A stretch of 64,000 bases of DNA, from positions 1 through 64,000 of the forward strand of contig NZ_QLTS01000005.1 in NCBI RefSeq assembly GCF_003269275.1. The letters are read 5' to 3'. The translations under genes and the position numbers were made by a program. Origin of the DNA: Phascolarctobacterium faecium DSM 14760. Its GTDB lineage: Bacteria > Bacillota > Negativicutes > Acidaminococcales > Acidaminococcaceae. Below the pieces are notes generated by a model, which saw nothing but the letters and a program-made list of their open reading frames with translations, did no database searches and was not told where the DNA came from. Positions 1 through 64,000 of this stretch are shown here, piece by piece; positions within the stretch are counted from its first letter, which is position 1, and every line of letters starts with the position of its first letter.

Positions 1-73
1 GTTTTTCGCCGCCTGCAGCCAGAATTACTTCGGACTTTTTGAGCATTTTCTCAATTTTTGCTTGAGTAGACAA
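1..73 (-). CDS. mmdA: Methylmalonyl-CoA decarboxylase/acyl-CoA carboxyltransferase alpha subunit, N-terminal end only
   Basis: Only the first 24 codons lie in the window; the gene runs off the left edge. It begins with TTG at 73-71, seven bases after a GGAGGT ribosome site at 81-86. The visible protein is a short helix ending in AAGGEK, which resembles the start of carboxyltransferase alpha subunits, where a lysine-rich helix and a GG(G)EK motif precede the crotonase-like domain. It is the last visible gene of the propionate operon, after the epimerase, where Negativicutes usually carry mmdA of the Na+-pumping methylmalonyl-CoA decarboxylase. The family call rests on a short peptide and on context. 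Confidence 0.6.
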   Translation of the reverse strand, partial: MSTQAKIEKMLKKSEVILAAGGEK

Positions 74-119
74 ATCTTACACCTCCATCATTATTGGGAG
101 AACCTTATTTTATATACAT

Positions 120-157
120 CTACGCGGATGCAGACTCTTTGGTCCGCATCCGTGTAG
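120..157 (-). other. Intergenic hairpin between mce and mmdA
   Basis: A 12-bp inverted repeat (120-131 with 146-157, one mismatch) with a 14-nt loop. No clean T-run follows on the minus strand, so it is a weak terminator at best. It could instead stabilise or help process the operon mRNA between mce and mmdA. Confidence 0.5.
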
Positions 158-176
158 TATGTAACAACTTAAAATA

Positions 177-218
177 AAATCTTCAAAAGATTTTTGTAAT
201 TCCGTATTTTACGGAATT
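177..218 (-). other. Tandem small hairpins at the 3' end of mce
   Basis: Two AT-rich dyads follow each other: 198-206 with 210-218 (9 bp, overlapping the mce stop codon) and AAAATCTT with AAGATTTT at 177-195. The second is followed on the minus strand by ATTTTAAG. They may form a weak terminator or an RNA-stabilising 3' end. Confidence 0.4.
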
Positions 219-633
219 ATTTTTTTGCCGGAGCGCAATACTCAAGCAAAATACCTACGGATTTCGGATGAACGAAAGCGATATCCATTCCGCCAGCACC
301 GCCACGAGGAGCTTTGTCGATCATAGCAGCACCTTTTTCAATAGTGGTATCAATAGCTGCTTGAACATCATCAACGCGAACAGCGATATGTTGGATACCT
401 TGTCCATTTTTAGCGATGTATTTGCCGATAGGGCCATCGCCATTTTCAGTGATATCAACAAGGAGCTCAAGCAAAGTTTCGCCACAGGGAATAAATACGG
501 TTTTTGCACCTTGCTCAGGAACAGCTTCTTCACCAGTGCAGCTCAAGCCAAGAACTTCAGTGTAGAATTTCTTGGAAAGATCCAGGTCTTTGCAAGCAAT
601 ACCTACATGGTCAACACAAATTGTTTTAAACAT
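217..633 (-). CDS. mce: Methylmalonyl-CoA epimerase
   Basis: Interconverts (R)- and (S)-methylmalonyl-CoA, linking the mutase product to decarboxylation to propionyl-CoA. It is a 138-residue protein of the vicinal oxygen chelate (VOC) fold, the usual length for the family. Two VOC repeats are visible, and the expected metal ligands are H9 (in VDHVGIA), H82 (IQHIAVRV) and E131 (LLEYC). A GGAGGAA ribosome site precedes the ATG. It lies between meaB and mmdA in the propionate operon, which matches its role exactly. Confidence 0.95.
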   Translation of the reverse strand: MFKTICVDHVGIACKDLDLSKKFYTEVLGLSCTGEEAVPEQGAKTVFIPCGETLLELLVDITENGDGPIGKYIAKNGQGIQHIAVRVDDVQAAIDTTIEKGAAMIDKAPRGGAGGMDIAFVHPKSVGILLEYCAPAKK

Positions 634-666
634 TTCAAATTCCTCCTAAAAGTAATTTTGGTTGTT

Positions 667-1605
667 TTATCTTAAAACTTTACCAACAATATCAGCGACA
701 ACAGAATACGGCTCAATTTCACGAATTTGAAGTTTTTCAACTAAAATATCAAATTCGGAAGTAGCTACAACATTCTTGTCGATATAACGGTTGACCCTGT
801 CATTAAGCATAGCAGTAACCTCGTTTTTAATACGAGCTTTGCGTATTTTGCTCAATTGATCAGATTCAATCAAATATGCTTTGTGCTCTTCAATAGAGTC
901 AACAACAGCTTCTATACCTTCACCCTTGCTGGCAATGGTCCGATTGATCGGAGGACGCCAGCCAAAATGTTCGGGATTTAATTCCAACATCATTTCAATC
1001 TCAATGTTCAGCTTGTCCGTACCTTCACGGTCAGCTTTATTGATCGTGAAAAGGTCACCGATCTCAAGTATACCTGCTTTAATAGCCTGAATGTCATCGC
1101 CCATACCAGGAATAACAACAACCATTGTAGTATCAGCAGTTTTAACAATATCTACTTCAGATTGACCAACGCCAACAGTTTCAACAATAATAACATCAAA
1201 ACCATATGCATCCATCAATTTAACAGCATCGCCCGCTTTTTGGGATAATCCACCCAAACTCCCGCGAGTAGCCATGGAACGAACAAAAATGCCTTCATCG
1301 GCAGTAAGGTCCAACATTCTAATACGGTCGCCTAAAATTGCACCACCGGAGAAAGGACTTGTAGGATCAATTGCGATAATACCAACTGTTTTACCGCGTT
1401 TACGATATTCTTTAGCAAGCTTGTCGGTCAAAGTACTTTTGCCAGCGCCCGGAGGTCCGGTTATTCCGATGACATAAGCATTACCGGTGTGGGGATAAAT
1501 GGCTGTCATTATTTCAACAGCGTTATCATACTCGTTCTCTACGGCAGTAATAGCTTTCGCTAATGCTAAACGAGAATGGTTTAATACGCCTTCAACAATA
1601 TTCAA
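667..1605 (-). CDS. meaB: MeaB/ArgK-type GTPase, methylmalonyl-CoA mutase chaperone
   Basis: A G-protein chaperone that gates adenosylcobalamin loading of methylmalonyl-CoA mutase and protects the enzyme during turnover. The 312-residue protein has a Walker A (GPPGAGKST, residues 50-58), the family signature ETVGVGQSE (about 142-150) and an NKAD base-specificity motif (189-192). The start is TTG at 1605-1603, placed eight bases after AAGGCGG; I see no better ATG. It follows the B12-binding mutase subunit after an 87-nt gap containing a hairpin. A second, longer MeaB is encoded at 38948-40129, so each mutase system has its own chaperone. Confidence 0.93.
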   Translation of the reverse strand: MNIVEGVLNHSRLALAKAITAVENEYDNAVEIMTAIYPHTGNAYVIGITGPPGAGKSTLTDKLAKEYRKRGKTVGIIAIDPTSPFSGGAILGDRIRMLDLTADEGIFVRSMATRGSLGGLSQKAGDAVKLMDAYGFDVIIVETVGVGQSEVDIVKTADTTMVVVIPGMGDDIQAIKAGILEIGDLFTINKADREGTDKLNIEIEMMLELNPEHFGWRPPINRTIASKGEGIEAVVDSIEEHKAYLIESDQLSKIRKARIKNEVTAMLNDRVNRYIDKNVVATSEFDILVEKLQIREIEPYSVVADIVGKVLR

Positions 1606-1646
1606 TGATCACACCGCCTTGTTGAGGTCCAATAAAAATTGTATTA

Positions 1647-1673
1647 TGCAAGCCGGGACAAGCCCGGCCTGCA
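1647..1673 (-). other. GC-rich intergenic hairpin between the mutase small subunit and meaB
   Basis: A 10-bp stem of two parts (TGCA and GCCGGG arms) with a 5-nt loop, followed on the minus strand by AT-rich sequence with a TTTTT tract about ten bases on. It may act as a partial terminator or mRNA stabiliser that sets the ratio of mutase to chaperone. Confidence 0.5.
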
Positions 1674-1692
1674 AAATTTTTGAGAACCTTAA

Positions 1693-2082
1693 TTATTTTA
1701 CGTTAGCGTTGATGAATTCAACAATGTTGCCAGTCGGAGTGCCAGGAGTGAATACTTCGGCAATGCCAGCAGCTTTCAAACCAGGAATGTCAGCGTCAGG
1801 AATAACGCCGCCGCCGATAACCAGAACATCAGTCAAACCTTTTTCTTTCAGCAGTTCAACTACTTTCGGGAAAAGGGTGTTGTGTGCGCCGGAAAGCAGG
1901 CTCAAAGCAACAACTTTAACGTCGTCTTGCAGAGCAGCTTCAGCGATTTGTTCCGGAGTCAGACGAATACCGGTGTAAATAACTTCAAAACCAGCGTCGC
2001 GCAATGCACGAGCTACAACTTTAGCACCGCGGTCATGGCCGTCCAGACCCGGTTTTGCTACTAAAACTCTAATATTAGACAT
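1693..2082 (-). CDS. mcmB: Methylmalonyl-CoA mutase, cobalamin-binding subunit (split type)
   Basis: This 129-residue protein is the stand-alone B12-binding domain of a two-piece mutase; it carries the lower cobalt ligand. The signature DGHDRG lies at residues 14-19, with H16 as the predicted cobalt ligand. The downstream SLLSGAH and VIGGGVIP motifs are the usual other parts of the B12 Rossmann domain. AGGGAGGT precedes the ATG. It sits 34 bases after the catalytic subunit, and neither part would work alone. The same domain is fused in the second system (mutB, 40133-42319). Confidence 0.93.
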
Positions 2083-2116
2083 TATTTCTTACCTCCCTAT
2101 TATTGTTGGCTCTAAA

Positions 2117-3763
2117 TTACAGAGCAGTATGAGATTGATATTCGCCGAATACTTTTCTCATTACGCCGCAGATTTCGCCTTCAGTTGCATAAGCACGTAC
2201 AGCGTCAAGAATCAAAGGCATCAGGTTAACGGATTCGTCAGCACAGCCTTTTTCCAGAGCAGCTAAAGTTTCTTCAACTTTAGCATTGTCACGACGAGCT
2301 TTAAGGGCAGCAATCTTATCAGCTTGCAATTTGCCAACGGAACCGTCAACACGCAGCAAGTTTTTCGGCGGTTCTTCTTCTTGTTGGAATTTGTTTACGC
2401 CAACAATAATACGGTCGCCTTTTTCAATGTCCATTTGCCATTTGTAAGCGGAGTCTTGGATTTCTTTTTGGATATAACCTTTAGCGATAGCTTCAGGAGC
2501 GCCGCCAATTTCGTCAATCTTTTTGATATATTCCCAAGCTTCTGCTTCGATTTTGTTAGTCAAAGCTTCAACATAGTAGGAACCACCCAACGGATCAACG
2601 GTGTCAGCCAAGCCGGATTCGTAAGCAACGATTTGTTGAGTACGGAGAGCGATGGTTACAGACTCAGTGGTCGGCAATGCCAAAGCTTCGTCTTTGGAGT
2701 TAGTGTGCAAAGATTGAGTACCACCCATTACAGCAGCAGCAGTTTGCAGAGCAACACGAACGATATTGTTGTTCGGTTGTTGTGCAGTCAGCATGGAACC
2801 TGCAGTTTGAGTATGTACGCGGAGCATTTGAGATTTCGGTTTTTGAGCGCCGAATCTTTCTTTCATAACTTTAGCCCATACACGACGGGAAGCGCGGAAT
2901 TTAGCAACTTCTTCGAGTACGTTGTTATGAGCGTTCCAGAAGAAGGACAGACGACCAGCAAAATCGTCAACGTTCATACCAGCTTTGATAGCTGCTTCAA
3001 CATAAGCGATACCGTCAGCGATGGTGAAAGCGATTTCTTGAGAAGCGGTGGAACCAGCTTCACGGATATGATAACCGGAAATGGAGATGGTATTCCACAG
3101 CGGTACGTTTTTGGAGCAATATTCGAAAATATTGGTAATCAAACGCATGGAGGGTTTCGGCGGGAAAATGTAAGTTCCGCGAGCAGCATACTCTTTCAAA
3201 ATATCATTTTGAATAGTACCGCGCAGTTTGTCAGCGGAAACGCCTTGTTTCTCAGCAACTGCGATGTACATGCAAAGAAGTACGGATGCAGGAGCGTTGA
3301 TGGTCATGGAAGTGGAAACTTGATCCAAAGAAATTTGGTCAAATAAGATTTCCATATCAGCCAAGGAGTCGATAGCTACGCCAACTTTACCAACTTCGCC
3401 TTCAGCCATCGGATCGGTAGAATCATAACCGATTTGGGTCGGAAGGTCGAATGCGCAGGACAAGCCGCTGCCACCGTTAGCCAAGAGGTAACGATAACGT
3501 TTGTTGGATTCTTCCGCAGTGGAGAAACCAGCATACATACGCATGGTCCAGAAACGGCCACGATACATAGTAGGTTGTACACCACGAGTGTAAGGATATT
3601 CACCAGGGAAGCCAAGATCCTTCTCATAGTCGAAGCCTTCGATGTCGAGAGGGGTGTAGAGCCTGTTGGGCTCAAGGTTTGCACGTTCGGGATTTTTAGC
3701 AAGTTTAGCTTCTACGCCAGCCATGTACTTGTCAAATCCAGCTTTCAGAGTTTCATTTGCCAT
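2117..3763 (-). CDS. mcmA: Methylmalonyl-CoA mutase, catalytic subunit (split type)
   Basis: Catalyses the B12-dependent rearrangement of succinyl-CoA to methylmalonyl-CoA, the central step from succinate to propionate. I place the start at 3763 because AAGGAGGA lies seven bases upstream; the open frame extends 32 codons further without a ribosome site. The resulting 548-residue protein has only the TIM-barrel part and lacks the B12 domain, which is the next gene. The residues that separate methylmalonyl- from isobutyryl-CoA mutases are of methylmalonyl type: Y67 (TMYRGRFW) and R195 ([10 protein letters not shown]). [10 protein letters not shown] carries the active-site histidine. Confidence 0.94.
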
Positions 3764-3907
3764 TCTCAAATCCTCCTTAAGAATATTGTTTTTGCACAAT
3801 CCGGTTTGGACTGACCGAATTATGGTGAGAGTGTCCGTCATAGACGGTGTATATGGCAAAGCCCGAAGGCCTCGTCAACAGAATTTATTTACAGATAAGC
3901 TGTAAAG

Positions 3908-3939
3908 TTTGCCGGCAGAACTAGCTATCTGCCGGCAAA
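3908..3939 (-). terminator. Hairpin between the CoA transferase and mcmA, possible leaky terminator
   Basis: An 11- to 12-bp GC-rich stem (TTTGCCGGCAG with CTGCCGGCAAA) lies 40 bases after the CoA transferase stop codon and is followed by CTTTACAG. The T-tract is poor, so readthrough is expected. A TTGACG element with a weak CATATA 17 bases on (about 3846-3875, minus) might supply extra transcription of mcmA; that promoter is only a suggestion. Confidence 0.5.
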
Positions 3940-3981
3940 ATATTTCAGACAACAATCTCAGTCAATCGTCTTGACTAAGAA

Positions 3982-5502
3982 TTATTTTTCCATGGTGCCG
4001 GTTTTTACGAAACGATCATGGAAGGAGAAAGCTTCATCCATAATATGCGGAGTTTGGCTATTGCCACAAGCTTCGCAAGCTCTCTTGAAGTAATCAAGAA
4101 GCAGCGGTTGATATTTCGGATTAGCAACTTTATCAATGATAACCAAAGCGCGTTCTTTTGGAGACAAACCACGAAGGTCAGCTACGCCGCGTTCGGAAAC
4201 GATAACATCAACGTCATGTTCAGTATGGTCAACATGAGAGCAGAAAGGAACTACAGAGCTGATAGCTCCGCCTTTTGCAAGAGATGTAGTGAAGAATACG
4301 GTCAGATAACCATTACGAGCATAGTCGCCGGAACCGCCGATACCATTCATAATCTTAGTACCGCAAATATGAGTGGAGTTAACATTACCATAGATGTCAA
4401 CCTCAATAGCAGTGTTCATTGCAATGACACCGATACGACGAGCAACTTCCGGGCTGTTTGCAACTTCTTGCGGACGCAGAATGATATATTTTTTATATTT
4501 TTCTACATTGTCATAGAATTTTTTGAGGCAATCAGGGGATGGGCTCAAAGCGGTACCAGAGCAAACGCGGAGTTTGCCAGCATCGATCAAGTCGAACATA
4601 CCGTCTTGAATAACTTCGGTATATACAGTCAAATCTTCAAAATCAGAGTTAACCAAACCGTTGATAACTGCGTTAGCAACAGAACCTACACCAGACTGCA
4701 GCGGCAACAGATTAGCGGGCAAACGACCTGCAGCAACTTCAGATTTAAAGAATTCAACCAAGTTTTTACCCATTTTTTGAGCATCTTCGTCGATTTCGCC
4801 CAACGGACGAACTTTATCAGTAATATCGCAGGGAACTACTGCAACGAGTCTGTCCAAATCGCAAGGAATATAAGGAGTGCCGATTACATCTTCCGGTTTT
4901 TCAACAGGAATAGCTTTACGATTCGGAGGATCCAAAGGCACATAGGAGTCATGCATGCCTTCCAATTCTACTGGTTGAGAAGTATTTACTTCAACAATAA
5001 CTTTTTCAGCACATTGAACATAAGAAGAAGAATTGCCCATGGAAGTTGTAGGAATCAAACCAACCTGACCATTGCCAAGGTCAATGATTTTGCAGGCTTC
5101 GACGATAGCAACGTCTACACATCTGCGGTTTTCCATGAAACCATAGCGAGTCATTTGAGCAACATGGCTCAAATGCAGGTCAGTATATTTTACGGAACCG
5201 TTGTTGATAGCTTTACGCAGATCATTGTTAGTTTGGTAAGGCATACGACGAGCAACGATACCAGCTTGAGTCATTGCGGTATCCATTTCAGGACCTACAG
5301 AAGCACCGGTCCAAACGTTGATTTGGAAAGGAGTTTTTTTGCCTTTTTCTGCCAGAGCAAGAGGCACAGCTTTAGGATAACCAGACGGAGTAAAACCACT
5401 GGTACCTACGTTGTCGCCATCCTTTACAAATTCTGCAGCTGCTTCGGCGCTCATAATTTTGCCGGCTACTGCTTCGCATACGCGATCTTTAATGTCGATC
5501 AT
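3982..5502 (-). CDS. scpC: Propionyl-CoA:succinate CoA transferase (acetyl-CoA hydrolase/transferase family)
   Basis: Transfers CoA between acyl-CoA and carboxylate; in this operon it most likely activates succinate with CoA from propionyl-CoA, closing the propionate cycle. The 506 residues match class I CoA transferases of the Cat1/AarC group (about 500). The conserved YTEVIQDGMF segment places the catalytic glutamate at E296, and the GxGG-type loop is seen as GIGGSGDYARNG. AAGGAGGAAGG precedes the ATG. It is the first gene of the operon, behind a strong promoter and a 400-nt leader. Acetate or butyrate as an alternative acceptor cannot be excluded from sequence. Confidence 0.88.
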   Translation of the reverse strand: MIDIKDRVCEAVAGKIMSAEAAAEFVKDGDNVGTSGFTPSGYPKAVPLALAEKGKKTPFQINVWTGASVGPEMDTAMTQAGIVARRMPYQTNNDLRKAINNGSVKYTDLHLSHVAQMTRYGFMENRRCVDVAIVEACKIIDLGNGQVGLIPTTSMGNSSSYVQCAEKVIVEVNTSQPVELEGMHDSYVPLDPPNRKAIPVEKPEDVIGTPYIPCDLDRLVAVVPCDITDKVRPLGEIDEDAQKMGKNLVEFFKSEVAAGRLPANLLPLQSGVGSVANAVINGLVNSDFEDLTVYTEVIQDGMFDLIDAGKLRVCSGTALSPSPDCLKKFYDNVEKYKKYIILRPQEVANSPEVARRIGVIAMNTAIEVDIYGNVNSTHICGTKIMNGIGGSGDYARNGYLTVFFTTSLAKGGAISSVVPFCSHVDHTEHDVDVIVSERGVADLRGLSPKERALVIIDKVANPKYQPLLLDYFKRACEACGNSQTPHIMDEAFSFHDRFVKTGTMEK

Positions 5503-5904
5503 GTTTACCTTCCTCCTTGTAAATAAAACAAATTGTGGCTAATGCCAGCGAAGTCTATTAACTTCACTAGTAAAAATACACTTAGTCGGCTAAATACCAA
5601 CTATAAAAGCATAAAGTATTATTTGCCGAATAAGATTTTACCCATAAAAAGGAGCACTTAGAAGTTTTGATTTACTAAAACAAAACATAGCCAAGTGCCA
5701 GCTTACTTCTATCCAAAGTGGCTACGCTCTGAATCGCAAACTGTCAGCAGGTAAAGCTTTCAGTTGAACTTCTTCGTTCTTCTGTCTACCAACCGCTAAA
5801 ACATATCCAAGATATTTAGTTCTGCTTAATTTACTTCGACATTCCAACAAAAAATCCTTCAAAAAAAACTTTAATTGTGATTTCTTTTTGAACTTTTTGT
5901 GTCC
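5503..5904 (-). other. Long 5' leader of the propionate operon
   Basis: About 400 nt separate the predicted transcription start (near 5904) from the scpC start codon. No riboswitch class that I know is recognisable, and no cobalamin (B12) box is present. A 76-codon open frame spans 5722-5952 but begins upstream of the -10 box, so as written it cannot be fully transcribed from this promoter. Several short repeats around CACTTAG/CCAAGTG and GAAGT/ACTTC could form local stems. The leader may carry a translational or stability element; I cannot assign one. Confidence 0.4.
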
Positions 5905-5910
5905 AGCTCT

Positions 5911-5945
5911 ATTATAACACATAAAGAAGCAGTAAATTTTAGGCA
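5911..5945 (-). promoter_or_regulatory. Extended -10 promoter for the propionate operon
   Basis: A perfect TATAAT (rc of 5911-5916) is preceded by TGT, giving an extended -10 (TG-n-TATAAT). A clear -35 is missing; AATTTA and TTTACT lie near the expected position. The same ATGTGTTATAATA string occurs in front of the metal P-type ATPase gene (27123-27128). Confidence 0.65.
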
Positions 5946-6054
5946 AAATCACTACTTTTTTTAGTTTTTAAACATTTTTTCTTTAAAACGCTATACTACA
6001 TATGATATCAGTAAAACTGTAACATGGCAAGCATTTTCTTTACAATTTACAAAG

Positions 6055-6090
6055 AAACACCCCTTGAGCAAAACTACTCAAGAGGTGTTT
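6055..6090 (-). terminator. Rho-independent terminator after hydA
   Basis: A 14-bp stem (AAACACC-CTTGAG arms, 6055-6068 with 6077-6090) lies 21 bases downstream of the hydA stop codon, followed on the minus strand by TTTCTTTG. It ends the hydrogenase operon. Confidence 0.8.
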
Positions 6091-6111
6091 TGTGGTATCA
6101 AATTAGTACTT

Positions 6112-7836
6112 TCAACGTGTCTGTTGGTGATAGTGCGTATGCAGTAGACTATGAGCTTTTTCTCCGAGAGGTTTACCTAACCAAGTATCATAAAGCTCTT
6201 TAATTTCCGGATTTTCATGTGATTTTCGTAACTCATTGGCACTATCACAATCAAACAACCCTTCTCTACGGGCTCTTCTAATTTCTGCATTAACGGGAAT
6301 CGGTTGACCGCCGCCGCCAATACAGCCACCAGGGCAAGCCATAACTTCAATAAACTGATAATCTGCCTCACCGGCTCTGATACGCTCTAATATCTTGCGT
6401 GCAGAAGCAAGAGTATGAACAACTGCTATTTTTACAGTATTTCCTGCAATAGTCAGTTCCGCCTCGCGGGTCTGTTCCATCCCCCGCACATCATTGTAAT
6501 CAACAGTCTGCAAATTTTCACCTGTTAAAACATCAGCTACAGTACGCAGAGCAGCTTCCATTACACCTCCTGTAGTACCAAAAATAACAGCAGCACCAGT
6601 ACCTGTACCCAGCGGAGAATCATAGCTGTCTTCAGGCAAATGTTTAAAATCCAGTCCTGCTTCCCGTATCATACGGCCAAGTTCTCTGGTAGTAATAACA
6701 ACATCTACATCACGATATCCGGAAGCATTCATCTCCGGACGTGCTGCTTCCGCCTTCTTAGCAGTACACGGCATCACCGAAACGCTGACTATTTTTGCCG
6801 GATCAATACCAGCTTTTTCAGCATAATAGGTTTTAGCAATAGCGCCAAACATTTGCTGGGGTGATTTCGCAGAAGAAAGATGTGGTAACAAATCAGGATA
6901 TTTAAGCTCTATCATATTTACCCAGCCAGGACTGCAGGAGGTTATCATCGGCAATACACCTCCGTTAGTCAAACGATGGAGGAACTCATGCCCTTCTTCC
7001 ATAATCGTCAAATCAGCCGAAAAATTAGTATCGAATATCTTATCGAACCCTAGATTGCGCAATGCTGCAACCATTTTCCCTGTAACGATAGAACCTGGTT
7101 CCATACCCAATTCTTCACCCAAAGCCACGCGTACTGCCGGAGCTGTTTGAACTATAACAATCTTATCAGGATCATTGATAGCCGACCATACTTTTTCCGT
7201 ATCATCTTTTTCCACTATAGCTCCAGTAGGACAAACACTCGCACATTGTCCACAGTAAGAACATTCTACTTTTCCAAGATCCTGTTCAAAAGCAGTAGAA
7301 ACAATTGTGTCAAAGCCGCGCTCAGCAAAGCTGTAGACGCTCATTCCCTGCACATCACGACAAACACGTATACAACGTCCGCACAAAATACATTTTTCCT
7401 GATCGCGCACTAAGCAGGGGTTACTGGCGTCAATAGTATGTGCTTTACGGGCTCCGCCTTCGAATCTGATCTTGCGCAATCCCAAATCAGCAGCTATATT
7501 CTGCAGTTCACAGTCACCGCTTTTTTGGCACGCAAGGCAGTCCTTGGGATGATTGGCCAACAGCAATTCTACGACCATTCGTCTTGCTGCACGGACTTTA
7601 TCCGTATTCGTTTTCACTACCATACCTTCTGCAACAGGATAAACACAGGAGGCTACAAGCGTACGCGCTCCGGTAGCTTCTACGACACACAATCTGCAGG
7701 CCCCTTCCGGAGCAAGTTCAGAATGATAGCACAACGTAGGAATATGAATGCCGGCAGAACGCGCGGCTTCAAGAATAGTAGCATTTTTAGGGGCCTGTAC
7801 AGTCTGCCCATTGATCGTTAAGGTAATCATTTCCAT
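6112..7836 (-). CDS. hydA: [FeFe] hydrogenase catalytic subunit, NAD(P)-linked multimeric type
   Basis: Reduces protons to H2 (or the reverse) in a complex with HydB and HydC; likely electron-bifurcating, using NADH and ferredoxin. The 574 residues read in order: [2Fe-2S] ligands C36, C47, C50, C64; a His-Cys cluster H96, C100, C103, C109; two [4Fe-4S] motifs C149-C159 and C192-C202; then the H-cluster domain with L1 TSCSPGW (299-305), L2 MPCTAKKAE (355-363) and L3 EVMACPGGC (C501, C505). L1 has serine where many hydrogenases have a second cysteine. GGGAGG lies upstream of the ATG. It is the last gene of the operon. Confidence 0.95.
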   Translation of the reverse strand: MEMITLTINGQTVQAPKNATILEAARSAGIHIPTLCYHSELAPEGACRLCVVEATGARTLVASCVYPVAEGMVVKTNTDKVRAARRMVVELLLANHPKDCLACQKSGDCELQNIAADLGLRKIRFEGGARKAHTIDASNPCLVRDQEKCILCGRCIRVCRDVQGMSVYSFAERGFDTIVSTAFEQDLGKVECSYCGQCASVCPTGAIVEKDDTEKVWSAINDPDKIVIVQTAPAVRVALGEELGMEPGSIVTGKMVAALRNLGFDKIFDTNFSADLTIMEEGHEFLHRLTNGGVLPMITSCSPGWVNMIELKYPDLLPHLSSAKSPQQMFGAIAKTYYAEKAGIDPAKIVSVSVMPCTAKKAEAARPEMNASGYRDVDVVITTRELGRMIREAGLDFKHLPEDSYDSPLGTGTGAAVIFGTTGGVMEAALRTVADVLTGENLQTVDYNDVRGMEQTREAELTIAGNTVKIAVVHTLASARKILERIRAGEADYQFIEVMACPGGCIGGGGQPIPVNAEIRRARREGLFDCDSANELRKSHENPEIKELYDTWLGKPLGEKAHSLLHTHYHQQTR

Positions 7837-7853
7837 ATCTATATAATCCTCCC

Positions 7854-9644
7854 TTAACCCTTAGTAATGGCCTTAAACGGACAAGCCGCCATGCAGGCAC
7901 CGCATTTTATACATTTAGTTACATCGATAACATGTTTCTTTTTCACTTCTCCGGAAATGGCATTAACCGGGCACTGGCGTGCACATAACCCACAGCCTTT
8001 GCATGCATCAGTAATTTCATAATTGGCAAGCTTTTCACAGGCACCGGCAGGACAGCGTTTTTCTTTGATATGAGCTTCATATTCATGACGGAAATATTTT
8101 AAAGTACTCAATACAGGATTAGGAGCAGTTTGTCCCAATCCACATAAAGCAGTCTCTTTAATATTTCTGGCCAGTTCTTCTAACAGCTCTATATCGCCTT
8201 CTCTCCCCTGCCCTTCAGTAATACGTGTCAGGACTTCCAGCATACGCTTAGTCCCCTCACGACAGGGAGTACATTTGCCACAGGATTCAGATTGAGTAAA
8301 ATTCAGGAAAAATTTTGCAACATCTACCATGCAGGTATCTTCATCCATAACTACCAATCCGCCAGAACCCATCATAGCACCTGCCGCTGTTAACGAATCA
8401 TAATCTATAGACAGATCAAGCATTGATTCAGGCAGGCAGCCACCAGATGGACCGCCTATTTGAACTGCTTTAAATTTCTTACCTCCGTTAATACCACCGC
8501 CGATATCATAAATAATTTCGCGCATAGTAATACCCATAGGAACTTCGGCCAGACCTGTGTTATTTATTTTACCAGTCAGCGCAAATACTTTAGTTCCTTT
8601 TGACTTTTCAGTACCAAAACCAGCATACCAGTCAGCGCCATTAGTAATAATTGCAGCTACATTACCAAAAGTTTCAACATTATTGATATTGGTCGGCTTT
8701 CCCCAAAGTCCGGCAACTGCTGGAAATGGCGGTCTTGGCCGCGGCATACCGCGTTTCCCTTCTATTGATGCCATCAATGCAGTTTCCTCACCGCAAACGA
8801 ACGCACCGGCGCCTTCCTTGATATGCAGTTTGAAGCTGAACCCGGAACCAAAAATATTTTCACCTAACAACCCCATAGCTTCAGCCTGTTCAATAGCTAT
8901 GCGCAGACGTTTAATGGCCAGCGGATATTCCGCACGTACATAAATATAGCCTTCATCTGCACCTATAGCATAACCACAGACAGCCATACCTTCTAATATC
9001 TTATGCGGATCGCCTTCTAAGACGCTCCTGTCCATAAATGCACCAGGATCACCTTCATCTGCATTACAGATAACATATTTTTTATCACTTACAGACGCTT
9101 TAGCAAACTGCCATTTCATTCCTGTAGGAAATCCGCCGCCGCCACGTCCACGCAGACCTGATTTTTTGATTTCTTCAATAACATCTTCAGGACTCATGGT
9201 AGTTACAGCTTTAGCTAAAGCTTCATAACCGCCGACAGCAATATATTCTTCAATTTGTTCAGGATTGATAGCGCCGCAATTTTCTAAAACTAACCGATGC
9301 TGTTTCTTATAAAAATTTATTTCCGAATAATTAGGTATACTTTCATGAGTAAGCGGTTCATGATAAAGCAACCGTTCAACAATACGGCCCTTAAATAAAT
9401 GGCTTTCAACTATTTCTTCTACATCCTCAGCTTTTACCTGGCAATAAAAAGTACCTTCAGGATACACTATAACCAGCGGACCATGTTCACAGAAACCATG
9501 GCAGCCTGTTTCTACTACCATAACCTCGTCGCTCAGGCCTTTAGCTTCAATAGCCCGACTAAAAGCAAGCTGTACTTCCTTTGAACCGGCAGATTTACAT
9601 CCTGTTCCTCCGCAAATCAGGACGTGTGCTCTAATGTGCTGCAT
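7854..9644 (-). CDS. hydB: Hydrogenase NADH-binding flavoprotein subunit (NuoF-like)
   Basis: The NAD(H)- and FMN-binding subunit of the hydrogenase. The protein (596 residues from the ATG at 9644, after GGAGG) has four parts: an N-terminal thioredoxin-like [2Fe-2S] domain (CGGTGCKSAG, ETGCHGFC), a NuoF core with the NADH/FMN loop GRGGGGFPTGMKW and the later GADEG/GAGAYICGEE-type FMN segment (here GAGAFVCGEE), a [4Fe-4S] motif ESCGKCTPCREGT, and a C-terminal 2x[4Fe-4S] ferredoxin domain. This fused layout is that of HydB/HndC in bifurcating hydrogenases rather than complex I. An in-frame TTG five codons upstream overlaps the ribosome site and is rejected. Confidence 0.94.
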   Translation of the reverse strand: MQHIRAHVLICGGTGCKSAGSKEVQLAFSRAIEAKGLSDEVMVVETGCHGFCEHGPLVIVYPEGTFYCQVKAEDVEEIVESHLFKGRIVERLLYHEPLTHESIPNYSEINFYKKQHRLVLENCGAINPEQIEEYIAVGGYEALAKAVTTMSPEDVIEEIKKSGLRGRGGGGFPTGMKWQFAKASVSDKKYVICNADEGDPGAFMDRSVLEGDPHKILEGMAVCGYAIGADEGYIYVRAEYPLAIKRLRIAIEQAEAMGLLGENIFGSGFSFKLHIKEGAGAFVCGEETALMASIEGKRGMPRPRPPFPAVAGLWGKPTNINNVETFGNVAAIITNGADWYAGFGTEKSKGTKVFALTGKINNTGLAEVPMGITMREIIYDIGGGINGGKKFKAVQIGGPSGGCLPESMLDLSIDYDSLTAAGAMMGSGGLVVMDEDTCMVDVAKFFLNFTQSESCGKCTPCREGTKRMLEVLTRITEGQGREGDIELLEELARNIKETALCGLGQTAPNPVLSTLKYFRHEYEAHIKEKRCPAGACEKLANYEITDACKGCGLCARQCPVNAISGEVKKKHVIDVTKCIKCGACMAACPFKAITKG

Positions 9645-9670
9645 ATGATTTCCCTCCAAATTTTATCAAA

Positions 9671-10039
9671 TCAGTCTTGCATAATTTTGCCTACAACCAT
9701 TTCTTCAACAATACGGCCATTGACAACATGCTCTGCAATGATTTTTTTCACGTCCTCAGGTTTTACTTTACCATAAGTAATACGAGGTTCTCCAGGACGG
9801 ACAATATCTACCAGGACTTCTTTCTCACACATACCGATACAGCCCGTCTGCTGTACCTGAACATCATTAAGTTTACGCACTGCAAGCTCATTCAAAACGG
9901 CAGACATCACTTCGCGCGCGCCTGCAGCAATACCACATGTACCCATACCTATGATTATTTTAGTGCCGTCATTCTGACGAACTTTCATGTCTGCCTTTAA
10001 TTTTTCACGTAGGGCCTTCAAATCTTCCAACGTTTTCAT
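9671..10039 (-). CDS. Thioredoxin-like [2Fe-2S] ferredoxin of the hydrogenase operon (HndB-like)
   Basis: A 122-residue protein with one thioredoxin-like [2Fe-2S] domain: GMGTCGIAAGA carries the first ligand and QTGCIGMCEKE two more. It resembles HndB of NADP-reducing hydrogenase and the N-terminal domain of HydB, with which it could share electrons. The start at 10039 is chosen because AGGAGG lies six bases upstream; the frame is open six codons further but has no ribosome site there. It lies between the ATPase gene and hydB. Its exact role in the complex is not known to me. Confidence 0.85.
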   Translation of the reverse strand: MKTLEDLKALREKLKADMKVRQNDGTKIIIGMGTCGIAAGAREVMSAVLNELAVRKLNDVQVQQTGCIGMCEKEVLVDIVRPGEPRITYGKVKPEDVKKIIAEHVVNGRIVEEMVVGKIMQD

Positions 10040-10040
10040 T

Positions 10041-10595
10041 TTATACCTCCTGCTCACACCTCAACTGCGATATTTCCTGCTTTAAATATTCTTCAAACCA
10101 TGTATAAACTTCAGGTCTGGTAAAGTCTGCTTCATCACCAAGGAGAGATCTGATAACCCTCGTATCAATATCAAATCCCGATGTACCTATCTTATAGATA
10201 AACTTCAGTTCCAGATACGGCGTGCCTACCAGCAGCACTTTAATACTTGATACAATATCACCCAAAGGCGGGCGATCAATATTATCCTTTGCAAAAGCAG
10301 CTTCTACGACAGTACCTTTACCCTTACGAGATTGTATTAACAAATGTCCTCCGCATTGTTTAGTGACCATGTCCATAAAAGGTATTCCCATACCTACTTT
10401 ACGTGTAGTCCGCGTAGTCACAAAGGGATCGCGAATTTTCTGCACCATTTCCTCACTCATACCATGTCCATCATCACTGATACGAAAAACAAAAAATCCA
10501 TTTTCATTCTCATTTATTTCTATTATTACATTATGAGCTCCTGCCTCTATGGAATTCTGCGCTAAATCAAGGATATGCAAAGACAATTCACGCAT
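10041..10595 (-). CDS. Histidine-kinase-type ATPase domain protein of the hydrogenase operon
   Basis: The 184 residues form a GHKL (HATPase_c) fold: N-box ILDLAQNSIEAGA, G1 box DDGHGM, and a later GMGIPFMDMVTKQCGG segment corresponding to the G2 box. No dimerisation/phosphoacceptor domain and no membrane segment are present, so it is not a full sensor kinase. It sits one base after hydC-like genes and before hndB; genes of this type recur in hydrogenase operons of Clostridia and Thermotogae. A regulatory role (anti-sigma-like or kinase-like) is an inference. Confidence 0.8.
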   Translation of the reverse strand: MRELSLHILDLAQNSIEAGAHNVIIEINENENGFFVFRISDDGHGMSEEMVQKIRDPFVTTRTTRKVGMGIPFMDMVTKQCGGHLLIQSRKGKGTVVEAAFAKDNIDRPPLGDIVSSIKVLLVGTPYLELKFIYKIGTSGFDIDTRVIRSLLGDEADFTRPEVYTWFEEYLKQEISQLRCEQEV

Positions 10596-10600
10596 GATTG

Positions 10601-11098
10601 TTATTGATATTTAGCTAAAATAGCCGACAGTTTGTCCGGAGTCAAACGACCATGAGTATCTTCATTAACCTGCATAACCGGTGCTAAACCACAAGCGCCG
10701 ATACAAGCAACAGTCTCAAGGGTAAAACGCAGATCTTCCGTAGTATGTCCGGCCTTAATTCCAAGCTCTTTTTCGATAGTCTGCAAAATTACTTTACCAC
10801 CACGTACATGGCAGGCAGTTCCCTGACAAACGCGGATAATATTACGCCCGCGCGGATTAAGGTGAAACTGGGAATAAAAAGTAACAACACCATAAATTTG
10901 AGCAATGGGTGTTCCTGTACTGGCAGCAATGTACTCTAAAGCATCTTTGGGCAAATAATTGTATAGAGCCTGTACTTCCTGCAAAATCGGGATCAAAGAT
11001 CCTTTTTTACCCTGATATCTAGCCAGAATAGCATCAATCTGCACCTTTTCAGGATTTTCTCCGCCGCAGCAACTGCATCTTTTGTCAACCATATTCAT
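10601..11098 (-). CDS. hydC: Hydrogenase NuoE-like [2Fe-2S] subunit
   Basis: The small thioredoxin-like [2Fe-2S] subunit passing electrons between HydB and HydA. The 165 residues show the NuoE pattern: an N-terminal helical part (ILQEVQALYNYLP), YGVVTFYSQF, then the four cluster cysteines as CQGTACHVRGG and CIGACGLAP. An extra N-terminal CSCCGG motif precedes the domain; its role is unclear. GGAGAG lies six bases before the ATG. It is the first gene of the hydrogenase operon, immediately behind the promoter at 11140-11168. Confidence 0.93.
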   Translation of the reverse strand: MNMVDKRCSCCGGENPEKVQIDAILARYQGKKGSLIPILQEVQALYNYLPKDALEYIAASTGTPIAQIYGVVTFYSQFHLNPRGRNIIRVCQGTACHVRGGKVILQTIEKELGIKAGHTTEDLRFTLETVACIGACGLAPVMQVNEDTHGRLTPDKLSAILAKYQ

Positions 11099-11139
11099 AG
11101 TACACTCTCCATTTCCCTAAACTTTAATGTACGAATACT

Positions 11140-11168
11140 ACTATAGCAAAAAAAACGTATATAATCAA
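11140..11168 (-). promoter_or_regulatory. hydC: Promoter of the hydrogenase operon
   Basis: TTGATT (rc of 11163-11168) and TATAGT (rc of 11140-11145) are 17 bases apart. The predicted start is about 35 bases upstream of the hydC start codon. The far end of the -35 box touches the dyad at 11168-11200. Confidence 0.75.
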
Positions 11169-11200
11169 CACTATTTATGATTTTCAAGCATGAATAGTGT
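11168..11200 (-). promoter_or_regulatory. Inverted repeat abutting the hydrogenase promoter (possible operator)
   Basis: ACACTATTTATG (11168-11179) is matched by CATGAATAGTGT (11189-11200), 12-bp arms with one mismatch and a 9-nt centre. The position just upstream of, and overlapping by one base, the -35 box suggests a regulator site. The sequence is not the Rex consensus TTGTGAAA-n-TTTCACAA. It could also act as a weak terminator for the PHP gene that ends at 11223. Confidence 0.5.
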
Positions 11201-11222
11201 ATACTTTATACTTTTAGTGTAA

Positions 11223-11993
11223 CTAATATTCAAGATCATTAATAAAATAACCCGGGAACCAACTACGCCCGTCTTTTCCTGCAAGTGCAAGTTTTAATTC
11301 TGAAATAGTCGCTTCTTCAATGGTAATTTTATTCTTGGGGCCTTCCAAAAATTCAAGCATTCTGTGAGCATCAGAATTAGTGACATAAGGTAAATTCCCA
11401 GATAATCTTTTCAATTTCAGCTGCTCCAACTCTGCTAAACTGTTACGGCTTATCTCTACTCCTTGCAAGCCCATATCATTAGGAATAAATCCCAGCTGTA
11501 CAAGCAAACTATATGCCGGTCTATCTATATGGGCAGCTAAACACAGCCCGCCAATTTCGTTTACTTTTCGTACAACCTCCTGCGCAGATAGCTGCAATGG
11601 TCCTAAAAGCATTCTTTCCTCTTCTGCAACAAAATTATCATCATCATCAACGACAAATTGCGCTCCAAACCGTTCAGGAATGTTTTTGAGGCCACGCATT
11701 GAAAAATCGACTATTTTCTGCCACCGCCGCAGCTGTTTCAAATTGTCAAACAAAACCACTATATGCGCTTCTTCCCTGCATTCAACTTCCATTCCCGGGA
11801 ACACCTTAATACCATAACGTTCACCAGCCTGAATCGCCGCCACAGCATTAGCCGAAGCATTATGGTCAGTAACCGCCAACAGCTGTATACCATATTCAGC
11901 AGCCTGCATCACTATATGATGCGGCGTCATTTCGATTTCAGCACACGGGGAAAGCAAGGTATGGACATGAAAATCTCCGATAACGGTTTTCAT
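11223..11993 (-). CDS. PHP-domain metal-dependent phosphoesterase
   Basis: A 256-residue protein with the PHP metal-site motifs in order: DFHVHTLLSP (residues about 7-16), VTDHN (about 42-46), MEVECREEAH, AAHIDRP (about 175-181) and NSDAH near 211-215. The family hydrolyses phosphoesters, with substrates ranging from nucleotides to unknown. It is the last gene of the degenerate-hydrogenase operon; its ATG overlaps the end of the preceding DRTGG gene. The recurring association of PHP proteins with this hydrogenase cluster suggests a signal-turnover role; this is inference. Confidence 0.8.
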   Translation of the reverse strand: MKTVIGDFHVHTLLSPCAEIEMTPHHIVMQAAEYGIQLLAVTDHNASANAVAAIQAGERYGIKVFPGMEVECREEAHIVVLFDNLKQLRRWQKIVDFSMRGLKNIPERFGAQFVVDDDDNFVAEEERMLLGPLQLSAQEVVRKVNEIGGLCLAAHIDRPAYSLLVQLGFIPNDMGLQGVEISRNSLAELEQLKLKRLSGNLPYVTNSDAHRMLEFLEGPKNKITIEEATISELKLALAGKDGRSWFPGYFINDLEY

Positions 11994-12334
11994 TTTACAT
12001 TCCTGATACCAAGTTCATAAAGCTTTCCAATGACATCATAAGCAGGTAAAGATGTAGCCAATATCAAAACGTCGTTCTGTTCTGCTTTTTTCAGGGTATC
12101 CTCTTCTATAGGCGCATCGCCTGCCACAATAACTGCCGACAGACCAATCAAAGAAGCTACTGCCGCTATATTCTGATGCCCCTGCATTGTCACCCAAATC
12201 ATACCGGGAGCCGCCTGCCCCATAACATTACTCAGAAGATCAGAGGCATAGCCACCAATAACATCCACATCCACAGGAACCTCATGTGTCATCAGCTTTA
12301 ACCCTAAAGTTTCAATAACTTCACGTACTTGCAT
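11990..12334 (-). CDS. DRTGG-domain protein
   Basis: A 114-residue soluble protein resembling stand-alone DRTGG domains (VIGGYASDLLSNVMG, IVAGDAPIEEDTLKKAEQ, PAYDVIGKLYELGI). DRTGG domains otherwise occur in CBS-linked pyrophosphatases and phosphotransacetylases and probably bind a ligand. I take the ATG at 12334, twelve bases after GGGAGG; another ATG at 12346 touches the ribosome site and is unlikely. It overlaps the preceding gene by 14 bases, so translation is probably coupled. A second, related small protein is the first gene of this operon (14154-14516). Confidence 0.7.
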   Translation of the reverse strand: MQVREVIETLGLKLMTHEVPVDVDVIGGYASDLLSNVMGQAAPGMIWVTMQGHQNIAAVASLIGLSAVIVAGDAPIEEDTLKKAEQNDVLILATSLPAYDVIGKLYELGIRNVK

Positions 12335-13700
12335 CGCTTTCACCATCCTCCCGCAGTTCTTCTTCCGGCTCGCTGGCTATAGGTATCTGCTTTGCCAGTT
12401 CAAGCATACCATGTGCCAGGCGTTTTACACTGCTCCTTAATTTAAAAATACAGTCAATTTCATTGGCTTTCCCCTGAACGATGTCTTCCGCCAGGCATTG
12501 ACAGCTTGGTGCTCCGCAGGCTCCACAATCAAGCCCCGGCAAAGATCTGAGGACCTCCTCCATCTTTTCAAACTTTTTCATAGCCTCTAAAATATCGTCA
12601 TCTAATTGCATCATCGGCCGCGGGATTAATTTTTTTACATAGGAAGCCGATTTGGGAAAATCCTCACATATCATACTCTGGGCCATGGTAGCCAGACGAT
12701 CATCAGGTTCATTCTGCCTCATAATACTCAGCCTTAGCTTCAAATTTTTCTCAGCAACAAATTTATTCTCAGCAGTCAGCGGCCCGCCAATGCAGCCGCC
12801 ACTGCAGGCAGAACACTCTACATAATCGACATCGCGCATCTTATTCAGGGAAATTTGCTCCAGCACGTCGTACACGTCATTAATACCGTGTACAGCCAGA
12901 CCGTTTTCAATTCCTGCAGCTTCCAGTTCCCCACCATAACTGCCCCAACTCATACCATAAGAAGATCCAGCAGTCACCTTTTTATCCGGCTGAATCTCTC
13001 CGCCCATGATTTTTAATATTTTTCCATAAATCTCTGAAATACTTAAACTGCCGTTGATTTGTGTATGCCGGACATCAACGGACTGCCTGATATTAGCATT
13101 TTTAGAAGGGCAAGGTGCAATAAACCAGACACCTATTTCTTCAGACTTTAAGCCGGTACGCTGCATAACTTCATTTTTTACATAAATAGCCGCAGCTTCT
13201 GTTGGAGGAAGTACAGGCACTACCTGTTTGATGAGTTCCGGAAATTTGACCTGAATCAGCCTTAAAACCGCCGGACAAGTGCAGGAAATCAAAGGTTTTC
13301 TGCCACCGTTATAATTTTTCAGGTAAGCAGCTATTTCCAAAGAAATATATTCAGAAGCTACTGCTACATCAAAAATTTCATCAAATCCCAGTCTATGTAA
13401 CCCTTCCCAAATAGCCGCCGCACTTGTTTCAGGCGGAAACTGCGCATATAAAGAAGGAGGAGGCAAAGCGATATTATATTTAAATTGTTCAGTTTCTTCC
13501 AGTTTATCCGTTTCCGCCACGATAGCATGATAGCCACAACGCCGTAAACACTCGCCGCAGTCAATACAACGTGCTTCTATAAGTTCTGCTTTACCATTGC
13601 GGACACGAATGGCCTCGGTCGGACAAGCTTTAACGCACGTTACACAGCCTTGACACTGAGACCGTAAAAGGCGTATGGAATGAAAATATCCTCCAGCCAT
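12321..13700 (-). CDS. Hydrogenase-like iron-sulfur protein with degenerate H-cluster motifs (HsfB/TM1421-like)
   Basis: A 459-residue protein: a 2x[4Fe-4S] ferredoxin domain (CQGCVTCVKACP, CIDCGECLRRC), an [FeFe] hydrogenase-like core, and a C-terminal Fe-S domain (LDCGACGAPSCQCLAEDIV) of the kind found in sensory hydrogenases and CO dehydrogenase proteins. The H-cluster motifs are altered: L1 is ISCTCPA, L2 APCPSKNAN and L3 ECSACSGGCIGG. It may therefore be a redox or H2 sensor rather than a working hydrogenase. The start at 13700 has AGAGGGG seven bases upstream. It follows an RsbW-like ATPase and precedes DRTGG and PHP genes, a set I associate with hydABC operons in Thermotogae and Clostridia. 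Confidence 0.82.
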   Translation of the reverse strand: MAGGYFHSIRLLRSQCQGCVTCVKACPTEAIRVRNGKAELIEARCIDCGECLRRCGYHAIVAETDKLEETEQFKYNIALPPPSLYAQFPPETSAAAIWEGLHRLGFDEIFDVAVASEYISLEIAAYLKNYNGGRKPLISCTCPAVLRLIQVKFPELIKQVVPVLPPTEAAAIYVKNEVMQRTGLKSEEIGVWFIAPCPSKNANIRQSVDVRHTQINGSLSISEIYGKILKIMGGEIQPDKKVTAGSSYGMSWGSYGGELEAAGIENGLAVHGINDVYDVLEQISLNKMRDVDYVECSACSGGCIGGPLTAENKFVAEKNLKLRLSIMRQNEPDDRLATMAQSMICEDFPKSASYVKKLIPRPMMQLDDDILEAMKKFEKMEEVLRSLPGLDCGACGAPSCQCLAEDIVQGKANEIDCIFKLRSSVKRLAHGMLELAKQIPIASEPEEELREDGESDAST

Positions 13701-13713
13701 CGTATCACCCCTC

Positions 13714-14157
13714 TTATAAGTCTTCACTGATATGTTTGAATTTCATCTTTATATTAGTACCTGAGCCAACTGTCGATTGGATATCAAAATCATCTGAACA
13801 CTTCATCATATTCGGCAGACCCATACCGGCGCCAAACCCCATTTGTCTTACATGATCCGGTGCTGTAGACCAGCCTTCCTGCATTGCCAGTTTAATGTCA
13901 GGGATTCCCGGTCCCTGATCAGCAATATATACAACCGTCTCTTCAGGAAAAATTTCAGCATCAACCTGACCACCGCCGGCATGAATGATTACATTCATCT
14001 CAGCTTCATAGGTTCCAATAGCAATACGTCTGATTATATCTGCCGGAACGCCAATTTTCTGCAGCAACCGCTTTAATCCGGCAGAAGCTTCACCAGCCCT
14101 GTCAAAATCGTCACCGGCAACATCATAATGCATTTTTACTGATTTAGAATCACTCAT
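13714..14157 (-). CDS. RsbW-like serine-kinase/anti-sigma ATPase
   Basis: A 147-residue GHKL ATPase without other domains. The N box is IGTYEAEMNVIIHA (about 47-60), the G1 box DQGPGIPD and the G2 box GFGAGMGLPNMMK. The length and motifs match RsbW/SpoIIAB-type proteins, which phosphorylate anti-anti-sigma factors or bind sigma factors. No sigma factor or STAS partner is in the window. Its start overlaps the stop of the preceding gene by four bases (ATGA type). In this operon it may read out the state of the hydrogenase-like protein; this is inference. Confidence 0.8.
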   Translation of the reverse strand: MSDSKSVKMHYDVAGDDFDRAGEASAGLKRLLQKIGVPADIIRRIAIGTYEAEMNVIIHAGGGQVDAEIFPEETVVYIADQGPGIPDIKLAMQEGWSTAPDHVRQMGFGAGMGLPNMMKCSDDFDIQSTVGSGTNIKMKFKHISEDL

Positions 14158-14516
14158 TGCTCTTCCGCCTTTCTGGAACAGCCTCTCAAGCCATTACTAT
14201 AAAGAATCCCGCAGGCTTCAAACAATGTATATTCTGTCGACATAATCGGGAGTTTGTTTTGGGCAGCTTCTTTCAGCATATCTTCTCCGGGCAGTTTCCC
14301 TCTTACCAAAATCACACCGCATAAATCAGTCATATCCGCTGTTCTTATAACCTGCATATTAGCCAACCCTGTGCAAAGCAGAGTTTTACATTTTGTAAAG
14401 GCTAAGACATCGCTCATAAGGTCAGACCCGCAACAGGTTTCAACCTGCCGACCAAGATATTCTTCACCTACGCAGATTTTAGCGTCTAAAAGTTTTCGCA
14501 CGTCATTTAAATTCAT
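14154..14516 (-). CDS. Small DRTGG-like protein, first gene of the redox-sensing operon
   Basis: A 120-residue soluble protein with weak similarity to DRTGG domains (CCGSDLMSDVLAFTKCKTLLCTGL, MSTEYTLFEACGILYSNGL). It is rich in cysteine (LGRQVETCCGSD), so it may bind metal or an Fe-S cluster; that is speculative. The start at 14516 follows a GGGGGAG ribosome site; the longer open frame up to 14567 would start upstream of the -10 box of the promoter at 14553-14581 and is rejected. Confidence 0.65.
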   Translation of the reverse strand: MNLNDVRKLLDAKICVGEEYLGRQVETCCGSDLMSDVLAFTKCKTLLCTGLANMQVIRTADMTDLCGVILVRGKLPGEDMLKEAAQNKLPIMSTEYTLFEACGILYSNGLRGCSRKAEEQ

Positions 14517-14552
14517 TCCGCTCCCCCTACGATTCCATATTTCCCTGAATTT

Positions 14553-14581
14553 ATTGTAACTTGCCAAGTTTTTCCTGTAAA
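14553..14581 (-). promoter_or_regulatory. Promoter of the degenerate-hydrogenase operon
   Basis: TTTACA (rc of 14576-14581) and TACAAT (rc of 14553-14558) with a 17-nt spacer. The predicted start at about 14546 lies 30 bases before the ATG at 14516 and fixes that start codon. Confidence 0.7.
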
Positions 14582-14607
14582 GCTAAATCTAAATCTTCCT
14601 CTTATGG

Positions 14608-15894
14608 TTATGCTTTTGTTAATTTTCTGTTAAATTCTGAACAGACCATTATTAAAATTGCAAAAAGCCAAAACAAAAGCCCCATTTGCATATTAAAATA
14701 AACATGGTCAGTCAAACCGCCCACTAAAATACCTGCAGACGCCATTAAATAACCTCTGCCAAAACCCTGAAGCCATCTGCTTTTACCAAAACGGGCCAAT
14801 TCAGCAGCTTTCCAGATAATACAGAACCATAAAAGCAAGAATACTGCCAATCCATGCCAACCCAGTTCTGCCGTAATATTCAGTAATAAATTATGACAAT
14901 GATACATAATGACGTCAGGATTGTTAAGATAAAAATCATATTCCGGATAAATAAACTGATATCCATACCAGCCAACACCCCACGGATGTTCTTTAATAAT
15001 AAATAACGTACTTTCCAGATAGGCAAATCTAAGAGCAACAGAAGTATCTTCAGTCCCAAAAATAGAAATTATCCTATGCCATACTGCGCCACGGGCAAAC
15101 CACATTCCCAAAATACCAATGCCTATGAGAGGCAATAAAGCCCGACGGCAAAAGCATACGCAAAACAACAATAATCCAACAGCTAAAGCAACCCAATTCC
15201 CACGTGAATATGTGTAAAGCAAACAAAGCCCGGCTATTAAAATTCCGCTGCCAAGTACCAGCTGCCACATTTTTTCTTTACTTGTACTAAGCAATCCTGT
15301 AATCAATGAAATAACCAGTACAAGATATCCGCCCAAAATATTCGGATTGACCAGAGTGGAAATAACACGTGTTTTCAATTCCGGAAAAGCATCATTATCA
15401 ACCCAGGCCTCAGTAGGTACAACCCCAGTAAAATGCTGTACAATGCCATATACCGAAACAAACAATGACATTCCCAAAAACACACTTATTATTTGCAGAG
15501 GCCTGGGCCACTCATGCCACTTGTGCAAATCCAAGTCACTAGCTGCAGATGTTTTTTTATCAACAGCATAATGCAAAATCAGCCAGACCAATAGCGCGTA
15601 TTGACCGACAACATAAATAAAATTGTAGGTAGACAATACCTCATCAGCTGAATTATGCAGCGACCAATAACCAAGTAATAACAGTAACCATAATAAAATC
15701 TGTACAAAACGTGGTAAAACAGGCTTCCTTTTTTCATGGCGCCGCAAAAACGCAACAATAAAGCCACTGAAGCCAGTGACTGCCACCATTGCCGAAGAAA
15801 CTTCCTGCTGCAGCGGGATAACAGCTATTGTCGCCAACAACAGCCAATATACATATTTTTCTAAATTGGCATATTTTACGGCCGCAGCAGTCAT
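14608..15894 (-). CDS. O-antigen ligase/polymerase-like membrane protein (WaaL/Wzy family)
   Basis: A polytopic inner-membrane protein of about 428 residues with roughly ten or more hydrophobic segments and a large periplasmic loop containing YPEYDFYLNN and YHCHNLLLNITAELGW, the conserved histidine-rich region of the Wzy/WaaL superfamily. Family members join O-antigen or other glycans to lipid A-core or polymerise them. The ATG at 15894 overlaps the folC stop codon (TGATG), pointing to translational coupling; a GTG nine bases upstream is an alternative. Ligase and polymerase cannot be told apart here. Confidence 0.8.
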   Translation of the reverse strand: MTAAAVKYANLEKYVYWLLLATIAVIPLQQEVSSAMVAVTGFSGFIVAFLRRHEKRKPVLPRFVQILLWLLLLLGYWSLHNSADEVLSTYNFIYVVGQYALLVWLILHYAVDKKTSAASDLDLHKWHEWPRPLQIISVFLGMSLFVSVYGIVQHFTGVVPTEAWVDNDAFPELKTRVISTLVNPNILGGYLVLVISLITGLLSTSKEKMWQLVLGSGILIAGLCLLYTYSRGNWVALAVGLLLFCVCFCRRALLPLIGIGILGMWFARGAVWHRIISIFGTEDTSVALRFAYLESTLFIIKEHPWGVGWYGYQFIYPEYDFYLNNPDVIMYHCHNLLLNITAELGWHGLAVFLLLWFCIIWKAAELARFGKSRWLQGFGRGYLMASAGILVGGLTDHVYFNMQMGLLFWLFAILIMVCSEFNRKLTKA

Positions 15895-17198
15895 CAATGA
15901 CACCCAGCTTTCGCTTTCAAAAGCATATTCTTAAAATTCCCTACCAAATAAAGGGAACCGCATACACATATTACACTGTCTGCATCAGCTCCGGTTACAG
16001 CGGCTTCATACGCAGATGCCAAACTGTTCATAGCTTCAGCCTGATTTCCAATAAGGCTGGCCAATTCTTCAGCAGATGCTGCTCTGCCACCTTCGTCTGC
16101 CTTTACCGTATAAACTGTATCCATAGGTCTGAAAAGCTTCCCTATGACGCTTTTCATATCCTTATCACCCATCATCCCAAAAACAAACGTCCTTTTCTGC
16201 TGCGGATAATATTTATCGAGAGCATTTCTTAAAGCATCTGCTCCAGCCGGGTTATGAGCTCCATCCAAAATCACGTCAGGATTTTGAGAAATACGCTCTA
16301 GTCTGCCTGGCCAAATAGTGTTAGCAACACCAATATGCAAAGCTAATTCATTGATCCTGTCATCCTGTTTGGAGACAAGTTTAGCAGCAACTACAGCTAA
16401 AGATGTATTCGCTATTTGATGTTCGCCAGGCAAATTAATATTGTAGTCAGAACTATAATACTCACCTGCATGCAAAGTAAAAGTCTGCCCCTCCATAGTG
16501 CTTTTCACTTCTGTGCCCCAAAAAGCACTGCCATAAATATACAATTTGGACTGCTTGAACATCGCGACAGCTTTAATCGGTCCCAATGCATCATCTCCAT
16601 CTGCGGCCGTTACTACCGGAACATTTTCCTTAATAATTCCTGCTTTCTGCATTGCAATCCGTTCTACAGTCGCACCGCAGCGATCAGTGTGATCCAAACT
16701 GACATTAGTAATAACAGAAACTACCGGAATGATAACATTAGTTGAATCCCAAAGTCCCCCCATGCCAACTTCAATGACTGCATAATCTACATTTTCCAAA
16801 GCAAAATACATAAAAGCAGCAGCAGTCAAAACCTCAAACTGTGTCGGCTGCTCACAAATGCCCTTTGCCACCACACTGTCTGCCGCCTTTTTCACAATAG
16901 TAATCAGAACTGCAAAACTATAATCATCAATATCCTGCCCGTTGATAACAAGTCTTTCATTATACTTTACCAAATGCGGTGACGTAAATTTACCTGTTTT
17001 CAAATCAGCAGCAAGCAAAATATTCGCTATCATACTGCTGACAGAACCTTTGCCATTTGTTCCTGTAACATGAATGGTCTTTATTTTTCTTTCAGGATTC
17101 CCTAATTCCCGCAATAATCCTTCAATACGTTCCATTCCCAAACGAATGCCAAATTTCCCCAAACTATCCAGATATGCCAATGTCTCCTGATAATTCAT
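15894..17198 (-). CDS. folC: Bifunctional folylpolyglutamate synthase/dihydrofolate synthase
   Basis: Adds glutamates to folates (and may make dihydrofolate from dihydropteroate), keeping them in the cell. The 434-residue Mur-ligase fold protein shows the P-loop VTGTNGKGSVS (about 45-55), FTSPHLVKYNER, the metal/ATP segment EVGMGGLWDSTN, SLDHTD and LDGAHNPAG. I place the start at 17198, five bases after GGAGG; an upstream TTG overlaps this site. It lies just after the valS terminator and is coupled to the O-antigen ligase-like gene. Confidence 0.95.
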   Translation of the reverse strand: MNYQETLAYLDSLGKFGIRLGMERIEGLLRELGNPERKIKTIHVTGTNGKGSVSSMIANILLAADLKTGKFTSPHLVKYNERLVINGQDIDDYSFAVLITIVKKAADSVVAKGICEQPTQFEVLTAAAFMYFALENVDYAVIEVGMGGLWDSTNVIIPVVSVITNVSLDHTDRCGATVERIAMQKAGIIKENVPVVTAADGDDALGPIKAVAMFKQSKLYIYGSAFWGTEVKSTMEGQTFTLHAGEYYSSDYNINLPGEHQIANTSLAVVAAKLVSKQDDRINELALHIGVANTIWPGRLERISQNPDVILDGAHNPAGADALRNALDKYYPQQKRTFVFGMMGDKDMKSVIGKLFRPMDTVYTVKADEGGRAASAEELASLIGNQAEAMNSLASAYEAAVTGADADSVICVCGSLYLVGNFKNMLLKAKAGCH

Positions 17199-17233
17199 TT
17201 TAACCTCCAATTAATTACGACAGTAAAAACACA

Positions 17234-17262
17234 AAAAGCGGCGCGGAGTATCCGCGCCGCTT
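17234..17262 (-). terminator. Rho-independent terminator after valS
   Basis: A 12-bp GC-rich stem (AAGCGGCGCGGA with TCCGCGCCGCTT, 3-nt loop) seven bases after the valS stop, followed on the minus strand by TTTTTGTGTTTTT. Confidence 0.9.
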
Positions 17263-17268
17263 CGGCTG

Positions 17269-19923
17269 TTACTTTAAAGTTGCCAAATAAGTCAGACGTT
17301 CTTTCACGGCTTCCATTTTACCGCTCAGTTCCTCTGCTTTAGCCTTTTCCTTTTCAACTACATCAGCCGGAGCCTTTGCCAAAAAGCCTGCATTATTTAG
17401 CTTACCGGTAACACGTTTGATTTCTTTATCCATACTTTCCAGTTCTTTATTAAGACGCTGGGTTTCTTTTTCTACATCGATCAATCCTGCCAGAGGCAAA
17501 TATACCTCGATTCCGGCAATAACAGCGGCCATAGCATTTTCAGGCTTGCCAGCCCCAATATCATCAATTATAAGCTCATCGATACTGCCCATCAAATTGA
17601 TATAATTTTTATTGGCTTCAACGATCTCACGCAGTTCTGCATTCACTAACAAAATAGCCGGCACCTTTTTGCCTGGAGCAGCATTGACTTCCGCACGCAT
17701 ATTACGAATAGCTTTAATGCTTTCCATAATTGCCGTCATACCAGTTTCTGCTTTATCATCAAACAATCTCTCATCAACAATAGGCCACGGTGCAATCATG
17801 ATACTGTTACTTTCGTGCGGCAGACACTGATAGATTTCTTCAGTGATAAACGGCATGTACGGATGCAGTAACTTCATAGCCGATGTCAGCACCTCTGCCA
17901 GGACATGCTGTGCCGTAGCTCTTGCCTCAGGATCTTCCTTATTATAAAGCCGCGGCTTAGCCAGTTCAATGTACCAGTCACAAACTTCACTCCAGATAAA
18001 ATCATAAATAAGACGCCCTGCTTCACCCAGCTCAAATCTGCCCAAAAGTTCAGTAACATCTTTAACCGTATGCTGCAGCCGCGAAAGTATCCATTGATCA
18101 GCAAGTGTATATGGAGCCTGCTTGGCTTCTGCATCATAACCTTCCATATTCATCAAAGCAAAACGTGATGCGTTCCAGATCTTATTAGCAAAATTGCGTG
18201 TTGCTTCTACGCGTTCCCAGTAAAAACGCATATCATTACCAGGAGTATTGCCTGTGATCAGCATAAACCTTAAAGTATCAGCGCCGTACTTTTCAATAAC
18301 TTCCAGCGGATCGATACCATTGCCGAGTGATTTACTCATTTTACGTCCCTGGCTGTCACGCACTAAACCATGAATAAAGACTTTATCAAAAGGAATATCC
18401 TTCATAAACTCCATACCCATAATCAGCATTCTCGCAACCCAGAAGAAAATGATATCATAACCTGTCACCAAAACACTGGTTGGATAAAATTGCTTTAACA
18501 AATCTGTTTTTTCAGGCCAGCCCATAGTAGAGAACGGCCATAAAGCTGAACTGAACCATGTGTCCAAAGCATCTTCATCCTGATGTACCGCACCACCGCA
18601 TTTCGGACATTTATCAATATCAACGCGCGATGCAATAACTTCGCCGCAAGCATCACAATACCACACAGGAATCCGGTGCCCCCACCAAATCTGACGGGAA
18701 ATACACCAATCACGAATGTTTTCCATCCAGCCGGTATAAGTTTTGGTAAACCGTTCTGGAACAAACTGTGTTCTGCCGTCTTCAACACAATCTACAGCCG
18801 CCTTTACCAACGGCTCCATTTTTACAAACCACTGTTTGGAAACCAACGGCTCTATTACACTGCGACAGCGCTGACAATGGCCTACAGCATGATTATGCTC
18901 TTCTATTTTTACTAAGTAACCTTTTTCCTGCAGTTCGTGTACCAGATTTTTACGACATTCATAACGTTCCTGGCCTGCAAATTTGCCGGCCTCTTCAGTC
19001 ATATAGCCATCCATACCGATAACTACGATACTCTCTAAATTATGACGCATACCCATTTCAAAATCATTAGGATCATGAGCAGGAGTAATTTTTACAGCAC
19101 CTGTACCAAATTCTAAATCGACATAACTGTCAGCAATAATGGGGATCTGACGTTCGGTTAAGGGCAGCTGCAGCATTTTACCGACCAGATGACCATAGCG
19201 CGGATCTTCAGGATTGACTGCAACAGCAGTATCACCCAGCATCGTTTCAGGCCGTGTAGTGGCTATCGTAAGATAAGTTTCCATCTCACCAACAACAGGA
19301 TAGCGGACATACCACAAATTTCCGGCATCATCTTCATGTTCAACTTCAATATCACTTAAAGCAGTATTGCAGTTAACACACCAGTTAGTAATACGGCTGC
19401 CCTGATAAATAAGCCCTTTTTCGTACAAAGAAACAAAAACCTCACGAACTGCCTGTGAACAGCCCTCATCCATCGTGAAACGTTTGCGTTCCCAGTCGCA
19501 GGAAACACCCAGGCTTTTTAACTGCTCGATGATACGGTCACCATATTTATCTTTCCATTCCCAGACACGTTTAATAAATTCTTCACGGCCCAAGTCATAC
19601 CTGGTCTTTCCTTCTTCTTTTTTTAAAACTTCCTCTACTTTGATCTGAGTAGCCAACCCCGCATGATCATAACCGGGCATCCATAAAGTATTATCGCCCA
19701 TCATCCTATGCCAGCGGATCAAAATATCCTGTAAAGTATTATCTAACGCATGTCCCATATGCAGCTGACCGGTAATATTCGGTGGGGGGATAACAATACT
19801 GAACGGCTTTTTATCTGCTTCTACCTCAGCATGGAAATAACGGTGTTCTTCCCAATATTTATACCATTTTTTCTCGACCGAAGCCGGATCATAAACTTTA
19901 GGAATATTGTGTTCTTCTGCCAT
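17269..19923 (-). CDS. valS: Valyl-tRNA synthetase
   Basis: Charges tRNA-Val with valine. At 884 residues it has the normal length. The class I signatures are HMGH at 55-58 (HIGH) and KMSKS in GRKMSKSLGNGIDP; the editing domain lies between, with zinc-binding CxxC pairs (CPKCGG, CDACGE). The C-terminal 65 residues form the coiled-coil tRNA arm typical of ValRS. AGGAGGC precedes the ATG. Expression is controlled by the T-box leader directly upstream, whose specifier reads GUC (Val). Confidence 0.97.
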   Translation of the reverse strand: MAEEHNIPKVYDPASVEKKWYKYWEEHRYFHAEVEADKKPFSIVIPPPNITGQLHMGHALDNTLQDILIRWHRMMGDNTLWMPGYDHAGLATQIKVEEVLKKEEGKTRYDLGREEFIKRVWEWKDKYGDRIIEQLKSLGVSCDWERKRFTMDEGCSQAVREVFVSLYEKGLIYQGSRITNWCVNCNTALSDIEVEHEDDAGNLWYVRYPVVGEMETYLTIATTRPETMLGDTAVAVNPEDPRYGHLVGKMLQLPLTERQIPIIADSYVDLEFGTGAVKITPAHDPNDFEMGMRHNLESIVVIGMDGYMTEEAGKFAGQERYECRKNLVHELQEKGYLVKIEEHNHAVGHCQRCRSVIEPLVSKQWFVKMEPLVKAAVDCVEDGRTQFVPERFTKTYTGWMENIRDWCISRQIWWGHRIPVWYCDACGEVIASRVDIDKCPKCGGAVHQDEDALDTWFSSALWPFSTMGWPEKTDLLKQFYPTSVLVTGYDIIFFWVARMLIMGMEFMKDIPFDKVFIHGLVRDSQGRKMSKSLGNGIDPLEVIEKYGADTLRFMLITGNTPGNDMRFYWERVEATRNFANKIWNASRFALMNMEGYDAEAKQAPYTLADQWILSRLQHTVKDVTELLGRFELGEAGRLIYDFIWSEVCDWYIELAKPRLYNKEDPEARATAQHVLAEVLTSAMKLLHPYMPFITEEIYQCLPHESNSIMIAPWPIVDERLFDDKAETGMTAIMESIKAIRNMRAEVNAAPGKKVPAILLVNAELREIVEANKNYINLMGSIDELIIDDIGAGKPENAMAAVIAGIEVYLPLAGLIDVEKETQRLNKELESMDKEIKRVTGKLNNAGFLAKAPADVVEKEKAKAEELSGKMEAVKERLTYLATLK

Positions 19924-19948
19924 TTTACTGCCTCCTAAAAATAAATAA

Positions 19949-20205
19949 CGTCCTGTTCCAAATTAAGAACAGGACGAAAAACTCCGCGGTACCACCTATT
20001 TTCCCAGACTTAAATCAAAGTTTAGTCCGGACACTTGAAACGCGTAACGTGCGCTAACGGATAAACCTACTTTGATTTCAGCCTACCGACTCACGGACGA
20101 CTTCAAAGCCATAAAGCTAGGTACGTTGCAGCCTGGCATACCCTCTCTGTGAGCTCTGTACTTTTACTACTTCCAGTCATCGTCATTTTAAATATAAATT
20201 TAGGT
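19949..20205 (-). promoter_or_regulatory. T-box riboswitch (valine) upstream of valS
   Basis: The T-box sequence AGGTGGTACCGCGGAG (rc of about 19982-19997) is followed by a 10-bp terminator stem (19949-19958 with 19967-19976). Upstream lie the AGAGAG and GCTGCAA elements of stem I and a specifier loop, GAA-GTC-GTCC (specifier GTC, rc of 20099-20101), which encodes valine and matches the gene. Uncharged tRNA-Val should pair with the leader and stabilise the antiterminator. Confidence 0.93.
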
Positions 20206-20212
20206 AGCTATA

Positions 20213-20241
20213 ATATTATCAATTGCCGCTCACAGTGTCAA
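20213..20241 (-). promoter_or_regulatory. Promoter of the valS T-box leader
   Basis: TTGACA (rc of 20236-20241) and TAATAT (rc of 20213-20218), 17 bases apart, immediately upstream of the T-box leader. Confidence 0.85.
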
Positions 20242-20286
20242 GCATTTCTTCTCGAATCAGCTATTTGTAAAAACAAAATTCTATTA

Positions 20287-20697
20287 TTACTCAGAAACGC
20301 CAGCCTGAGACAGCTCAGGGTTTTCAATACCTTCGATGCCGCCTATGTTGCCACGCAGAACGGCCCCCGGCTCAACAACTAAACTTCCCGCTTTAATATC
20401 ACCGTTTAAAACTCCAGAGGCTAAAATCTCTAAAGTGCCGCGGGCCACTATATTACCTGTAACATTCCCGGCCACAGTAACATTTTCCCCAAAAATATTC
20501 GCTTCTATCACACCGTTGGGCCCGATTAAAACATCGTTCTCCGAAACAATAATGCCTTTAAAGTGGCCATCAATACGCGATGCGCCCTTAGTCTGCAAAT
20601 TGCCGCACAGGATCGAATTTCTTCCAAGCAAAAACTCAAATTCTTCCAAAGGCAAGGTGCTGACTGCTACTACATCTTTTTTATTTTTCCCAAACAT
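20287..20697 (-). CDS. Bactofilin family polymer-forming protein
   Basis: Bactofilins polymerise without nucleotide into filaments that anchor cell-wall enzymes. The 136-residue protein has the characteristic right-handed beta-helix repeat pattern rich in G, V and I (for example DVLIGPNGVIEANIFGENVTV, shown here as two shorter repeats GPNGVIEANI and GENVTVAGNV), with short flexible ends. AAGGAG precedes the ATG. It lies 15 bases after an M23 peptidase gene; this pairing is common and suggests that the filament localises the peptidase. Confidence 0.9.
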   Translation of the reverse strand: MFGKNKKDVVAVSTLPLEEFEFLLGRNSILCGNLQTKGASRIDGHFKGIIVSENDVLIGPNGVIEANIFGENVTVAGNVTGNIVARGTLEILASGVLNGDIKAGSLVVEPGAVLRGNIGGIEGIENPELSQAGVSE

Positions 20698-20712
20698 AGT
20701 TTTCTCCTTTTA

Positions 20713-21648
20713 TTATCTTACTAATTCCAACGGATCTGTTGTCTGCCCGTTGACCAACACTTCAAAATGCACATGCGGCCCAGTACTATACCCGCTGCTG
20801 CCAACATAACCGATGACATCACCTTTACTTACGCTTTGCCCTGCCTGAACTGCCAATTTACTCATATGACCATAAGCTGTTTCGTAACCATATCCATGCT
20901 GAATCCTTACATAACGGCCATAACCGGACACCCAGCCAGCCTCTTCAATAGTGCCAGACGCGCTGGCATAAACCGGAGCTCCATAGTCATTGGCAATATC
21001 AACTCCCGGATGCCAGTCATAAGAACGATTACCGAAAGGATCGCTGCGTCCGCCAAAATATGAAGTAATAGTCCCTCCATTAGTTGGCCAAAGTGTCGGC
21101 AGCGCTGCTTTGCGCTGGTTCAACTCGCGTAATCTGCCAAGTAAATCATTCAACGTAGCTTTTCTATCTTTGACCTTTTCCTGCAGCACCTTGTTCTGCG
21201 CAGCATAGATATCAACAGCTTCTACTTTAGCCGCCTGAGGTCCGCCTTGTCCAAGATACTGACTGCGGTCGATCCCGGAACGTGAAGGCTGCACTGCGCC
21301 TTCACCAAGCTCTCGCCGAACCGCCTCTTCCAGTTTGGAAAGCTCTGCCATTTCTTTTTCAATAGCTTCATTTTCCTGCAAAAGCTGACCTATTTTCTGT
21401 TCCTGAACAGCTTTTTCACTCCTGTAGGTCAACAGTTCCTGTTGATCCTGATGTGCCTTGTACAAAATATGCGAAGACTGAAAAAGAACACCTGCACCAA
21501 GTAAACAGAGCAAACCGCAAACAATACCAACCTTTTTCAACAGGCTGAGGCGAAAATGGATGCTCCTGGGTTCGTGCCCTTTATGAGGTATCAACATAAT
21601 CGTATATACTGAATCAGACTCTTTTCTTTGTCTCTTTATCGGTTCCAA
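20713..21648 (-). CDS. Membrane-anchored M23 family peptidase (LytM domain)
   Basis: A cell-wall endopeptidase or its regulator. The 311 residues have a short cytoplasmic end, one membrane segment (about 34-52, VGIVCGLLCLLGAGVLF), a coiled coil (about 60-110 and again 150-180) and a C-terminal LytM domain with the zinc motifs HPGVDIA (HxxxD) and HVHFE (HxH), plus YGHMSKL, so the active site looks complete. The start codon is TTG at 21648, nine bases after AAAGGAG. It is coupled with the bactofilin gene. Confidence 0.92.
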   Translation of the reverse strand: MEPIKRQRKESDSVYTIMLIPHKGHEPRSIHFRLSLLKKVGIVCGLLCLLGAGVLFQSSHILYKAHQDQQELLTYRSEKAVQEQKIGQLLQENEAIEKEMAELSKLEEAVRRELGEGAVQPSRSGIDRSQYLGQGGPQAAKVEAVDIYAAQNKVLQEKVKDRKATLNDLLGRLRELNQRKAALPTLWPTNGGTITSYFGGRSDPFGNRSYDWHPGVDIANDYGAPVYASASGTIEEAGWVSGYGRYVRIQHGYGYETAYGHMSKLAVQAGQSVSKGDVIGYVGSSGYSTGPHVHFEVLVNGQTTDPLELVR

Positions 21649-21830
21649 TATTCTGCGCTCCTTTGATCCCTGACAACTTCAAACTTTTAAACTCAAACAT
21701 ATATTATTTTCTCACATCAGCCATAAAAATACTATACCTTTAAAAATTTTTTATATAAAAACGCTATAAAAAATTCAGTAAACATGCCATTGCCAACACA
21801 TCTGCCATATTTGTGAACAATATGAAAAAT

Positions 21831-21858
21831 AAAAACGCAGGCAAAAGCCTGCGTTTTT
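21831..21858 (-). terminator. Terminator after feoB
   Basis: Perfect 12-bp stem (AAAAACGCAGGC with GCCTGCGTTTTT), 4-nt loop, ending in T-runs on both strands. It lies 30 bases after the feoB stop codon and could also act in the opposite direction. Confidence 0.88.
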
Positions 21859-21887
21859 AAAGTAAACATCAAACTACAGCACAGTCA

Positions 21888-23897
21888 TTACATTCTGCTG
21901 CCGATCTGGTATATCAGCAAAGCCATGCAATATGCCAAGCCTGTTTGATATAGGAGGGCAAAGAAAGTCCAATGCCAGCTGCCCATCTCGCGCCTGATCG
22001 CGCCAATAGCAGCAAAACACGGAGATGCCAGCAATGTAAAAATCATAAATGCATACGCACTGGCAGGCGTGAACATGCTTTGAATAGTGGTAATCAAAGT
22101 CGGATCTTCTTCGGTAGCTTCAGCAACTCCAGCCAAGATACCAAATGTAGAAACAACTACTTCTTTAGCTAAGAAGCCCGTAATTGCTGCGAAAGCAGTC
22201 TGCCAGCTGTCAAAGCCAAGTGGAGCAAACACAGGTGCCAGATAATGACCGATAACAGCCATCATACTGTCCTGAGCATCAACCATTTCAAACGAAAAAT
22301 CAAAGGATTGCAATAACCACACCAATCCGGAGGCCAGGAAAATTATCGTGCCGGCTTTAACAATAAAACCGCGGGCACGTTCCCAAGTATGAATAAGAAT
22401 ATCTTTTGCCCGCGGCCAGTGATATGCAGGCAATTCCATAACAAAGTTCGCCGGTTCACCGGCAAAAGCCTTGGGTTTTTTCAACAGAATACCTGAAACT
22501 ACAACCATCACTATACCCCAGAGATACATCGAAGGACCGACCCAAGACTGCTCTGGAAAAAAAGCTGCCGCAAACAGAGCAAACACCGGAAGTTTAGCAT
22601 TACAAGGAATAAACGGCGTCAGCATAATCGTCAGTTTACGATCACGTTCATTTTCAATCGTACGTGCTGCCATGATACCGGGAACACTGCAGCCGGTACC
22701 GATCAACATCGGAATAAACGACTTGCCTGAAAGCCCGAATTGCCTGAAAATACGATCCATAATAAAAGCAACACGTGCCATATAGCCACAGTCTTCCAGG
22801 AAAGACAAAAATAAGAACAAAAGGCAAATCTGCGGTACAAAGCCAAGTACGGCGCCAACACCGCCAATGATTCCATCAAGTACGAGCCCTGACATAACTT
22901 CAGAAGCGCCAGCTGCTTCCAGCAAAGCACCTGCGTATTCACTGATGCCTTCAAATAATTCTTCCATCCAGCCGATAGTTTCATCGCCCAAGGTCTGGAT
23001 ACAAATATAATAAACAGCCCACATGATGCCTAAAAATATAGGTAATCCCAAAACACGGTTAGTTACAATACGATCTATTTTTTCTGAAACAGTATTTGCA
23101 TAATCAACATTGGCACTTTTATAACAGCTGCGCAGCATTGAGTCTATTTTCTGATAACGTCCGGAAGCGATGATACTTGCCGCATCATCATCAGCCTGCT
23201 GTTCAAAACGGGTAATCAAGACCTCTAGTTTGTCAAACACACCTTGAGATAATTTCAGTTTTTCAAGCAGCTGCCCATCACGTTCCAATACCTTGACTAA
23301 TTGCCAGCGGCGTTCTATATGCGGCATAGGCGCTACCATTTCGCCAATTTCCTGCAATACGCGTTCAACTTCTTCTGAAAAGCTGTTGGGGTCTTTTCTG
23401 TCACATTGTGTTTGAGCAATCTGCACCGCCCTTGCCACGAGCTGTTCCACACCTTCACCGCTGGTAGCTGTAATCGGCACAACCGGGCACCCTAACTCTT
23501 TAGAGAGCAGCTCCGTGTCCAGTACATCACCGTTAGCTCTGACAAGATCCATCATATTGAGCGCAACTACAACTTTACAGCCCATTTCCAAAAGCTGCAT
23601 CGTTAAATACAGATTACGTTCCAGGTTCGATCCATCAACTATATTAACTATAACATCAGGATTTTCTTCCAAAAGATAATTACGGGTTATTACTTCCTCC
23701 GGAGAATACGGAGATAAAGAATAAATACCCGGCAGATCCATGACCTCAAAGCCATCATGTTTTTTAAGTTTGCCGCCCTTACGTTCAACGGTTACACCAG
23801 GCCAGTTTCCAACGTATTGTTTACTGCCTGTAAGATTATTAAATAGTGTGGTTTTACCGCTGTTTGGATTGCCCACTAGTGCTAATGTCTTACTCAA
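21888..23897 (-). CDS. feoB: Ferrous iron transport protein B
   Basis: Fe2+ importer of the inner membrane with an N-terminal G domain. The 669 residues contain GNPNSGKTT (G1, near residue 9), DLPGIYSLSPYSPEE (G3) and NMMD (G4), then a helical spacer, and a C-terminal membrane part with two Gate segments including the conserved cysteines in PMLIGTGCSVPG and LTPFIPCNAKLP. I take the TTG at 23897 as start: AGGAGGG lies upstream with proper spacing, while the longer frame has none. It follows feoA by 45 bases. Confidence 0.96.
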   Translation of the reverse strand: MSKTLALVGNPNSGKTTLFNNLTGSKQYVGNWPGVTVERKGGKLKKHDGFEVMDLPGIYSLSPYSPEEVITRNYLLEENPDVIVNIVDGSNLERNLYLTMQLLEMGCKVVVALNMMDLVRANGDVLDTELLSKELGCPVVPITATSGEGVEQLVARAVQIAQTQCDRKDPNSFSEEVERVLQEIGEMVAPMPHIERRWQLVKVLERDGQLLEKLKLSQGVFDKLEVLITRFEQQADDDAASIIASGRYQKIDSMLRSCYKSANVDYANTVSEKIDRIVTNRVLGLPIFLGIMWAVYYICIQTLGDETIGWMEELFEGISEYAGALLEAAGASEVMSGLVLDGIIGGVGAVLGFVPQICLLFLFLSFLEDCGYMARVAFIMDRIFRQFGLSGKSFIPMLIGTGCSVPGIMAARTIENERDRKLTIMLTPFIPCNAKLPVFALFAAAFFPEQSWVGPSMYLWGIVMVVVSGILLKKPKAFAGEPANFVMELPAYHWPRAKDILIHTWERARGFIVKAGTIIFLASGLVWLLQSFDFSFEMVDAQDSMMAVIGHYLAPVFAPLGFDSWQTAFAAITGFLAKEVVVSTFGILAGVAEATEEDPTLITTIQSMFTPASAYAFMIFTLLASPCFAAIGAIRREMGSWHWTFFALLYQTGLAYCMALLIYQIGSRM

Positions 23898-23942
23898 AAT
23901 AGTCCCTCCTCGAATCAACTTTCACTAACTTTAAATCAAAAT

Positions 23943-24164
23943 TTATTCCACCAGAATGTTCTGCGCATCTGCTTTGCGCAGCGAAAGCTCATAGCTGCGT
24001 ACAGTTACTTCTAATGGATCTCCCAGTGGCGCGACTCTTCTGACGGTCACCGGTGTCCCCTTTGTCAAACCCATATCAACAATTCTGCGTTTCAAAGGTC
24101 CGGTGGCACAAACTTTTTTGATAGTTACGGTAGAACCGATAGGAACTTCTTTTAATGTCATCAT
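23943..24164 (-). CDS. feoA: Ferrous iron transport protein A
   Basis: A 73-residue SH3-like protein that works with FeoB. The sequence shows the family pattern: KRRIVDMGLTKGTPVTV followed by APLGDPLEV and a C-terminal LRKADAQNI. GGAGGG lies seven bases before the ATG. It is the first gene of feoAB and is preceded by a promoter with repeated TTAGC-type dyads. Confidence 0.95.
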   Translation of the reverse strand: MMTLKEVPIGSTVTIKKVCATGPLKRRIVDMGLTKGTPVTVRRVAPLGDPLEVTVRSYELSLRKADAQNILVE

Positions 24165-24182
24165 ACTTTTGCCCTCCTCACA

Positions 24183-24266
24183 TTAGCTTACGCTAATTAG
24201 CCCACTTTTAAAAAGTTAGCTTTCGCTAACCTCTTAAAGTTTACTACTGCTAACTTATTTTGTCAA
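24183..24266 (-). promoter_or_regulatory. feoAB promoter with repeated TTAGC dyads (likely iron-regulator sites)
   Basis: TTGACA (rc of 24261-24266) and TAAACT (rc of 24238-24243) are 17 bases apart. Three related elements surround the start: GTTAGC in the spacer (24245-24253), the perfect dyad GTTAGCGAAAGCTAAC (24215-24230) just downstream of the -10 box, and TTAGCGTAAGCTAA (24183-24196). They resemble the TTAGG-type dyads of DtxR/IdeR/MntR proteins more than a Fur box. The regulator itself is not in the window. Confidence 0.65.
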
Positions 24267-24370
24267 CAACAATTTATTGCTTCTGATATTTTCACAATAT
24301 TTCAACAAAATTATTTACCTGTACAATGATTTTATTATCCCTTTAAACTTTTAAATTTAAAGTTTTTTCA

Positions 24371-24405
24371 AAAAAACAGGACAGCATGTTTTAATCTGCT
24401 GTCCT
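24371..24405 (-). terminator. Terminator after the metal P-type ATPase
   Basis: AGGACAGCA (24378-24386) pairs with TGCTGTCCT (24397-24405); a TTTTTTT tract follows on the minus strand. Confidence 0.88.
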
Positions 24406-24427
24406 TATAATGATTGAATAATAATAT

Positions 24428-27091
24428 TTATATTTTTTTATACAAAATACGAATGGAATTCAAAACGCAGAGTATGGAAACACCAGTGTCGGCGAAGACA
24501 GCCGCCCACATAGACGCATAGCCTGCCAACCCAGCAGCCATGATAATAATCTTAATTGCCAAAGCAAAAAATACATTCTGCCAGGCAATTCTGGTTGTTT
24601 CCTTCGCTAGGGCAATTGCCTGAGGAATAGCCTGCATTTCCGAGTTCATAAATACAACATCTGCTGCCTCAATAGCAGCATCAGCACCACTGCCCATGGC
24701 AGCGCCAACATCGGCGCCTGCTAAAACGGGAGCGTCATTTATACCATCACCGACAAACATCACTCCACCATATTGTTTGCGTAAGCGGCCCAACTCATTG
24801 AGTTTATCCTGCGGCAGAAGCTTAGCTCTTACTTCGTCAATTCCAGCAGCACGTGCCACTGCCTGTGCGCTTTCTGCCGCATCACCTGTAAGCATGGCTG
24901 TAGTTAAATTCATCTTTTTAAGGGAGGTAACAGCAGCTACCGCATCCTCTTTCAATGTATCATCAATAATTATTTGTCCTAAATACTTTCCGGCTCTGGC
25001 AACCAGCACTTCCGTACCATAATTATCTTCTTCCCTAACAGAAAAATCAATTTCAAACCGTTCTAACAATTTTTTATTGCCACACAAAATTTTTCCATCT
25101 GAAACCTCGACAACTAATCCTTCACCGGCAATTTCTTCAAATGTTTGCGGCCGTTCGAGTTTCAACTCACGTTCTTTGGCCGCATTTACTATACTTGTAG
25201 CAATCGGATGACTGGAAACAAGTTCTGCGGAGGCACAAAGCTTCAACAGCTCATCTTCTTCCATGCCACTTACCGGAACCAGCTTTTGAACAACAAAATT
25301 CCCTTTGGTCACAGTACCTGTTTTATCCATAACCACTGCTTTAACATTTTTCAGGGCTTCTATTGTAACGCCGCCCTTAAAAAGAATTCCATATTTCGAG
25401 CCGGCTCCAATGCCTGAAAAAAACGCCAAAGGCACGCTCAGCACCAGTGCACATGGGCAGCTGATAACCAGAAATGTTAAGGCTGTATAAGTCCAATATT
25501 CCCAATTTCCTGTTATAAAGCCGGGTATCACAGCAGTTAAAACAGCTACTGCCACAACAAACGGAGTATAGATACGCGCAAAACGTGTTATAAACCTGTC
25601 TAACTGTGGTTTGCTGGCAGCAGCATTTTCTACAGAGTCTAAAATTTTGGTGACCATAGATTCAGCCAGGACTTTTTCTACTCTGATTTTCAGCATCCCT
25701 GACGTATTAATACAACCAGAAATAACTTCATCGCCAAAACTGCGTTTTACCGGCACAGGTTCTCCTGTCACTGGAGAAGTATCAAGCAGGCTTTCACCTT
25801 CTATAACTACTCCATCCAAAGGAATACGATCACCGGCACGTACCAGTAAAATGTCACCAACATTGGCTTCCTCTGCCGGGATAACACGCACATCTTCACC
25901 AATCAGCAAATTAACTACTTCCGGACGCATATCGACAGCTTCCATAATCTGACCACGACTTTTTTCAACCGCACGATGCTCAAAATATTCTCCGATACGA
26001 TAAAACAGCATAACTCCAACAGCTTCTTCATATTGATTGATAGCAAAAGCACCTAAAGTAGCTACTGTCATCAGGAAGTTTTCATCAAAAACCTGTCCCT
26101 TCGTACTATTTTTTAAAGCGGTTAAAACAATCCTTCCGCCCAAGAGAATATATGCGGCAACAAGACAGTAAATATGATAAGCTTCCGGCACGAGTCCGGT
26201 AATTTCGCTGATTATAAACAAAATTCCGCCAAACACTATTTCTGCCAGTGAACGCTGTTCATCCGACATTGAAAGTATTCCACCGCTTTTTTTACGCTGA
26301 TTAATATTTTCAGCCAATACCGGCTTGCCTATACGTTCAACTACTTTTACACCTGCTTCGATCGTACTGCAAATTGCCTGGACCTGTGGCAGCAATTGTG
26401 CGTGATTCTTCGCTGTCAGCCGCAGTTGTTTCGTAGCATAAGTTATCGTTGCAGCAGAAACATCCGGCAAATCATTGATAGCCTTCTCCATTTTTGCGGC
26501 ACAATTGGCACAGCCCAGGTTCTCTAACAGGTATACCTTGCTTTCAAAGTTGAACGGCATCATCCCACTGCGTGGCACAACTTCTACATCCGATTCTATA
26601 GAAGCACAGATTTCACGAATGGCCGGCAGCAATACCTCGTGATTTTTGGCCGATAGACGCAGCTGTTTTGTTACAAAACTTACTGAAGCATATTCTACTC
26701 CAGGCAATTCTTTAATCTTATATTCCATTTTGGCGGCACAGTTGGCACAACCCAGATTTTTTAAAGCATAAACTCGTTTTATACAATCAGCATCAGGCAT
26801 TCTGCAGATACAATTTTCCAAGCTTTCACCACAAACATCGCAATATTCCTCATGTGGATGGCAGAGCTCACATTGACAGTCATCTGCATGCCCGGGCACA
26901 TGATGATCATGCCCACAGCCACAGGCTGCATCATGGTCATGGCCGCTTTCTCCTTTGTGATAATGTTCGTGTCCGCAGCCACAGGCTGAATTATCGTTAT
27001 GGCCGCTTTCATCTTCGTGATGATGATCATGTCCGCAGCCCTGACTGTTATGTTCATGTAAATTTTCTAAAGCATGCTGTGTTTTGCTCAT
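24428..27091 (-). CDS. Heavy-metal P1B-type ATPase (Zn/Cd/Pb-type) with His-rich N-terminus
   Basis: An ATP-driven metal exporter of the inner membrane. The 887 residues have a very His-rich leader (about 1-75) with three repeats of the GCGHxH type, two heavy-metal-associated-like domains each with NLGCANCAAKME, about eight membrane segments, the CPC metal motif (SCPCALVLSVP) in the sixth, the phosphorylation site DKTGT and GDGINDAP. CPC with the later DTGVS segment fits the ZntA/CadA group (Zn2+, Cd2+, Pb2+) rather than Cu. AAGGAGG precedes the ATG. It is monocistronic between terminators. Cobalt as substrate is possible given the neighbourhood, but not shown. Confidence 0.92.
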   Translation of the reverse strand: MSKTQHALENLHEHNSQGCGHDHHHEDESGHNDNSACGCGHEHYHKGESGHDHDAACGCGHDHHVPGHADDCQCELCHPHEEYCDVCGESLENCICRMPDADCIKRVYALKNLGCANCAAKMEYKIKELPGVEYASVSFVTKQLRLSAKNHEVLLPAIREICASIESDVEVVPRSGMMPFNFESKVYLLENLGCANCAAKMEKAINDLPDVSAATITYATKQLRLTAKNHAQLLPQVQAICSTIEAGVKVVERIGKPVLAENINQRKKSGGILSMSDEQRSLAEIVFGGILFIISEITGLVPEAYHIYCLVAAYILLGGRIVLTALKNSTKGQVFDENFLMTVATLGAFAINQYEEAVGVMLFYRIGEYFEHRAVEKSRGQIMEAVDMRPEVVNLLIGEDVRVIPAEEANVGDILLVRAGDRIPLDGVVIEGESLLDTSPVTGEPVPVKRSFGDEVISGCINTSGMLKIRVEKVLAESMVTKILDSVENAAASKPQLDRFITRFARIYTPFVVAVAVLTAVIPGFITGNWEYWTYTALTFLVISCPCALVLSVPLAFFSGIGAGSKYGILFKGGVTIEALKNVKAVVMDKTGTVTKGNFVVQKLVPVSGMEEDELLKLCASAELVSSHPIATSIVNAAKERELKLERPQTFEEIAGEGLVVEVSDGKILCGNKKLLERFEIDFSVREEDNYGTEVLVARAGKYLGQIIIDDTLKEDAVAAVTSLKKMNLTTAMLTGDAAESAQAVARAAGIDEVRAKLLPQDKLNELGRLRKQYGGVMFVGDGINDAPVLAGADVGAAMGSGADAAIEAADVVFMNSEMQAIPQAIALAKETTRIAWQNVFFALAIKIIIMAAGLAGYASMWAAVFADTGVSILCVLNSIRILYKKI

Positions 27092-27122
27092 TTTCCAGCC
27101 TCCTTACTTTTACTGTAATCTT

Positions 27123-27145
27123 ATTATAACACATGAGCAAATATT
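27123..27145 (-). promoter_or_regulatory. Extended -10 promoter of the P-type ATPase gene
   Basis: TGT-TATAAT (TATAAT is rc of 27123-27128) about 32 bases before the start codon. No good -35 box is present. Confidence 0.6.
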
Positions 27146-27183
27146 CATATATAGTTTTTTGAAAAATTTTACAAAACTTTTGA

Positions 27184-27232
27184 GAAAAATAATACAGGCA
27201 GCTTCCATTCATTTAATATGGAAACTGCCTGT
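27184..27232 (-). terminator. Terminator after the porin gene
   Basis: 15-bp stem with one mismatch (27194-27208 with 27218-27232), followed on the minus strand by ATTATTTTTCTC. It starts about 50 bases after the porin stop codon. Confidence 0.85.
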
Positions 27233-27281
27233 TAAAATAGCCTTAATCTTTCTCAAAATACCTGCTTCAGTTACTGCAAAT

Positions 27282-28502
27282 TTAGAAGGTTACCTGTAAA
27301 CGATTCCAAATAATCTGAGAATCACGTCCGCTTTCTTTACCTTCCAAATCATAGTAATCCAAATTATAAACCATATTCTTGGCCAAAGTATAATTTATAC
27401 CAACACCATAACCTTTAAAGCCTTCTTTAGTGAAGTATCCCCAGTCACCAGCTTTCATCGTATGAGCAATAAATGTACCTGCCCCCTGATCATAATAATT
27501 TCCCCAAAGTCCCCAGGTCCCCTGTTTGGCGGCCTTGGCACCCTTATAAGCAGCACTGATGACAAAGCCGTCCGTATCAGCACCTTTTTCAACAGCTTTA
27601 TCAGAAATATCAGAATTAAGATACATCGCCCCTAAAATAAAGTCACCAAAATTATAATTTGCCCCTGCATTCCAGACCGCGTTATTAGAAATTTTCGTAA
27701 ACCCGGCATCTAAATCTTCAAATCTATCATAACCGGCAGCTAAATCCAAGCGGCCGATTTTACCAGATAAACTGGCGCCATAGCCCTTATCTGCCATATA
27801 ACCGGAATCTTTTTCAGTAATTTGCCCCCAATAGCCGCTAATTTTTACATTTTTACCATATGTTAACTGAATAACTTCTGCAGTATCGTCATAAAGGTTG
27901 CCATTAGCTAAAAATACTGGCGCTTTCCCTGCCATAACATTAAATCCACCCAATTTACCTGTAACATAGGCTTGATTGAGTTTGGTATCTTCATCACCGG
28001 AATCATTAGCAAGATTCTGGTCATTTTGAATACGGGCCGTATAAGTCCAGTCTTCATTTACACTGCCATTTACAAACAAACGAGTGCGCAGACGATTTTT
28101 TGCAACACTGCCTTTGTCTTTCTTAAAATCTCCGTCACGCCCTGCATATTCATAACGGATTTGTCCTGTAATCTTCACATTATCCGCTTTTTTCTCTAAA
28201 GCTGCTACGCGTACTCCCAAGCTGTCCAGTTCATCGGCAAATTCTACAGCCAGGCGGTCAACATTAGCGCCTTTAGCCATAGCTTTTGCTACAATTTGTG
28301 CCATTTCATAACGTGTCATCAGACGTTCGCCGCCAAAATTACCATCGCCATAACCATCAATAATTCCGGCTGCCGCCAGTCTGTTAACGGCATCATAAGC
28401 CCAATGCCCGGCCGGAACATCAGAAAAAGGATTAGCGGCATACACTGAAGCAGTCACTCCAAGTACCATTGCCATAGCAAGCACCAAAGTTTTTTTCATC
28501 AT
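27282..28502 (-). CDS. SLH-domain outer-membrane porin (OmpM-like)
   Basis: A major outer-membrane protein typical of Negativicutes: the SLH domain binds modified peptidoglycan and the C-terminal part forms a beta-barrel. The 406-residue precursor has a signal peptide (KKTLVLAMAMVLG, probable cleavage after SVYA), an SLH domain (NPFSDVPAGHWAYDAVNRLA to about residue 75), a short coiled linker (FADELDSLGVRVAALEKK) and then alternating aromatic beta-strands ending in the C-terminal residue F. AGGAG lies six bases before the ATG at 28502; an upstream TTG is rejected. This gene is one of the best signs of a diderm Firmicute. Confidence 0.93.
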   Translation of the reverse strand: MMKKTLVLAMAMVLGVTASVYAANPFSDVPAGHWAYDAVNRLAAAGIIDGYGDGNFGGERLMTRYEMAQIVAKAMAKGANVDRLAVEFADELDSLGVRVAALEKKADNVKITGQIRYEYAGRDGDFKKDKGSVAKNRLRTRLFVNGSVNEDWTYTARIQNDQNLANDSGDEDTKLNQAYVTGKLGGFNVMAGKAPVFLANGNLYDDTAEVIQLTYGKNVKISGYWGQITEKDSGYMADKGYGASLSGKIGRLDLAAGYDRFEDLDAGFTKISNNAVWNAGANYNFGDFILGAMYLNSDISDKAVEKGADTDGFVISAAYKGAKAAKQGTWGLWGNYYDQGAGTFIAHTMKAGDWGYFTKEGFKGYGVGINYTLAKNMVYNLDYYDLEGKESGRDSQIIWNRLQVTF

Positions 28503-28588
28503 AATCAACTCCTAAAAAATATATATGCTAAGCACACTTTGACCGATTTTATATTTTTAAAAGCGTACTTATTTGGCTGTGTTTAAAT

Positions 28589-28612
28589 ATGAATAAATAA
28601 GTATTTATTCAT
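28589..28612. repeat. Perfect 24-bp AT palindrome upstream of the porin gene
   Basis: ATGAATAAATA and its exact reverse complement are separated by AG. It lies 87 bases upstream of the porin start codon and 16 bases from the terminator stem of the transporter operon. It may be a regulator site for the porin, or part of the transcription-end region. Confidence 0.45.
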
Positions 28613-28625
28613 CAAAAAATATTTT

Positions 28626-28660
28626 TATATTGCAGCACCCATTAAGACTGCTGCAATATA
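28626..28660 (-). terminator. Terminator of the ABC transporter operon
   Basis: A 12-bp stem containing TTGCAGCA and TGCTGCAA is followed on the minus strand by AAAAATATTTTTTG. It begins eight bases after the last ATPase gene. Confidence 0.75.
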
Positions 28661-28668
28661 CTAAAAAA

Positions 28669-29685
28669 TTATTTAACAAAATGACAGGCTGCAAAATGAC
28701 CTTTCTTAATTTCTTGCAATTGTGGTTTTTCGCTTCTGCAAATTTCCTGGCAATACTCGCAGCGACTCTGAAATGGGCAACCCAGCGGCAAAGCCAATGG
28801 ACTCGGAATATCGCCTTCTAACGGCTGAATTTTTTCTCCAGGTTTGAAATCCACTTTAAAGATAGATTTTATCAAAGCTTTAGTATAAGGATGGACACCA
28901 TTAACAGACAAACGACCTTTTTCCAATAATTCCACTACATTACCAAGATACATGACCGCGACCTGATGGCTCATCAAATCAACCAGACCAATATCATGAC
29001 AGATAAAAAGATATGTAATATCTTTTTCCCGTTGCAGCCGTACCAGCAATTCACAAATTTTTTCCTGTACAGAAACATCCAGCGCTGAAGTGGCTTCATC
29101 GCAGACAATAATCTGCGGTTCCAGAGAAAGTGCCCTGGCTATACCCAAACGCTGACGCTGACCTCCGCTCATACTATGAGGAAAACGGTCTTTGAATTCC
29201 ACTGGCAGCTCCACCATTTGTAATAACTCTGCAGCTTTTGCGTCAACTTCAGAATTTTTCAGTAACCCAAAATTCAATAAAGGCTCACATAAAATATCTT
29301 TTACCCGCATTTTCGGATTAAAAGCCGCTGTAGGATCCTGAAAAACCATTTGTATTTTTCGGCGGTTCTGGCGAAGCGCTTCTCCCTCCAATTTCAAAAT
29401 GTTCTGTCCTTCAAATATTACTTCGCCCTCTGTCGCCGGATGGATCTGTAAAATAGTTCTGACCAGAGTACTTTTGCCGCAGCCGCTTTCACCAATAATG
29501 CCAAGAGTCTGTCCCTTGTAAGCATTTAAATTTACTTTATCACAGGCAGTGAGAACCTTGCCGCCATCTACCTGAAACTTTTTCGTCAGATTTTTTACTT
29601 CCAATACTATTTCTGGCGGTAATGCAACTCCATCACGGTCGCAGTTACAGTTCTCATGCGGGTGTAATTTTACGTTCTCAGGCAT
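28669..29685 (-). CDS. ABC importer ATPase 2 (NikE/DppF/OppF-like)
   Basis: One of two nucleotide-binding subunits of a nickel/peptide-type importer. The 338 residues show Walker A GESGCGKSTL, the Q-loop MVFQDPTAAFNPKMR, signature SGGQRQRLGIARAL, Walker B IIVCDEATSALD and an H-loop, then the C-terminal oligopeptide/HPY domain with the cysteine cluster CPFQSRCEYCQEICR that may hold an Fe-S cluster. The N-terminus has a His/Cys-rich patch (KLHPHENCNCDRDG), unusual and possibly metal-binding. The start at 29685 has GGGAGG upstream; the open frame before it lies inside the neighbouring gene. Confidence 0.88.
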   Translation of the reverse strand: MPENVKLHPHENCNCDRDGVALPPEIVLEVKNLTKKFQVDGGKVLTACDKVNLNAYKGQTLGIIGESGCGKSTLVRTILQIHPATEGEVIFEGQNILKLEGEALRQNRRKIQMVFQDPTAAFNPKMRVKDILCEPLLNFGLLKNSEVDAKAAELLQMVELPVEFKDRFPHSMSGGQRQRLGIARALSLEPQIIVCDEATSALDVSVQEKICELLVRLQREKDITYLFICHDIGLVDLMSHQVAVMYLGNVVELLEKGRLSVNGVHPYTKALIKSIFKVDFKPGEKIQPLEGDIPSPLALPLGCPFQSRCEYCQEICRSEKPQLQEIKKGHFAACHFVK

Positions 29686-30469
29686 AATAACGCTTACCTC
29701 CCACAACCGGAACAGCCGCCAGCAGTTCCTTAGTATATTCATGCTGTGGATCGCCGATAATCTCTTCCCGCAGTCCGCTCTCCACAACCATACCATTCTG
29801 CATCACAACGATTTTATTTGACATATACGAAGCTACACCCAAATTATGAGTAACTATGATCACCGCGGCATTGTATTCGTCACGAACATCAACGATCTGC
29901 CTGATGATCTGCGCCTGCGTTGTGACATCAAGCGCGCTTGTAGGCTCATCAGCCAAAAGCAGTTTCGGGCTGAAGGTCATCGCCAAAGCTATACCTACAC
30001 GCTGGCGCATCCCCCCTGATAATTCGAACGGATAACTGCGCATTACATTGTCAGGATTGGGCATCCTTACATCATCAAGCATCTTAATAGCCAGATCATA
30101 AGCTTCCCGTCTGGAAATCTGCGGCGCATGAGTCAGAATATAATCAATAAACTGTTCGCCGATACGGCGAATAGGGTTGATCATATTACCGCTGTCCTGA
30201 AAAATCATAGAAATCTCAGTCCCACACATTTCACGCCATTGCTGCGGCGTATTATCCAGCAGGTTTCTGCCGTCAAAAATGATATTGCCGCCGCTTACAT
30301 GTCCATTACCCGGCAAACAGCCCATAATAGCACGTATCACCGTTGTTTTACCGCTGCCGCTCTCGCCAACGATAGATAAAATCTCACCCTTTTTCAATTC
30401 TATATTGGCACCAGTTACGGTAGCCTTGCTGCCGTAACTGATATCCAAATCTGTAACTTTTAAAAGCAT
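29678..30469 (-). CDS. ABC importer ATPase 1 (NikD/DppD/OppD-like)
   Basis: The second ATPase of the importer, 263 residues: Walker [12 protein letters not shown]-loop [15 protein letters not shown], signature [15 protein letters not shown], Walker [16 protein letters not shown] and H-loop VTHNLG. It stops shortly after the ATPase core and lacks the long C-terminal HPY domain seen in many OppD proteins, which is closer to NikD. The ATG at 30469 follows GAAGAAGGGA. Its 3' end overlaps the next ATPase gene by eight bases. Confidence 0.88.
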
Positions 30470-30493
30470 TACAGTGTCCCTTCTTCCCACAGA

Positions 30494-32071
30494 TTATTTC
30501 TGGGCAGGCTTGATCTCCTTCGTCAGCCAGTAATAATCACACGGTAAAATTTCTGCATTGGCAATAGAATTATTACTGATCATGTTTGTCTGCGGATAAC
30601 CAAAAATAATCGTTGCCGCATCATCAAGAATAATTTTCTGCATATCGATTACTAATTGACGACGTTTCGCCGGGTCAAATTCTACTGCCAGCTTATCGCT
30701 CAGAGCATCATAGGCAGGATTGCTGTAACCGCTGCCGTTCTGCGGATTATTACCGTTAACATTTGTTTTCCAGTACTGATTGATAAAGACCTCGGGGTCG
30801 CCTGCCTGCAAAGTAAGAATATTGGAAATCAGCAAGTCATATTCACCTCGCACACCAATCCCGTCCAAAACATTGTAATCAACATTTTTCAGGTTAACCT
30901 TGATACCAACCTTTTTAGCATCGGACTGGGTAGCTTCAGCAAACAAAGGCAATTCTGCGCGACCGCTGTAGAAAATAAAGTCCATCTCCAGATTTTTACC
31001 TTCTTTATCAACATAGCCATCGCCATTGGTATCTTTCCAGCCAGCCTCTTCCAACAGTTTCTTAGCACGTTCTACATTATAGGTATTAGGATCTTTTAAC
31101 TGATCAAATCCATAATCGACAGAAGGCGGCATCAACGGCCCGCCAGAAGTAAATGTGTCCTTCAGTAAAACCTTACAGTAGGTTTCACGGTCCAAAGATG
31201 ACAGCAACGCTTCTCGAACACGTTTATCATACATCGGCTTGCCTTCCTTAACGTTCATACGTGCCAATACGTCACGCAGGGAAGCAATAGCACTGATATT
31301 GTACTTATCTTTGTTGCTGAACAACGACATGTCGCCTGGAGCAATATTGATTGCCATATCAATCTCACCGGACTGCAGGGCCATAGCGCGTGTATTGGGA
31401 TCATCAATAGTCGGGATCTCAACATGCTTAAACGGTACTTCGCCATCCCAGTAATTAGGATTAGCATCCATAACAGCTTTAGCTTTACTGTACGTATTGA
31501 CCATATATGGACCGGTACAGATAGGCCCTTGCTTAGCATAATCACGGTCAGTTACACTGGTGTCAATAATAATAAAAAGCGGATCACCAAGCATTCCCGG
31601 TAATGTAGCAACAGGAGTGTGAGTTTTGATCATCAACGTCTGCCCGTCAGCACTGATATTGTCATATTCAAACATTGCTCTGGCACGGGCGGCTTTTTCA
31701 AAAGTACGTTCAATAGATTTTTTTACAGCCTCTGCAGTTACTTTGTTACCGTTTGAAAATTTTGCTTTATCATTGATTTTAAAAGTCCAGGTAAGCTTAT
31801 CGTCACTGACCTGCCAATTTTCTGCCAGCCACGGAGTAGAATTCATTTTTTCATCAAATTTTACCAGACATTCACCTAAGCCGTAACGCATAACAATCCA
31901 GCCAAAGTAGTTATCTGTTGGTTCCAGACTGTCGGCAAAATTAGTAACGCCAAATTTCAAAGTGTCTTTGGCTGCCGCAGCTTTTTTGTCATCGCCGCCA
32001 CAACCGGCTGAAGCAAATGCCATCAAGCCTATCATTGCAACAGCTGCTGTAAATTTAATAGTTTTTTTCAT
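30494..32071 (-). CDS. Substrate-binding lipoprotein of the ABC importer (SBP family 5, NikA/DppA-like)
   Basis: The extracytoplasmic receptor of the importer, 525 residues. It has a lipoprotein signal (about 1-24) ending in FASAGC with C24 as lipidation site; the serine at -3 of the lipobox is unusual. The mature part shows the cluster C/family 5 pattern (LTWTFKINDKAKFSNG, YSKAKAVMDANPNYW, AMALQSGEIDMAI, VREALLSSLDRE). The family binds peptides, nickel or nickel/cobalt chelates. Control of the operon by a cobalamin riboswitch favours cobalt or a cobalt complex. Of two neighbouring ATGs I take the one with a seven-base spacer from AGGAG. Confidence 0.85.
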   Translation of the reverse strand: MKKTIKFTAAVAMIGLMAFASAGCGGDDKKAAAAKDTLKFGVTNFADSLEPTDNYFGWIVMRYGLGECLVKFDEKMNSTPWLAENWQVSDDKLTWTFKINDKAKFSNGNKVTAEAVKKSIERTFEKAARARAMFEYDNISADGQTLMIKTHTPVATLPGMLGDPLFIIIDTSVTDRDYAKQGPICTGPYMVNTYSKAKAVMDANPNYWDGEVPFKHVEIPTIDDPNTRAMALQSGEIDMAINIAPGDMSLFSNKDKYNISAIASLRDVLARMNVKEGKPMYDKRVREALLSSLDRETYCKVLLKDTFTSGGPLMPPSVDYGFDQLKDPNTYNVERAKKLLEEAGWKDTNGDGYVDKEGKNLEMDFIFYSGRAELPLFAEATQSDAKKVGIKVNLKNVDYNVLDGIGVRGEYDLLISNILTLQAGDPEVFINQYWKTNVNGNNPQNGSGYSNPAYDALSDKLAVEFDPAKRRQLVIDMQKIILDDAATIIFGYPQTNMISNNSIANAEILPCDYYWLTKEIKPAQK

Positions 32072-32139
32072 CATACATCTCCTTTTCAAATCCTTTTTAT
32101 TTTATTGACTGTATATAAAACTTTATTCAACAGCTGAAC

Positions 32140-32970
32140 TTAATCTTCCTGACGCGGGTCAAGCACATCACGCAAACTGTCGCCCCATAGGTTAAAGACT
32201 ACTACCGTCAGAAAAATAGCCAGACCGGGAAAAAACATCAGCCAGGGAGCCGTCTGCAGCTGCTGACGGCCTTCATTTAGCATCAATCCCCATTCAGGAG
32301 CCGGCGGCTGCGAACCGAAACCTAAAAATGAAAGCCCTGCCAGTTCCATCATCATAGCGCCGATATCCGAAGCTGCTGTAATAATCATTAACGGTAAAAT
32401 ATTAGGCACGATATGTTTCCACAAAATATGTGTCGGTTTACCGCCGTTGACAACTGCCGCTTCGACAAAATCACGTTTTTTTATCTTTAATACCATACTG
32501 CGTGCCAAACGAGCGTATTTAGTCCAGGTAACGATAGTCAAAGCGATAATCGCATTGATCAGACTGCCGCCCATGATACCGGCAATAGCAATGGCCAGTA
32601 TCATCCCGGGAAAGGAAATCATCATATCAGAAATACGCATAATAACCGTATCTACCTTACCGCCAAAATAACCGGCCAGAACACCCAGCGAAGTGCCTAC
32701 TGCAAAAATGACCGCTACCAACAGCAAAACACTGCTCAGAGAATAGCTGGCACCATACAAAACCCGACTGAAATTATCTCGCCCCAGCTTATCAGTTCCA
32801 AAAAGATGTTCACTCGAAGGCGGCAGATAAGCATTTTTCATCGTAGCTTCCAACGGATCATAAGGAGCTAGCAGCGGCGCCGCTAACGCAATCCCTATCA
32901 AAAGCAGCACCAAAAAACTGGAAAAGGCAAAAGCACGATTATTCTTTAATCCGTTAATAAGATTCTCCAT
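32140..32970 (-). CDS. ABC importer permease 2 (NikC/DppC-like)
   Basis: An inner-membrane permease of 276 residues with about six membrane segments. It has the DppC-type N-terminus (APLLAPYDPLEATMKN, HLFGTDKLGRDNFSRV) and the EAA loop RDFVEAAVVNGGKPTHILWKH (only part is the EAA core: EAAVVNGGKPTHIL). The start at 32970 follows AAAGGAAGG; it begins one base after the stop codon of the first permease. The longer open frame lies inside that gene and is rejected. Confidence 0.9.
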   Translation of the reverse strand: MENLINGLKNNRAFAFSSFLVLLLIGIALAAPLLAPYDPLEATMKNAYLPPSSEHLFGTDKLGRDNFSRVLYGASYSLSSVLLLVAVIFAVGTSLGVLAGYFGGKVDTVIMRISDMMISFPGMILAIAIAGIMGGSLINAIIALTIVTWTKYARLARSMVLKIKKRDFVEAAVVNGGKPTHILWKHIVPNILPLMIITAASDIGAMMMELAGLSFLGFGSQPPAPEWGLMLNEGRQQLQTAPWLMFFPGLAIFLTVVVFNLWGDSLRDVLDPRQED

Positions 32971-32971
32971 G

Positions 32972-33916
32972 CTATCTACCTTCCTTTCGCAGGCGCGGAT
33001 CAAGCCGGTTATAAGAAATATCAACAACTAGATTGATGACCATATACATAAGGGCGATCCATAAAACAATCCCCTGTACAAGCTGAAAGTCACGATAAAT
33101 AATTGACTGGACCGCTAAATAACCAAGTCCCGGCCAGGAAAAAACGATCTCTACTACTGCCGCACCACCCAGCAGGTTGCCGAATGACAGCCCCAGCAAT
33201 GTGATCAAAGGCAGCATCGCATTCGGCAATACTTCCCGCCAAAGGATATAGCTTTCACTCATGCCTCTTGCCCTAGCACCGACAACGTAATCCTGATTGA
33301 GTTCTTCCAAAACCGTCGTCCTTACCTGACGTGTATATTTGGCTGCCATAACTATACCCAACGTCGTAGCTGGCAAAATCAGAGTCTCCAGACTTACTCT
33401 GCCACCGACAATTGGCAGCCAGCCTAATTTTAAACCAAAAATCCACAATAGCATCAGCCCCATCCAAAAATTAGGGATTGAGACACCAAAAAAAGTCAGA
33501 CCTCTCACAGCATAATCAAAAACACTGTTGCGTTTGACAGCAGAATAAATACCCAAAGGCAGTGAAAACACCAACATAAAAAGTGTAGAAGCCAGCGCTA
33601 ATATCAATGTCGCCGGCAGTGACTGCATCAATTCTTCAACAACAGGTTTTTTAACCATATAGGAAAACCCAAAATCACCCTGTACCGCTCTTCCTAACCA
33701 ATCTAAATATTGAAAAATAAAAGGCTTATCCAAACCCAATTCATGTCTCAGCGCATCAATCTCAACCTGACTGACAACAATATCCTCATTACCGGCAATC
33801 ATTTGCCTGACCGGATCACCTGGCGACAGCATAACTAAAGCAAATGTTACAAAGCTGATACCCAAAAGCACCAATACGATTTGCCCGATCCTGCCCCAAA
33901 TCTGTTTGTTTTTCAA
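32972..33916 (-). CDS. ABC importer permease 1 (NikB/DppB-like), first gene of a cobalamin-riboswitch operon
   Basis: A 314-residue inner-membrane permease with a DppB-type pattern: one N-terminal membrane segment, the periplasmic SPGDPVRQM region, then about five more segments and the EAA loop DYVVGARARGMSESYIL. I assign the TTG at 33916 as start, ten bases after AAGGAG (33927-33932). An ATG at 33955 that would give a longer protein lies inside the riboswitch terminator stem and cannot be the normal start. The gene order (permease, permease, receptor, two ATPases) differs from the usual receptor-first order. Confidence 0.88.
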   Translation of the reverse strand: MKNKQIWGRIGQIVLVLLGISFVTFALVMLSPGDPVRQMIAGNEDIVVSQVEIDALRHELGLDKPFIFQYLDWLGRAVQGDFGFSYMVKKPVVEELMQSLPATLILALASTLFMLVFSLPLGIYSAVKRNSVFDYAVRGLTFFGVSIPNFWMGLMLLWIFGLKLGWLPIVGGRVSLETLILPATTLGIVMAAKYTRQVRTTVLEELNQDYVVGARARGMSESYILWREVLPNAMLPLITLLGLSFGNLLGGAAVVEIVFSWPGLGYLAVQSIIYRDFQLVQGIVLWIALMYMVINLVVDISYNRLDPRLRKEGR

Positions 33917-33934
33917 AGCTTCCCATCTCCTTAC

Positions 33935-33975
33935 AAAAAAATCTCCTGCAGCCATGAACCACGGATGCAGGAGAT
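33935..33975 (-). terminator. Riboswitch expression-platform terminator
   Basis: ATCTCCTGCA (33941-33950) pairs perfectly with TGCAGGAGAT (33966-33975); seven T residues follow on the minus strand. It lies between the cobalamin aptamer and the first permease gene and is the expected OFF structure when cobalamin binds. Confidence 0.93.
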
Positions 33976-34017
33976 CATAAAATATTGTTTAAACAGGCAA
34001 GACTGCCTATTTAAGTC

Positions 34018-34166
34018 AAATTTCAGGAACTAGCTGCTGATCCGTCACCCGCGGATATGGCAAAAATCAAAGGCTGCGATCTGACTTACGCAATATGCGC
34101 TTACAGTGGCGTGACCGTGCCGGATTTACACCGGACTTCCCTAATTTAACCTTGAGGCACCTTTGA
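34018..34166 (-). promoter_or_regulatory. Cobalamin riboswitch upstream of the ABC importer
   Basis: The minus strand reads AAAGGTGCC, then TAGGGAAGTCCGGTG, AAATCCGG and GGTCACGCCACTGTAA, the hallmark order of the cobalamin aptamer with the B12 box GCCACTG. The strong terminator after it implies transcription stops when adenosyl- or another cobalamin binds. It links the importer to B12 or cobalt supply. Confidence 0.94.
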
Positions 34167-34187
34167 TAAAATTATTAAGTTGTATTA

Positions 34188-34216
34188 ATATTAGCACAAA
34201 CCATATACTTAGTAAA
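34188..34216 (-). promoter_or_regulatory. Promoter of the importer riboswitch
   Basis: TTTACT (rc of 34211-34216) and TAATAT (rc of 34188-34193) with a 17-nt spacer, just after the MATE gene start of the intergenic region. Confidence 0.8.
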
Positions 34217-34221
34217 CACTT

Positions 34222-35544
34222 TTATTTAATCTTATAAATCTTTTCTCCAAGCTTTCTCAATGAATAAAATAATATTAAAGACTGAATCCCAACAAATATT
34301 AAAAACGATATCCATAAGCCATCATTGCCAAGTAAAGGTACTAACAGTCTCTCCACAGGCCAAAATACAGCTAAAGCAATCAGCATCATATTTCTTATAG
34401 GAACCGTATAAGTAGCACCTGTAAACATTCCATAAAGAGCTAGGCCTATGCCAGCTATCAAAGGATAAATAAGAACATAATATTTGTAAGTTTCTGCTAA
34501 CACAGCTACTTCCTCTAAGTCTGTAAAGCAATTTATTAAAAATGTACTGCCAAATGTAAATCCAAGCATTAACAGAAACACCAACACAAACAACCATTTA
34601 TAGGTCATTTTTAAAATCTGCCAAAATAATGCCCTGTTTTTCTGTCCCAGAGCCCTTCCTGAAAAAACAGAAGCACCATTAGCCATACCGTCGACCAAGA
34701 ACGACATGATATCTTTCAGCTGAAACAGTACGGCATTCGCTGCCAGCACTACAGTTCCTAATGCAGCACCGGCAGCAGCAATAATATTGTTAACTGTCAG
34801 CAGGCAAGCCGTACGAATCATTAAATTAGTATTGACCAAAAGTATTTTCGTTAGCTCCTCAGGCTCTATAACCGTTTTATAATCAAAATTTTTATAATCA
34901 AAGTTACCATAAAGATACATTAGCCAACAGCCTGCGGCAGCGCCATAGAGCTGACTTAAAAGTGTAGCCCAGGCTACTCCTTCAATATCAAAATGTAATA
35001 CAAATACAAACAATACACTAAGTATCATATTCAGGACATTGCTTGAAACCTGCATAAATACAGAAGCACGTACTTTTGTCTGCCCCATCAGCCATCCTAA
35101 CGACACATAATTGAACAGTACCAGCGGCGCTCCCCAAATCAAAATTTCATAGTAAGCCGAACAGAGTTCTGCTACATCCGAAGCCGGAGTAACCAATGAC
35201 AGATAAGCTGTCAAAATAGGTTTTTGCAAAATTATACAGCTGCAGCTTACTATCACAGCAATGAACAACGGTCTTAAAAAAGCCAGTAACCCTTCTTCTC
35301 TGGAACCAGAACCCAAAGCTTGAGCGGCATATCCAGAGGTACTGACACGCAGAAAACCAAAAAACCAGTAAATATTATTGAAAAGAATTGCACCTAAGGC
35401 TACAGCCGCTATATACTTAGGATCAGGAAGCTGTCCCATTACAGCAGTATTAACCGCTCCCATCAGCGGCTGTGTCATCGTTGAAAGCATAAAGGGTATT
35501 GTAATTCCCAAATATTCCCTGTCTGTCAAAACATTTGTACACAC
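34222..35544 (-). CDS. MATE family efflux transporter (DinF/NorM-like)
   Basis: A 440-residue inner-membrane protein with about twelve hydrophobic segments in two similar halves, as in MATE antiporters (IPFMLSTMTQPLMGAVNTAVMG at the start is typical of the DinF branch; only the core PLMGAVNTAVMG is cited as the motif). It probably exports organic cations or drugs with H+ or Na+. The start is GTG at 35544, ten bases after GGAAGG. It is divergent from the deacylase gene at 35732 and ends directly upstream of the riboswitch promoter, so it is not part of that operon. Confidence 0.87.
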   Translation of the reverse strand: MCTNVLTDREYLGITIPFMLSTMTQPLMGAVNTAVMGQLPDPKYIAAVALGAILFNNIYWFFGFLRVSTSGYAAQALGSGSREEGLLAFLRPLFIAVIVSCSCIILQKPILTAYLSLVTPASDVAELCSAYYEILIWGAPLVLFNYVSLGWLMGQTKVRASVFMQVSSNVLNMILSVLFVFVLHFDIEGVAWATLLSQLYGAAAGCWLMYLYGNFDYKNFDYKTVIEPEELTKILLVNTNLMIRTACLLTVNNIIAAAGAALGTVVLAANAVLFQLKDIMSFLVDGMANGASVFSGRALGQKNRALFWQILKMTYKWLFVLVFLLMLGFTFGSTFLINCFTDLEEVAVLAETYKYYVLIYPLIAGIGLALYGMFTGATYTVPIRNMMLIALAVFWPVERLLVPLLGNDGLWISFLIFVGIQSLILFYSLRKLGEKIYKIK

Positions 35545-35625
35545 TGATATATTTCCTTCCGTCGAGATCCTCTAGTATTTTAGTTATTGTTCTAAAATGT
35601 TTTTGAGTTTAATTGATAATAGGTA

Positions 35626-35655
35626 TTGTATGAACATGCTATCATATGTTATACT
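35626..35655 (+). promoter_or_regulatory. Promoter of the deacylase gene
   Basis: TTGTAT (35626-35631) and TATACT (35650-35655), 18 bases apart, about 75 bases before the start codon. Confidence 0.6.
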
Positions 35656-35731
35656 GATTAGCAAGAATAAAATTAAAATAATCGTATCAAAACTTACAAA
35701 ATAAAACTTGATAAGCAAAGGAGTTATAAAA

Positions 35732-36694
35732 ATGTCAGATACTATGGATATTTGCGGTTTAAAAGCAGAACGAGGGCAGAAACTGCAAACTTACATTCCT
35801 GTCCTTGACTCTAATACAAAAATACCTATCACTATCATCAACGGTCAAAATGATGGTCCTACTCTTTTAATAACAGCCGGCATCCATGGTGGCGAATATC
35901 CTGGTATCGCAGCGGCAATAGAAATATCTCAGGCTATAGAACCAGAAGTTATCTCCGGATGCCTGATTATAATACATCCCGTCAATATTCGAAGCTTTTG
36001 GGAACGCAGTGCTTTCGTTACCCCCGATGATGGTAAAAACCTCAACCGGGAATTCCCCGGCGATGTCAACGGAACACTTTCACAAAAAACAGCCTGGCTG
36101 CTCAGTCGACATTTTTTCCCTTTAGCTGATTTTTATGCTGATCTGCATAGCGGTGATATCCATGAAGAATTGTATCCATACGTATATTATCCCGGGCTGC
36201 CCAACTCTGAAATTTCTGCAAAAGCGCGCGAAGTAGCCTTGGTTCTGGATATGAAATTTATGGTTCGTTCAACTGCTACAACAGGTGCCTATAATTATGC
36301 CGCCATTTCAGGTGTCCCTTCTCTCCTTATCGAACGAGGCGGAGCCGGATTATGCCGGCGTGAAGACATTGACGCCTATAAAAACGATCTTCATAATATC
36401 CTTTGTAAACTCGAACTTCTTTGCAGTCCACAGCAACAACAAAAACATACCCCTGTTGATGTCACTGACGTTATTTATCTTGAAACTGATAAGGCCGGCT
36501 GTTGGTTCTCCAGTTGCCGTTGTGGCGACAAAATAAAACAAGGTGATAAACTAGGTTACCTGACTGATCTTTTCGGCAATACCATTACTGTCTATAATGC
36601 CGAACAAGATGGTATTATTCTCTATCAATACTCTGCTCTAGCAGCTCCTAAAGGCACTATTTTAGTAACCTATGGTAAAGTTAAGAATAATTAA
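35732..36694 (+). CDS. Succinylglutamate desuccinylase/aspartoacylase family zinc deacylase
   Basis: A zinc-dependent amidase of the M14-like AstE/AspA family, 320 residues. The zinc motif is AGIHGGEYPG (HxxE) with the third ligand in DLHSGD; NREFPGD lies between. The C-terminal part is a beta-rich biotinyl-like domain (GDKIKQGDKLGYLTD). The substrate is unknown; several relatives act on N-acyl amino acids. The ATG at 35732 is chosen because AAAGGAG lies eight bases before it; an upstream ATG has no ribosome site. It is one of only two plus-strand genes and stands between the cobalt importer and the exporter. Confidence 0.85.
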   Translation: MSDTMDICGLKAERGQKLQTYIPVLDSNTKIPITIINGQNDGPTLLITAGIHGGEYPGIAAAIEISQAIEPEVISGCLIIIHPVNIRSFWERSAFVTPDDGKNLNREFPGDVNGTLSQKTAWLLSRHFFPLADFYADLHSGDIHEELYPYVYYPGLPNSEISAKAREVALVLDMKFMVRSTATTGAYNYAAISGVPSLLIERGGAGLCRREDIDAYKNDLHNILCKLELLCSPQQQQKHTPVDVTDVIYLETDKAGCWFSSCRCGDKIKQGDKLGYLTDLFGNTITVYNAEQDGIILYQYSALAAPKGTILVTYGKVKNN

Positions 36695-36705
36695 AATAAT
36701 GTTGC

Positions 36706-36734
36706 TTGACAAAGCCCAGCTAACCAATTACAAT
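36706..36734 (+). promoter_or_regulatory. Promoter of the NiCo riboswitch/exporter unit
   Basis: TTGACA (36706-36711) and TACAAT (36729-36734) with a 17-nt spacer, starting eleven bases after the deacylase stop codon. Confidence 0.85.
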
Positions 36735-36744
36735 CAAAGTAATC

Positions 36745-36876
36745 TCTTTGCACTGCATATCGCTACAGTACAAACTGAACAGGCGGTAAACCTTTGGTTT
36801 TAGCGGCCGGGCCCATCGGGCAGCAGATTCGTAAACAAACATCTGCGGGACAGTAGTAGTTCCGCAGATGTTTTTA
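36745..36876 (+). promoter_or_regulatory. NiCo (czcD) riboswitch with terminator
   Basis: The conserved blocks of the NiCo/czcD motif appear in order: AACAGGCGGTAAACC, GCGGCCGGGCC, CGGGCAGCAG and GCGGGACAG. A 10-bp stem (36839-36848 with 36862-36871) followed by TTTTT forms the terminator, and the GGGACAG block is inside it. Binding of Co2+ or Ni2+ should prevent termination and switch on the exporter directly downstream. The identification is from memory of the motif, and gene context agrees. Confidence 0.85.
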
Positions 36877-36922
36877 TTATATCTGTGCCGCTGCAAGAGT
36901 AACCCCAGGGAGGTTATCCACC

Positions 36923-37825
36923 ATGCAAGACAAAATTGCCCAGTCCGAACGTCTGGCCATGCAAGTTTCTATTAACAGTATCATCGTAAATCTAATTCTT
37001 TCAGTTGGTAAATTAGCAGCAGGGATACTGGCTAATTCTGCCGCAATGATTTCTGATGCCATTCATTCCGCTTCCGACGTCTTCAGTACCTTTATAGTTA
37101 TGGCCGGCGTCAAGATATCCAATAAAGCTTCTGATGCAGAACATCAGTACGGACACGAACGTTTGGAATGTGTCGCCGCCATCATTTTAGCGATAGTTTT
37201 AGCACTGACAGGTATTGGTATAGGTTACGCAGGTTTAGAAAAAATATTTCACGCTTCAGCCGAAGATTTGAAAATACCGGGCAGCCTTGCTTTGATCGCC
37301 GCAGTAATTTCCATTATCGTTAAAGAAGGTATGTTCTGGTACACTAAAAAAGCAGCTGCCAAAATAAATTCCAGTGCTTTAATGGCAGATGCCTGGCATC
37401 ACCGCAGTGATGCATTGTCCTCAATAGGCAGCTTTATCGGTATTCTAGGCGCCCGTATGGGCTATCCTGCTTTAGATCCTCTTGCCAGTGTAGTCATTTG
37501 CCTGATGATCGTTTACGCATCATACGAAATTTTTAAAGATGCCATAGACAAGATGGTCGACCGCTCCTGTGACGAAGCCACTATCAATACGATGACAGCT
37601 CTGATAAACGCTCAAAAAGGCGTTGACCACATAGACGTACTGCAAACCAGAAAATTTGGCTGCCGCATCTATGTAGATGTCGAAGTAAGCGCTGACGACG
37701 ACCTGACTTTACTGGAAGCACATACTATCGCCGAAAATATTCATAAAGCAATTGAAAGTAATTTTTCGGAGGTAAAACATTGCATGGTCCATGTAAACCC
37801 ATGCAGCGAAGTACACCATGACTAA
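36923..37825 (+). CDS. Cation diffusion facilitator, likely Co2+/Ni2+ exporter
   Basis: A 300-residue inner-membrane metal/proton antiporter with six membrane segments and a C-terminal cytoplasmic ferredoxin-like domain. The metal-site residues are D45, H48 and D52 in SDAIHSASD and the paired DAWHHRSDA in the fifth segment. GGGAGG lies nine bases before the ATG. The NiCo riboswitch upstream makes Co2+/Ni2+ the probable substrates rather than Zn2+. A plus-strand terminator lies at 37958-37991, so the 3' UTR overlaps the opposing RNA from 38316. Confidence 0.92.
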   Translation: MQDKIAQSERLAMQVSINSIIVNLILSVGKLAAGILANSAAMISDAIHSASDVFSTFIVMAGVKISNKASDAEHQYGHERLECVAAIILAIVLALTGIGIGYAGLEKIFHASAEDLKIPGSLALIAAVISIIVKEGMFWYTKKAAAKINSSALMADAWHHRSDALSSIGSFIGILGARMGYPALDPLASVVICLMIVYASYEIFKDAIDKMVDRSCDEATINTMTALINAQKGVDHIDVLQTRKFGCRIYVDVEVSADDDLTLLEAHTIAENIHKAIESNFSEVKHCMVHVNPCSEVHHD

Positions 37826-37827
37826 AT

Positions 37828-37857
37828 AAAAAAACCACCACTGTTCAAGTGATGGTT
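37828..37857 (-). terminator. Terminator 2 of the orphan riboswitch RNA
   Basis: 10-bp stem (AACCATCACT with AGTGGTGGTT on the minus strand, one wobble pair) followed by seven T residues, ending three bases from the exporter stop codon on the opposite strand. Confidence 0.88.
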
Positions 37858-37885
37858 TTGGCAGGCGCACCCCTACGCCTGCCAA
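37858..37885 (-). other. UAGGGGUG-loop hairpin, copy A
   Basis: A perfect 10-bp stem (TTGGCAGGCG with CGCCTGCCAA) closes the 8-nt loop TAGGGGTG, directly followed by terminator 2. The same loop on a different stem occurs at 44681-44705, also followed by a terminator. Upstream is the pyrimidine-rich CTCTCCTCCTTCG, complementary to a Shine-Dalgarno sequence. Confidence 0.7.
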
Positions 37886-37957
37886 CGAAGGAGGAGAGAA
37901 AGGATTTTCTATTCTTTTAAGAAAGCCTTGAAAACAGCAAATAAATCAGAATATATC

Positions 37958-37991
37958 TGCCGGACAGAGTGAAAATGTGTCCGGCATTTTT
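37958..37991 (+). terminator. Terminator of the exporter gene
   Basis: TGCCGGACA (37958-37966) pairs with TGTCCGGCA (37978-37986), followed on the plus strand by TTTTT. It places the exporter mRNA 3' end about 165 bases after the stop codon. Confidence 0.85.
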
Positions 37992-38040
37992 ACTCTGTAG
38001 AACAATCAATATTTCGACCAGCAAGAATAAAACGACAATC

Positions 38041-38078
38041 ATAAGAAAAGACCGTCTTCTCAAGGCGCGAAGACGGTC
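38041..38078 (-). terminator. Terminator 1 of the orphan cobalamin riboswitch
   Basis: GACCGTCTTC (rc of 38069-38078) pairs with GAAGACGGTC (rc of 38050-38059); TTTTCTTAT follows. It is the expected ligand-controlled terminator. Its 5' arm begins GACCGT, as in the corresponding terminator of the mutAB leader. Confidence 0.85.
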
Positions 38079-38141
38079 AAATGTTATCAGTCAAAGCGGT
38101 TCTGCCACTCTCACATAAACAGAACCTCATTGGTTAAAAAC

Positions 38142-38302
38142 ATCTCCTTCCTGTCTCTCGCAGGTCAAGCAGTGATGCTTATATAGGCTGCTGTCCGGCT
38201 TCAGGTATTACCTTGGCTTGTGCAAGGACTGACCTGTTACGGTGACGGGATCGCATCGGATTTACACCGATCGACATTTAAGTTCATAGAACACCCATAT
38301 GA
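38142..38302 (-). promoter_or_regulatory. Cobalamin riboswitch without a downstream gene
   Basis: The minus strand reads GGGTGTTCTATGAAC, GATCGGTG, AAATCCGATGCGATCCCG, then the variant B12 box GTCACCGTAA (usually GCCACTGTAA), ending with the L13-type hairpin CCTGCGAGAGACAGG (38150-38164), which is nearly identical in the mutAB leader. The changed box residues leave a small doubt about function. Confidence 0.85.
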
Positions 38303-38322
38303 AATATTGATTTGTTATATTA

Positions 38323-38351
38323 ATTATAAGCATTACTAATTATCTTGTCAA
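38323..38351 (-). promoter_or_regulatory. Consensus promoter of the orphan riboswitch RNA
   Basis: Perfect TTGACA (rc of 38346-38351) and TATAAT (rc of 38323-38328) with a 17-nt spacer. Confidence 0.93.
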
Positions 38352-38460
38352 CACTTTTAGTAAAAAAACTTCTAAATATTTTTTGCGTTATATATTACTA
38401 ATAAGTATTAGCAGCAATTTTATGTTATGTGAAAATATTTGCACTTCTACCGTAATTTTT

Positions 38461-38502
38461 AAATACGCTTATCTTATGCTGTAAAAAGATAAGCGTATTT
38501 TT
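38461..38502. terminator. Strong dyad after the 97-residue protein gene
   Basis: AAATACGCTTATCTT (38461-38475) pairs perfectly with AAGATAAGCGTATTT (38486-38500). It lies about 85 bases downstream of the last gene of the mutAB operon and probably ends it, though the better T-run is on the plus strand. Confidence 0.6.
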
Positions 38503-38587
38503 CATTAAGCGTTAATAACGTCGCCTCTGCAACAGATAATACACACACTAGCTCTGGTTTTTCTTTAGTCATCTACTCTCACTTCTT

Positions 38588-38881
38588 TCATTCTTTTGAC
38601 AGCAGAGAATCTAAAAGCAAAAGGATATTGTTGCCAATAGCAGCGTGGAATCTAATGTTATCTTTATCGTCAATGCTCCACGCAACATGCATGGCGCTAG
38701 TTTTATTCGAATATAAGCGTTTAAATTCGTCAAGCATCTGTTTTGGTAATTTGACATACAGCATCATATTATATTGTTTAAATTTTTCATCAACCAGGAC
38801 GTAGTGAGAGTCGAGAACTTCCAATCCATAACGTTTTTCGATTAATTCTATCAGGCCTTTAATAGCCGGGTTATCATTCAT
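38588..38881 (-). CDS. Hypothetical protein, last gene of the mutAB operon
   Basis: I do not recognise this 97-residue protein. It has no signal peptide or membrane segment and no cysteine. It is mixed alpha/beta by eye: an N-terminal helix (AIKGLIELIEKRYGLEV), a charged middle with KFKQYNMMLYVKLPK, and a C-terminal hydrophobic IGNNILLLLDSLLSKE. The start at 38881 is fixed by AAGGAG nine bases upstream. It lies 66 bases after the second meaB with a terminator-like hairpin in the gap. Its position suggests a link to mutase function or repair, but nothing in the sequence shows it. Confidence 0.75.
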   Translation of the reverse strand: MNDNPAIKGLIELIEKRYGLEVLDSHYVLVDEKFKQYNMMLYVKLPKQMLDEFKRLYSNKTSAMHVAWSIDDKDNIRFHAAIGNNILLLLDSLLSKE

Positions 38882-38894
38882 ATGTATTGCCTCC

Positions 38895-38928
38895 TTAAAA
38901 AATGGCGCGGCCCACAGGCGGCCGCGTC
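38895..38928 (-). terminator. Attenuator-like hairpin between meaB2 and the hypothetical gene
   Basis: CGCGGCC/GGCCGCG stem (38904-38912 with 38920-38928, including outer pairs) followed on the minus strand by CATTTTTT and then directly the AAGGAG ribosome site. It should reduce expression of the last gene. Confidence 0.65.
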
Positions 38929-38947
38929 TCAATGGAGAATCTAAAAA

Positions 38948-40129
38948 TTATTTTATTTCAAAAGGCGAGCTGTCTTTAACATTAACACCGCTCAGCTCAG
39001 CAGCAGCAAATCTGTTGATAAGATCTTGAACCGCCATAGTAGCCGAAATTTTTCCAACCACTACTTCACGCTCGATCTCTTCTTTGCAGCCAATAATGGC
39101 TGGCGAACGATAAAACAGATTATGCAGATGTTCTTCAACCATGGTATATACCCAGGAAAGCGTCTGCTGTTTCCTGCGTTCAGCTAACACGCCATTTCCC
39201 CAGCCTTGTTTCATAAAGGCTTCGATAACATCATTCCACAGTTCCATAATTCCCGCTCCTGTATAAGCAGAGCAGGTATAGGCATGAGTCGTCCAGTTTT
39301 CGGTAGCCTGACGTAAAAATTGCAGGATACGTTCATACTCAGCTCTGGTAACCATTGCCCGCTGTTTATTATCACCATCGGCTTTATTGACGACGATTGC
39401 ATCGGCGAGTTCCATTACGCCTTTTTTCATCCCCTGCAATTCGTCGCCGGCGCCTGTCAATACGACCAGCAGAAAAAAATCTACCATCGAACGTACGGTA
39501 GTTTCACTCTGCCCTACGCCTACGGTCTCGACTAAAATGGTGTCATAGCCGGCAGCTTCGCACAAAAGCAGTGTTTCACGGCTTTTACGAGTCAGACCAC
39601 CCAAAGTTCCTCCCGAAGGAGACGGACGGATAAAAGCATTCGGTTCGCGTGAAAGCTGTTCCATACGTGTTTTATCGCCCAGGATACTGCCTTTGGTAAC
39701 AGTACTGGAGGGATCGACCGCCAGTACTGCGACTTTATGTCCGCCACGACACAGGTTTGTGCCAAGAGCCTCAATAAAGGTGGATTTACCTGCACCAGGC
39801 ACACCGGTGATCCCAACGCGTGTCGATTTACCAGTGTAAGGCAGCAGTTTTTGGATAACCTGCTGTGCCGTCTCAAAATGAGCGGCAGCATTACTTTCAA
39901 CCAAAGTGATGGCGCGTGATAAAATTGCGCGGTCACATTTTAGGACACCTTCGACGTAATCGTCGACTTCCAGCTTACGGCGTTTGATAGCCGGAGCTAC
40001 TTTGTCTTTTTTATCTACTGTCACACCTGGAGTTCCTTCATGACCGCCTGTAACACCGTACATTACCCGGCAGGCAAATTTATCGTTTTCTTCTTCAGGC
40101 ACCCACGAAGGTTTATAAGTATCTGTCAT
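38948..40129 (-). CDS. MeaB/ArgK-type GTPase of the second mutase system
   Basis: A methylmalonyl-CoA mutase chaperone of 393 residues, about 80 longer than the first MeaB because of an N-terminal extension (residues 1-60, TDTYKPSWVPEEEN...). Walker A is GVPGAGKST (109-117), the signature ETVGVGQSETT and the base motif VNKAD are both present. It starts three bases after mutB stops, so it should be co-translated with its client. The MeaB at 667-1605 is clearly a paralogue in the other mutase operon. Confidence 0.93.
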   Translation of the reverse strand: MTDTYKPSWVPEEENDKFACRVMYGVTGGHEGTPGVTVDKKDKVAPAIKRRKLEVDDYVEGVLKCDRAILSRAITLVESNAAAHFETAQQVIQKLLPYTGKSTRVGITGVPGAGKSTFIEALGTNLCRGGHKVAVLAVDPSSTVTKGSILGDKTRMEQLSREPNAFIRPSPSGGTLGGLTRKSRETLLLCEAAGYDTILVETVGVGQSETTVRSMVDFFLLVVLTGAGDELQGMKKGVMELADAIVVNKADGDNKQRAMVTRAEYERILQFLRQATENWTTHAYTCSAYTGAGIMELWNDVIEAFMKQGWGNGVLAERRKQQTLSWVYTMVEEHLHNLFYRSPAIIGCKEEIEREVVVGKISATMAVQDLINRFAAAELSGVNVKDSSPFEIK

Positions 40130-40132
40130 GGC

Positions 40133-42319
40133 TTAATCCGCCAAGCGTCTGTTCAGCTCTTCCAGTACTTTTTTAGCGCAGACAGGTATAATGGTGCCGG
40201 GTCCAAAAATAGCTGCTGCACCGTGTTCGTAGAGATAATCATAGTCCTGGGCAGGAATTACGCCGCCGATAACGACCATGATATCCTCACGTCCGCGTTT
40301 TTTAAGTTCTTCTACCAGTTGCGGCATCAAGGTTTTATGACCTGCTGCCAATGAGCTCATACCAACGATATGAACATCATTATCTACTGCATCCTGCGCA
40401 GCTTCTTCCGGAGTTTGGAACAGAGGGCCGATATCTACGTCGTAGCCCATATCTGCGAAGGCGGTAGCAATAACTTTCGCCCCGCGATCGTGTCCGTCTT
40501 GTCCCATTTTAGCAATATAGATACGGGGACGACGGCCTTCGCACTGTTCAAAGTCATCTGTCATCTGACGAACTTCCTTGATAACATCTTCGTCAGCAAA
40601 TTCGCTGCTGTAGACGCCGGAAATTGAACGGATGATAGCTTTATGACGGCCGCAGACTTTTTCGACAGCGTCAGAAATCTCGCCTTTGGAAGCACGAGCA
40701 CGAGCTGCGTTAACTGCCAGCTCCAGCAAGTTGCCTTCACCGGTTTCCATGGAATGGGTGATAGCGTCCAAACAACGGCGAACTTCATCGTTGTCACGGT
40801 TAGCACGCAATTTTTTCAGACGTTCGATCTGCGCCAAACGAACTGCAGTGTTGTCGACTTCCAGAATATCAAGCGGATCTTCTTTTTCCAGACGGTAATC
40901 GTTTACGCCGACAATTTTTTCGGCGCCGGAATCGATATGAGCCTGACGACGTGCTGCCGCTTCTTCGATACGCATTTTAGGAAGACCGGTATCAATAGCT
41001 TTGGACATACCGCCGAGCTGTTCGATTTCCTGGATATGTGCCCAGGCTTTTTGGATCAGCTGATTGGTCAGTGCCTCTACATAATAGGAACCGCCCCACG
41101 GATCAATAACTTTGCAGACTTTGGTTTCGTCCTGAATGTACAATTGAGTATTACGAGCAATACGAGCCGAGAAATCTGTCGGCAACGCGATAGCTTCGTC
41201 CAAAGCGTTAGTATGCAGCGACTGGGTATGCCCCAAAGCTGCTGCCATAGCCTCGATACAGGTACGCGTAATATTGTTGAACGGATCTTGCTCTGTCAGG
41301 CTCCAGCCGGAAGTTTGCGAATGTGTACGCAAAGCCATAGATTTGGTTTTTTTCGGGCCGAAGGAATTAACGATTTTCGCCCACAGCATACGTCCTGCAC
41401 GCATTTTAGCAATTTCCATAAAGTAGTTTTTACCCATTGCCCAAAAGAATGACAAACGCGGTGCAAACTGGTCAATAGTAAGACCATGCTCAGTACCTGT
41501 ACGCAGATATTCGAGACCGTCGGCTAATGTATAGCCAAGTTCGATATCAGCAGTAGCGCCTGCTTCCTGCATATGATAACCGGAAATCGAGATACTGTTG
41601 AATTTGGGCATATAAGCGGAGGTATATTCGAAAATATCACCGATGATGCGCATGGAAGCTGTAGGCGGATAGATATAGGTATTACGAACCATGAATTCTT
41701 TCAGAATGTCGTTTTGGATCGTACCTGCCATAACTGATTTGTCTACGCCCTGTTCTTCACCAGCCAGGATATAGAAGGCCAATACAGGCAGCACTGCGCC
41801 GTTCATTGTCATTGATACAGACATTTGATCCAGAGGAATGCCGGAGAAAAGAATCTCCATATCCAAAATAGAGTCAACGGCAACACCGGCTTTACCTACG
41901 TCACCGACAACGCGCGGATGATCAGAGTCATAACCGCGGTGAGTTGCAAGGTCAAATGCGATAGACAGACCTTTTTGCCCTGCCGCCAGGTTACGGCGAT
42001 AGAAAGCATTTGATTCTTCTGCAGTAGAGAAGCCTGCATATTGACGTACTGTCCAGGGTTTGGTTACATACATCGTTGAATAAGGTCCACGCAAAAATGG
42101 CGGGATACCTGCCATATAATGCAGATGTTCGCAGTCTTTATAGGCATTCACATCATATAAAGGAGCTACGTTGATTTGTTCCATTGTACGGTAAAAATTT
42201 TCTTCAAAGGATTTACCGGTTTCAGTTTTTAATTTTTCCTTCCAGGCAGCAAACTCGGTGTCGCCTTGTGCGGGTGCCTGCTGAAAGGGAATTTGACTAA
42301 AATCAGGAATTCTGGACAT
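40133..42319 (-). CDS. mutB: Methylmalonyl-CoA mutase large (catalytic) subunit, heterodimeric type
   Basis: The full-length catalytic subunit, 728 residues: TIM barrel followed by the B12 domain. The cobalt-binding DGHDRG is at 608-613, with H610 as predicted ligand, and the substrate residues are Y84 (TMYVTKPW) and R212 ([11 protein letters not shown]), as in true methylmalonyl-CoA mutases. The resemblance to the Propionibacterium enzyme is high throughout as far as I can recall it. It starts two bases after mutA. The window thus encodes two independent methylmalonyl-CoA mutases of different architecture. Confidence 0.95.
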
Positions 42320-42321
42320 TA

Positions 42322-44511
42322 TCAGAACATCCCCCTTTCTTTTTGCATACGGAGCAAGGTTTCATAGCAGTTGGATTTGACGCTGATGTAATCATCCATA
42401 CCTGCAGCATCACAGATTTCTTTCAGTTCTGCACTGGGAGCACCTGCCAGGAATACCTTCATTTCCGGATTTACAGCTTTGATGCCTTTCGTAACTGCTG
42501 GGGCCAGTTCCGGATAAGTAGCGTCAGTCGAGCAGACGATGGCTGCATCGGCACCGGACTCAAGCGCTGCTTTAACAGCTTCTTCGACAGTGAGGAAGCC
42601 ATTATTTGTCACAACCTCAAAGGCAGCCACCTGCATGAAAGAGGTAACAAAATCGGCACGTGCTTTATGCTGCGGGATCGGTCCCATATTGGCCAGGAAA
42701 ATTTTAACGTTTGCACCGGTTTTATCAACAAAATTTTCCGTACGCATACGCAGTTCTTCATAGCGTTCAGTCCAGCGATGCGGAGCAATAGCTTCAACCT
42801 TTTCGCCATTAGCGCTGCCGGTAAGAGCTGCTGAAATTTCACCCATAGTTGCTCCAGCCAATAATGCTTTTTCAGCATCAGCGATCAAAGAACCCAACTC
42901 ACTGGCATCACGTTTGCCAAGGTCGCTGAGTACAGCTTCTACATAAGCATTGTCGCGTACTTTTACGTTGACTTCCAAATCAGTTTTGCGTGCTTTAAGG
43001 ATTCCTGCGAAATCAACTTCAGGCACTTCCAAAAGTTCTTCAGTCATGTTCGGGTACATGTTATTGCCGACTGCACGATCTTTTCTGGTAGCAAGATTTT
43101 TAAAACGTTCTTCTAAAATAGCTTTAACCGCTGCCTGTACTTTGCCGCTTTCAAGCGCTGCCAGTAAGCCGCCGTGGCTTTCGATTTCCTGGAACTTAGC
43201 CCAGGTTTTTTCCGTAAATTCTTCTGTCAGCGGTTCAATATACCAGCTGCCGCCGGAAGGATCGATCGGCTGAATAAAGTTGAATTCATGCTGTTCCATG
43301 ATCTGGATATTACGGGCAATACGGCGGGAAAATACATCACTGGGACGAATGCAATGATCGAAAGGTTTGACATACATGCCGTCCATACCGCCAACAACCG
43401 CAGAGAAGGATTGTGTTGCCGCACGCAGCAGATTTACATAAGGATCGTATTTCGTCTGGCAGAAGGTAGAAGTGCTGACATAAAGATTGATCTTTTGTGC
43501 TTCTTCATCCCCACCGCAATTTTTAACGATTTGCGCCCAAACCATTTTCAGACTGCGCAGTTTAGCAATTTCCATAAAGAAATTAGCTCCGATACTGAAA
43601 TGAAAACGCAGGTGGCGACAGAAGGTGTTGACATCAATACCACGGCGTTCCATAGCGCGCATATAAGTTACAGCTGCATTCATAGCATAAGCTACTTCCT
43701 GAATGTCGTTAGCACCGCCATTATGATAAACATCGGTATTGACAACTACTGTTTTAAGCTGCGGAGCATTTTTTTCAGCCCAGGCAATGCTATGTGCCAT
43801 TTCGTCATAATATTCGTCCAGCGGACGAACTAATTCGCCGTCCAAAGCAAGTTCGCCAATCGGATCGACAGTAATAGCGCCATGTAATTTTTCGAGAGCC
43901 AGACCTTTTTCCCCGCAGACAGTGATTACAGCAGCCAAAAGAGCGATGTTGGAAGCGCCGGCATAAATATCGATTTCGAATTTTTCCAGATCAACATCAT
44001 CCAGCAGTTTTTCCACATCAGCTACAGTAGCCAAAGATACGCCTATATCAGCAACATCTTTTACTTCTGCCTTATCAGGATCATAGCCTTTGCGTGTCGC
44101 AGTATCTAAAACGACACTGGCAGCGGTAGTTCCTTTCAACAGCTCGTATTTAACCATTTCATTGGCTTCGGCAGGAGTTTTTCCATCACACTCCTGAGCA
44201 ATAGTCCATACTTTATGGATATAACCTCCTGCATTAGCACCGCGCAGGTTGCTTTCCATGCCGGGATAGGTTTTATTGTGAGTAATCTTCTCCTGATCCT
44301 CTAATCTATAAATAGGATTCAGGGTGATATCCTCATAAGTTTTAGTGAACATACTCTTTTCAAAAGAACCGCCTTTAAGAGCAGTCACTACTTCTTGCTT
44401 CCACTCCTCATAGGACGGCGGCGTAAATTCATCGAAAGTAACCGGAGGGATAGTTCCCACTAAAGTTTCTTCCTGCTGAATCTCTGCTGTAAGGTTTTTA
44501 TCTTGTTCCAT
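42322..44511 (-). CDS. mutA: Methylmalonyl-CoA mutase small (non-catalytic) subunit
   Basis: The structural partner of MutB, 729 residues. It has the same two-domain layout but the B12 signature is lost: the DGHDRG position reads IPQHKARAD, so it should not bind cobalamin. Conserved segments include [14 protein letters not shown] and [21 protein letters not shown] put the start at 44511, eight bases after AAAGGA; the ATG three codons earlier overlaps this ribosome site. It is the first gene of mutA-mutB-meaB2 and lies 130 bases after a terminator of the riboswitch leader. Confidence 0.94.
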
Positions 44512-44642
44512 ATACGGCATCCTTTCATTAATTATTTTCTGTGCCGGGGTAGTAAATGTTCACCTCCTGTACTTTGCTTACTTATGTATCGCAGAATGGT
44601 TCGAGAATCTCCTACCGAAACTGCCTCTATAAGCCCCTTATC
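44512..44642 (-). other. Gap between leader terminator 2 and mutA
   Basis: No convincing promoter is visible here; TTGATA and GATACAT elements are weak and badly spaced. A strong AGGAGGTGAAC lies at about 44563-44573 and precedes a nine- to eleven-codon frame with no ATG (ATT or GTG start, ...YYPGTENN), which may be a leader peptide or chance. mutA transcription therefore seems to depend on passing both leader terminators. Confidence 0.4.
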
Positions 44643-44678
44643 AAAAAAAGCAACCATCACAAAAAATGTGATGGTTGC
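44643..44678 (-). terminator. Terminator 2 of the mutAB leader
   Basis: Perfect 11-bp stem (GCAACCATCAC with GTGATGGTTGC, 7-nt loop) followed on the minus strand by TTTTTTT. It shares the AACCATCAC arm with terminator 2 of the orphan RNA. Confidence 0.93.
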
Positions 44679-44680
44679 TC

Positions 44681-44705
44681 TTGCCGCGCACCCCTACGCA
44701 GGCAA
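44681..44705 (-). other. UAGGGGUG-loop hairpin, copy B
   Basis: On the minus strand TTGCCTGCG and CGCGGCAA pair (8 bp with one bulged T) around the loop TAGGGGTG, directly followed by terminator 2. Compared with copy A the stem bases differ but pairing is kept, while the loop is identical. Confidence 0.7.
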
Positions 44706-44795
44706 TTGAGAAGAAGGTTCTTGCACAAAGAGAATTTGAGAATGGCAATAAACCCGGCAGGTTGTCCAGACCTGTCACAAATAAATATATACACT

Positions 44796-44828
44796 GATGG
44801 CTGACCTTATTTTCGAGGTCTAGCCATC
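44796..44828 (-). other. Long hairpin in the mutAB leader
   Basis: GATGGCT-GACC and GGTC-AGCCATC arms form an 11-bp stem with one bulge and a 10-nt loop. No T-run follows. It lies between the two terminators and may be part of a second RNA element. Confidence 0.5.
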
Positions 44829-44859
44829 ACACTTCGACCTCAACGCGCTTACAAAAGCA

Positions 44860-44907
44860 CAGAAAAACAGAAAACCGTTTTCTTAAAATAATATTAAGAA
44901 AAACGGT
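44860..44907 (-). terminator. Terminator 1 of the mutAB cobalamin riboswitch
   Basis: ACCGTTTTTCTTAA pairs with TTAAGAAAACGGT (44874-44907), then TTTCTGTTTTTC on the minus strand. A separate 9-bp hairpin (44935-44957) lies between it and the aptamer, as in the orphan locus. Confidence 0.82.
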
Positions 44908-44974
44908 CAGAAATTCATAGCAAAAGATTCGCACTTCGTATTTACCTAAAATACGAACTCTGCAGCATCTCCTC

Positions 44975-45162
44975 CCCGTCTCTCGCAGGTCAATCAGCGA
45001 TGTAGCTAAGGCAGTTCTTCTGACTCCGATTCATAGCTCACTTCACCTTCCCAGTATTACTACCAGTGGCATTTGAAGTTTACTCCTCGTTACAGCGGCG
45101 GGACCGCGTCGGAATTGCACCGACTTCTCTATTAAGCTCCGTAGAGCACCTTTAGCTTACAA
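44975..45162 (-). promoter_or_regulatory. Cobalamin riboswitch upstream of mutAB
   Basis: The minus strand reads AAAGGTGCTC, GAAGTCGGTGCAATTCCGAC, GCGGTCCCGCCGCTGTAAC (B12 box region) and ends in the L13-type hairpin CCTGCGAGAGACGGG (44975-44989). The order and spacing are those of the cobalamin aptamer. The downstream genes need adenosylcobalamin, the opposite of the usual biosynthesis/transport targets. Confidence 0.93.
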
Positions 45163-45180
45163 TATTCATTTGTTAGCTTA

Positions 45181-45209
45181 ATTATATTTATTACTATTTC
45201 TTTTGTCAA
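45181..45209 (-). promoter_or_regulatory. Consensus promoter of the mutAB riboswitch leader
   Basis: Perfect TTGACA (rc of 45204-45209) and TATAAT (rc of 45181-45186) with a 17-nt spacer. Confidence 0.93.
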
Positions 45210-45245
45210 GTCTTTTAATATATTTTTTCATATATTATTTTTCGC

Positions 45246-45296
45246 AAATAAAACAGTATCGTAGCTTACTGTTTTATTCAGTAAGCTACGATACTG
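45246..45296 (-). terminator. Terminator of the lon-ysxC-abrB operon
   Basis: Perfect 18-bp stem (45254-45271 with 45279-45296) immediately after the AbrB-like stop codon, followed on the minus strand by TTTTATTTG. Confidence 0.93.
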
Positions 45297-46328
45297 CTAA
45301 TCAAGACTTTTATTTTTAAAATACATAGTGATTCCCAAAGGAACGCAGATATTCAAAAACAATAACCGTACTAATTGGTAAGTAAGAATGATTGAAACAT
45401 CTTCTCCCATACTCATTCCAGCCAGACACATTTCCGCAATTCCGCCGGGAGCCATTGCTAAAAAAGCGGTTACTAAAGAAAACCCATACCGTTCTGACAG
45501 GGACCAGGCAACAACAACACTGACACCAATCATCAAAACGATACCACTAAAAATATAAGGCATCAATTCCTTAGTAGCCGAAAGTTTTTTGGGATCCAGC
45601 ATTACGCCCATGTATAATCCAATACTTACCTGTGCCAGCATCATAAGCAAACCAGGCACAGGCTGTAAACTTCCCCAAAAATACGACCCTGCCGCTGTTG
45701 CCAGAATCGGCCCCAGCAAACGCGGTGTTGGCACCTTTAACTTAGTCGCAACAAAAGCGCCTAAAAACGACAATGGGACAAGAATAAGCCAATGCGTACC
45801 GTCTGTTGTCTGAACAATAGCATTGTTTTGCATAACCTGAGCACCTAAACCATGGATTACCAGAAATGGTACTGCTACAATAACGCCTACCAGCCTCAGA
45901 GTCTGCATAACGACAACAACATTTGCGTCAGCCCTTGGATCATCCTCCGACATCAGCATCATTTGCGTCAGCCCGCCAGGCATAATGCCCATCACACAAC
46001 TGATCAGATTAGCCGAAGTATGTCTCGCTGTCCACCAGGCAATTAAAACAGCAACAGCTACAGCTATCAGCGTGGCTTCCAGTACCCCAAAGGTCTGATG
46101 CGTCATTTTCTCCCATGTATCAGCTGTAAAATTACGGCCAATACCATACCCAGCTACAAGTAAACCCAATTCACGCCAATTCTTAGGCCAGGTAACAGGC
46201 GAACCAGCTATCTTACAGGCTACTGCAGCAAAAATGCCGCCTAAAAGATATGGTATAGGCAATTCCATTTTTAAAAATAACGTTCCTAAACAGGCGGCCA
46301 TAACAAATAGCAGCAAACGATTCAACAT
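45297..46328 (-). CDS. AbrB family membrane protein (PF05145, AmoA-regulator-like)
   Basis: A 343-residue inner-membrane protein with about ten hydrophobic segments in two repeats. Each repeat carries the family motif: PIPYLLGGIFAA near the N-terminus with GIMPGGLTQMMLMSEDDPRADA, and later PTPRLLGPILATAAG with MAPGGIAEMCLAGMSMGEDVS. The function of the family is not settled; members are often named after a link to ammonia monooxygenase regulation or tellurium resistance. It is not the AbrB transition-state regulator. The ATG follows GAGGGAAAT, twelve bases after ysxC. Confidence 0.85.
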   Translation of the reverse strand: MLNRLLLFVMAACLGTLFLKMELPIPYLLGGIFAAVACKIAGSPVTWPKNWRELGLLVAGYGIGRNFTADTWEKMTHQTFGVLEATLIAVAVAVLIAWWTARHTSANLISCVMGIMPGGLTQMMLMSEDDPRADANVVVVMQTLRLVGVIVAVPFLVIHGLGAQVMQNNAIVQTTDGTHWLILVPLSFLGAFVATKLKVPTPRLLGPILATAAGSYFWGSLQPVPGLLMMLAQVSIGLYMGVMLDPKKLSATKELMPYIFSGIVLMIGVSVVVAWSLSERYGFSLVTAFLAMAPGGIAEMCLAGMSMGEDVSIILTYQLVRLLFLNICVPLGITMYFKNKSLD

Positions 46329-46339
46329 ATTTCCCTCGC

Positions 46340-46978
46340 TTAATAATGCCCTTCCAGTGCCGTCATGATCCGCCCTATCAATTCACTGCGCATTGTATTC
46401 TGAGTTACAGAATAGGTCATAATACGGCTGTCATCCAGTCCCAGTTCCCGTTTGAATAATGCTTTTTGAGCCATCGCTGCATTTTTCGACAATTTATCTG
46501 CTTTGGTCAAAATAACCTGAACCTGCAGTCCACAGTCCAGTAACCAGTGATAGCTTTCAATATCGCTGTCCAAAGGCTTATGCCTGATATCAATAAGCTG
46601 ACAGACCAGTCCTAGATTATCAGATCCGGAAAGATATTTACTGATAAATCCTGACCATTTATCTTTGTTCGTTTTAGCTGTTTTGGCAAAACCATAACCT
46701 GGTAAATCTACTAAATAAAAATCAGCACGTTCTTCCTGCCCTTCAGTAGTGCGTTTAGCCTGCAAACCATAAAAATTTATAGTCTGTGTTTTGCCTGGAG
46801 TCGAGCTCACTCTTGCCAAGCCGTTACGTCTGCAGAGCGAATTGATCAGTGATGATTTGCCAACATTAGAACGCCCTATAAAAGCAGCCTCTATCAACGG
46901 TGGTGTCGGATATTGGTCTGCTCTGACAGCAGATGTGATATATTGGGCATGAATAATATCCCAGGTTCCTTTATTCAT
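46340..46978 (-). CDS. ysxC: Ribosome biogenesis GTP-binding protein YsxC/EngB
   Basis: A 212-residue TrmE-Era-EngA-type GTPase needed for assembly of the 50S subunit. Motifs: G1 GRSNVGKSSLINS (about 32-44), G3 DLPGYG, G4 TKAD and G5 SVTQNT-like. Its ATG lies one base after the lon stop codon, with GGAGGAG in the 3' end of lon, so translation is coupled. The lon-ysxC order is conserved in Firmicutes. Confidence 0.95.
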   Translation of the reverse strand: MNKGTWDIIHAQYITSAVRADQYPTPPLIEAAFIGRSNVGKSSLINSLCRRNGLARVSSTPGKTQTINFYGLQAKRTTEGQEERADFYLVDLPGYGFAKTAKTNKDKWSGFISKYLSGSDNLGLVCQLIDIRHKPLDSDIESYHWLLDCGLQVQVILTKADKLSKNAAMAQKALFKRELGLDDSRIMTYSVTQNTMRSELIGRIMTALEGHY

Positions 46979-46979
46979 C

Positions 46980-49301
46980 TTACTCCTCCAAAGCTAATTT
47001 CAACACTTGATCCATATGATTAACAGGAATGAATTTTATTGCCGCACGCACATTGACAGGAAGTTCTTCCAGATCCTGCATATTCTGTTCTGGAAGCAGA
47101 ATGGTTTTTACACCATAACGATGCGCCGCCAGCATTTTTTCTTTAATTCCTCCTACCGGAAGCACTTTGCCAGAAAGAGTGATCTCTCCAGTCATGGCAA
47201 TACCCGCTTTTATGCAACGTTTAGTCAGTGCTGAAACCATAGCCGTCACCATAGTAATGCCGGCGGAAGGACCATCTTTTGGGATTGCGCCTTCCGGTAA
47301 ATGAATGTGGATATCAGTAGTTTCATAAAACTTTTCATCCAAATGCAGCTCTTTAGCCCGAGAACGAATATAAGTATAACCGGCCTGAGCAGATTCTTTC
47401 ATAACATCACCCAACTGCCCAGTCAATACCAGACCGCCTTTACCGTTAGTAGCCAGTACTTCTACCTTCAGTAATTCACCTCCAACACTGGTCCAGGCCA
47501 AACCTGTGCAGATACCTATTTCTGCCTTGGCAGTCAGATCGCTTTCCAGAAAAATAACCGGTCCTAAATATTTAGTCAGATTTTTTTCGGTAACTTTAGC
47601 ACTTTTTACCTGTTTCGTCACAATACGATGTGCTGTTTTACGGCAGATCGCCGCTATTTTCCGTTCTAAATTACGTACACCAGCCTCACGTGTATATTCG
47701 CGTATAACATGACGCAGAGCTGTTTCTGTAATATTCAAAGTTTTTGCAGTCAAGCCATGTGCCTGACGTTCCTTCGGCAATAAATGCAATTCGCCGATTT
47801 TCACTTTCTCGTCCTCAGTGTAACTGGTAAGTTGAATCACTTCCATCCTGTCTAATAGAGCAGGAGGGATAGTTTCTACCGTATTAGCCGTTACAATCCA
47901 GAAAACATGTGACAAATCAAAAGGGAATTCAATATAATGGTCACTGAAAGTGTTGTTTTGTTCCGGGTCTAATACCTCCAGCAAAGCCGAAGCCGGATCC
48001 CCCCGAAAATCAGAAGCCATTTTATCAATCTCATCCAGAAGAAAAACAGGATTCATGCAACCGCTGGTTTGCATACCATGAATAATCCTGCCTGGCATTG
48101 CGCCGATATATGTACGACGATGACCGCGGATTTCTGCTTCATCACGAACGCCACCTAAAGAAACACGGGTAAATTTACGCTCGATCGCTCTGGCAACCGA
48201 ATGTGCCAGAGAAGTTTTACCCACACCAGGAGGTCCGACTAAACATAAAATCGGTCCCTTACTTTGTTTGGTCAAAGCACGTACTGCCAAATACTCTAAA
48301 ATACGTTCTTTTACTTTTTCCAAACCGTAATGGTCTTTATCCAGTACTTTAGCAGCCACTTCAAGATCAAAATTATCTTCTGTAAACTTACCCCAGGGCA
48401 AACTTAAAAGCACATCGATATAATTGCGGATTACGGCGCTTTCAGCCATCATCGGCGGCATTTTATAAAGACGGTCAAGTTCTTTATTGATTTTTTCAAC
48501 AACTTCAGCCGGCAGATCAAGCTCTGACATCTGCTTCTTATATTCGTCTATTTCGGCCTGACGTTCATCACCTTCGCCAAGTTCTTTATTAATGGCTTTC
48601 ATCTGTTCACGCAGATAATATTCTTTTTGGTTCTGTTCTATCTGTTTACGCACCTGCTGTGAAATATTTTTTTCCAGACCGGCAATTTCCAGTTCTTTGC
48701 ATAAATACGTATAGAGCTTATTCATACGTTCTTTAACATCAACCGCTTCTAACAGCTGCTCTTTTTCTTCGATATTTATCGACAGATAACCGGCAATCAT
48801 ATCCGCAACCCGTCCTGGGTCAGTTTGGTCCTTAAAGGTCAGCAGCACTTCACTGTTAACTTTTTTGCTGGCAATAATCCATTGCTCAAACGTTTCAATC
48901 AGCATCCTGCGCAGCGCTTCCACTTCATTATCTTCACTGACAACAGAATCCATCGGCAGTGCATTAGCCTGGAAATATGTATCGACAGCCGGAGCTTCGA
49001 TAATAGTTTCTACTTTGGCTCGGGCTAATCCTTCTACAAGTATCCGCAAAGCTCCACTTGGCAATTTCAATAATTGTTTGATTTCCGCTATGACACCATA
49101 TTTAAATAAATCCTTCTGCCCGGGTTCCATCGTTACGGCTTCCTTCTGTGATACCAGAAGTATCTGCTTATCGGAAGTCATCGCAGCTTCTACTGCATGA
49201 ATGGAACGCTCCCTGCCTACATCAAGATTTATAATCATACCTGGAAATACCAGCATTCCTCTTAAAGGAAGCAACGGCATTAAACGTGGTTTTGTTTCCA
49301 T
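46980..49301 (-). CDS. lon: ATP-dependent protease Lon
   Basis: A cytoplasmic AAA+ serine protease that degrades damaged and regulatory proteins. The 773 residues comprise the N-terminal substrate domain ([17 protein letters not shown] at the start), a coiled-coil region, the AAA+ module (Walker [14 protein letters not shown], Walker [11 protein letters not shown]) and the protease domain with the Ser-Lys dyad ([11 protein letters not shown] for Ser, [10 protein letters not shown] for Lys). AAAGGAGG precedes the ATG. It heads lon-ysxC-abrB. Confidence 0.97.
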
Positions 49302-49385
49302 ATATTACCCTCCTTTGCCAACAGTATTAACTGCAGCAAACGATATTTTTAAAGCATTTTCATTACTCAACTTTATTTTAACATA

Positions 49386-49417
49386 AAAAGGGGAAAAGGC
49401 TATGCCCCTTCCCCTTC
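49386..49417 (-). terminator. Terminator of the tig-clpP-clpX operon
   Basis: AAGGGGAAGG and CCTTTTCCCCTT arms form a stem followed on the minus strand by TTTATG, 14 bases after the clpX stop codon. Confidence 0.75.
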
Positions 49418-49430
49418 TTTTTTTAATTGC

Positions 49431-50681
49431 TTAACTAGCAACCACCATTTTCGGTTCCATGTGTTCTCTGATTGCCGCTTCTGTAACTACACATTTTACA
49501 ACGTCGATACGTGAAGGCACTTCATACATCACATTACGCATTACCTCTTCGATGATAGAACGCAGACCGCGGGCGCCGGCATTACGTTTAAGAGCTTCTT
49601 CTGCAATAGCCACTAAAGCACCGTCTTCGAATTCCAGTTCTACATTATCCATAGCCAGGAAATGCTGATATTGTTTAATCAAAGCATTTTTAGGCTCTTG
49701 CAGGATTTTGATCAAAGCGTCTTTATCCAAAGAATCCAGTGTCACAACAACAGGCAGACGACCTGCAAATTCAGGAATCAAACCGAATTTCATTAAATCT
49801 TCAGGCAAAACTTTTTTAAAGATCGTATCAGCTTTTGCTTCTTCTTTTGTTTTGATATCAGCACCAAAACCAAGATTCTTTTTGCCGATACGTGCACCGA
49901 TAATATTTTCAAGTCCGGCAAAAGCACCGCCACAGATAAATAAAATATTAGTAGTATCGATCTGAATAAACTCCTGATGCGGATGTTTGCGTCCTCCTTG
50001 CGGCGGAACGCTGGCGACTGTACCTTCCAAAATTTTCAGAAGTGCCTGCTGCACACCTTCACCTGATACATCACGTGTAATAGAAGGATTTTCTGATTTA
50101 CGAGAAATCTTATCGATCTCATCAATATAAATAATGCCTCTTTGAGCACGCTCAATATCAAAATCAGCGTTCTGGATCAATTTCAGCAGGATATTTTCAA
50201 CATCCTCACCTACATAACCAGCTTCTGTCAAAGCAGTAGCATCAGCGATTGCAAAAGGTACCTGCAAAATCTTTGCCAACGTCTGTGCCAGCAAAGTTTT
50301 ACCGCTGCCGGTAGGCCCCAGCATTAGAATATTTGATTTTTGCAGTTCTACTTCTTTATCCTTCGCAGGATTATTTAATTCATAGTTAATACGTTTATAG
50401 TGGTTATAAACCGCTACAGCCAAAGTTTTTTTTGCTTCTTCCTGACCAATAACATACTCGTCAAGAATATTTTTAATTTCTTTCGGCTTCGGCAGTTCGT
50501 TTACACTGACAACAGCAGCATTTGTTTCTTTCAGGTCTTCTGTCAGCATTTCATTGCAAAGTTCGATACATTCGTCGCAGATATAGACGTTATGACCGGC
50601 AATCAGCTTGCGGACCTGGCCTTCTCTTTTTCCACAGAAGGAACAAGTTATATTGCTGTCGTTCCCCTCGCCAAAGTTCAT
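49431..50681 (-). CDS. clpX: ATP-dependent Clp protease ATP-binding subunit ClpX
   Basis: AAA+ unfoldase that feeds substrates to ClpP, 416 residues. It has the N-terminal four-cysteine zinc domain ([18 protein letters not shown]), Walker [13 protein letters not shown], Walker [11 protein letters not shown] and the ClpP-docking loop as IGF-type tripeptide within [17 protein letters not shown] precedes the ATG, 22 bases after clpP. Confidence 0.97.
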
Positions 50682-50703
50682 ATTGTTATCTCCTTAGTAT
50701 GCA

Positions 50704-51306
50704 TCATTTCGCTTCTTCAGCTGCTGCCTTACGGGTTACAACTTCATCAATAAGCCCATAAGCTTTAGCTTCTTCGCTGGTCAGGTAATAATCGCGTTCA
50801 GTATCCTGTGCGATTTTTTCTTTCGACTGACCTGTATGTTTAGCTAAAATACCATTCATCTCTTCACGGATACGCAGAATTTCGCGCGCATGAATCTCAA
50901 TTTCTGTAGCTTGACCCTGAGCCCCTCCCAGCGGTTGATGAATCATCACGCGGGAATAAGGGAGCGCGTAACGTTTTCCCGGAGTTCCTGCAGCTAAAAG
51001 TACAGATGCCATACTGGCTGCCATACCCATGCAAATGGTAGAAACATCAGGTTTGATATACTGCATCGTGTCATAAATAGCCAAGCCGGCACTTACACTA
51101 CCGCCAGGACTATTGATATAAAGATGTATATCTTTATTAGGATCTTCGGATTCCAGGAAGAGCAGCTGGGCGATAACGACATTTGCCATCGCGTCGTCAA
51201 TAGGGCCGGTCACAAAAACGATTCTGTCTTTCAATAAGCGGGAATAAATGTCATAAGAGCGCTCACCCCTGCTGGATTGCTCTACAACGATAGGCACATA
51301 GTTCAT
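50704..51306 (-). CDS. clpP: ATP-dependent Clp protease proteolytic subunit
   Basis: The serine peptidase of the ClpXP complex, 200 residues. The catalytic serine is S98 in [10 protein letters not shown], the histidine H123 in [12 protein letters not shown], and the aspartate lies in the ERDYYLT segment. AAAAGGGGTG precedes the ATG. It stands between tig and clpX, a common order. Confidence 0.97.
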
Positions 51307-51356
51307 GTCTTACACCCCTTTTCTTTAAGGTTATATTTTTTAATAAAGTCACATCT

Positions 51357-51383
51357 GCCGCCGGAGCTTAAAGCGCCGGCGGC
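51357..51383 (-). other. GC-rich hairpin between tig and clpP
   Basis: GCCGCCGG-GC and GC-CCGGCGGC arms form a 10- to 11-bp stem ten bases after the tig stop codon, without a T-run. It may mark an mRNA processing or stabilisation point inside the operon. Confidence 0.6.
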
Positions 51384-51392
51384 AAAATGCCA

Positions 51393-52676
51393 TTATTTTG
51401 CGTTGTCAATAACAACGTGAGCAGCTTTGCGACGCAGAATATTTGCAAGCAAAAGTCCCATGTTACCATTGGATTTAATGATATTCTTTACTTCGTCCAG
51501 CGTAGCACCATGTTGAGCAGCAATAGCAGATAATTCAGCATCAACGTCTTCCATAGATACCTGAATGTTTTCTGCTTTGGCAATAGCATCCAGAACCAGA
51601 TCAGTTTTTACGTTTTCAGCGGCAGTCGCACGCTGGTTTTCGCGGATCTTAGCCATATCCATACCAGTATACTGCATATACATTTCTAAAGTCATTTTAC
51701 GGCTTTCCAGACTCATACGCATTTCGTCAACCATTTGGCTGATGCGGTCTTCGACCATAATCTCAGGAACTTCAAATTTAGCATTGGCAACAGCAGCATC
51801 AATCAATGCTTTTTCATATTCAACCTTCGCATTGTTTTCAGCATTTTGCTGCATACGTTCTTTGTACGAAGCTTTCAGTTCAGCAACAGTTTTATATTCA
51901 CTGTTAGCTGCAACATATTCGTCATTCAGCTCAGGCAGCTCTTTGCGTTTTACATCTTGAACGTTAACTTTGAACACAGCTTCTTTACCAGCCAGTTCTT
52001 TAACGAAATAATCTTCAGGGAAAGTTACTTCTACATCAGTAGCATCGCCTTTTTTTAGGCCAACCAGCTGATCTTCAAAACCAGGGATAAAGGAGTTAGA
52101 ACCAACTTCCAGAGGATAGCCTTTACCTTCACCGCCGCTGAAAGCTTCACCGTCTACAGTGCCGGCGAAATCAATAATTGCAAAATCACCTTTTTCAATA
52201 ATTGTACCTTCTTCAGCAATTACCATTTTGGCCTGACGGCTGCGCAGTTCTTCTACTGCAGCGTCAACATCTGCATCTTCAACAACAGCTTCTTTTTTCT
52301 CTACAGACAAGCCTTTGTATTCACCCAGTTCTATTTCAGGTTTCAAAGTGACTTTGATAGTCAGTTCCATATCTTTATTTTCTTCAAAAACAGATTCTTC
52401 AACTTTGGGGTCGGACACAGGAATCAGGCTCTCCTGATCAAGTGCTTTAGTATAGCAATCATTAGCAACGATTTCGAATGCTTCTTGTTTAATGGCATCT
52501 TTGCCATAGTGCATTTCAATAATGTTGCGGGGTGCTTTGCCTTTACGGAAACCGGGAATGTTTACGCTGTTAGCGATTTTGCTTATAGCTTTTTTAAAGC
52601 CTTTATTCACTTCCTCAGCGGGTAAAGTAATTTTGAGGGTTGCGTCATTCACAACTCTTTCAACAGATACGTTCAT
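51393..52676 (-). CDS. tig: Trigger factor
   Basis: Ribosome-bound chaperone and prolyl isomerase, 427 residues. The N-terminal ribosome-binding motif is seen as GFRKGKAPRNIIE (the GFRxGKxP signature, about 43-55), followed by the FKBP domain (GDFAIIDFAGTVDGEAFSGG) and a long helical C-terminal domain. AAGGGAGG precedes the ATG. It is the first gene of tig-clpP-clpX. Confidence 0.97.
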   Translation of the reverse strand: MNVSVERVVNDATLKITLPAEEVNKGFKKAISKIANSVNIPGFRKGKAPRNIIEMHYGKDAIKQEAFEIVANDCYTKALDQESLIPVSDPKVEESVFEENKDMELTIKVTLKPEIELGEYKGLSVEKKEAVVEDADVDAAVEELRSRQAKMVIAEEGTIIEKGDFAIIDFAGTVDGEAFSGGEGKGYPLEVGSNSFIPGFEDQLVGLKKGDATDVEVTFPEDYFVKELAGKEAVFKVNVQDVKRKELPELNDEYVAANSEYKTVAELKASYKERMQQNAENNAKVEYEKALIDAAVANAKFEVPEIMVEDRISQMVDEMRMSLESRKMTLEMYMQYTGMDMAKIRENQRATAAENVKTDLVLDAIAKAENIQVSMEDVDAELSAIAAQHGATLDEVKNIIKSNGNMGLLLANILRRKAAHVVIDNAK

Positions 52677-52768
52677 TAAAAAATCCTCCCTTAGGTTTTA
52701 TATGTGTACAAAATTAACAGCTTGTTCAAGGCCAATATCAAAAGATACTGACATAAATCGCTCATAAT

Positions 52769-52797
52769 ATCATATCACAAGGATCTAAAGTTGACAA
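52769..52797 (-). promoter_or_regulatory. Promoter of tig-clpP-clpX
   Basis: TTGTCA (rc of 52792-52797) and TATGAT (rc of 52769-52774), 17 bases apart. No CIRCE or CtsR-type repeat is visible next to it. Confidence 0.7.
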
Positions 52798-52804
52798 GAA
52801 GCAA

Positions 52805-52831
52805 CAAAAAACCCGGCAGGTTTCTGCCGGG
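52805..52831 (-). terminator. Terminator after tRNA-Gly
   Basis: Perfect 8-bp GC stem (CCCGGCAG with CTGCCGGG, 4-nt loop) followed on the minus strand by TTTTTTG, 13 bases after the tRNA. Confidence 0.92.
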
Positions 52832-52843
52832 CCAATATTCAAG

Positions 52844-52918
<75 letters not shown>

Positions 52919-52938
52919 ATTGATTAGCAACAAGATGT

Positions 52939-52967
52939 ATTTTAGAACAGAACGCCATCTTTGTCAA
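52939..52967 (-). promoter_or_regulatory. Promoter of tRNA-Gly
   Basis: TTGACA (rc of 52962-52967) and TAAAAT (rc of 52939-52944) with a 17-nt spacer, about 20 bases before the tRNA. Confidence 0.85.
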
Positions 52968-53001
52968 CATTTTTTTGAAAAATTTCTATATTTTTTTACT
53001 T

Positions 53002-54606
53002 TTAAAAAATTCCCAAAACTAACTGGCTGATATTTTTTGAATGATCGGAAACGCGTTTCATATTTATTAATAATTCCAGCATTACAAAGCCAGCAACCGG
53101 ATCACAACGTTTTTCATTCAATCGTACGATATGATTTTTACGAATCTCTTTCTGATACTGTTTAACCTGACGGCACAATGCCCAGGCTTCTTCAGCCAGT
53201 TTCTTATCGTCTTTTTCCAAGGCTTCCAAAGCTTTACCGCTGGCTTCTAGCACCATCTGCCCTAAAGTGTGCAGCTCGGCTTTAGCCTCATCTGAAAATT
53301 TTACATTATCTTCGTAAATCATCCGTACTTTTTTCGCTAAAGTTTCACCATGGTCACCAATACGCTCAATATCGTTACAGGCATGTAAAAGACCTGTATG
53401 CCGGGCTGATAATTCCCTGCTCATCTGCGTTTCACTCATTTGCGTCAAATATTTGGTAACTTCTTCTTCCAATGCATCTATCACTGGTTCATGTTCTAAA
53501 ACATAAGCGATTTTCCTGCTGTCCATGTCTTCCATTGCCGCTATGCTCAGTTCAACATTATGACGAGCCATGGTTCCCATGCGCACAACCTCTTTGCCAG
53601 CCAGAGTCATAGCGATAGACGGGGTTTTAAGCATATTCACATCCAAATATATCGGTTTGCGCGAAATGACACCGTCACTGCCAGGCAGTAACCGTTCCAC
53701 AAGCTTGATAAAAGGAGCAGCAAAAGGCAGAAAAATAAGTGTATTGATAATATTAAAGGCTGTATGCGCATTAGCGATCTGACGCGCTATATCATGAGCA
53801 GGTGATACTGCCAAAACAAGTTTTATGAACAATCCCATAAAGGTCACGAAAAGAATGCTGCCAATCAGATTGAACAACACATGCGCTAATGCAACACGTT
53901 TTGCCGTAACATTTGCACGCCAGGCCGCCATGATTGCTGTAATGCAGGTACCGATATTATCGCCCAGAAGTACAGGAATTGCACCTTCTAAAGGTATCAA
54001 CCCCTGGCTTGCCATGGCAATCAAAATACCAATAGTAGCGGAGCTGGATTGAATAAGTACTGTCATTACAATACCTACGCCAATGCCTAGAATCGGATTA
54101 TGAGAAAATTTGCCAATAAAATCAACAAAGCCCTGATACTCGCGCAGGGGCAAAACAGATTGTCCCATCATACTCATGCCCAGCATCAGGATACCAAACC
54201 CAAGAAGTACCTGCCCCAGATATTTCCCACGACGGCGTTTAGCAAGCAACTGCATTGCAAACCCTATTGCCAAAATCAAAGTAACATAATCAGTAAGTTT
54301 AAATGCAATCAACTGGGCGGTAATAGTGGTACCAATATTAGCACCCATAACGATGCCGAACGCCTGTTTCAGTGTCATCAGCCCGGCATTTACCAAACCA
54401 ACAGTCATGACTGTTGTTGCACTGCTAGACTGCAAAACAGCAGTTACAGCTGCACCCAACGCTACTCCGACAATCAAAACCCCGGTCAATGCTTCCAGTA
54501 TTTTCTGCAATTTTTCACCAGCAGCACGCTGCAGACCATCACCCATCAATTGCATGCCATATAAAAACAATGCCAGACCACCTAGAAAGCCAAAGAAATA
54601 TACCAT
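53002..54606 (-). CDS. Na+/phosphate cotransporter family protein with PhoU-like domain
   Basis: A 534-residue inner-membrane protein of the NptA/YjbB type. The first about 320 residues contain the two inverted Na/Pi repeats with the QSSSATT motif (AAVTAVLQSSSATT, TVLIQSSSATIG) and several membrane segments; the rest is a cytoplasmic PhoU-like helical domain (ERIGDHGETLA, RVSDHSKNI). It may import or export phosphate with Na+. The ATG follows CTGGGGGC. A promoter lies at 54650-54679. Confidence 0.9.
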   Translation of the reverse strand: MVYFFGFLGGLALFLYGMQLMGDGLQRAAGEKLQKILEALTGVLIVGVALGAAVTAVLQSSSATTVMTVGLVNAGLMTLKQAFGIVMGANIGTTITAQLIAFKLTDYVTLILAIGFAMQLLAKRRRGKYLGQVLLGFGILMLGMSMMGQSVLPLREYQGFVDFIGKFSHNPILGIGVGIVMTVLIQSSSATIGILIAMASQGLIPLEGAIPVLLGDNIGTCITAIMAAWRANVTAKRVALAHVLFNLIGSILFVTFMGLFIKLVLAVSPAHDIARQIANAHTAFNIINTLIFLPFAAPFIKLVERLLPGSDGVISRKPIYLDVNMLKTPSIAMTLAGKEVVRMGTMARHNVELSIAAMEDMDSRKIAYVLEHEPVIDALEEEVTKYLTQMSETQMSRELSARHTGLLHACNDIERIGDHGETLAKKVRMIYEDNVKFSDEAKAELHTLGQMVLEASGKALEALEKDDKKLAEEAWALCRQVKQYQKEIRKNHIVRLNEKRCDPVAGFVMLELLINMKRVSDHSKNISQLVLGIF

Positions 54607-54649
54607 AATTGCCCCCAGTTCTCACCTTTTTATTTTGTACTTGACTTTT

Positions 54650-54679
54650 ATTATACTAGATTTTACAACGAGCTTACAA
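54650..54679 (-). promoter_or_regulatory. Promoter of the Na/Pi cotransporter gene
   Basis: TTGTAA (rc of 54674-54679) and TATAAT (rc of 54650-54655), 18 bases apart. Confidence 0.65.
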
Positions 54680-54740
54680 GAAAAAAACTTTTCCGCAGCG
54701 TCTTATTTTACTGTCCCAGCGGGACTTTTATGCAGCAACA

Positions 54741-54771
54741 AAAAAATCCCCATATCAAAATGATATGGGGT
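54741..54771 (-). terminator. Terminator of the thioredoxin-like gene
   Basis: CCCCATATCA pairs with TGATATGGGG (about 54748-54770), with T-runs on both sides, about 50 bases after the gene end. Confidence 0.85.
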
Positions 54772-54821
54772 AAAAAATCAATATAACATTTGTATACTCA
54801 AGCAGCTCACTCTAATGCCAT

Positions 54822-55061
54822 TTAATTCAAATGTCTGATAATCTCCATTATTTCTTCAACAGGCAGCACACTGCCGCCTGCAACAACTTTTTCATCAATA
54901 ACCAAAGCTGGTAAGGCCATAACTCCGTAAGCGACTACACGCCGTAAATCATTAACACGTTCAAACTCAGCATGACATTTGAGTTTTTTAGCCGCGATGG
55001 CTGCATTTTGCAATAACAATTCGCATTGTTTCGTCATAGGCCCTAAAACCTTTATATGCAT
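54822..55061 (-). CDS. Small thioredoxin-fold protein (MTH895/TM0996-like) without CxxC
   Basis: A 79-residue protein of the small thioredoxin-like family (MHIKVLGP start, GVMALPALVIDEKVV with the cis-proline, then a C-terminal helix). The family normally has CxxC after the first strand (GPGCxxC); here the segment reads GPMTKQC, so only one cysteine remains and classical disulfide exchange is unlikely. AAGGTGA precedes the ATG. It is monocistronic. Its role is unknown. Confidence 0.8.
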   Translation of the reverse strand: MHIKVLGPMTKQCELLLQNAAIAAKKLKCHAEFERVNDLRRVVAYGVMALPALVIDEKVVAGGSVLPVEEIMEIIRHLN

Positions 55062-55204
55062 TTATATCACCTTCGCTTTTCTTAGTGCTTGGCTTACAGT
55101 TATAGGATACCAAAAGCCTTTGTCCTAAGTTGGGCTAAAAAGTGAACTGTTTGTGAATTTTCAGACAATTCATCCTGCTTCGCTCAATATTGACAAATTT
55201 TACT

Positions 55205-55837
55205 TTATGACAGAACTTTATCAGTATGCTCCAAAATATTTTTTTCTGCTGATAAGGCTTCTTGCTCCAATGCTGCAATTCTTTCGACAAGAACTGAGCA
55301 ATAATCCTGATCGCTAATCAGATTAAGATTTATTTTTACATTATAAACTGCGCTACGTACAGCTGCCCTGGCCATCAATGCCGCTACAGCAGCATCTGTA
55401 ATTACGGCTGGATTACCTAATTCTGCCGCTTCTGCCGCCAAAAGTAAAACTGCCAGAGCTTTTTCACCGATTTTCAAAGGTATCTCTGCTGCCATTTTAG
55501 CAGCTTCCTGAATTTTTATTTGGCGCAGTTCTTTTTCCAAATCTGTTGCTTTCGGCATCTTATAACATTTCATGAATGCTTCAAAAACGCTGGCATCCTC
55601 TTGTACCAACTGAAGCAATTCTTTTCGCAAATATTTACTTGCGGCTGCCAACCTAATCATTTCACCTTCTACCGATAAAAATTTTTCTTTTCCCACAGTA
55701 AGATTGGCAACCATTGAAGTTAACGCCGCACCTATGGCTCCACCTAATGCAGCGGCACCTCCACCTCCTGGTACAGGTTCTTTAGATGCAAGTCTTTCTA
55801 AAAATTCATCACAGTTAAGTTTCATAAAATCGTTCAT
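55205..55837 (-). CDS. Cyclodeaminase/cyclohydrolase family protein (FchA-like)
   Basis: A 210-residue, mostly helical protein of the formiminotetrahydrofolate cyclodeaminase/methenyl-THF cyclohydrolase family. The signature PVPGGGGAAALGGAIGAALTSMV lies at about residues 21-43 (its core PGGGGAAALGGA is the diagnostic part). Family members release ammonia from 5-formimino-THF or open 5,10-methenyl-THF. No histidine-degradation genes are nearby. It starts one base after the 5'-nucleotidase gene, so the two are co-transcribed. Confidence 0.87.
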   Translation of the reverse strand: MNDFMKLNCDEFLERLASKEPVPGGGGAAALGGAIGAALTSMVANLTVGKEKFLSVEGEMIRLAAASKYLRKELLQLVQEDASVFEAFMKCYKMPKATDLEKELRQIKIQEAAKMAAEIPLKIGEKALAVLLLAAEAAELGNPAVITDAAVAALMARAAVRSAVYNVKINLNLISDQDYCSVLVERIAALEQEALSAEKNILEHTDKVLS

Positions 55838-55838
55838 T

Positions 55839-57371
55839 TTAGACTCCCTGTTTTTTTATTTGTAATCGCTCATCATGAGCAGGATAGTCAACCATTTTCA
55901 AGCTTCGCAGCGCAAAAGCAAAAAAAGTCTTATCCTTACCACAATCCCTCAAATGCCGTGCATTTTGCAGGCTGTAAAAACCATCGCCGCCACTGAACAT
56001 AAAATCATTACTTATGACCTTATAATATTTTTCATCCGCTAATGTGCTGCCATCAGACAAAGTAACACTGCTAATTCTCTGTCCTTCCTCCCTTCTGATA
56101 TCAGCACTGATCTGCAACCCTGAAAAACGCAGCCTGCTGATATCCGGGTTGCCAATACCATGTTCCAGAACCTGCCTCAGATCACTGCCTTTTACTTCTG
56201 CTGTATATATGGTACTGTCAAAGGGAAAGATTTTCAATAAATCACGAACCGTTACCCTTCCAGACGGCAAAGTATCACGTATAGCTCCACCGTTATATAA
56301 AGCAACATCAGCCTTAAAGCCGTTTTTCAAAACATCCATAAAAAAGTCTCCGACTCTTGATTCTCCATTACGGTCATTTGTCAGCACCTGGCTATTGACA
56401 GCTAAAATCTCATTATATTTAGAATCTATGTTTTTAAATATTGGTTCCAAAAACCTTTCCATTGCATTATCCTGTACTCTCGGTAATTCGCTTAATTTAT
56501 AAACACGCGAATTTGCAGAAACAACCTTCTGAGCTGCCATGGAATATAACAAATTGATTCTGCCAACTGCCTCCCCATAGCATCCGGCCTGAATTACCGG
56601 AATATCTTCATATGTCCCGCTGACACACAAATGTGAATGTCCTGTGACAACGGCATCTACTCCATGAATTTTTTGCAAAATCGGTACTATCTCTCCTGTA
56701 ATACCATGTTTCTCCCCTTGGCGGCTGCCAATATGTGTCAGTAGAACAATAATTTGTGCCCCTTGCCTTCTCAACTCATCAACATATACCTGTGCAATCT
56801 GTTCCGGCGGTAAAATTTTTACCTTCTGCAAATTAAACTGCGATGCTTTTTCCTTAGTTTCAACCGTAGTAAGACCCAATATACCAATTGTCAAACCATT
56901 CCTCTGCAACATTATATATGGTTTAAAAGGTTCCGCAACTCTATCACCTGCAGCCTCAACAATATTTGCTCCCAAAATAGGGAAATTTGCTGCGGCAGCC
57001 TGCCTCTTTATTACGTCCAGAGGATAGTCAAAAATATGATTGCCTGCTGTATTTGCACTAAAACCCATCTTATTCATCGCTGTCACAACTGGCAGTCCCT
57101 GATACTCATTGGCATCAATTGTTCCAGAAAACATATCACCACCGCCCAAAAGTAAGTATCCTACAGGATTTTGCTTCATCAGTTCGTTAATTACTCCTGA
57201 CAAAACAGCAATTCCAGGATCAGCAGCTTCAGCACGCAGGTGCCCATGGAAATCATTCACACTGTAAATATCTATTTCGACAAAGTTTTTTTCTGCCGCA
57301 TTTACGGCCGTTGCGATCAACAATAACAGTAGTGTTAACCATATCAGACTACATTTTTTCAGCCTGATCAT
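55839..57371 (-). CDS. Secreted 5'-nucleotidase/cyclic phosphodiesterase family protein (UshA-like)
   Basis: A periplasmic dinuclear-metal phosphoesterase, 510 residues. It has a signal peptide (LIWLTLLLLLIATAVNA, cleavage near residue 25), the metallophosphatase motifs NDFHGHL, GGGDMFSGT, GNHIFDYP and VTGHSHL, and the C-terminal 5'-nucleotidase domain with GGAIRDTLPSG and FPFDSTI. GNHEFD is the usual form; here I replaces E. GGGGGTGG precedes the ATG. It probably salvages nucleotides in the periplasm. Confidence 0.9.
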   Translation of the reverse strand: MIRLKKCSLIWLTLLLLLIATAVNAAEKNFVEIDIYSVNDFHGHLRAEAADPGIAVLSGVINELMKQNPVGYLLLGGGDMFSGTIDANEYQGLPVVTAMNKMGFSANTAGNHIFDYPLDVIKRQAAAANFPILGANIVEAAGDRVAEPFKPYIMLQRNGLTIGILGLTTVETKEKASQFNLQKVKILPPEQIAQVYVDELRRQGAQIIVLLTHIGSRQGEKHGITGEIVPILQKIHGVDAVVTGHSHLCVSGTYEDIPVIQAGCYGEAVGRINLLYSMAAQKVVSANSRVYKLSELPRVQDNAMERFLEPIFKNIDSKYNEILAVNSQVLTNDRNGESRVGDFFMDVLKNGFKADVALYNGGAIRDTLPSGRVTVRDLLKIFPFDSTIYTAEVKGSDLRQVLEHGIGNPDISRLRFSGLQISADIRREEGQRISSVTLSDGSTLADEKYYKVISNDFMFSGGDGFYSLQNARHLRDCGKDKTFFAFALRSLKMVDYPAHDERLQIKKQGV

Positions 57372-57434
57372 TTTTCCACCCCCATTTTAAACTGCCTTGA
57401 TTTTATTCGCCGCTGCCCAATATTTTCCCTGCTA

Positions 57435-57466
57435 AAAAAGCACAGGGAAAATTTCCTGTGCTTTTT
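57435..57466 (-). terminator. Terminator after the RuvC-like gene
   Basis: A 14- to 15-bp stem (AAAAAGCACAGGAAA with its complement) with T-runs on both strands, immediately after the stop codon. Confidence 0.9.
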
Positions 57467-57467
57467 A

Positions 57468-57884
57468 TTATACTGTATTTATTTTTTTCAAATAACGACG
57501 TACCAAAACAGCCGCTGCGTAACCGTCTAAATTAACAGGCGGAACTTGCAGACCCAAAGGAAGTAAACGGCGCCAGCCCTGCGGAGGGTTTTCCTGCCAA
57601 TACAATTTTCTGGCCTCTTCCGTACTGTAGCCTTCTTCTATCATTAATATCTTAATTACAGTAGTTACTTCCATCAGCATTTTTTTTATGCTTTCACAGT
57701 TAGTGCCGTTCCCCAAAATCACAGCAGCTGGAGCAGATCCTAATATTTGCGGCAGCACTTCTGGTAAAGTTTCTGTTGCCAGTACTGCAACCTTTTTTAT
57801 TCTTCCATCTGCCTCTACCCATGCAAATCCAGTTTTAGCACTACCAGGATCAACGCCTAAGTACCATACTTTATTTTCCGGCAT
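57468..57884 (-). CDS. RuvC/YqgF-like RNase H fold protein
   Basis: A 138-residue protein of the RNase H-like superfamily, close to pre-16S rRNA nuclease/Holliday-junction resolvase-like proteins. LGVDPGSAKTGFAW (about 9-22) carries the first catalytic aspartate, followed by AVILGNGTNCE and IEEGYSTEEARKLYW, and an aspartate near the end in NLDGYAAAVLV. It is not the canonical YqgF, and the function is not established. It overlaps the DUF3084 gene by 14 bases; this pair recurs in Negativicutes as far as I recall. Confidence 0.8.
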   Translation of the reverse strand: MPENKVWYLGVDPGSAKTGFAWVEADGRIKKVAVLATETLPEVLPQILGSAPAAVILGNGTNCESIKKMLMEVTTVIKILMIEEGYSTEEARKLYWQENPPQGWRRLLPLGLQVPPVNLDGYAAAVLVRRYLKKINTV

Positions 57885-59043
57885 TTTCCACCTCTAAGCG
57901 CAGTAAAACCGGTCCAGAAGCGTTAATGTCACCTTTAGCATAGGCCTTAAGTATAACTTTCCCGCCATACTTAGCCATTTTCTCACCTGTTTCGACCATT
58001 GTTCCAGCATCCATATTACCAACCTTACCTGTAAGCGGGTCTGGTATGACTCCGGCAGCAACAGCTACACGGTTAATATCAGACAGAAACTCTAATATTT
58101 CACCATTCATACTGCTCTCACTTTGTTCAAGGTCTATTTCTTTACTAAAAATCAGCTCGTTATTTTTATAAATACGATTGTCCGCTGCCAATTCCAACGT
58201 ACATACAGCCGGTTCTCCAGCAATAATATTAGCAACAGTCCTTACTCTGACAAAAATATTCCCCTGTGCAGCTTTAATGCGCGTCAAAGCCTCTTCAATT
58301 ACCTCATTAGGCATCCATATGGCCTGCACAGGTTCTTCTGCTTCTATTCCCATACGATGCAGGGTCACTTCATTAGCCGTAGCTAAAAACAACTGCATTT
58401 GCCGACTATTTTCTTCGTCATTTAAACTTCCTTTTAAAACTCCTGCATAAACAACTTCGCCGCTTCGAAAAACAACCTGACCTTCACGAATAGCCAAAAT
58501 TCCTCGCCGCAGACGTTCTGTCATCTGTTCCAGATTAGTTACTTCCCCTTCAAGAGACTGCTTAGCCTGTGACAATTCTCCCACAGCCGACTGAGCCTGC
58601 TGAAGCTGGCCTTTGGCTTCCTCATAATTCTGACGAGCAACAACTAACTGATTCTCAATCGCCGCTTTTTCAGCCGCGCTGGCTTTTATCTGTTCATCCA
58701 AAGCCAGAATTGCCTTATTCTTTTCAGCAACATCAGCCTGAGCCTTTGCCAACGCCACAGCCGCCTGATCTTTTTCTCTGTTCAAGGCCGCTAATTCATT
58801 CTGAAGCTTTTCCATTCCAAACATTGCGGTTCTGGCACTGTCAGAAGCAACAGCCATCGTTACCAAAGTAATAGAGGCGATCAAAATTCCGGTTATAACG
58901 GTCATCAACACAGAAGTATGATAGGGCCTTAAACCAAAAACAGAAAGTTTTTTCTTGCCGATCTTACTTCCCAGTTTATCACCAATAAAAGCAATCAAAC
59001 CGCCAACTACTGCCAGAATTAAAATCAACCGTAATCCGAACAT
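57871..59043 (-). CDS. DUF3084-type membrane protein with coiled coil
   Basis: A 390-residue inner-membrane protein: two N-terminal membrane segments (LRLILILAVVGGLIAFIGD and VLMTVITGILIASITLVTM, near 4-22 and 45-64), a long coiled coil (about 75-180) and a C-terminal soluble domain. The pattern is that of the DUF3084 family, whose function is unknown. CACCTCC complement (AAGGAGGTG) precedes the ATG. It stands downstream of the LPS transport genes, so a link to envelope assembly is possible. Confidence 0.82.
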   Translation of the reverse strand: MFGLRLILILAVVGGLIAFIGDKLGSKIGKKKLSVFGLRPYHTSVLMTVITGILIASITLVTMAVASDSARTAMFGMEKLQNELAALNREKDQAAVALAKAQADVAEKNKAILALDEQIKASAAEKAAIENQLVVARQNYEEAKGQLQQAQSAVGELSQAKQSLEGEVTNLEQMTERLRRGILAIREGQVVFRSGEVVYAGVLKGSLNDEENSRQMQLFLATANEVTLHRMGIEAEEPVQAIWMPNEVIEEALTRIKAAQGNIFVRVRTVANIIAGEPAVCTLELAADNRIYKNNELIFSKEIDLEQSESSMNGEILEFLSDINRVAVAAGVIPDPLTGKVGNMDAGTMVETGEKMAKYGGKVILKAYAKGDINASGPVLLRLEVENAGK

Positions 59044-59080
59044 GAATACACCTCCTTTACTTCAAAATATATTTTTTTAA

Positions 59081-60172
59081 TCAAGCGTTTTTCTTCTGCA
59101 GTAAAAATACACCGGCTCCCAAACAAATCAGATTGGGAATAATACATGCCAGCAGAGGATTCATCACCCCGCCTTTACCAAGACCTGTAGTAAGTGTCAT
59201 TATCGCATAATAAATAAAGATTACGATAATACTGATACCAAGGCCAATAGAAGAACTTGTTCTTTGTTTCTGAGTGCCTAACGGAGCACCGATCATAGCA
59301 AAGAAAAAGCTGGCTAACGGAATCGAAATCCGCATATAGATTTCACACCACTGGCGTGCTGTCGGCTGATGCTGTCTTTCTAAAACAGAAATATATTCAC
59401 GCAATTCCCTGATTGTCATTTCCTCAGGTTCTTTTTGTTCCCAGGAAATCTCTCTTGGAGTCACATCAAGCGGAATGATCTGCTCTTTAAATTTAGCAGT
59501 GCTTTTAATGCCTTCCGCTTCGTTCATTGTATAAACAGTACCATCTTCCAGACGCCAGGATCCATTTTCCCAGTAAGCTTGTTTTGCTGTTTGAATTCTC
59601 GCCAGATGAGATTTTTCAAACTCTTCGATCGTAATATTTTCCATTAAACCTTTTTCTTCATCAAAACGGCGGGCATAAGTAATTCTCTGAGTACTGCCAC
59701 TCAAAGTCTTAATGATAACATGATCCTGGGTTCTCGGTTTAGTATTCTTTTTAATCTCATATTCTAAAATCCTGCCATACTGTACTTTTGCCGCCGGCAC
59801 TACCTTCTCTGCCCAAACAACCGAAAACATGCTGACAAAAAAAGCTACGATCAGTACAGGTGCAACAATACGGTAATAACTGATACCCCCTGATTTCATT
59901 GCCACAATCTCGCTGCTGCCTGACAATTTACCAAATGCCATCAGCGAAGCCAGCAGCATCGACATTGGAAAGGTATAATTTACTACTTCTGGTAAACTAT
60001 ACATAAATAATCTGGCAATAGTTTCTCCCGAGGCCCCGTATTTAGTCATGTATTGTGTCAGCTTAAAAAGCATGGAGCTGGCAATAAAAATACTGGAAAA
60101 CGAAGCGATACCAAAAATAAAAGGGTACAGCAATTCACTTAAAACATAACGATCCAGTAAGCGTAAACGCAT
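59081..60172 (-). CDS. LPS export permease (LptF/LptG family, YjgP/YjgQ)
   Basis: An inner-membrane permease of the LptBFG complex that pulls LPS from the membrane, 363 residues. Three membrane segments lie near the N-terminus (about 12-120), then a periplasmic beta-jellyroll domain (about 125-265) and three more segments at the C-terminus. LLDRYVLSELLYPF at the start is typical. Only one such gene is visible, so the other subunit is elsewhere or the complex is homodimeric. TAGGAGGAAT precedes the ATG, eleven bases after lptB. Confidence 0.92.
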   Translation of the reverse strand: MRLRLLDRYVLSELLYPFIFGIASFSSIFIASSMLFKLTQYMTKYGASGETIARLFMYSLPEVVNYTFPMSMLLASLMAFGKLSGSSEIVAMKSGGISYYRIVAPVLIVAFFVSMFSVVWAEKVVPAAKVQYGRILEYEIKKNTKPRTQDHVIIKTLSGSTQRITYARRFDEEKGLMENITIEEFEKSHLARIQTAKQAYWENGSWRLEDGTVYTMNEAEGIKSTAKFKEQIIPLDVTPREISWEQKEPEEMTIRELREYISVLERQHQPTARQWCEIYMRISIPLASFFFAMIGAPLGTQKQRTSSSIGLGISIIVIFIYYAIMTLTTGLGKGGVMNPLLACIIPNLICLGAGVFLLQKKNA

Positions 60173-60183
60173 CCCTATTCCTC

Positions 60184-60903
60184 CTACATGCTAAAGTTTT
60201 CGCCAAGATAATATTTACGTGCCGTTGGATCGTTAGCGATGGTTTCGCTGTCACCATGAATTAAAATTTCACCGTTGGCAAGGATATATGCTTTATCAAC
60301 AATACTTAAAGTTTCTCTCACATTATGGTCTGTTATCAGGATACCAATTCCGCGCTTTGCTAAATGTGCTATCATTCCCTGGATATCTGATACAGCAATA
60401 GGATCGATTCCAGCAAAAGGTTCATCTAACAGAATAAAAGCAGGATCCGTAGCCAAAGCCCTGGCGATTTCAACACGTCTGCGCTCACCACCGGAAAGCT
60501 CTGTTCCTTTGCTTTTTCTTATGTGTTCAATACGAAATTCTTCGATTAAAGAATTCATTTTGTTCACACGTTCTTCCTCAGTCAGAACAGTCGTTTCTAA
60601 AATCGCTAAAATATTTTCTTCAACTGTCATTTTTCGAAAAATCGATGCTTCCTGCGGCAAATAACCGATGCCAGCCCTGGCCCGTTCATACATTGCCAAA
60701 GATGATATATCATCTCCATCTAAAGTAACTACACCTTCATCAGGACGTTCAATGCCTACAATCATATAAAATGTCGTAGTCTTACCGGCACCATTAGGCC
60801 CCAGTAACCCGACGACACTTCCCTGCTCTACTGTGATGCTGACCCGATTAACAACGCGCCGTCCTGAATATTCTTTTACAAGATCTTTCGTTTCTATAAT
60901 CAC
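60184..60903 (-). CDS. lptB: LPS export ABC ATPase LptB
   Basis: The cytoplasmic ATPase of LPS transport, 239 residues. Walker A is [13 protein letters not shown], the signature [15 protein letters not shown], Walker [14 protein letters not shown] and the H-loop [11 protein letters not shown]. The start is GTG at 60903, which overlaps the lptA stop codon by one base (TAGTG). Confidence 0.96.
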
Positions 60904-61697
60904 TAGGCGACCTCCACAGGTGCTTTGGCCATTTGTAATGCCGCATTTTCATCTGCAGTTACATTTTCTTTCTTCTCCACAGGCTTAGGAACATAAACAA
61001 TTTTTACATTTCCACTGGCTTCTGCCTTATTAGAGGTATTGTTCAGACGCAAGCGATTTCCTTCTACTGTATTCCCATCCTGTGTCGCTTTTGCGTTACC
61101 AATCAGTTCTATATAACCGCTATTATTTGTTTCATAAACAGCGGTATCTGCAGAAGCTGTCAAATCACGAGGCGGGCTGGAAATAGCTACACCACCGGTC
61201 GCATTTGCCACACCAACTTTTCCATCATAAGTAATTTTCACTGCATCCAGAATGCTTCCATCAGCCATGGACAAACGTGCCCAACTACCAACAGTCTCAG
61301 CATATTCACGATTTTTATAATAATCAACACGTTCAGATGCTAAAGTTTTATCACCTTTAGTCAGACGAGCATCACCTATCGCCGAAGAATAATCTTCATT
61401 ATGCATTACAAATGTATAACAAACAACATGCGAGTCATCACGATCAGCAACAACACCGCCAGTCAGCCTGCCGGATTTTGTTTTGCTGTTAAATTCAGCA
61501 TTAGCAGCAGTTGCAGTACCGCCATCTTGTTTCAATACTACATTTCCCTTGGCCATACCGTCCCCAGACTGCATATCATATTCAATAGTATCAGCCTTCA
61601 CACTGAAATTCGAGCCTTGAGCGCAAGCAGTCCCAAGCATGCCCACCATAAAAAATATCCCTATCATCATAACGATAGTCATTTTCAGTTTATTCAT
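60903..61697 (-). CDS. lptA: LptA/OstA-like periplasmic LPS transport protein
   Basis: The periplasmic bridge component of LPS transport, 264 residues. A signal peptide ([17 protein letters not shown], cleavage near ACA-QG) precedes an OstA-like domain of repeated beta-strands ([20 protein letters not shown], cited by its core [10 protein letters not shown]; later [17 protein letters not shown]). The C-terminal tail is Lys/Glu-rich. The start at 61697 overlaps lptC by eight bases; a longer frame to 61727 lies inside lptC and is less likely. Confidence 0.88.
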
Positions 61698-62250
61698 TAT
61701 AATCGCCGCCTCTCTGAACTTCCGCATGCCCTTCTAATTTCAGTCTTTCAAATGCACTACTGGTAACAGCCTTGTCTCCTGTCGCCAAGGTATCATCTTT
61801 AAGCAGTCTTACATTCCCCGAAGCTGTAATAACATCTTCAGTCTGCTGCCAACGTATGCTTTCGGCAGTCAGCTTACCGCCACTGGATAGAACTGCTACC
61901 ACTTTATCATTCAGTTCAAAATCCTTTGCCTCATTTTTTACTTTACCGCCGCCGGCCACAACCTCTAAAACACTGCCGTCTTCACGGTAAATTTTACCTT
62001 TAACACCTTTTAAAACAGCCTCACCGCTGCTTTTGATCTGTTCAACTTCTTCAACAGTAAATTCCCAGACTTTCTTACCGTCCACTTCTCTGGCCAAAGT
62101 ACTATTCCTTACTTTAGCATTCGCCCCAGAGCTTTCTTTCTGAACTGGATTGTTGGAAGGAGCCTCACCGCCGAGCATAAGCCAGGCAATAATGACGCCT
62201 GTTATAACTATTGCACCCACGATCATCTGGAAGCCTTTATTTCTCAACAT
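61690..62250 (-). CDS. lptC: LptC-like LPS export protein
   Basis: A bitopic inner-membrane protein that receives LPS from LptBFG, 186 residues: one N-terminal membrane segment (MIVGAIVITGVIIAWLML, near 9-26) and a periplasmic LptC/OstA-type beta domain (KIYREDGSVLEVVAGGGK, LTAESIRWQQTEDVITASG by core ESIRWQQTED). The start at 62250 follows AAAGGAG by seven bases; the longer frame lies within lpxL. It overlaps lpxL by 14 bases. Confidence 0.87.
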   Translation of the reverse strand: MLRNKGFQMIVGAIVITGVIIAWLMLGGEAPSNNPVQKESSGANAKVRNSTLAREVDGKKVWEFTVEEVEQIKSSGEAVLKGVKGKIYREDGSVLEVVAGGGKVKNEAKDFELNDKVVAVLSSGGKLTAESIRWQQTEDVITASGNVRLLKDDTLATGDKAVTSSAFERLKLEGHAEVQRGGDYNE

Positions 62251-63139
62251 GCTCCTGCTCCTTTCCTGTAGGTGTGTATGGCGTATTCCAGCGATGCTGG
62301 AACCATAACCAGTTATCAGGATATTCCCTGATAACTTCTTCGACAATTCTGGTCATTTTTAATGTAACGCGATAGTCATCCAACTGCCTATCGCCGGTAT
62401 CTTCATAGTAAATAGGATCTTTGACGATTGCCTGATGCCCATAATAACCTTCTTTACGTACAATAAAAATAGGTATAATAGGAGCTTTAAATTTCCTGGA
62501 AAAATATGCCGGTCCAGAGGGTGTAGCTGCCATTTTTCCAAAAAACGGTACAAAAATACCGTCATATCCGCCATCCTGATCTGCAATCAAGCCCAGCATG
62601 CGGCCTTTTTTCATTGCTCTGGCACAACCAAGAATTTCACTTGTACCACGAGAAAATATTTCCTGACCTACGCTTTTGCGCAGTTCGTTCATAAAATCAC
62701 TGTAGACTCTATTAGGCTGTGGTTTTTCAACTGCACTTATAGGAAATCCATACAAAGATAAAGCAGCACCCAGCCATTCCCAATTATCCATATGGCAAGC
62801 CAGCATAACTACACCATGACCTTCATTCAACGCTTCCCATAACACATCCGGACGATCAAAAGTAACCAAACCACGAATATTATCTTTATTGAGTGCTGGC
62901 ATATACATTATTTCCATAAAAGTTATGCCTAATTTCACAAACAATGACTTTATCGTGCATTTAGCTTCTTCATCAGAATAACCAAGTCTTTCCTTGATAG
63001 TTTCCTCTGCACGGATCCTCTGTTTTTTTGCAATTGTATGATAAAGGTGCCCTATGCCGATACCAATGTTCACCACCAGCTTATAAGGCAGCCATGATAC
63101 CAAGGTACTGATTGTTTTCAGTAAATAGTAAAGCCACAT
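62237..63139 (-). CDS. lpxL: Lipid A biosynthesis lauroyl/myristoyl acyltransferase family protein
   Basis: Adds a secondary acyl chain to Kdo-lipid A at the inner membrane, 300 residues (usual length). Near the N-terminus is a hydrophobic anchor; the HxxxxD/E catalytic motif is HMDNWE (residues about 116-121), followed by EKPQPNRVY and the GRMLGLIADQDGG and PFFGKMAATPSGPA segments typical of HtrB/LpxL. Its ATG overlaps the kdsC stop by one base (TAATG). LpxL and LpxM cannot be separated here. Confidence 0.92.
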   Translation of the reverse strand: MWLYYLLKTISTLVSWLPYKLVVNIGIGIGHLYHTIAKKQRIRAEETIKERLGYSDEEAKCTIKSLFVKLGITFMEIMYMPALNKDNIRGLVTFDRPDVLWEALNEGHGVVMLACHMDNWEWLGAALSLYGFPISAVEKPQPNRVYSDFMNELRKSVGQEIFSRGTSEILGCARAMKKGRMLGLIADQDGGYDGIFVPFFGKMAATPSGPAYFSRKFKAPIIPIFIVRKEGYYGHQAIVKDPIYYEDTGDRQLDDYRVTLKMTRIVEEVIREYPDNWLWFQHRWNTPYTPTGKEQEHVEK

Positions 63140-63684
63140 TATTGAGCGTCTCCCTGTCCCTCTTGTAAATAACTGTTTACAATTTTATCCCAGTCACCAC
63201 GAGCATTTAAAATAAATTCTGTAATTTGACGCACTGCTCCGCAGCCGCCTTTTTTTTCTGCTACAAAATGACATACCTGTTTTACTTCTTCTACAGCATC
63301 TGCCGGAGCACAGGCCAAACCAACCTGTGTAAGCACTGGCAGATCATTTAGGTCATCGCCGACATAAGCCGTTTCATTTAAAGACAAATTATATTTTTGC
63401 AGCAGCTCCGCTAAAGCACTTCTTTTCTCTTTAACATTTTCACAAACTTCGATGATTCCTAATTCTCTGGCCCTTCTGCGAATAATTGGACTGCAGCGAC
63501 CGGTAATAATCGCAACCTGCAGTCCGCATCTTATAGCGCAGCTGATTCCCATACCATCTTTAGCATTAAAGCTCTTGAAAAGTTCCTGCTCAGCATCAAG
63601 ATAAATCGACCCGTCTGTCATAACACCATCGACATCCAACACCAGCAATTTAATTATCTGAGCTGCTTTTTCTATGTTTTTCAT
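63139..63684 (-). CDS. kdsC: 3-deoxy-D-manno-octulosonate 8-phosphate phosphatase
   Basis: HAD-superfamily phosphatase that makes free Kdo for LPS, 181 residues. The motifs are VLDVDGVMTDG (nucleophile aspartate), ITGR for motif II and GDDLNDLPVL for motif IV. No cap domain is present, as in tetrameric KdsC. Its ATG overlaps the kdsD stop codon by one base. Confidence 0.95.
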   Translation of the reverse strand: MKNIEKAAQIIKLLVLDVDGVMTDGSIYLDAEQELFKSFNAKDGMGISCAIRCGLQVAIITGRCSPIIRRRARELGIIEVCENVKEKRSALAELLQKYNLSLNETAYVGDDLNDLPVLTQVGLACAPADAVEEVKQVCHFVAEKKGGCGAVRQITEFILNARGDWDKIVNSYLQEGQGDAQ

Positions 63685-64000
63685 TATACCACACCCTGAC
63701 GTACCAAGTCAGTCATATGCAATAATCCAATAACACGACGCTCCTCGTCAATAACAGGCAGCACTGTAATAGGCTTAGGACTGTTGCTTTCCATCAGATG
63801 CAGTGCCTGAGCCGCCAGTTTATCTTTAGTAATAGTTTTAGGGGCCCTGGTCATCAGTTCAGTAACAGGACGCTGCAGAAAATCAATCCCCTTACTCAGC
63901 CCACGGCGAATATCTCCATCAGTCAGAACGCCAATCATAATTTCATTATCGTCAATTACAGAAACAGCGCCAAGCCCTTTATCAGTAATTACGAATAAAG
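63684..64000 (-). CDS. kdsD: D-arabinose 5-phosphate isomerase, C-terminal part
   Basis: The gene continues beyond the right edge; the last 105 codons are visible. They form a CBS-domain pair typical of KdsD/KpsF: ITDKGLGAVSVIDDNEIMIG, then VLTDGDIRRGL, a linker, and KPITVLPVIDEERRVIGLLH (cited by cores VLTDGDIRR and VIGLLHMTDL). The enzyme starts Kdo synthesis from ribulose 5-phosphate. An internal ATG at 63938 is not the start because the frame stays open and conserved upstream. Confidence 0.92.
   Translation of the reverse strand, partial: LFVITDKGLGAVSVIDDNEIMIGVLTDGDIRRGLSKGIDFLQRPVTELMTRAPKTITKDKLAAQALHLMESNSPKPITVLPVIDEERRVIGLLHMTDLVRQGVV

Follow-up and report, generated by a model that had tools for sequence, protein, structure and literature searches.

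The window, which is the whole stretch of 64,000 nucleotides analysed here, encodes on its minus strand a predicted RNA of about 490 nt that we label S1; all position numbers are window coordinates. From 5' to 3', the locus comprises a promoter, a cobalamin aptamer, the hairpin CCUGCGAGAGACAGG, a second hairpin (HP2), a first terminator (T1), a tail, and a second terminator (T2). A cation exporter gene is convergent with it.

38323..38351, minus: S1 promoter, TTGACA-17-TATAAT, 12/12 consensus, kept in homologues
38300..38312, minus: 5' strand of the long-range helix P1 (AATCAATATTTCA), partner 38016-38004
38169..38313, minus: cobalamin aptamer, AdoCbl-like, short type (RF00174, 38.6 bits, above the gathering score)
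38150..38164, minus: post-aptamer hairpin CCUGCGAGAGACAGG, candidate P13/antiterminator element, near-invariant in A1
38098..38126, minus: HP2 hairpin with conserved loop UUUAUGUGAGAGUGG; loop invariant, stem covarying, retained in aptamer-less copies
38050..38078, minus: terminator T1, hairpin and U-rich tail
38004..38022, minus: post-T1 strand, with the lock GCUGG (38022-38018, pairs with CCUGC) and P1' CGAAAUAUUGAUU (38016-38004)
37972..37990, minus: hairpin with CCGGACA loop, common to the mutA leader
37890..37903, minus: C/U-rich tract CCUUUCUCUCCUCC, anti-Shine-Dalgarno-like; among homologues, the 3' segment is rich in CUCC relative to shuffles
37858..37885, minus: hairpin with AGGGGU hexaloop, recurring in the mutA leader
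37831..37859, minus: terminator T2 hairpin
36923..37825, plus: CDF cation exporter, czcD-like (PF01545 and PF16916), convergent with S1
36765-36855, plus: NiCo riboswitch before the exporter (RF02683)

The promoter is the sole 12/12 match within 3.5 kb. In an Rfam covariance-model search of the window, the aptamer exceeded the RF00174 gathering score of 31.5, and it resembles the short AdoCbl type (RF01482), the threshold of which is reached by several S1 homologues; others score below it. The post-aptamer hairpin occupies the same position as in the 14 other cobalamin riboswitches of the genome, where it is likewise followed by a terminator. S1 thus shares with RF00174 and RF01482 riboswitches the aptamer core and the succession of hairpin and terminator, but differs from them in having no downstream gene, a degenerate 3' half of the usual B12 box (the ACCUGCC half), and a conserved HP2 and tail. 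Dozens of genomes show these elements (promoter, aptamer, T1, tail, and T2) in the same order, placing the layout beyond chance. The promoter, aptamer, two terminators, and missing gene described in the original prediction were all confirmed.

The next minus-strand gene downstream of S1 starts about 2.3 kb away, past czcD. S1 itself contains no credible ORF, and the sense-strand ORFs of 15 homologues have no common start, frame, or stop. The original prediction had named an ordinary downstream protein gene in close relatives as an observation that would speak against a regulatory RNA. We looked for one and found neither a conserved ORF nor a gene consistently 3' of S1 in the relatives. On the other side of the locus, an ORF of 98 aa (38588-38884, minus) without a Pfam match lies between meaB and S1.

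Long-range pairing in S1

The first nucleotides of S1 (AAUCAAUAUUUC) are complementary to the strand just past T1 (GAAAUAUUGAUU), forming helix P1 (38300-38312 with 38016-38004). When partners were swapped among 15 divergent representatives, native pairs were more stable than swapped ones (-14.2 versus -11.8 kcal/mol, permutation p = 0.0002, a value that overstates independence since the representatives are related by descent). In these representatives 89-96% of the P1 cells are paired, against 32-51% when the strands are slid, and the inner cells reach 96% against 35-51%. Adjoining P1, the lock pairs GCAGG with the CCUGC of the post-aptamer hairpin in 99% of cells, and one aptamer-less copy carries the compensatory double change CCUGU:ACAGG. 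Lock, HP2, and T1 taken together are paired in 95% of cells, with 15 of 22 pairs changed on both sides; neither the observed pairing nor the covariation score was reached in any of 500 shuffles. Within the T1 stem, 10 of 11 columns show changes on both sides. Since P1' and the lock strand lie 3' of T1, these pairings can form in read-through RNA only, and they would hold the ligand-free fold of S1.

Termination at T1 is probably caused by B12, because the other cobalamin riboswitches of the genome show the same layout of post-aptamer hairpin and terminator. An antiterminator pairing (CAGGAA:UUCCUG) is plausible in several lineages (L025, L030, L060), but its covariation was unsupported by partner swapping (p = 0.31). 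A kissing interaction between HP2 and the tail was tested and rejected (p = 0.52).

Conservation and aptamer-less copies

R1, a covariance model of the region from the hairpin to the post-T1 strand, was run on 59 genomes of the Acidaminococcaceae and on other families of the class. Matches of at least 74 bits were obtained in 38 of the 59 genomes and 9 of 18 genera, with one strong copy per positive genome and an additional, weaker second copy in G052; in the other sampled families of the class, scores did not exceed 43 bits. In relatives searched at the DNA level, conservation extended to the promoter, the 5' end, the aptamer edge, and T1. Scanning 84,980 species genomes for the combined B12-hairpin and HP2-loop pattern yielded 30 contigs, all compatible with Acidaminococcaceae by their titles (Phascolarctobacterium, Succiniclasticum, Acidaminococcaceae, or the broader 'uncultured Selenomonadales'), whereas the viral contigs scanned with this pattern gave no matches. 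The nine genomes of genus g12 have no S1, and the two of these that were checked have no cobalamin riboswitch either. Relatives G003 and G020 have 21 and 14 cobalamin riboswitch matches, yet no strong S1. No account of the RNA was found in the literature searched. By these comparisons, S1 is a conserved free-standing non-coding RNA gene, specific to Acidaminococcaceae among the genomes sampled. Such family-wide conservation without a gene lends support to the original proposal of a gene-less, B12-controlled regulatory RNA laid out like Rli55 and EutX.

Three genomes of genus g16 (G015, G053, and G052) carry copies, designated S1*, that have no aptamer core and no T1 stem, and the promoter region of which differs from that of S1. 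An Rfam search found no cobalamin match in them even at E 5. The 5' end, the HP2 loop, the lock region, and P1' are all retained, as are a GGACA-type hairpin, GCUGUUCUGA, the CUCC tract, the AGGGGU hairpin, and T2. In G015 (by Pfam) and G053 (by sequence match), cbiZ, encoding adenosylcobinamide amidohydrolase, lies downstream of S1*; in G052 a gene for a solute-binding protein does. Both S1 and S1* are present in G052, and G015 has no cobalamin riboswitch anywhere in its genome. Contamination amounts to up to 5% in some of these genomes; S1* is nevertheless repeated in three. Because the body is kept without the aptamer, the function of the RNA does not depend on it, and B12 sensing is an exchangeable input, open to loss or replacement. 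These sensor-less copies represent a natural experiment in which evolution separates input from output, making a trans function directly testable.

The promoter region of S1* (L108, L109, L110) contains a dyad-like GTATATAC/ACTTTACAGTAT sequence, and at the same loci the promoter of the gene after S1* has a related TTGAC(A/C)GTAAAG string; it is possible, from these strings, that one transcription factor is common to both promoters. A CarH-like B12 regulator was considered for S1* and rejected, as the only B12-binding_2 proteins found were MetH-sized, one per genome.

The neighbours of S1 differ by genus. A convergent czcD adjoins it in g1, g13, and g18 and lies 1.3-1.5 kb off in g8 and g10; a RidA-like gene is found in g2, meaB lies upstream in g17, and others occur elsewhere. 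The linkage of S1 and czcD is probably ancestral, judging from this distribution, and a regulatory relation between them is possible in some genera. The original prediction went further and proposed that S1 may act as an antisense RNA to the mRNA of the cobalt/nickel exporter. The overlap itself is real here, as the exporter mRNA has an inverted repeat at 37959-37985 followed by a T-run and overlaps S1 by about 160 nt, and czcD is often the adjoining gene, as a search for the same arrangement in relatives confirmed. S1 persists without it, however, being equally well kept with czcD at 5 kb (G001), at 100 kb (G016), or on a separate contig (G018). In the g13 and g18 loci read, where czcD is adjacent, S1 ends before the czcD stop codon. 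Conservation thus tracks the structure and tail of S1 rather than an overlap that is itself not conserved, and an antisense role is very unlikely. Even less credible is the other explanation offered originally, that S1 is the remnant leader of a lost gene: the absence of a 3' gene and the modest aptamer score agree with it, but the gene-less state has been kept in 9 genera with covarying structure, and copies without any aptamer are still retained.

The mutA leader and the tail of S1

A second RNA with the tail module of S1, overlooked in the original prediction, lies in the same window. It is the leader of the mutA operon, 6.6 kb upstream of S1 on the same strand.

44649..45209, minus: mutA leader RNA, layout as in S1
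45209-45181, minus: mutA leader promoter
45168-44993, minus: cobalamin aptamer
44907-44874, minus: T1-like hairpin
44774-44758, minus: CUGGACA hairpin
44701-44684, minus: AGGGGU hairpin
44679-44649, minus: T2-like hairpin
42322..44520, minus: mutA, methylmalonyl-CoA mutase subunit
40133-42319, minus: mutB, after mutA
38948-40129, minus: meaB, after mutB (assigned via Pfam on the homologous G016 gene)

The leader also has a pyrimidine tract between its CUGGACA and AGGGGU hairpins. In 97% of the genome, AGGGGU hairpins of at least 5 bp were confined to S1, the mutA leader, and one weak antisense site, and non-coding CYGGACA hairpins to S1, the mutA leader, and one other 5' UTR. The two together, in this order, are present in G000 only in S1 and the mutA leader. 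Most of the relatives' mutA leaders read contain CYGGACA hairpins. AGGGGU is present in both RNAs of g1 and some g17 and absent from both in Succiniclasticum types, and genus g7, which has no S1, has degenerate versions. The CYGGACA hairpin is absent from the S1 of genus g2. An S1-tail covariance model built from other genera ranked the S1 of the window first and found mutA leaders weakly, with 14.9 bits and E about 4 genome-wide in G000 and a better E of 0.004 in 115 kb in L099, E-values from such home-made models being rough. S1 also occurs in genomes without mutA (G001, G009, G005, G007, and G015); mutA would therefore be at most one of its targets. The presence of MCM was rejected as a predictor of S1, which also occurs without it.

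In the mutA leader region (44520-45209, minus), two successive terminators lie behind the cobalamin riboswitch, and in G016-type relatives T2 and mutA are separated by a short gene. For an operon encoding a B12-dependent enzyme, an OFF switch is counter-intuitive. In L097 and L098, one more hairpin of this kind, with a GGACA loop, lies between the short ORF and mutA; a single leader can thus contain the CYGGACA hairpin more than once. Another AdoCbl riboswitch of the window (34027-34179, minus) is located upstream of a binding-protein-dependent ABC permease pair (33955-32140), the substrate of which is perhaps a corrinoid, cobalt, or nickel.

Across the tail segments of 17 homologues, CUCC was counted 24 times, compared with 8.9 in shuffles (largest 17), mostly at positions predicted to be unpaired. 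The tract is the most broadly kept tail element across lineages, including g2 and the Succiniclasticum types without AGGGGU. In appearance, the unstructured C/U tract is typical of sRNAs targeting Shine-Dalgarno sequences. FsrA and RsaE are C-rich Firmicutes sRNAs of this kind. S1 resembles them in its unpaired CUCC-rich tract and intrinsic terminator, and differs in its much greater length, its riboswitch front end, and its still putative targets. A genome-wide duplex scan based on rough gene calls gave no outstanding target: duplexes of S1 with the start regions of G000 formed a continuum, the best at -32.4 kcal/mol for a PhoH-like gene and the next at -28.9, with no group of B12-related leaders among the best.

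The HP2 loop was rejected as a trans seed, CACTCTCACA not being enriched. A site in the mutA leader (UGCCAUUCUCA) can form 11 bp with the loop, one of them U-G, but falls outside the best duplexes genome-wide and is a mere lead. The similarity of the cbiL coding sequence to HP2 (22/24) is in sense orientation and below BLAST significance, and was taken as chance. Succiniclasticum-type mutA leaders (L104, L106, L107) contain CACTCTCACACGA, the complement of the HP2 loop, and L106 and L107 have CACTCTCA also in the 5' UTR of a divergent gene; neither was seen in G000.

A possible role for S1 and its relation to known RNAs

The reading we favour, with a probability of roughly 0.45, is that S1 is a B12-switched trans-acting RNA, long at low B12, which draws a factor away from the mutA leader and/or base-pairs through CUCC with ribosome-binding sites. 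With B12 bound, transcription would stop at T1 and yield an RNA of about 270 nt; without B12, read-through to T2 would produce the form of about 490 nt. The 5' end of this longer RNA would pair with the post-T1 strand and GCAGG with CCUGC, a fold closed to the T1-terminated RNA, and the tail would expose the unpaired CUCC-rich tract together with the CYGGACA and AGGGGU loop hairpins. The tail may then act in trans, likeliest as a decoy for a factor acting on the same hairpins in the methylmalonyl-CoA mutase operon leader; pairing of CUCC with ribosome-binding sites would be a second mode or an alternative one. When B12 is scarce, the cell could in this way rely less on a B12 enzyme, or make less use of other mRNAs. 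More tentatively, and on balance doubtfully, S1 may be a family-specific B12-switched decoy for a putative RNA-binding antiterminator that recognizes the CYGGACA and AGGGGU hairpins in the mutA leader and is possibly the conserved ANTAR regulator; one genus would have had its aptamer input swapped for promoter control at the DNA level.

Two other explanations keep the long RNA but give its tail a different meaning. The stronger of them, though we think it rather unlikely, regards S1 as an ordinary trans-acting sRNA whose CUCC tract pairs with ribosome-binding sites on a single mRNA or on several, the likeness of the two leaders reflecting common ancestry only. The breadth, enrichment, and mostly unpaired state of the tract favour this, as do the genomes that have S1 and no mutA, but the duplex predictions form a continuum without a B12-related leader group, and the retained AGGGGU and CYGGACA loops are left unexplained. 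An improbable explanation is that S1 and the mutA leader are tandem riboswitches, in which the tail binds a second ligand as a further aptamer and S1 competes as a sink or acts only via its transcription. Both RNAs have a structured tail before T2, and base pairing between the CUCCU tract and the GGGG loop is conceivable; however, no gene follows S1, and the hairpin content of the tail varies strongly among genera, unlike a ligand pocket.

If the decoy reading is true, methylmalonyl-CoA mutase, the core energy enzyme of succinate fermenters, would be tied to cofactor supply, and the mutA link would explain how a B12-dependent energy enzyme is matched to that supply. To our knowledge, only a few riboswitches that control non-coding RNAs have been described, and S1 would be a family-wide case in succinate/propionate fermenters of the gut and rumen.

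In Enterococcus and Listeria, an AdoCbl riboswitch decides whether the non-coding RNA EutX or Rli55 carries the binding site of an antiterminator protein, which it thereby sequesters (PMC5821096). S1 has the same architecture of aptamer, T1, tail, and T2 without an ORF. It would resemble these RNAs further in being short with B12 and long without it (PMC5821096), and in a long form that carries a module also present in an mRNA leader, for which the binding factor is putative. It differs in that the partner leader is mutA rather than eut, in its long-range 5'-3' lock, and in the existence of aptamer-less copies. In Listeria, AspocR is a 1.4-kb antisense RNA to pocR that a B12 riboswitch ends early and that, in its longer form without B12, acts in trans (PMC8079631). 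S1 similarly has a B12 riboswitch ahead of an early stop in a non-coding RNA and a longer form that may act in trans without B12, but its length is about 490 nt, and conservation does not extend to the antisense overlap with the exporter.

An ANTAR double hairpin with A1/G4 hexaloops was not found in the S1 tail, where at most one such hairpin (AGGGGU) precedes T2 and several lineages have none; S1 is therefore not classed as EutX. A genome scan for ANTAR double hairpins gave two weak candidates, neither in S1 nor in the mutA leader. An ANTAR protein (PF03861) is encoded in all eight Acidaminococcaceae genomes checked. In G000, an ANTAR-domain response regulator lies at 30768-31394 of contig C9, preceded by a large ORF, probably a sensor kinase, and followed by groESL.
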